In this document: positions 1-15,572 of the stretch, one piece after another
Layout: the number at the start of each line of letters is the position of its first letter
Position numbering within the stretch: the first letter of the stretch is position 1
Assembly: GCA_946478765.1 (NCBI GenBank)
Contig: CAMLDH010000064.1
Coordinates: 1 to 15,572 of the forward strand
Source: an uncultured Oxalobacteraceae bacterium
GTDB taxonomy: Bacteria; Pseudomonadota; Gammaproteobacteria; Burkholderiales; Burkholderiaceae
Reading direction: 5' to 3'
DNA: 15,572 nucleotides
Made by a program: the position numbers and the translations under genes
Notes under the pieces: generated by a model
Told to the model about the DNA's origin: nothing
Database searches by the model: none
The model's input: the letters and a program-made list of their open reading frames with translations, nothing else

Positions 1-8
1 TCGGATCG

Positions 9-60
9 CATGGTGTAGCAGGGGTTTCGTGGGGCATGGTGAAGCAGGGAATTCGTGGAG
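9..60. repeat. Two 26-bp direct repeats at the left edge
   Basis: Two adjacent units, 9-34 and 35-60, match at 22 of 26 positions; both start CATGGTG and contain AGCAGGG and TCGTGG. The second unit runs directly into the palindrome array. The 17 bases at 38-54 match 15 of 17 bases at 8770-8786, so this unit belongs to the same repeat family as the element upstream of prfC. The array may extend beyond the left edge. Confidence 0.7.
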
Positions 61-151
61 CACTGCTCCACGCCTGCGCAACGGTGTCGCCTTGCAAGGC
101 GACACTCCTTTGATCCGCCTGCGGAACGGATTGCGCTTGCAAGCGCAATCC
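54..151. repeat. Array of three perfect palindromes in a conserved framework
   Basis: Three palindromes follow one another. Palindrome A (54-72) has 9-bp arms CGTGGAGCA/TGCTCCACG around one base. Palindrome B (84-105) is perfect, with half-site GTGTCGCCTTG. Palindrome C (128-151) is perfect, with half-site GGATTGCGCTTG. B and C are both centred on CTTGCAAG and are each preceded by CCTGCGNAACGG (73-84 and 118-129). B is followed by TCCTT. The same A-linker-B order recurs at 8786-8841 with different stem sequences. I see no coding function. As RNA the segment would form strong hairpins; as DNA it could extrude cruciforms. Confidence 0.85.
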
Positions 152-214
152 TCTCGGCTGGGATGGGGGTAGTCAGCGTCAATCCCCTCCCAAATCCCAA
201 GAGTGCATTGAAAA

Positions 215-245
215 TTGGCATTTTCTGCCAATCTTTTGATATAAT
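215..245 (+). promoter_or_regulatory. Candidate promoter of the tRNA-Ser gene
   Basis: A perfect TATAAT lies at 240-245, 43 bases before the mature tRNA. TTGGCA at 215-220 is a plausible -35 hexamer, although the 19-bp spacer is longer than usual. An alternative, TTGAAA at 208-213, is too far away. The location fits a precursor-tRNA transcript starting near 252. Confidence 0.55.
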
Positions 246-287
246 CGCAGGCTTCGCTAAAAAGACATGCAGCGAAGGCAGGATTCA

Positions 288-378
288 GGAGAGATGGATG
301 AGTGGTTTAAGTCGCACGCCTGGAAAGCGTGTGTAGGTTCATAGCCTACCGGGGGTTCGAATCCCCCTCTCTCCGCCA
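288..378 (+). tRNA. tRNA-Ser (anticodon GGA), CCA encoded
   Basis: A complete class II tRNA is readable. The acceptor arms GGAGAGA (288-294) and TCTCTCC (368-374) pair fully. They are followed by discriminator G375 and an encoded CCA (376-378). The anticodon stem CACGC/GCGTG (315-319, 327-331) encloses CTGGAAA with anticodon GGA at 322-324, reading UCC and UCU serine codons. The long variable arm (TAGG/CCTA) is typical of tRNA-Ser. The T arm is GGGGG-TTCGAAT-CCCCC. An integrase remnant lies about 70 bases downstream, which fits use of the tRNA 3' end as an attachment site. Confidence 0.97.
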
Positions 379-387
379 AGTAGCACT

Positions 388-416
388 AAACCCGTTGATT
401 TTCAACGGGTTTTTTT
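388..416 (+). terminator. Rho-independent terminator of tRNA-Ser
   Basis: The arms at 388-398 (AAACCCGTTGA) and 402-412 pair over 11 bp around a TTT loop. The T run that starts in the 3' arm continues to 416. The hairpin begins 10 bases after the CCA end, so the tRNA is transcribed alone. Confidence 0.9.
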
Positions 417-446
417 ACGTCTATCACGCGGCAGCGTCTCGGACCG

Positions 447-699
447 GTGTCCCATTTTCTTGGGAAAACCGTCTTGAAACTGCCTTTGCACCTCGCCAAA
501 TCCCGTCATGGGGTTTATTACCTCCGCTTCTCCTATCGCATCGGTTTCACGGTCAAGGAAAAGCGCGTCTCGCTTCAAACCAAAATTGGCTGCACTTGGC
601 AAGATTTGTCTGAGTCGTCGTTTCCTTGACAAGGAAACCGTCCAACAGGAGGTGGCCGCTTATGAGCGGGAGAAAAACGTCGCCGGTGTGCCGATCTAG
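447..699 (+). pseudogene. Frameshifted N-terminal remnant of a tyrosine-type phage integrase
   Basis: The frame that opens with GTG at 447 reads LHLAKSRHGVYYLRF and then EKRVSLQTK. This resembles the N-terminal arm- and core-binding region of tyrosine integrases, where a basic SRHGVYYLR-type strand precedes an SLxTK motif. Near 580 the similarity moves to another frame, which reads PKLAAL and continues to DKETVQQEVAAYERE before a stop at 699. Only about 80 of an expected 350-400 residues are present. The catalytic R-H-R-Y domain is absent, so the gene cannot be functional. Its position, starting 69 bases after a tRNA and reading away from it, is the usual one for an integrase of a tRNA-targeting element. 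Family assignment is by motif recognition only. Confidence 0.55.
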
Positions 700-1199
700 T
701 GGTGATTCACTACTGCAGATAGATGCGCGCATGAAACTGAAAAAGCTCTATCCAGCACCTTCATCTGGTTGATCCACTAGGGGATTATGTGCACGGCGTT
801 AAAACAAGCAATGGGATAGCTGCACAATGATCGTAATGCTTACGGCGGCACTTGCTGCAATACAAAGAACCGCATGCAGTTTGTTTTTGTTGATATTTGG
901 AAAGCGCATATGGTTGGTCCAGTCACTTGATGGAGTGCAAAACCTTCGCGCAGCATAGCACGCCATAAATGGAAATTGCATTAGTGCCCTGAATCATTCA
1001 GTCGCTCTAATAATTTAGGGGCAAGATCACCAGACAACGAACTTCCGTGTTGTTCAGGATATTAAAGTTTCAGTACGTTATTACCTTGCTTGCGTTAGAG
1101 TAATCGTATTGCAGTAGAAAAATCCGAATTCACGGGATAAGACCGGACAAGATACCGGCGCTCATGAAAAGTCCAGTTTTATAAGGAGGCAAGGCCAAC
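700..1199. other. Gene-free AT-rich stretch after the integrase remnant
   Basis: No convincing gene is visible on either strand. CTAGTGG (696-702) and CCACTAG (774-780) form a short inverted pair around the start of the stretch. Base composition is visibly more AT-rich than in the genes further right. This suggests decayed foreign DNA between the integrase remnant and the next gene. No second copy of the tRNA 3' end was found here, so the far boundary of any former element is not defined. Confidence 0.4.
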
Positions 1200-1490
1200 A
1201 TGTATTTAGACCATCCTAAAATTACATCCACTAATAGCGTTACGGAGCCGGATCGTATTGAAAGGCTGAATCGGGTATACGGTTATGTGGTCGGCTTGGC
1301 GGATCGTGCCGGCAATGCCAAATGCATTGCCAAGTTAGCGCAGATTCATGATCATAAAGGCACTTTAATTGTCATGTGGTATGAAAAGCCAACCACTGCA
1401 GAAAAAACATTTTTTGCCAAAGCGTGGAAGAGTCTGATTGGCGACGGAACGACGAATGTCGAGCATGAGATGCAGCCGCAAGGCACTTAA
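1200..1490 (+). CDS. Hypothetical protein, 96 aa
   Basis: I do not recognise this protein. The start is well supported: TAAGGAGG at 1182-1189 is a strong Shine-Dalgarno sequence 10 bases before the ATG. The product is small and soluble, without a signal peptide or membrane segment. The middle (about residues 22-60) reads LNRVYGYVVGLADRAGNAKCIAKLAQIHDHKGTL in pieces that suggest an alternating helix and strand fold. The C-terminal third contains TFFAKAWKSLIGD. There are two histidines close together (HDH near residue 50) and one central cysteine, but no recognisable active site. It stands alone between AT-rich DNA and a convergent gene pair. The strong ribosome binding site argues that it is translated. 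It may belong to former mobile DNA or be a lineage-specific gene. Confidence 0.65.
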   Translation: MYLDHPKITSTNSVTEPDRIERLNRVYGYVVGLADRAGNAKCIAKLAQIHDHKGTLIVMWYEKPTTAEKTFFAKAWKSLIGDGTTNVEHEMQPQGT

Positions 1491-1619
1491 GAACGTGCAT
1501 GACAGAAGAAGGAGAAACAGGAGAAACGGCAGTACAGTACATATAGCCGCCTGCCGCTGGCATTCCTTTTCTGCCGTGTCTCGCTCCCTGTGCACTGTCG
1601 GCAGTGACGCTTGACCGTC

Positions 1620-1640
1620 AGCCAAGGTCGGCACTTGGCT
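1620..1640. other. Short inverted repeat downstream of the 96-aa gene
   Basis: AGCCAAG (1620-1626) and CTTGGCT (1634-1640) form a 7-bp stem with a 7-base loop. A smaller TGACG/CGTCA pair lies just upstream. No T run follows, so if this ends transcription of the 96-aa gene it is not a standard intrinsic terminator. Confidence 0.3.
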
Positions 1641-1700
1641 CCTCGTGCACCATTGCAACAAAAACCCATCCAATCAATCACTTGCAGAGAAATCAGCATG

Positions 1701-1737
1701 GTTATCAACAGGCTTAACCACAATTATTGTGGGTAAC
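1701..1737. promoter_or_regulatory. DnaA-box module 1 (three boxes in 37 bp)
   Basis: The module contains TTATCAACA (1702-1710, plus), TTAACCACA (1714-1722, plus) and TGTGGGTAA (1728-1736, which is TTACCCACA on the minus strand). Each differs by one base from the DnaA box TTATCCACA. Spacers are 3 and 5 bp; the second and third boxes face each other around TTATT-type DNA. The 37-bp unit matches module 2 at 29 of 37 positions with the same order, orientation and spacing. Confidence 0.6.
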
Positions 1738-1804
1738 TTTTGATATTTGTCAGCAGTGTTATGGATTGTGTCCTATTTTGTGCCATCGGAATAAATATTC
1801 AACG

Positions 1805-1817
1805 GATCAACGGGTTA
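1805..1817 (+). promoter_or_regulatory. Candidate IHF binding site between the DnaA-box modules
   Basis: GATCAACGGGTTA matches the IHF core WATCAANNNNTTR at all specified positions except the first. The AT-rich AATAAATATT lies directly 5', as is common at IHF sites. It ends 16 bases before module 2. A single 13-bp match is weak alone; the position beside DnaA boxes is what makes it notable. Confidence 0.4.
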
Positions 1818-1833
1818 CAGAGTAATCAACCCG

Positions 1834-1870
1834 GTTATCCACAAGCTTGCCCACAATTGCTGTGAATAAC
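1834..1870. promoter_or_regulatory. DnaA-box module 2 (three boxes in 37 bp)
   Basis: The module contains the exact consensus TTATCCACA (1835-1843, plus), TTGCCCACA (1847-1855, plus, two changes) and TGTGAATAA (1861-1869, TTATTCACA on the minus strand, matching TTATNCACA). Order, orientation and spacing equal those of module 1, 133 bp upstream. Both modules lie in the 439-bp gap between the ends of two convergent genes, so control of a flanking promoter is unlikely. No dnaA, dnaN, gyrB or plasmid rep gene is in the window. Confidence 0.7.
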
Positions 1871-1929
1871 ATTTGACGCTCGTCAATCCAGTTGACAGCT
1901 TGCGCTGTGCATCGCGTTTTGCCAATGAC

Positions 1930-2181
1930 TCATGATTTGAACGGATTATCGATATTGTCCGTGGGGGCAATTGAAATACGATCCGGCAGATGCTCCGCCT
2001 GGAGTGCGGCAACCGTATCGTCAATCAAGGTTTTCAATTCCTTTGCGATTGCCAGGCCGGCTTTGTCTTTCGTAATCGTCAGTGAACCGTAAAGTTCAAT
2101 GCGGTCGAGCCTGTTCTCGACAGTCAGATCGGTAATGGCAATCGAATCTTCTTCGTTCTGGAATGGTTTGATGGTAGGCAT
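1930..2181 (-). CDS. Conserved-looking hypothetical protein, 83 aa
   Basis: I cannot assign a function. The protein is acidic and soluble, with no signal peptide or membrane segment. The N-terminal half reads as beta strands (residues about 14-37, including ENRLDRIELYGSLTITKD). A helix follows (about 40-62, GLAIAKELKTLIDDTVAAL). This looks like a compact folded domain rather than a chance frame, and codon use resembles its neighbours. No clear Shine-Dalgarno sequence precedes the ATG, so the start is less certain. It begins 65 bases downstream of the nuclease stop on the same strand and may be cotranscribed with it. Its role relative to the nuclease is unknown; an inhibitor or partner is conceivable, but nothing in the sequence shows it. 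Confidence 0.6.
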   Translation of the reverse strand: MPTIKPFQNEEDSIAITDLTVENRLDRIELYGSLTITKDKAGLAIAKELKTLIDDTVAALQAEHLPDRISIAPTDNIDNPFKS

Positions 2182-2246
2182 GGTTTTATGTGATCGATTT
2201 GGTGCGATGCGTGAATCCCTGTTGTTGCAAAATAAATCCTGTCAGG

Positions 2247-3050
2247 TTACGACAATGCCTCCGTCTCGCGCGGCTTGGGCATTTTACGGCCGTGGGAAGT
2301 TGGTTCAGGCAAGTCCATCTTCGCTTCCTTGATCCGGGCGTCGGCGTTCGGCAGAAAATCGATGCCGACTCGCTTTTCCAGTTCTGCAAGCGAGACGGTT
2401 TGGTATTCCGATCCGCGGACATTCGGCGCCACATACGCGGCCGCTTCCCGCCGAACCGGATCGTAAATGACTTTGAATACATGCGTGGGGACCAGCACAC
2501 GAGCGTTGATGCGCTGAATCGAGCTGCCCTCGAAAATAGGGCCGGTAATCACATATAACTCTCCTTCCTGGCGCGCTAGTTTTCTGGTGCTTTCCTCGAT
2601 GCCGGCCCACAGATTCTGGTTGTTGTTGGGATCTTGCGGGATCATGTTTGCCAATGAAAAACTTTCGTATTGCGTGGTCGCGTTCGGCATGTCGCCGGAT
2701 GGACTCATGTGTCCGCGATCGAATCCAGAGCGGGCGTAGTCGCGTAGTTCGGCGCGATCTTCGGCGGGCAGACGCTCTTCCGGATGAAATGTGTTCTGGC
2801 GCTTCATTGCCTTGCTTTCAATAACGCGCTCGGCGGTCAAATGTTCAGCCGACCATAGCGGCGTATGCGTTACGCCGGAATGCATGACTGCATAGCCTTC
2901 AAAACATAACAGTCTTGTTCTCGGCGCCAGTTTTTGATTAATGAATACGGGCGCTTTGCCATTGGCGAAATGCTCGGGACACTGGTTGGGCTGGGTACAC
3001 GATGTGGTGCTGACAAGCAGCGCGATGAAAAACAGCAAGATCCTTTTCAT
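2247..3050 (-). CDS. Exported DNA/RNA non-specific endonuclease (NucA/Serratia type)
   Basis: This is a metal-dependent nuclease of the beta-beta-alpha-metal endonuclease family, which cleaves DNA and RNA without strong sequence preference. DRGH at residues 111-114 carries the expected general-base histidine. NMIPQ (135-139) followed by N144 and W148 matches the Asn metal-ligand region. The start at 3050 is preferred over an in-frame upstream ATG because AAGGAAAT lies just before it and the protein then begins with a clean signal sequence (MKRILLFFIALLVSTTSC). Cys18 follows TTS, a poor lipobox, so either a lipoprotein or an ordinary secreted enzyme is possible. At 267 aa it is a normal length. 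The 24 residues before the stop are Pro/Lys/Glu-rich and probably flexible. Likely roles are extracellular or periplasmic nucleic acid degradation. Confidence 0.88.
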   Translation of the reverse strand: MKRILLFFIALLVSTTSCTQPNQCPEHFANGKAPVFINQKLAPRTRLLCFEGYAVMHSGVTHTPLWSAEHLTAERVIESKAMKRQNTFHPEERLPAEDRAELRDYARSGFDRGHMSPSGDMPNATTQYESFSLANMIPQDPNNNQNLWAGIEESTRKLARQEGELYVITGPIFEGSSIQRINARVLVPTHVFKVIYDPVRREAAAYVAPNVRGSEYQTVSLAELEKRVGIDFLPNADARIKEAKMDLPEPTSHGRKMPKPRETEALS

Positions 3051-3226
3051 GCGGATTTCCTTCGCTGGAAGCCACATCACGTATCAGTGGCGACGCGCGC
3101 ATAGGGCGCTTCGCACAAGAAAAAATTGGATTAATCGGCAGGACGGAAGTTCGAAACGCAGCTTGTGCCCGCTTGTCAGCAAGGGCGGAAGTGAGACGGA
3201 AGGGATTGGCGCACTGGGTGCGGTGT

Positions 3227-3363
3227 CGGTCTCGTATCCGAGACCGCGAACGGGCGTGTGACTGATGAATTAATAAGGGGTAACGCCTGTTTATTGTGCT
3301 TGCGCAAACTCCGCGTTCCCCTTGCGAATTAACATACTATCTATTCATACCCCTCCCTGGGGT
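3227..3363 (+). ncRNA. Structured segment ahead of an unassigned terminator: possible small RNA or leader
   Basis: Successive hairpins are readable on the plus strand. CGGTCTCG/CGAGACCG (3227-3246) has a TATC loop. AAGGGG plus AACGC (3275-3286) pairs with GCGTT plus CCCCTT (3313-3323) through one bulged T, with a further inner stem. ACCCC/GGGGT (3349-3363) closes around TCCCT. AGGGGTA (3276-3282) can alternatively pair with TACCCCT (3348-3354), excluding two of the other stems. A strong terminator follows at 3370-3402. No open frame with a ribosome binding site uses it. Either a small RNA ends here, or this is the attenuated leader of the lipoprotein gene. No known riboswitch consensus was recognised. 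Confidence 0.35.
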
Positions 3364-3369
3364 TGTTTT

Positions 3370-3402
3370 GCCCGCAGAGTGCAAACTCTGCGGGCTTTTT
3401 TT
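3370..3402 (+). terminator. Strong intrinsic terminator without an obvious upstream gene
   Basis: The arms at 3370-3380 (GCCCGCAGAGT) and 3385-3395 pair perfectly over 11 bp with a GCAA loop, followed by seven T residues. It works only in the plus direction, since the other side lacks a T run. The nearest upstream gene is on the minus strand, so the transcript it ends is unannotated. Confidence 0.88.
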
Positions 3403-3485
3403 CGAATACGTCATTCGCCATCCATTTACATTCGGCAATTTTGTTGATACGTTGCGAGACATATCCCTGTCAACGAAAACACCGA

Positions 3486-4151
3486 ATGAAGAATATCCCG
3501 CATAGAAATGGCAAGGCCGCGCAGCGCTTTGCATCCGCGCGTCTGGCATCGATCACCCTGCTGGCATTGACGCTTGCCGGATGCGCCAGCCTCAGCCCGC
3601 AGCAATGCAAGAATGCCGATTGGCGCCAGATCGGTCTGGCTGACGGCGCCAACGGCGCGTCCGCCGCACGCATCGACGAACACGCGAAAGCATGTGCCGA
3701 ATATGGCGTCCATCCCAATCTGGATGCGTATTTAAGAGGCCGCAGTCAAGGCTTGCTCAACTATTGCCAGGCTGAGAATGGATTTGCGCTCGGTCGTCGC
3801 GCCAGCGAACACAACGTGGCCGATTGCCCGGAAAACCTGAAGCCGGCATTCCTCGATCAATATCATCGCGGCAGTCAAATTCATTCGCTCGAAGAGGAGA
3901 TCAGGAATTACCAATATCGCATCGATCGCAATCGCAAGGATATTCGCCATGACGATGAGCGCATTGCGGAGATCAAGACTGAATTGCGGAAGGACGGTTT
4001 GCCGACCGATCGCCGTGCGGTGCTGTTGTCCGAGTTTGAGCGACTGGTGGAGAACAAGGATGCGCTCAAGCGCACCAGTTCGTCGCTGCAGCGAGAGATG
4101 GATCGGCTGGAGACAAGGGTGCGCGTGAAATTGCGAGAGTTCGGGCAATAG
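3486..4151 (+). CDS. DUF2799-like lipoprotein with C-terminal coiled coil
   Basis: The protein has 221 aa. A basic N-region of about 20 residues precedes a hydrophobic stretch ending in LAGC, a good lipobox with Cys33, so it should be a membrane-anchored lipoprotein. Residues about 45-125 show the spaced pattern of DUF2799: WRQIGLADG, an Ala/His/Cys-rich segment, YLRGRSQGLLNYC, NGFALGRR, then DQYHRG. Three cysteines in this part may form disulfides. From about 135 to 215 the sequence is charged and heptad-like, as in a coiled coil. The family has no established biochemical function; envelope maintenance is a guess. The ATG at 3486 is chosen because it gives the signal peptide; its Shine-Dalgarno sequence is weak. 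The gene lies 83 bases after a strong terminator. Confidence 0.75.
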   Translation: MKNIPHRNGKAAQRFASARLASITLLALTLAGCASLSPQQCKNADWRQIGLADGANGASAARIDEHAKACAEYGVHPNLDAYLRGRSQGLLNYCQAENGFALGRRASEHNVADCPENLKPAFLDQYHRGSQIHSLEEEIRNYQYRIDRNRKDIRHDDERIAEIKTELRKDGLPTDRRAVLLSEFERLVENKDALKRTSSSLQREMDRLETRVRVKLREFGQ

Positions 4152-4356
4152 CACGCTGTCGGTTAACACCTTGTCATTCTTGTTACGCAGCCGCACATCA
4201 TTTCACCTGCGCGTGCGCCGCCTTTCCATAGTGATGTTCAATCACGCAAGGCGATGTTCTTGTGCAATGCCCCCGTCTACCGCGAGACAAATCGGGAAGC
4301 TGTTTCGTGCACGTTCCCCAGTCAGCGGTAACGACTTGCACTAAAGATTCTTTCCG

Positions 4357-4370
4357 CGGGAACGTTTCCG
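4357..4370. promoter_or_regulatory. Possible LacI-family operator
   Basis: CGGGAACGTTTCCG is a 14-bp inverted repeat with one mismatched pair, centred on AACGTT, the type of centre seen in many LacI-family sites. It lies 68 bases before the GH1/RmlD fusion start, and sugar-hydrolase genes are frequent targets of such repressors. No regulator gene is present in the window, and I could not place a convincing -35/-10 pair around it. Confidence 0.25.
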
Positions 4371-4437
4371 AAATTTGCCAGTCATTTAGCTGTGCTGTCC
4401 TGCACGATGCCGCGCAAACTTTCCCTCCTTCCTGATC

Positions 4438-6642
4438 ATGAATCAAACAACATCAAACACACTGCCCGCAGCAATGCCGGGCGGGAGCCCGCTCGAAGTT
4501 TGGGGCGGCCTCGAATGCACGGTAGTGCGCTTGCGCGACAGCTTCCGCAATCAAATTATCGAGACCGGCCATGCCGACCGCATCGAAGATCTCGATGCGA
4601 TTGCGGCGCTTGGCATCAAGGCATTGCGCTATCCGGTGTTATGGGAAACGATCGCGCCGGATCATCCCGATATTTTGCACTGGTGCTGGCATGATGAGCG
4701 ATTGGAACGTTTGCGTGAGTTGGGCATCGCACCGATAGCCGGTTTGGTGCATCATGGCAGCGGTCCGCGCTATACCAATTTGCTCGACCCGAAATTTCCG
4801 CAACTATTGGCCGTCCACGCGGAACGCGTCGCCGCCCGTTACCCGTGGATCGAGATGTTTACGCCGGTGAACGAACCGTTGACCACCGCGCGTTTCAGCG
4901 GTTTGTATGGGCACTGGTATCCGCATCGCAGTGATACGCGCACGATGCTGCGCGCATTGGTCAATCAGTGTCGCGCGACGGTCTTGTCGATGCGCGCGAT
5001 CCGCCGCATCACGTCGGCTGCGAGGCTGGTCCAGACCGAGGATCTGGGCAAGGCATTCAGCACGCCTGAACTGAAGTATCAGGCCGACTACGAAAACGAG
5101 CGCCGCTGGTTGAGCCTGGATCTGTTATGCGGGCGCGTCGATCAACATCATCCGTGGTACAAGACCTTCCTCAAGGTGGGTATCGACAAGCGTGAGCTGA
5201 GCTTTTTTATGGAAGCGGATTGCAAGCCCGATATCGTCGGCATCAATCACTACCTGACGAGCGAGCGTTTTCTCGACCAGCGCCTGCGGCGTTATCCGGA
5301 GTTTATCCAGAGTTGCAATGCGCATCCGCGCTATGCCGACGTGCAGGCGGCACGCGTCGAACTGCCGGAAGGATTGACCGGTCCCGAACATCGGCTGCGC
5401 GAAGCATGGGAACGGTATCGTTTACCGATGGCGATCACCGAAGCGCATTATGGCGGTTCGCGCGACGAGCAGTTGCGCTGGTTGATGGAGATGTGGGATG
5501 CGGCGCGCACATTACGCGCGGAGGGCGCCGACATTCGCGCGTTCACCGTGTGGTCGATATTGGGTTGCGTCGACTGGAACACGCTGTTGACGCAAAAGAA
5601 CGGCTTTTATGAAAGCGGCGTGTTCGATGTGCGCAGCGATCCGCCGCGACCCACGGCACTGGCCGCGGCCACGGCTTCTTTGGCGAAGACCGGCGAGTTC
5701 GATCATCCGGTGCTGGAACAGGCGGGCTGGTGGCGGCGCGAGGGCCGCTTCCTGCATGCGCCGTCGCGCCCTGCGGCAAGTAGCGGACGAACCGAACCAT
5801 TGCGGCGTCTCGCCATCACGGGCAGTAGCGGCACGCTCGGCCAGGCTTTTTCACGCGTTTGCAAAACGCGCGGTATCGCCCATGATTTGCTGACCCGTGC
5901 CGACATGGATATTGCCGATCCGGCATCGGTGGAGGCGGCGCTCGCCAGACGGCGTCCGTGGGCAGTGGTCAATGCGGCCGGTTATGTGCGCGTGGCCGAT
6001 GCGGTGCGCGACGCCGAGCGGTGCTACCGCGAGAATGCGCATGGCGCCGAAGTGCTGGCCAAGGCCTGCGCCAGACTCGGTATTCCCTATGTGACTTTTT
6101 CGTCCGACCTGGTGTTCGACGGTTCGCTCGGGCGCGCCTATGTGGAAAGCGATCGAATTTCGCCTGCCTGTACCTACGGCCGCAGCAAGGCCGATGCCGA
6201 GCGGCGGGTGGCGGATGCCTGGTCCAAGGCGCTGGTGGTGCGCACCAGCGCCTTCTTCGGCCCCTGGGATCGCTACAACTTCGTGCACGGCGTATTGCGC
6301 GACCTCGCGCAGGGGCGCGAAGTACAGGCGAGCGGCCAATCGCTGGTGTCGCCTACTTATGTGCCGGACCTGGCGCATGCGGCGTTGGATCTGTTGATCG
6401 ATGGCGCCACCGGGATTTGGCATCTTGCCAACAAGGGCGAGATTTCATGGCATGACCTGGCAGCGACTGTTGCGCAGGAGGCCGGCGTCGATAGCGCGGC
6501 ATTGGTCAAGATCGGCGGCGGCAGAAGTGGGATGACCGCTTTATCCAGTGAGAGAGGTTTGATCATGCCGTCGCTGAATGACGCAATTCAACGCTTTGTG
6601 CTTGAGTGCAGTGTGGCATGGCAAGAAAAAGCGGCGGCGTAA
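4438..6642 (+). CDS. Fusion of a GH1-like glycosidase and an RmlD-like sugar-nucleotide reductase
   Basis: The 734-aa protein has two domains. Residues about 20-420 resemble a clan-A (GH1-like) TIM barrel. TPVNEP at 142-147 supplies the acid/base Glu146, and ITEAH at 333-337 supplies a likely nucleophile Glu335. Residues about 455-725 form a Rossmann reductase like RmlD (dTDP-4-dehydrorhamnose reductase). It has GSSGTLG at 462-468 for NAD(P) binding, SSD at 555-557, and the catalytic pair Tyr580/Lys584 in YGRSK. PTYVPDLA at 639-646 is typical of the family. The Pro/Ala/Ser-rich stretch near 440-455 is the linker. There is no signal peptide, so both activities should be cytoplasmic. Substrates are not predictable from sequence. 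The GH2 gene follows 159 bp later on the same strand. No Shine-Dalgarno sequence precedes the chosen ATG, so the start is uncertain by a few residues. Confidence 0.85.
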   Translation: MNQTTSNTLPAAMPGGSPLEVWGGLECTVVRLRDSFRNQIIETGHADRIEDLDAIAALGIKALRYPVLWETIAPDHPDILHWCWHDERLERLRELGIAPIAGLVHHGSGPRYTNLLDPKFPQLLAVHAERVAARYPWIEMFTPVNEPLTTARFSGLYGHWYPHRSDTRTMLRALVNQCRATVLSMRAIRRITSAARLVQTEDLGKAFSTPELKYQADYENERRWLSLDLLCGRVDQHHPWYKTFLKVGIDKRELSFFMEADCKPDIVGINHYLTSERFLDQRLRRYPEFIQSCNAHPRYADVQAARVELPEGLTGPEHRLREAWERYRLPMAITEAHYGGSRDEQLRWLMEMWDAARTLRAEGADIRAFTVWSILGCVDWNTLLTQKNGFYESGVFDVRSDPPRPTALAAATASLAKTGEFDHPVLEQAGWWRREGRFLHAPSRPAASSGRTEPLRRLAITGSSGTLGQAFSRVCKTRGIAHDLLTRADMDIADPASVEAALARRRPWAVVNAAGYVRVADAVRDAERCYRENAHGAEVLAKACARLGIPYVTFSSDLVFDGSLGRAYVESDRISPACTYGRSKADAERRVADAWSKALVVRTSAFFGPWDRYNFVHGVLRDLAQGREVQASGQSLVSPTYVPDLAHAALDLLIDGATGIWHLANKGEISWHDLAATVAQEAGVDSAALVKIGGGRSGMTALSSERGLIMPSLNDAIQRFVLECSVAWQEKAAA

Positions 6643-6772
6643 GGAATGCGCTGCAATGCGAACGCGGCAGGGTTTTCTTTGCTGCGTGAGGGAACAGCGG
6701 GCAATGCCTGCACTCAAATCTGCACCCAAAGGAAGTGCATTTCATCGACACAATTTGCAGTCGTGAATGCAA

Positions 6773-6796
6773 TGCAATGAAAGTGCAATGAAAGGA
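6773..6796 (+). promoter_or_regulatory. Tandem 11-bp duplication forming the GH2 ribosome binding site
   Basis: TGCAATGAAAG occurs twice without a gap (6773-6783 and 6784-6794). The second copy runs into AAAGGA (6791-6796), the Shine-Dalgarno sequence 5 bases before the GH2 ATG. The duplicated copy therefore offers a weaker second GAAAG just upstream. Confidence 0.5.
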
Positions 6797-6801
6797 TAGA
6801 C

Positions 6802-8595
6802 ATGGTCGATACCGCATACCCGCGTCCCCAACTGGTGCGTGAACATTGGCAATCACTCAATGGCGCATGGAAGTTCACCTTCGATAATGACAATCGATAC
6901 AAACACCCGTCCGATTCGATCGAATGGACATCCGAAATCAAGGTGCCGTTTCCGCCGGAATCGCACACCAGCGGCATCGGCGACCGTGGTTTTCACCGCG
7001 CCTGCTGGTATGAGCGGCAATTCGACATTCAGGCTGAAGGTCAATCGGTGCTGCTGCATTTCGGCGCCGTCGATTATCAGGCGCGCGTCTGGGTGAATGG
7101 CCACTTGGTAGCGGAGCATGAGGGCGGACATACGCCTTTCTCCGCTGACATTACGCGCGCGCTGAATGCGTCAGGCACGCAGACGGTCACGGTCCATGCC
7201 GAAGACGACCCGCACGACCTGGCCAAACCGCGCGGCAAACAGGATTGGCAACTGGAGCCGCATTCAATCTGGTACCCGCGCACCACCGGCATCTGGCAAA
7301 CCGTCTGGCTTGAGCGGGTGGCGCACACGTACATTCAGAAGCTGCGCTGGACGCCGCATTTTGACGGCTTCGAAATCGGTTGCGAGGCGCAGGTAGCCGG
7401 CGACCTGACCGACGATCTAACGGTGGAAGTAAAAATCATGCACCGCGGAAAAATGCTGGCCGACGATCGCTATAAGGTGCTGGGCGGCGAAGCGCATCGC
7501 AAGATCAGCTTGTCTGATCCGGGCATCGACGATTCGCGCAACGAATTGTTGTGGAGTCCGGAACGTCCGACGCTGCTGGACGCCGAGATCGTATTGCGCC
7601 GCAAGGAACAAGTCATCGACAAGGTGTGCTCCTACACCGCATTGCGCTCGGCGCATATCAACCGCGACCGCTTCATGCTCAACGGCCGGCCCTATCCGCT
7701 GCGCATGGTGCTGGACCAGGGGTACTGGCCCGATACGCTGCTGACTGCGCCATCGGACGATGCATTGCGGCGCGATGTCGAACTGGCCAAGGCGATGGGT
7801 TTTAACGGCGTCCGGAAGCATCAGAAAATCGAGGACCCGCGCTATCTGTATTGGGCCGACAAGCTTGGCCTGCTGGTATGGGAGGAGATGCCTTCGGTCT
7901 ATCGCTTTTCGCCGACCGCGATCAAGCGCCTGGTGCGCGAGTGGGGCGAAGTCATCGATCGCGATTACAGTCATCCGTGCATCATCGTGTGGGTGCCGTT
8001 CAATGAATCGTGGGGCGTGCCGAACCTGACGTCGACCCAGGCGCATCGCAATGCAGTGGAAGCGCTGTATCACCTGACGCGCACGCTCGATGCGACCCGC
8101 CCCGTAATCGGCAACGACGGCTGGGAAGCGTCGGCCACCGACATACTCGGCATCCACGATTACGACGCCGATCCAGAGCATCTGCAAGCGCGGTATTCGG
8201 CGAGCACCCAGACGCAGGAGTTGTTCGATCGACGGCGCCCAGGCGGTCGCATTCTGACGCTGGACGGTTATCCGCATCGCGGCCAGCCGATCGTATTGAC
8301 CGAATTCGGCGGCATCGCGTATGCGAAACCGCGCGCTGACGGCGAGAAGAAAATCTGGGGTTACTCGCAGGCGGATACCGATCAGGAATTCATGCGCAGC
8401 TATCGCCGCTTGCTGGAGGTGGTAAACGAGACGGCCATGTTCAGCGGATTTTGCTATACCCAGTTCGCGGATACGTTTCAGGAAGCGAATGGCTTGCTGT
8501 TTGAAGATCGTACGCCCAAGCTGCCGCTGGAGCAGATCGCGGCGGCTACCGCGAATATCAAGGTCGACAAGAAGAGGGCGGCTGAAAGTGAGTAG
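6802..8595 (+). CDS. Cytosolic glycoside hydrolase family 2 enzyme (beta-glucuronidase/galactosidase-like)
   Basis: The protein has 597 aa and the usual GH2 order. A sugar-binding jelly-roll covers about 10-175 (SLNGAWKF, WVNG, RTTGIWQTVWLE), an immunoglobulin-like domain about 180-285, and a TIM barrel about 290-585. FNES at 400-403 gives acid/base Glu402, and LTEFGG at 499-504 gives nucleophile Glu501. RKHQKIEDPRYLYWADKLGLLVWEE (339-362) is read here in pieces and is characteristic of the barrel. All catalytic residues are present. The size is close to beta-glucuronidases and small beta-galactosidases; the exact substrate is unresolved. No signal peptide is visible, so it acts on intracellular glycosides or lipid-linked sugars. 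The AAAGGA ribosome binding site supports the start. It probably acts with the upstream GH1/RmlD protein. Confidence 0.88.
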   Translation: MVDTAYPRPQLVREHWQSLNGAWKFTFDNDNRYKHPSDSIEWTSEIKVPFPPESHTSGIGDRGFHRACWYERQFDIQAEGQSVLLHFGAVDYQARVWVNGHLVAEHEGGHTPFSADITRALNASGTQTVTVHAEDDPHDLAKPRGKQDWQLEPHSIWYPRTTGIWQTVWLERVAHTYIQKLRWTPHFDGFEIGCEAQVAGDLTDDLTVEVKIMHRGKMLADDRYKVLGGEAHRKISLSDPGIDDSRNELLWSPERPTLLDAEIVLRRKEQVIDKVCSYTALRSAHINRDRFMLNGRPYPLRMVLDQGYWPDTLLTAPSDDALRRDVELAKAMGFNGVRKHQKIEDPRYLYWADKLGLLVWEEMPSVYRFSPTAIKRLVREWGEVIDRDYSHPCIIVWVPFNESWGVPNLTSTQAHRNAVEALYHLTRTLDATRPVIGNDGWEASATDILGIHDYDADPEHLQARYSASTQTQELFDRRRPGGRILTLDGYPHRGQPIVLTEFGGIAYAKPRADGEKKIWGYSQADTDQEFMRSYRRLLEVVNETAMFSGFCYTQFADTFQEANGLLFEDRTPKLPLEQIAAATANIKVDKKRAAESE

Positions 8596-8648
8596 CCAGT
8601 CTTAAATTCCTACACATGAAGATGGCAATACATTCATTGTCATTGCAT

Positions 8649-8671
8649 TTACTGCATACGCAATGCAGTAA
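8649..8671. repeat. Small hairpin at the outer edge of the inverted-repeat element
   Basis: TTACTGCAT (8649-8657) and ATGCAGTAA (8663-8671) pair over 9 bp around ACGCA. It sits between CATTGCATTT (8641-8650) and the left terminal repeat. On the right side, AAATGCAATA (8901-8910) abuts the terminal repeat directly, so 8651-8670 looks like a 20-bp insertion. Confidence 0.5.
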
Positions 8672-8900
8672 GGATATGGTGAGGAATAATTTTCCGATTT
8701 TGGCGCGCTTGACGGGCGCGCTGCTGCGTTGCCCCTCGCTTGTGTGGCCCGCCACACGGCGCTCGGAGCGGTGGAGCGGGGAATTCATGCGACATGTCGC
8801 ATGCCCGCGTAACGGTGCTCCCTTGCAAGGGAGCACTCCTTCCTTGCATCGCATCCCGTAAAGCACCCCCAAATCGGGAAATTATTCCTCACCATATCCT
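8671..8900. mobile_element. 230-bp element with 46-bp terminal inverted repeats, MITE-like
   Basis: The left end 8671-8700 and right end 8871-8900 are inverted copies with one mismatch in 30. The match continues inward to 8716 and 8855 at 12 of 16 positions, giving 41 of 46 overall. Each terminus starts AGGATATGGTGAGG. The core is GC-rich and filled with palindromes: GTGTGGC/GCCACAC (8742-8757), CGCTC/GAGCG (8760-8770) and the pair at 8786-8836. There is no transposase or credible gene inside, and no clear target duplication. It resembles a non-autonomous element, or a very stable hairpin between the GH2 gene and prfC. Confidence 0.6.
8770..8841. repeat. Second copy of the palindrome framework (A-linker-B)
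   Basis: GGTGGAGCGGGGAATTC (8770-8786) matches 15 of 17 bases at 38-54. Palindrome A is CATGCGACATGTCGCATG (8786-8803). The linker CCCGCGTAACGG (8804-8815) matches 73-84 at 10 of 12 positions. Palindrome B has half-site GTGCTCCCTTG (8815-8836), centred on CTTGCAAG, then TCCTT. Compared with the left-edge copy, four base pairs of stem A and three of stem B differ, and all seven are compensated in the opposite arm. Confidence 0.85.
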
Positions 8901-8982
8901 AAATGCAATACCTCCCTTGCACCAAAAATCTCCTTTTTTATCAACGCATTAGACTTCGACGCCAAGAGCCGGTAGACTTTAG

Positions 8983-8998
8983 GCCTTTTTGCAAAGGC
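8983..8998 (+). promoter_or_regulatory. prfC: Hairpin containing the prfC ribosome binding site
   Basis: GCCTTT (8983-8988) pairs with AAAGGC (8993-8998) around TTGC. The AAAGG at 8993-8997 is the only Shine-Dalgarno candidate for the ATG at 9006, 8 bases on. In this hairpin it is fully paired, which could limit initiation. Confidence 0.4.
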
Positions 8999-9005
8999 TA
9001 CCATC

Positions 9006-10676
9006 ATGGCCACCGATTCCGACCTTCCAATGACCGAGGCGAGCGACGTATCCACGCCGACGCCGCGCTCCGTGCCGTCCGCATTGATCGAACGCGAAGT
9101 CGCGCGCCGCCGCACCTTCGGCATCATTTCCCACCCGGATGCGGGTAAAACCACGTTGACCGAAAAGCTGCTGCTGTTCTCGGGCGCGATCCAGCTGGCA
9201 GGCACCGTCAAGGCGCGCAAGAGCGGCCGGCACGCGACCTCGGACTGGATGGAAATCGAAAAGCAGCGCGGCATTTCCGTCGCCAGCTCGGTGATGCAGT
9301 TCGAATATCGCGATCACGTGGTCAATCTGCTCGACACGCCGGGCCACCAGGATTTTTCGGAAGACACCTATCGCGTATTGACTGCGGTCGACTCCGCATT
9401 GATGGTGATCGACGCCGCCAAGGGCGTGGAAGAGCAGACCATCAAACTGCTCAATGTGTGCCGCATGCGCGCCACGCCGATTCTGACCTTCATGAACAAG
9501 ATGGACCGCGAAACGCGCGATCCGCTCGAATTGCTCGATGAAGTCGAATCGGTGCTCAATATCCAGTGCGCACCGGTGACCTGGCCGATCGGCATGGGCA
9601 AATCGTTCCGCGGCGTGTATCACCTGCTGCGCGACGAAATCCTGCTGTTCGCCGCCGGCGGCGAGCGCGCCGACCAGGAGTTCGAAGTCATCAAGGGCAT
9701 CGACAATCCGCGCCTGGCTGAGATGTTCCCGCGCGAAATCGAACAGCTCAAAATGGAAGTCGAACTGGTGCATGGCGCATCGCATCCCTTCGATCTCGAC
9801 GCATTTTTGGCCGGCACGCAGACGCCGGTGTTCTTCGGTTCTGCGATCAACAATTTCGGCGTGCGGGAAATTCTGAACGCGCTGCTGGACTGGGCGCCGG
9901 CGCCGCGCTCGCGCGACGCCACCGTGCGCACGGTGGCGCCGAACGAGACGCCGTTTTCCGGTTTCGTGTTCAAGATCCAGGCCAACATGGACCCGGCGCA
10001 TCGCGATCGCATTGCATTCTTGCGCGTGTGCTCCGGACGCTTCGAGCGCGGCATGAAACTCAAGCATTTGCGTCTGAATCGCGAGATCAAGGTGTCGAGC
10101 GTCGTGACCTTCATGGCATCGAGCCGCGAGCAGGTCGAAGAGGCGTACGCCGGCGACATCATCGGTTTGCCGAACCACGGTAACATGCAGATCGGCGACA
10201 GTTTTTCCGAAGGCGAATTGCTGCAGTTCACCGGCATTCCGTATTTCGCGCCGGATTTTTTCCGCTCGGTGCGCATTCGCAACCCACTGAAGATCAAGCA
10301 GTTGCACAAGGGCTTGCAGCAGTTGGGCGAAGAGGGTGCGGTGCAAGTGTTCAAGCCGGTGACCGGCGGCGATCTGGTACTGGGCGCGGTCGGTGTGCTG
10401 CAGTTCGAAGTGGTCGCCAGCCGCTTGTTGAACGAATACGGTGTCGATGCGGTATTCGAAGGCACCAGCATCAGCAGTGCGCGCTGGGTGTCATGCGATG
10501 ACAAGAAGATGTTGGCGGATTTCGAAAAATCCTCGGCCGGCAACAATGTCGCGTATGACGCAGCCGGCAACATGGCGTATCTCGCGACCTCGGGTGTGAA
10601 TCTTAAACTGACGCAGGAACGCTGGCCGCAACTCATTTTCCATGCAACGCGTGAACATGCGGTGAAGCTGGCATAA
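9006..10676 (+). CDS. prfC: Peptide chain release factor 3 (RF3)
   Basis: RF3 is the translational GTPase that recycles RF1 and RF2 from the ribosome after peptide release. All G motifs are intact: HPDAGKTT at 43-50, GISVASS at 89-95, DTPGHQDF at 110-117 and NKMD at 164-167. The later domains continue to a normal C-terminus. The length of 556 aa is somewhat above the usual 525-540 because about 25 Ser/Thr/Pro-rich residues precede the conserved start of the G domain. A later start is possible, but the ATG at 9006 has the only visible ribosome binding site, AAAGG, itself in a small hairpin. The gene appears monocistronic, with the inverted-repeat element upstream and a 390-bp gap downstream. 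It should be a core cytoplasmic translation gene. Confidence 0.96.
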
Positions 10677-10722
10677 ATCAAACGATGCGGTTTGCAGCAC
10701 CGCGTTCAGCAGCGTCATAATG

Positions 10723-10765
10723 GATATTCCGAGGGCGATCGGCTTCGTGTCGCACTCGGGATATC
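10723..10765 (+). terminator. Likely terminator or stabilising hairpin after prfC
   Basis: GATATTCCGAG (10723-10733) pairs with CTCGGGATATC (10755-10765) over 11 bp including one G-T pair. The 21-base loop is itself GC-rich. The following sequence is C/T-rich (TCCCTCCCTCTCC) rather than a T run, so classical intrinsic termination is uncertain. Confidence 0.4.
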
Positions 10766-11066
10766 TCCCTCCCTCTCCTTCCAAATTACTTACGCCTGTA
10801 CTGAAAGGTTTGGTGGTGCTCGCCATCAATATGTGTAGGCAAGAAAACCAATAAACATACACCGAAAGCAGGGTTGTTGAAGTGTTACACGAGGTAACTT
10901 TGTGTTAACTCAAATGATTTGTTGTGTAATTTACTTATACTTTTTCATACGCCTGATTCCAGGCGCTATTCATCATTTGTATTTTTTTAATCGAGACGAT
11001 TCATCGATTCGCCGAATCGTTGAGTCTCCATTTGCATTTAGTGACTACCGGATTTAAGGAGCTGAA
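10766..11066 (+). promoter_or_regulatory. Leader and candidate promoter of the hemerythrin-like gene
   Basis: This gap holds no gene. TATACT at 10936-10941 is a good -10 candidate, but the -35 match (ATGATT at 10914-10919, 16 bp away) is weak. Downstream are CGCCTG/CAGGCG with an ATTC loop near 10951, and a larger stem using ACGATTC and GAATCGT between about 10995 and 11025. The transcript leader would thus be structured. AAGGAG at 11056-11061 is a strong ribosome binding site. Confidence 0.35.
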
Positions 11067-11600
11067 ATGCTAACTGCCACTTATTCTCTTGTTGCGATTT
11101 CTGCAGAACAAAAAAATGCGCGCAGTATTTTATCCAGGCTGCAACAATACATTCACAACTGCTGGAAAAGCCTGCAGGATCTTGATTTGCCTCAACTTGA
11201 ATCGGCATTCAATAAATTGACGCAGTTTGATCGATTCTGTCATGAACGCAAGGTTGAGATGTATGTGATTCCCGCAGTACGGGGCGCAACCCGAGAAGTT
11301 GATTCGCTGTTGGCTGAACTGGAATCGATGAGCGCACGCGGTATCGATATCCTGCGCTCCGTGCAGGATCAGTTGCGCCAGACGTTCAACCAGGGGGCCG
11401 CGAAAATCAGGGAGCTATGCAATGCAATGGAAATTTATTGCGACAACCTGCTGAAAAGACTCGCAAAGGAAGAAGACGAATTATTGCCGATGGTAGGACG
11501 CCTGTTGACCATCGATGAATGGTTTCCGATTGCTGCCAAATTTTTGTCTGACGACGAGAAACAACTCAAGCGGCGGCACGTAACACCGTTGCCGACCTGA
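11067..11600 (+). CDS. Hemerythrin-like helical protein lacking most iron-ligand histidines
   Basis: The 177-aa protein is almost entirely helical and soluble. Its pattern recalls the hemerythrin HHE fold: FCHERKVEMYVIPAV at 57-71, a middle helix ending near 108, then LLKRLAKEEDELLPMVGRLL at 128-147 and LTIDEWFPIAAKFL at 147-160. Bacterial hemerythrin-like proteins commonly carry an H-x3-EE-x3-LP motif near the end followed by an LT-x-DW-type segment. Here the first histidine is Arg131. The only histidines are H30, H59 and H171, so a canonical di-iron site cannot form. It may be a sensor or structural relative that lost metal, or an unrelated four-helix bundle. The start is supported by AAGGAG 5 bases before the ATG. 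The TAXI gene follows 95 bp later. Confidence 0.5.
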   Translation: MLTATYSLVAISAEQKNARSILSRLQQYIHNCWKSLQDLDLPQLESAFNKLTQFDRFCHERKVEMYVIPAVRGATREVDSLLAELESMSARGIDILRSVQDQLRQTFNQGAAKIRELCNAMEIYCDNLLKRLAKEEDELLPMVGRLLTIDEWFPIAAKFLSDDEKQLKRRHVTPLPT

Positions 11601-11613
11601 ATTTCCCTTCCCT

Positions 11614-11635
11614 AGGCAATCGCCAAGGATTGCCT
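11614..11635 (+). terminator. Weak hairpin between the hemerythrin-like and TAXI genes
   Basis: AGGCAATC (11614-11621) pairs with GATTGCCT (11628-11635) around GCCAAG. No T run follows, so it may only attenuate or protect the upstream message. Confidence 0.35.
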
Positions 11636-11663
11636 CTTGCATAGCATGCCGTTTCTTGGCATC

Positions 11664-11694
11664 GTGTGGCCACTGGTTTTACTACGGGCCACAC
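11664..11694 (+). promoter_or_regulatory. Hairpin adjoining the TAXI start codon
   Basis: GTGTGGCC (11664-11671) and GGCCACAC (11687-11694) pair perfectly over 8 bp with a 15-base loop. The ATG is at 11696 and no Shine-Dalgarno sequence is visible in front of it. The stem would occupy the ribosome landing site. The in-frame GTG at 11666 lies within the 5' arm. Confidence 0.35.
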
Positions 11695-11695
11695 A

Positions 11696-13027
11696 ATGCC
11701 AAAAATTCTGAAATTCACCCAATTTGCGCTACGCGATTTTTTCGTCACTGCCGGGCCGCCCATTATTCTGGTCCTGCTGATCTGCTTCATCGCCTATCGC
11801 CTGATTGATCCCTCTCCGCCATCGCAGGTCACGATTTCCACCGGTCAGGAAAACAGCGCATATGAAGCATTGGCGAAGCGCTACGCGAAAGCGCTGGCGA
11901 AACATCAGATCACCGCGACGCTGCGGCCCTCGTTGGGATCGCAGGAAAATCTTCAACGCTTGAATGACCTGAAATCCGGCGTCGATATCGCCTTTGTACA
12001 GAGCGGCTCGACAGAGCAGGTGGATATGGAGCGCAAAGGACTGGTTTCGCTTGGCAGTTTGTTTACCGAGCCGGTGTGGCTGTTTTTTCGTGACACCAGG
12101 GACATTACGCAATTGACCCAATTGAAGGGATTGAAAATCAATGTCGGTCCCGAAGGCACTGGTGTACCGAACTTGTTCAAGAAGCTGCTATCGGTCAATG
12201 GCGTGGAGCCGACCGACTTGACGCTGGGTGCGCTGGAAAATACGCCGGCGACAGTGGCGCTGCTGGAAGGGCGGATCGACGGCCTGGTGTTCAGTTCGGC
12301 GCCGGATGCGCCCTTGATTCAAATGCTGTTGCAAACACCCGGTATCAAGCTGTTTGATTTCGTGCAGTCGGAAGCGTATACGCGGCGTTTTCCATTCCTG
12401 TCGCATGTGGTATTGCCGCGCGGGATCGTCGATCTGGGACGTGATTTGCCGACCAAGGATTATCATTTGATTGCGCCGACGGCAACGCTGGTGGCGCGCG
12501 ATAACCTGCATCCGGCGCTGGTCGACTTGTTTGTGCAGGCGGCGTCGGAAATCCATGGCACCGCCGGCTGGTTTCACAAGCAAGGTGAATTCCCGACTGC
12601 AAATTACACGGAAATTCCGGTGGCGCGCGACGCCGAAAAATTCTACAAGAATGGACCGCCGTTACTGCAACGCTATATGCCGTTCTGGCTGGCGAATGTG
12701 TTCGAGCGCATGTGGGTCGTGATTGTGGCGCTCGGCGCGCTGGTGCTGCCGTTGTCGCGTATTGTGCCGCCGCTCTATGTATGGAAAGTGCGCTCGCGCG
12801 TGTATCGCTGGTATGGACAACTGCGTGCGGTCGAGCAGGCGATTGAAGAGGTGATGCCGGCGCGGCGCGCGGAAGTCTGCCAGACCCAATTAAGCCGCCT
12901 GAGTGAAATCGAAGAGAAGGTGAATCAGATATCGATTCCGCTGTCGTTTGCGGAAGAATTGTATGGCTTGCGCAGCCATATCAATTTCGTGCGGCATCGC
13001 GTGATGGAATTGATGAAGGCGGCATAG
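11696..13027 (+). CDS. Membrane-anchored TAXI-family solute receptor with cytoplasmic tail
   Basis: The 443-aa protein belongs to the TAXI group of TRAP-type periplasmic solute receptors. Residues 21-37 form an N-terminal membrane segment with no cleavage site. The receptor domain runs from about 43 to 325: VTISTGQENSAYEALAKRYA, then DIAFVQSGS, LKINVGPEGTG and LVFSSAPDAP are typical strands and loops. A second membrane segment lies at about 337-358, and the remaining 85 residues are charged and helical, probably cytoplasmic. Ordinary TAXI proteins end after the receptor domain. No TRAP permease genes are adjacent, so a sensory or orphan role is as plausible as transport. ATG 11696 is preferred to GTG 11666; neither has a Shine-Dalgarno sequence. 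Confidence 0.82.
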   Translation: MPKILKFTQFALRDFFVTAGPPIILVLLICFIAYRLIDPSPPSQVTISTGQENSAYEALAKRYAKALAKHQITATLRPSLGSQENLQRLNDLKSGVDIAFVQSGSTEQVDMERKGLVSLGSLFTEPVWLFFRDTRDITQLTQLKGLKINVGPEGTGVPNLFKKLLSVNGVEPTDLTLGALENTPATVALLEGRIDGLVFSSAPDAPLIQMLLQTPGIKLFDFVQSEAYTRRFPFLSHVVLPRGIVDLGRDLPTKDYHLIAPTATLVARDNLHPALVDLFVQAASEIHGTAGWFHKQGEFPTANYTEIPVARDAEKFYKNGPPLLQRYMPFWLANVFERMWVVIVALGALVLPLSRIVPPLYVWKVRSRVYRWYGQLRAVEQAIEEVMPARRAEVCQTQLSRLSEIEEKVNQISIPLSFAEELYGLRSHINFVRHRVMELMKAA

Positions 13028-13034
13028 AAACACC

Positions 13035-13054
13035 CGGCGCATCGTAATGCGCCG
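13035..13054. terminator. Hairpin between convergent TAXI and rhodanese genes
   Basis: CGGCGCAT (13035-13042) and ATGCGCCG (13047-13054) form a perfect 8-bp stem with a CGTA loop, 7 bases after the TAXI stop. A second pair, AATCTCAA (13068-13075) and TTGAGATT (13099-13106), lies further on. Neither has a T run, so this is a tentative termination region. Confidence 0.35.
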
Positions 13055-13137
13055 CCGTGCGACGCGAAATCTCAAACGCTTGTTTTCTCAATGGCCGCTT
13101 GAGATTCCTCATCCACGGTTCGGTATGACAAGCTGCT

Positions 13138-13602
13138 TTAGGCGCCTGCCCAAGGCAAACCAGCCTTGTACCATCCGCTTACCGTCTTGCGATGTCCTTC
13201 CGCATCCTTGTCGCCTTCGAAACCTTCCAGGATATCGAAGCATTGCGTATAGCCGTGTTCGGTGGCGAGCCTGGCGGCGTGGCGCGAGCGTACGCCGGAA
13301 CGGCACAGGAACAGCAGCACATCGTCTTTAGCTGCCTTTTGCGCCAATTGGCCGAGGAACTCGGGATTCGGCGTGCCGGCGGGGTAGAGATTCCATTGCA
13401 CGTCGGCGTGCTGTTCGGCCGGCACTTTCACGGTGCCGACCCAGTCGCGTTCGGCTTTGGTTCGCACATCCACAATTTTGACTTGCGGGCTCGCCTGCAC
13501 CAACGTGTACGCTTCCTGCGGGGTGACAGCGCCGGCATACGGAAGTTGATTGGCCTGGCCGCGTTGACGGGCTGTTGCGAGGATTTCTGCGGGTTGAGTC
13601 AT
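13138..13602 (-). CDS. Single-domain rhodanese-like sulfurtransferase
   Basis: The 154-aa protein has one rhodanese domain. VDVRTKAERDWVG (44-56) is the conserved strand and loop after the first helix. LFLCRSGVRSRHAA (97-110) carries the active-site loop CRSGVRS with Cys100, which would hold a persulfide. DILEGFEGD follows, as usual. The catalytic loop is intact, so sulfur transfer is expected; the donor and acceptor are unknown. There is no signal peptide. The ATG at 13602 was chosen over a TTG at 13614, because the TTG start lies on top of the only GGA-like ribosome binding sequence. It is divergent from glnA and convergent with the TAXI gene. Confidence 0.9.
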   Translation of the reverse strand: MTQPAEILATARQRGQANQLPYAGAVTPQEAYTLVQASPQVKIVDVRTKAERDWVGTVKVPAEQHADVQWNLYPAGTPNPEFLGQLAQKAAKDDVLLFLCRSGVRSRHAARLATEHGYTQCFDILEGFEGDKDAEGHRKTVSGWYKAGLPWAGA

Positions 13603-13633
13603 GTCATATTCCAATCGAGGTGAAGCCTCACTT

Positions 13634-13639
13634 ATTATA
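13634..13639 (-). promoter_or_regulatory. Candidate -10 element of the rhodanese gene
   Basis: TATAAT on the minus strand would start transcription near 13627, leaving a leader of about 25 bases before the ATG. No good -35 hexamer lies 16-18 bp upstream. The run ATTATAAT is symmetric, so a TATAAT is also readable on the plus strand. Confidence 0.4.
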
Positions 13640-13743
13640 ATTTAGCTTGCTGAGATACTGATTGCGCCGCCTGTCATCTTGACGAAATGCATATCTTGCG
13701 CGTCTCGAGCGCACTAAAATGAGGCGAAATGGAAAGACAACCC

Positions 13744-13772
13744 TTGGATTGCACTTAAACTGTGCATATAAA
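13744..13772 (+). promoter_or_regulatory. glnA: glnA upstream sigma70 promoter with an NtrC site in its spacer
   Basis: TTGGAT (13744-13749), a 17-bp spacer and TATAAA (13767-13772) form a sigma70-type promoter with a modest -35. The spacer is exactly TGCACTTAAACTGTGCA, a perfect TGCAC-N7-GTGCA match to the NtrC site. NtrC bound there would block this promoter, as at enterobacterial glnAp1. Its transcript would have a leader of about 250 bases. Confidence 0.6.
13750..13766. promoter_or_regulatory. glnA: NtrC enhancer site 1
   Basis: TGCAC-N7-GTGCA is perfectly symmetric in both half-sites. Its centre is about 170 bp upstream of the expected sigma54 start. A weaker relative lies at 13779-13795 (CGCAC-N7-GTGAG), 29 bp on, close to three helical turns. 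Confidence 0.7.
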
Positions 13773-13859
13773 TTTTTGCGCACTGATTTGGTGAGTGTTG
13801 GGATTGGTCTATTTTGCAACAAAAGCAGCCAAAATCACGCTTCATGCCGTCAAGTTCAC

Positions 13860-13876
13860 TGCGCCAAGTCGGTGCA
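13860..13876. promoter_or_regulatory. glnA: NtrC-like promoter-proximal site
   Basis: TGCGC-CAAGTCG-GTGCA has one mismatch in ten half-site bases. It lies 25 bp before the sigma54 -24 element, near -60, resembling the low-affinity proximal sites of the E. coli glnA region. Confidence 0.55.
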
Positions 13877-13901
13877 ATTACTTCTTCTTGCCTATAGTTG
13901 G

Positions 13902-13917
13902 TGGCATGGAATCTGCT
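13902..13917 (+). promoter_or_regulatory. glnA: glnA sigma54 (-24/-12) promoter
   Basis: TGGCATG-GAAT-CTGCT differs at two positions from TGGCACG-N4-TTGCT. The invariant GG (13903-13904) and GC (13915-13916) are separated by exactly 10 bp. The expected start is near 13928, giving a leader of about 105 bases. NtrC-type sites lie upstream, which fits nitrogen-limited activation. Confidence 0.72.
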
Positions 13918-14032
13918 ATCATTCCCCGCTGAGTTCTGGCCCATTTTGGCCTACCGTGCCTGTTGCACGAAGTTTGCGCGCAGTCGGCTCATAACCAATT
14001 CTGTATTAATTTGCTCATTTTAGGAGATTCGC

Positions 14033-15448
14033 ATGGCAATGACGGCCGCAGAGGTCTTGAAGATGGCGAAAGAAAACGAAGTCAAATTCGTTGATTTTCG
14101 CTTTGCTGATACACGAGGCAAGGAACAGCACGTCACCGTGCCTGTTTCGCATTTTGATATAGACAAATTCGAGTCCGGCCACGCGTTTGACGGTTCTTCG
14201 ATTGCCGGCTGGAAGGGTATTGAAGCATCGGACATGTTGCTGATGCCGGATCCGAACACTGCCAACATCGATCCCTTCATGGAAGAAACCACGTTGTTCA
14301 TGCAATGTGACGTGATCGAGCCGTCCGACGGCAAAGGTTATGACCGCGACCCGCGCTCCATCGCCAAGCGCGCGGAAGCCTACCTGAAATCCTCCGGCTT
14401 GGGCGACACTGCCTACTTCGGTCCGGAACCGGAATTCTTCATTTTCGACGGCATCCGCTGGAAAATCGGCATGGATGGCTGCTTCGTCAAGATCGACTCC
14501 GAAGAAGCATCCTGGAGCACCGGCGAGAAGCTCGAAGGCGGCAATACCGGCCATCGTCCGTCAGTCAAGGGCGGCTATTTCCCGGTTCCTCCGGTCGACA
14601 GCTTCCAGGACATGCGCTCGGAAATGTGCCTGATTCTCGAATCGCTCGGCATCCCGGTGGAAGTGCATCACCACGAAGTCGCCGGCGCCGGCCAGAATGA
14701 AATCGGCACCAAGTTTTCGACCTTGGTCGAGCGTGCCGACTGGACCCAGAATCTGAAATACGTGGTCTGGAACGTTGCGCATACTTATGGCAAAACGGCA
14801 ACTTTCATGCCGAAGCCGATCGTTGGCGACAACGGTTCCGGCATGCACGTGCACCAATCGGTCTGGAAAGACGGCAAGAACCTGTTCGCAGGCGACGGCT
14901 ATGCCGGTCTGTCCGAATTCGCGCTGTACTACATCGGCGGCATCATCAAGCACGCACGCGCACTGAATGCGATCACCAACCCGGGCACCAACTCGTACAA
15001 GCGTCTGGTTCCCGGCTTCGAAGCACCGGTCAAGCTGGCGTACTCGTCGCGTAACCGTTCGGCCTCGATCCGTATTCCGCACGTGCCGAATCCGAAAGGC
15101 CGCCGTATCGAAACGCGTTTCCCGGACCCGCTCTCCAATCCGTACCTGTGCTTCTCGGCGTTGCTGATGGCCGGCCTGGACGGCGTGCAGAACAAGATCC
15201 ACCCGGGCGAAGCAGCTTCCAAGGACCTGTATCACCTGCCGCCGGAAGAAGACGCGTTGATCCCGACCGTCTGCGCTTCGCTGGAAGAGGCGCTTGATCA
15301 TCTGAACAAAGACCGCGAGTTCCTGACCCGCGGCGGTGTGTTCAGCGACGCCATGCTCGATGCTTACATCGAACTGAAAATGCAGGAAGTGACACGTTTC
15401 CGCATGACCGCGCATCCGGTCGAGTACGATATGTATTACTCGCTGTAA
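14033..15448 (+). CDS. glnA: Glutamine synthetase type I
   Basis: GlnA joins ammonia to glutamate using ATP and is the main entry point for nitrogen assimilation; the enzyme is a cytoplasmic dodecamer. At 471 aa it has the standard GSI length. Visible signatures include FDGSSIAGW at 52-60, FGPEPEFF at 129-136 with metal-binding glutamates, [14 protein letters not shown] (211-224), [10 protein letters not shown] (267-276), and NRSASIRIP (341-349). [11 protein letters not shown] at 396-406 carries Tyr400, the expected adenylylation site, so activity control by GlnE is likely. AGGAG at 14022-14026 supports the start. Upstream are NtrC sites and paired sigma70 and sigma54 promoters. A strong terminator follows directly, so any ntrBC genes to the right would need their own promoter or read-through. 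Confidence 0.98.
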
Positions 15449-15474
15449 TCAAAGTCGGTATTTGCTGCAAAGCG

Positions 15475-15512
15475 AAAAAAGCGGGGAAAGTGAAAGCTTT
15501 CCCCGCTTTTTT
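15475..15512. terminator. Intrinsic terminator after glnA
   Basis: GCGGGGAAAG (15481-15490) pairs with CTTTCCCCGC (15497-15506) around TGAAAG. Six A residues precede and six T residues follow the stem, so it could terminate in both directions. The remaining 60 bases to the right edge hold nothing I can assign. Confidence 0.93.
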
Positions 15513-15572
15513 ATTATCCTAGATTCGGTAGTTGGACGGGTGCGAGTGTGCATTTTTCCGGCCCTCTGGCTA

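Follow-up and report, generated by a model that had tools for sequence, protein, structure and literature searches.

Known DnaA-Control Loci of Escherichia coli

The closest described systems to the locus analyzed here are the DARS of Escherichia coli. The ColE1 origin is where the first DARS was identified (PMC5835720); DARS1 and DARS2 share an equal spacing of their DnaA boxes, with box I in the opposed orientation (PMC5742627), and boxes I and II, which stand head-to-head, are essential (PMC10380432). DARS2 requires both IHF and Fis (PMC8682772), and its core is conserved among the γ-proteobacteria related to E. coli (PMC4245941; PMC8682772). Another control locus is datA, the IHF complex of which drives the hydrolysis of DnaA-bound ATP (PMC5742627), and the DARS loci and datA are also counted as titration loci (PMC12371093).

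For sequence comparison we used the core of DARS1 from the bioD–uvrB interval, which reads TAATACACA tgg TTATCCACA ggaat AGTGGATAA on the reverse strand, and that of DARS2 from the rppH–ygdT interval upstream of mutH, which reads TTCTTCACA act CTATCCACA gaaaa GGTGAATAA. The identity of the latter was checked against the published primer for deleting boxes I–III of DARS2 (PMC4585315), which stops one base before the core.

Two DARS-Like Cores in Tandem

The window, namely the whole stretch of 15,572 nucleotides that was analyzed (contig CAMLDH010000064.1 of the uncultured Oxalobacteraceae assembly GCA_946478765.1), is Oxalobacteraceae-like as judged from its prfC product, which shares 92% identity with the Noviherbaspirillum malthae protein and 85–90% with those in Herminiimonas, Undibacterium, Massilia and Janthinobacterium records. 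It contains two DARS-like three-box cores, both on the plus strand. Module 1 (1702–1736) consists of box III (1702–1710, +), box II (1714–1722, +) and box I (1728–1736, −) and reads TTATCAACA ggc TTAACCACA attat TGTGGGTAA; module 2 (1835–1869) consists of box III (1835–1843, +), box II (1847–1855, +) and box I (1861–1869, −) and reads TTATCCACA agc TTGCCCACA attgc TGTGAATAA. A preliminary description of this DNA had claimed two direct boxes and one opposed box with equal spacing, and this arrangement is present in both modules, with gaps of 3 and 5 bp. The exact boxes that it named are found as well (TTATCCACA at 1835 and TTATTCACA at 1861 on the minus strand), and its figure of 29 identical positions out of 37 is obtained when each core is extended by one base per side, the cores proper being identical at 27 of 35 positions.

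Compared with the consensus TTWTNCACA, the boxes are of moderate quality: every box of module 1 has one mismatch, and boxes III, II and I of module 2 have zero, two and zero mismatches, respectively. A box II of the form TTRNCCACA is found also in genomes G069, G008, G305, G320, G255 and G278, a recurrence that speaks against mere decay of this box. Box-like 9-mers per se are not enriched in the window (8 counted vs. 7.8 expected). The three-box arrangement, unlike such single words, is far beyond chance: modules with up to three mismatches occur twice in the 15.6 kb of the window and are absent from 8.8 Mb of random sequence generated by a first-order Markov model with the window's composition. 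When gap pairs of 0–15 by 0–15 bp were scanned in the window, only the 3/5 combination returned two modules, with 4/4 and 1/7 returning one each.

Box orientations and the 3/5 gaps are identical between the window modules and E. coli DARS1, with which modules 1 and 2 share 24 and 22 of 35 positions; the core geometry of DARS2 is likewise identical, with 20 and 22 shared positions. Both E. coli loci have a single core, unlike the tandem pair of the window.

An IHF Site at Equal Offset from Each Core

The IHF consensus that we applied, WATCAANNNNTTR, was taken from PMC4585315. It recovers the 12 of 13 match previously noted before module 2, namely GATCAACGGGTTA at 1805–1817 (+), together with a second match that had been overlooked, AATCAATCACTTG at 1672–1684 (+), which agrees at 13 of 13 positions and lies at the equal offset before module 1. 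The distance to the module that follows is 17 bp in both cases. The window holds two composite units of 65 bp on the plus strand, at 1672–1736 and 1805–1869, in which an IHF site and a 17-bp spacer are followed by boxes III, II and I in this order. The original observation is confirmed, and is stronger than first stated. IHF-like 13-mers are common in the window (25 with at most one mismatch, of which 3 are perfect), and the unusual feature is not these words alone but the equal offset of the IHF site from both cores.

The IHF-like sites nearest the DARS2 core also lie on the side of box III, but at a different distance, namely 58 and 74 bp vs. 17 bp in the window. DARS1 has no IHF match with up to two mismatches in the 70 bp upstream of its box III.

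Gene Context and the Same Locus in Relatives

The paired modules are intergenic, lying between a gene for a 96-aa product on the plus strand (1200–1490) and a gene for an 83-aa product on the minus strand (1930–2181), neither of which has a Pfam match. The convergent flanks reported earlier are as described, the first ORF ending at 1490 and the second having its low end at 1930; relatives of these two genes are also convergent and adjacent in genome G071. There is no dnaA among the scanned window proteins, no Rep family among the 13 scanned window proteins or pieces (Pfam), and no iteron-like repeat family in positions 1480–2200. Upstream of the modules, between 288 and 700, the window carries a tRNA-Ser(GGA) and then an ORF remnant resembling the start of an integrase. 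This stretch has stops in all three plus-strand frames, and the integrase label is a reading only, because the piece gave no match when tried against Pfam.

The 83-aa gene served as synteny marker and has a match in 203 of 392 family genomes. (As queries on genome contigs, the endonuclease gave no relative and prfC gave relatives.) Among 30 fetched loci with the 83-aa gene, each of 1.8–3.3 kb and some ending close to the gene, modules are found in one (L152, genome G069) and in none of the other 29, synteny being shown for few of them. The pair of G069 is accompanied, in window order, by the 83-aa gene, the endonuclease gene, prfC, the 177-aa ORF, the rhodanese gene and glnA; this region yielded neither the 96-aa gene nor the glycosidase genes, and no tRNA was found in 20 kb of it. 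Its cores are identical to those of the window at 27 and 32 of 35 positions, and both of its IHF sites, matching at 12 and 13 of 13 positions, have the offset seen in the window. The module starts are 106 bp apart in G069 vs. 133 bp in the window, the intervening DNA differing in length. Part of the gene order is kept in two further genomes, G149 (83-aa gene, endonuclease and two glycosidase genes) and G071 (96-aa, 83-aa, endonuclease, prfC, 177-aa, rhodanese and glnA genes), and their 20-kb stretches are without modules. Thus, one relative has kept the paired locus, and others are without it. The conservation in relatives by which the preliminary description had proposed to judge the pair is borne out by the syntenic pair of G069 but not by the 29 loci without it. 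(Within the 83-aa family, some matches contain a single in-frame stop, among them those in G125, G138, G192 and G221, and G201 has three that score equally.)

Core Geometry in the Family and the Class

A search with fixed geometry gave 69 matches, spread over all 11 relatives searched, and none in the reversed control. With both gaps left free at 0–12 bp, 76 matches were obtained in 51 of 195 family genomes, again with none in the reversed control; the first gap is 3 bp in all 76, and the second is 5 bp in 71 and 4 bp in 5. Recomputed on the 45 distinct copies in 30 of these loci, the second gap is 5 bp in 41 and 4 bp in 4. As far as these copies tell, the core geometry is fixed in the family. 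Across the class, the bare core geometry occurs in 128 of 185 genomes with up to two mismatches (reversed control, 0), counts over related genomes such as these being non-independent and no significance tests.

The matches in relatives sit at hemE–priA, at xseA–exbB, near a UvrD-type helicase gene and elsewhere, all these genes having been named from translated ORFs that were then used as tblastn queries. Sixty labelled loci, several of which overlap, comprise 31 with hemE and priA, 2 with one of these genes, 7 with xseA and exbB, 5 with a UvrD-like gene and 15 others, and their gene contexts are variously convergent, divergent and co-directional. The modules at hemE–priA and near UvrD-type helicase genes, hereafter called class 2, have the core geometry of the window, but their listed copies are without IHF match at −30 and their conserved flanks differ. 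In the hemE–priA intergenic regions (e.g., L122, L209 and L213), class 2 modules number one to three and their flanks are conserved; several of these loci have their last core ending approximately 72 bp ahead of where the priA match begins.

Tandem arrays of six or seven modules, 118–196 bp apart, are seen in the xseA–exbB interval (L141:1501–2458, L127:1351–2196 and L125:771–1698); middles resembling TTGCGCACA are frequent in their boxes III and I. Genomes G305 and G320 have composites upstream of minC, a gene name read from translated ORFs, and G255 has four modules in an array, with a further core that lacks the IHF site 1.8 kb away. In the G255 array (L283:7221–7886), box II is TTGTTAACA in three of the four members and a perfect IHF match lies at −30 in each. 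Around prfC, 80 loci covering 1.40 Mb contain 5 modules with up to four mismatches; one of these, a core of the same geometry with three mismatches in Novimethylophilus kurashikiensis (L029:9280–9314), lies approximately 0.7 kb before prfC.

Linkage of IHF Sites to the Core

Composites with the spacer free at 0–30 were found in 289 of 383 family genomes, and none in the reversed control. The same search in the class returned 3 of 185 genomes, G008 among them, and all four places at which these composites lie are spaced as in the window. This difference between family and class indicates that the fused form belongs for the most part to this family. In the 30 composite loci examined for the spacer, its length in pattern numbering, which equals the true spacer plus one, is 17 in 11 cases, 18 in 37 and 22 in 1, the last being a case without good third box.

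Of 206 distinct modules, a set that includes loci chosen for IHF, 75 have a plus-strand IHF match (one mismatch at most) that begins at −30; in 21 it begins at −29, and in 8 elsewhere upstream. In the 116 modules of loci that were not chosen for IHF, which include the two of the window and the two of G069 and exclude L251–L286 and the E. coli loci, the corresponding counts are 17, 7 and 3, so that 92 modules are without IHF site at −30 or −29; this set also has 12 upstream matches on the minus strand, of which 8 lie at −50 to −52, as well as 6 downstream. (Both sets consist of distinct modules with up to five mismatches, those near locus ends being excluded). Within the xseA–exbB arrays, an IHF site accompanies four of seven modules in L141, five of seven in L125 and six of six in L127.

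Chromosomal Position and Relation to the Origin

Among the composites listed on the dnaA contig, those of 12 genomes lie at approximately 26–31% of the genome from dnaA, with genome sizes rounded to 0.1 Mb and closed circular contigs assumed for G240 and G337. The sample comprised 20 genomes, of which G035 had its listed composite off the dnaA contig and 7 had none listed. In E. coli, DARS2 and DARS1 lie at approximately 21% and 33% of the genome from oriC.

The hemE–priA modules lie approximately 18–107 kb from dnaA in seven genomes, with G167 and G178 measured across the contig end and the value for G167 rough. In G178, a single contig of 3,424,307 bp of which 674,307 bases were sampled, the cumulative GC skew has its minimum near 3.37–3.38 Mb. 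This minimum is approximately 35 kb from the hemE–priA modules, which are thus probably not the origin there, and the candidacy of hemE–priA as origin is unsupported in this genome. At the skew minimum itself (L243:4451–5867, approximately 3,374,451–3,375,867 of G178), six TTATCCACA boxes in near mirror symmetry flank an ORF resembling MTA nucleosidase, a candidate two-sided origin approximately 50 kb from dnaA. Its box layout differs from that of the modules, except for one weak overlapping copy of the DARS geometry with three mismatches.

An origin at dnaA was considered and set aside: in 11 dnaA loci of relatives, 2.5–3.5 kb each, no module was found at up to four mismatches, and strict boxes number one or two. 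A second ORF with a Bac_DnaA domain, of 230–280 aa, appears in 8 of the 11 relatives, with dnaA alone in G005, G006 and G007. This size is close to that of Hda, and the second ORF would fit, if weakly, a DnaA–ATP cycle that needs recharging.

Functional Interpretation

The region is probably, by analogy with E. coli, a paired DARS-like locus for the control of DnaA, in which tandem cores fused to IHF sites would reactivate the protein. The suggestion of a betaproteobacterial locus of DARS type agrees with the E. coli DARS geometry of the cores, the IHF site on the side of box III, the recurrence of the modules and the absence of dnaA among the scanned proteins. Geometry, IHF offset, recurrence in the family and synteny in one relative are seen directly in the sequences; binding of DnaA and IHF, head-to-head exchange and a role in timing are predicted from E. 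coli. By that analogy, ADP-DnaA remaining after replication would bind the facing boxes II and I, where head-to-head contact would loosen ADP; the apo-DnaA would then leave and take up ATP, restoring initiation-competent ATP-DnaA. DnaA on box III would stabilize the complex, IHF beside this box would bend the DNA and gate the reaction, and two tandem units would provide more capacity. The loss of ADP by head-to-head contact, the aid of box III and the bending by IHF are all taken from E. coli (PMC10380432; PMC8682772). The element looks built to work like a DARS.

Several findings speak against this reading. Box II, which is essential in E. coli, has one and two mismatches in modules 1 and 2; the IHF distance is 17 bp vs. 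58 and 74 bp at DARS2; the pair is missing from 29 of the 30 fetched loci that carry the 83-aa gene; 92 of 116 modules are without IHF site at the offset and arrays do not always keep it; and one weak copy of the geometry, with three mismatches, falls in the candidate origin of G178.

The six boxes could instead form a titration site that holds DnaA without nucleotide exchange, its occupancy being modulated by IHF. Clusters of boxes should indeed bind DnaA, the E. coli loci are counted among titration loci (PMC12371093), and arrays of six or seven modules would suit such a role. Titration, however, requires neither the fixed 3/5 spacing nor the opposed box I nor the IHF offset, and yet these are kept, which leaves this explanation unlikely.

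We consider it improbable that the locus is an inactivator of the datA type, promoting IHF-dependent hydrolysis of DnaA-bound ATP. DnaA boxes with IHF nearby are a feature that the window shares with datA (PMC5742627), but E. coli datA has no 9-3-9-5-9 module at up to five mismatches and its IHF lies between the boxes, whereas that of the window lies outside a core of DARS type. In anatomy, the earlier proposal of a control locus resembling DARS or datA stands for its DARS half and not for its datA half.

Descent from the origin of a plasmid or integrated element, also raised in the preliminary description, is very improbable. The discovery of the first DARS in the ColE1 origin (PMC5835720) would favor it, as would a core of window geometry in the repB region of an Acinetobacter plasmid (L180:1204–1238) and the upstream tRNA-Ser with its integrase-like remnant, a piece without Pfam match. 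However, the ColE1 core adjoins a replication gene, and that of Acinetobacter adjoins both a replication gene and repeated iteron-like words, unlike the pair in the window, with no Rep family in its scanned proteins and no iteron-like repeats in 1480–2200. The pair is also kept in G069, with no tRNA in 20 kb, and related composites lie in the xseA–exbB interval and upstream of minC (as read from ORFs). No match was found in 50,697 phage records, and the only plasmids that match are 27 Acinetobacter records, over about 50 bp.

There is similarly very little probability that the modules are an array bound by some other protein, or the site of a transcription regulator, and merely resemble DnaA boxes: boxes III and I of the family arrays often have non-consensus middles such as TTGCGCACA or TTGTTAACA, and TTGTTAACA stands at box II in three of the four members of the G255 array, but the composites have TTATCCACA as their box II consensus, the 76 copies in 195 genomes have three consensus-type boxes (24 of the 30 loci fetched for such copies containing hemE and/or priA), and the gene contexts differ.

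Significance of the IHF-Fused Form

DARS-like sequences in many proteobacteria are already reported in a 2023 review (PMC10380432), and the spread of the core is therefore not new in kind. Titles and abstract openings of the open-licence literature yielded no report of the IHF-fused form, and the literature found there on DnaA reactivation is, by title, almost all on E. coli. It is quite possible, although we would stop short of calling it probable, that the family has built a one-piece, IHF-gated switch of approximately 65 bp for reactivating DnaA, in which the number of units would tune ATP-DnaA and the separate long IHF–Fis arm of DARS2 would be dispensed with; under the same tentative reading, the switch would have arisen when an IHF site became fixed at a constant distance from a DARS core. 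A compact element of DARS geometry with built-in IHF would give a minimal and testable switch outside enterics, and arrays with as many as six or seven cores would supply natural variants in copy number. By analogy with E. coli, this DARS-like design may help to time the copying of the chromosome.
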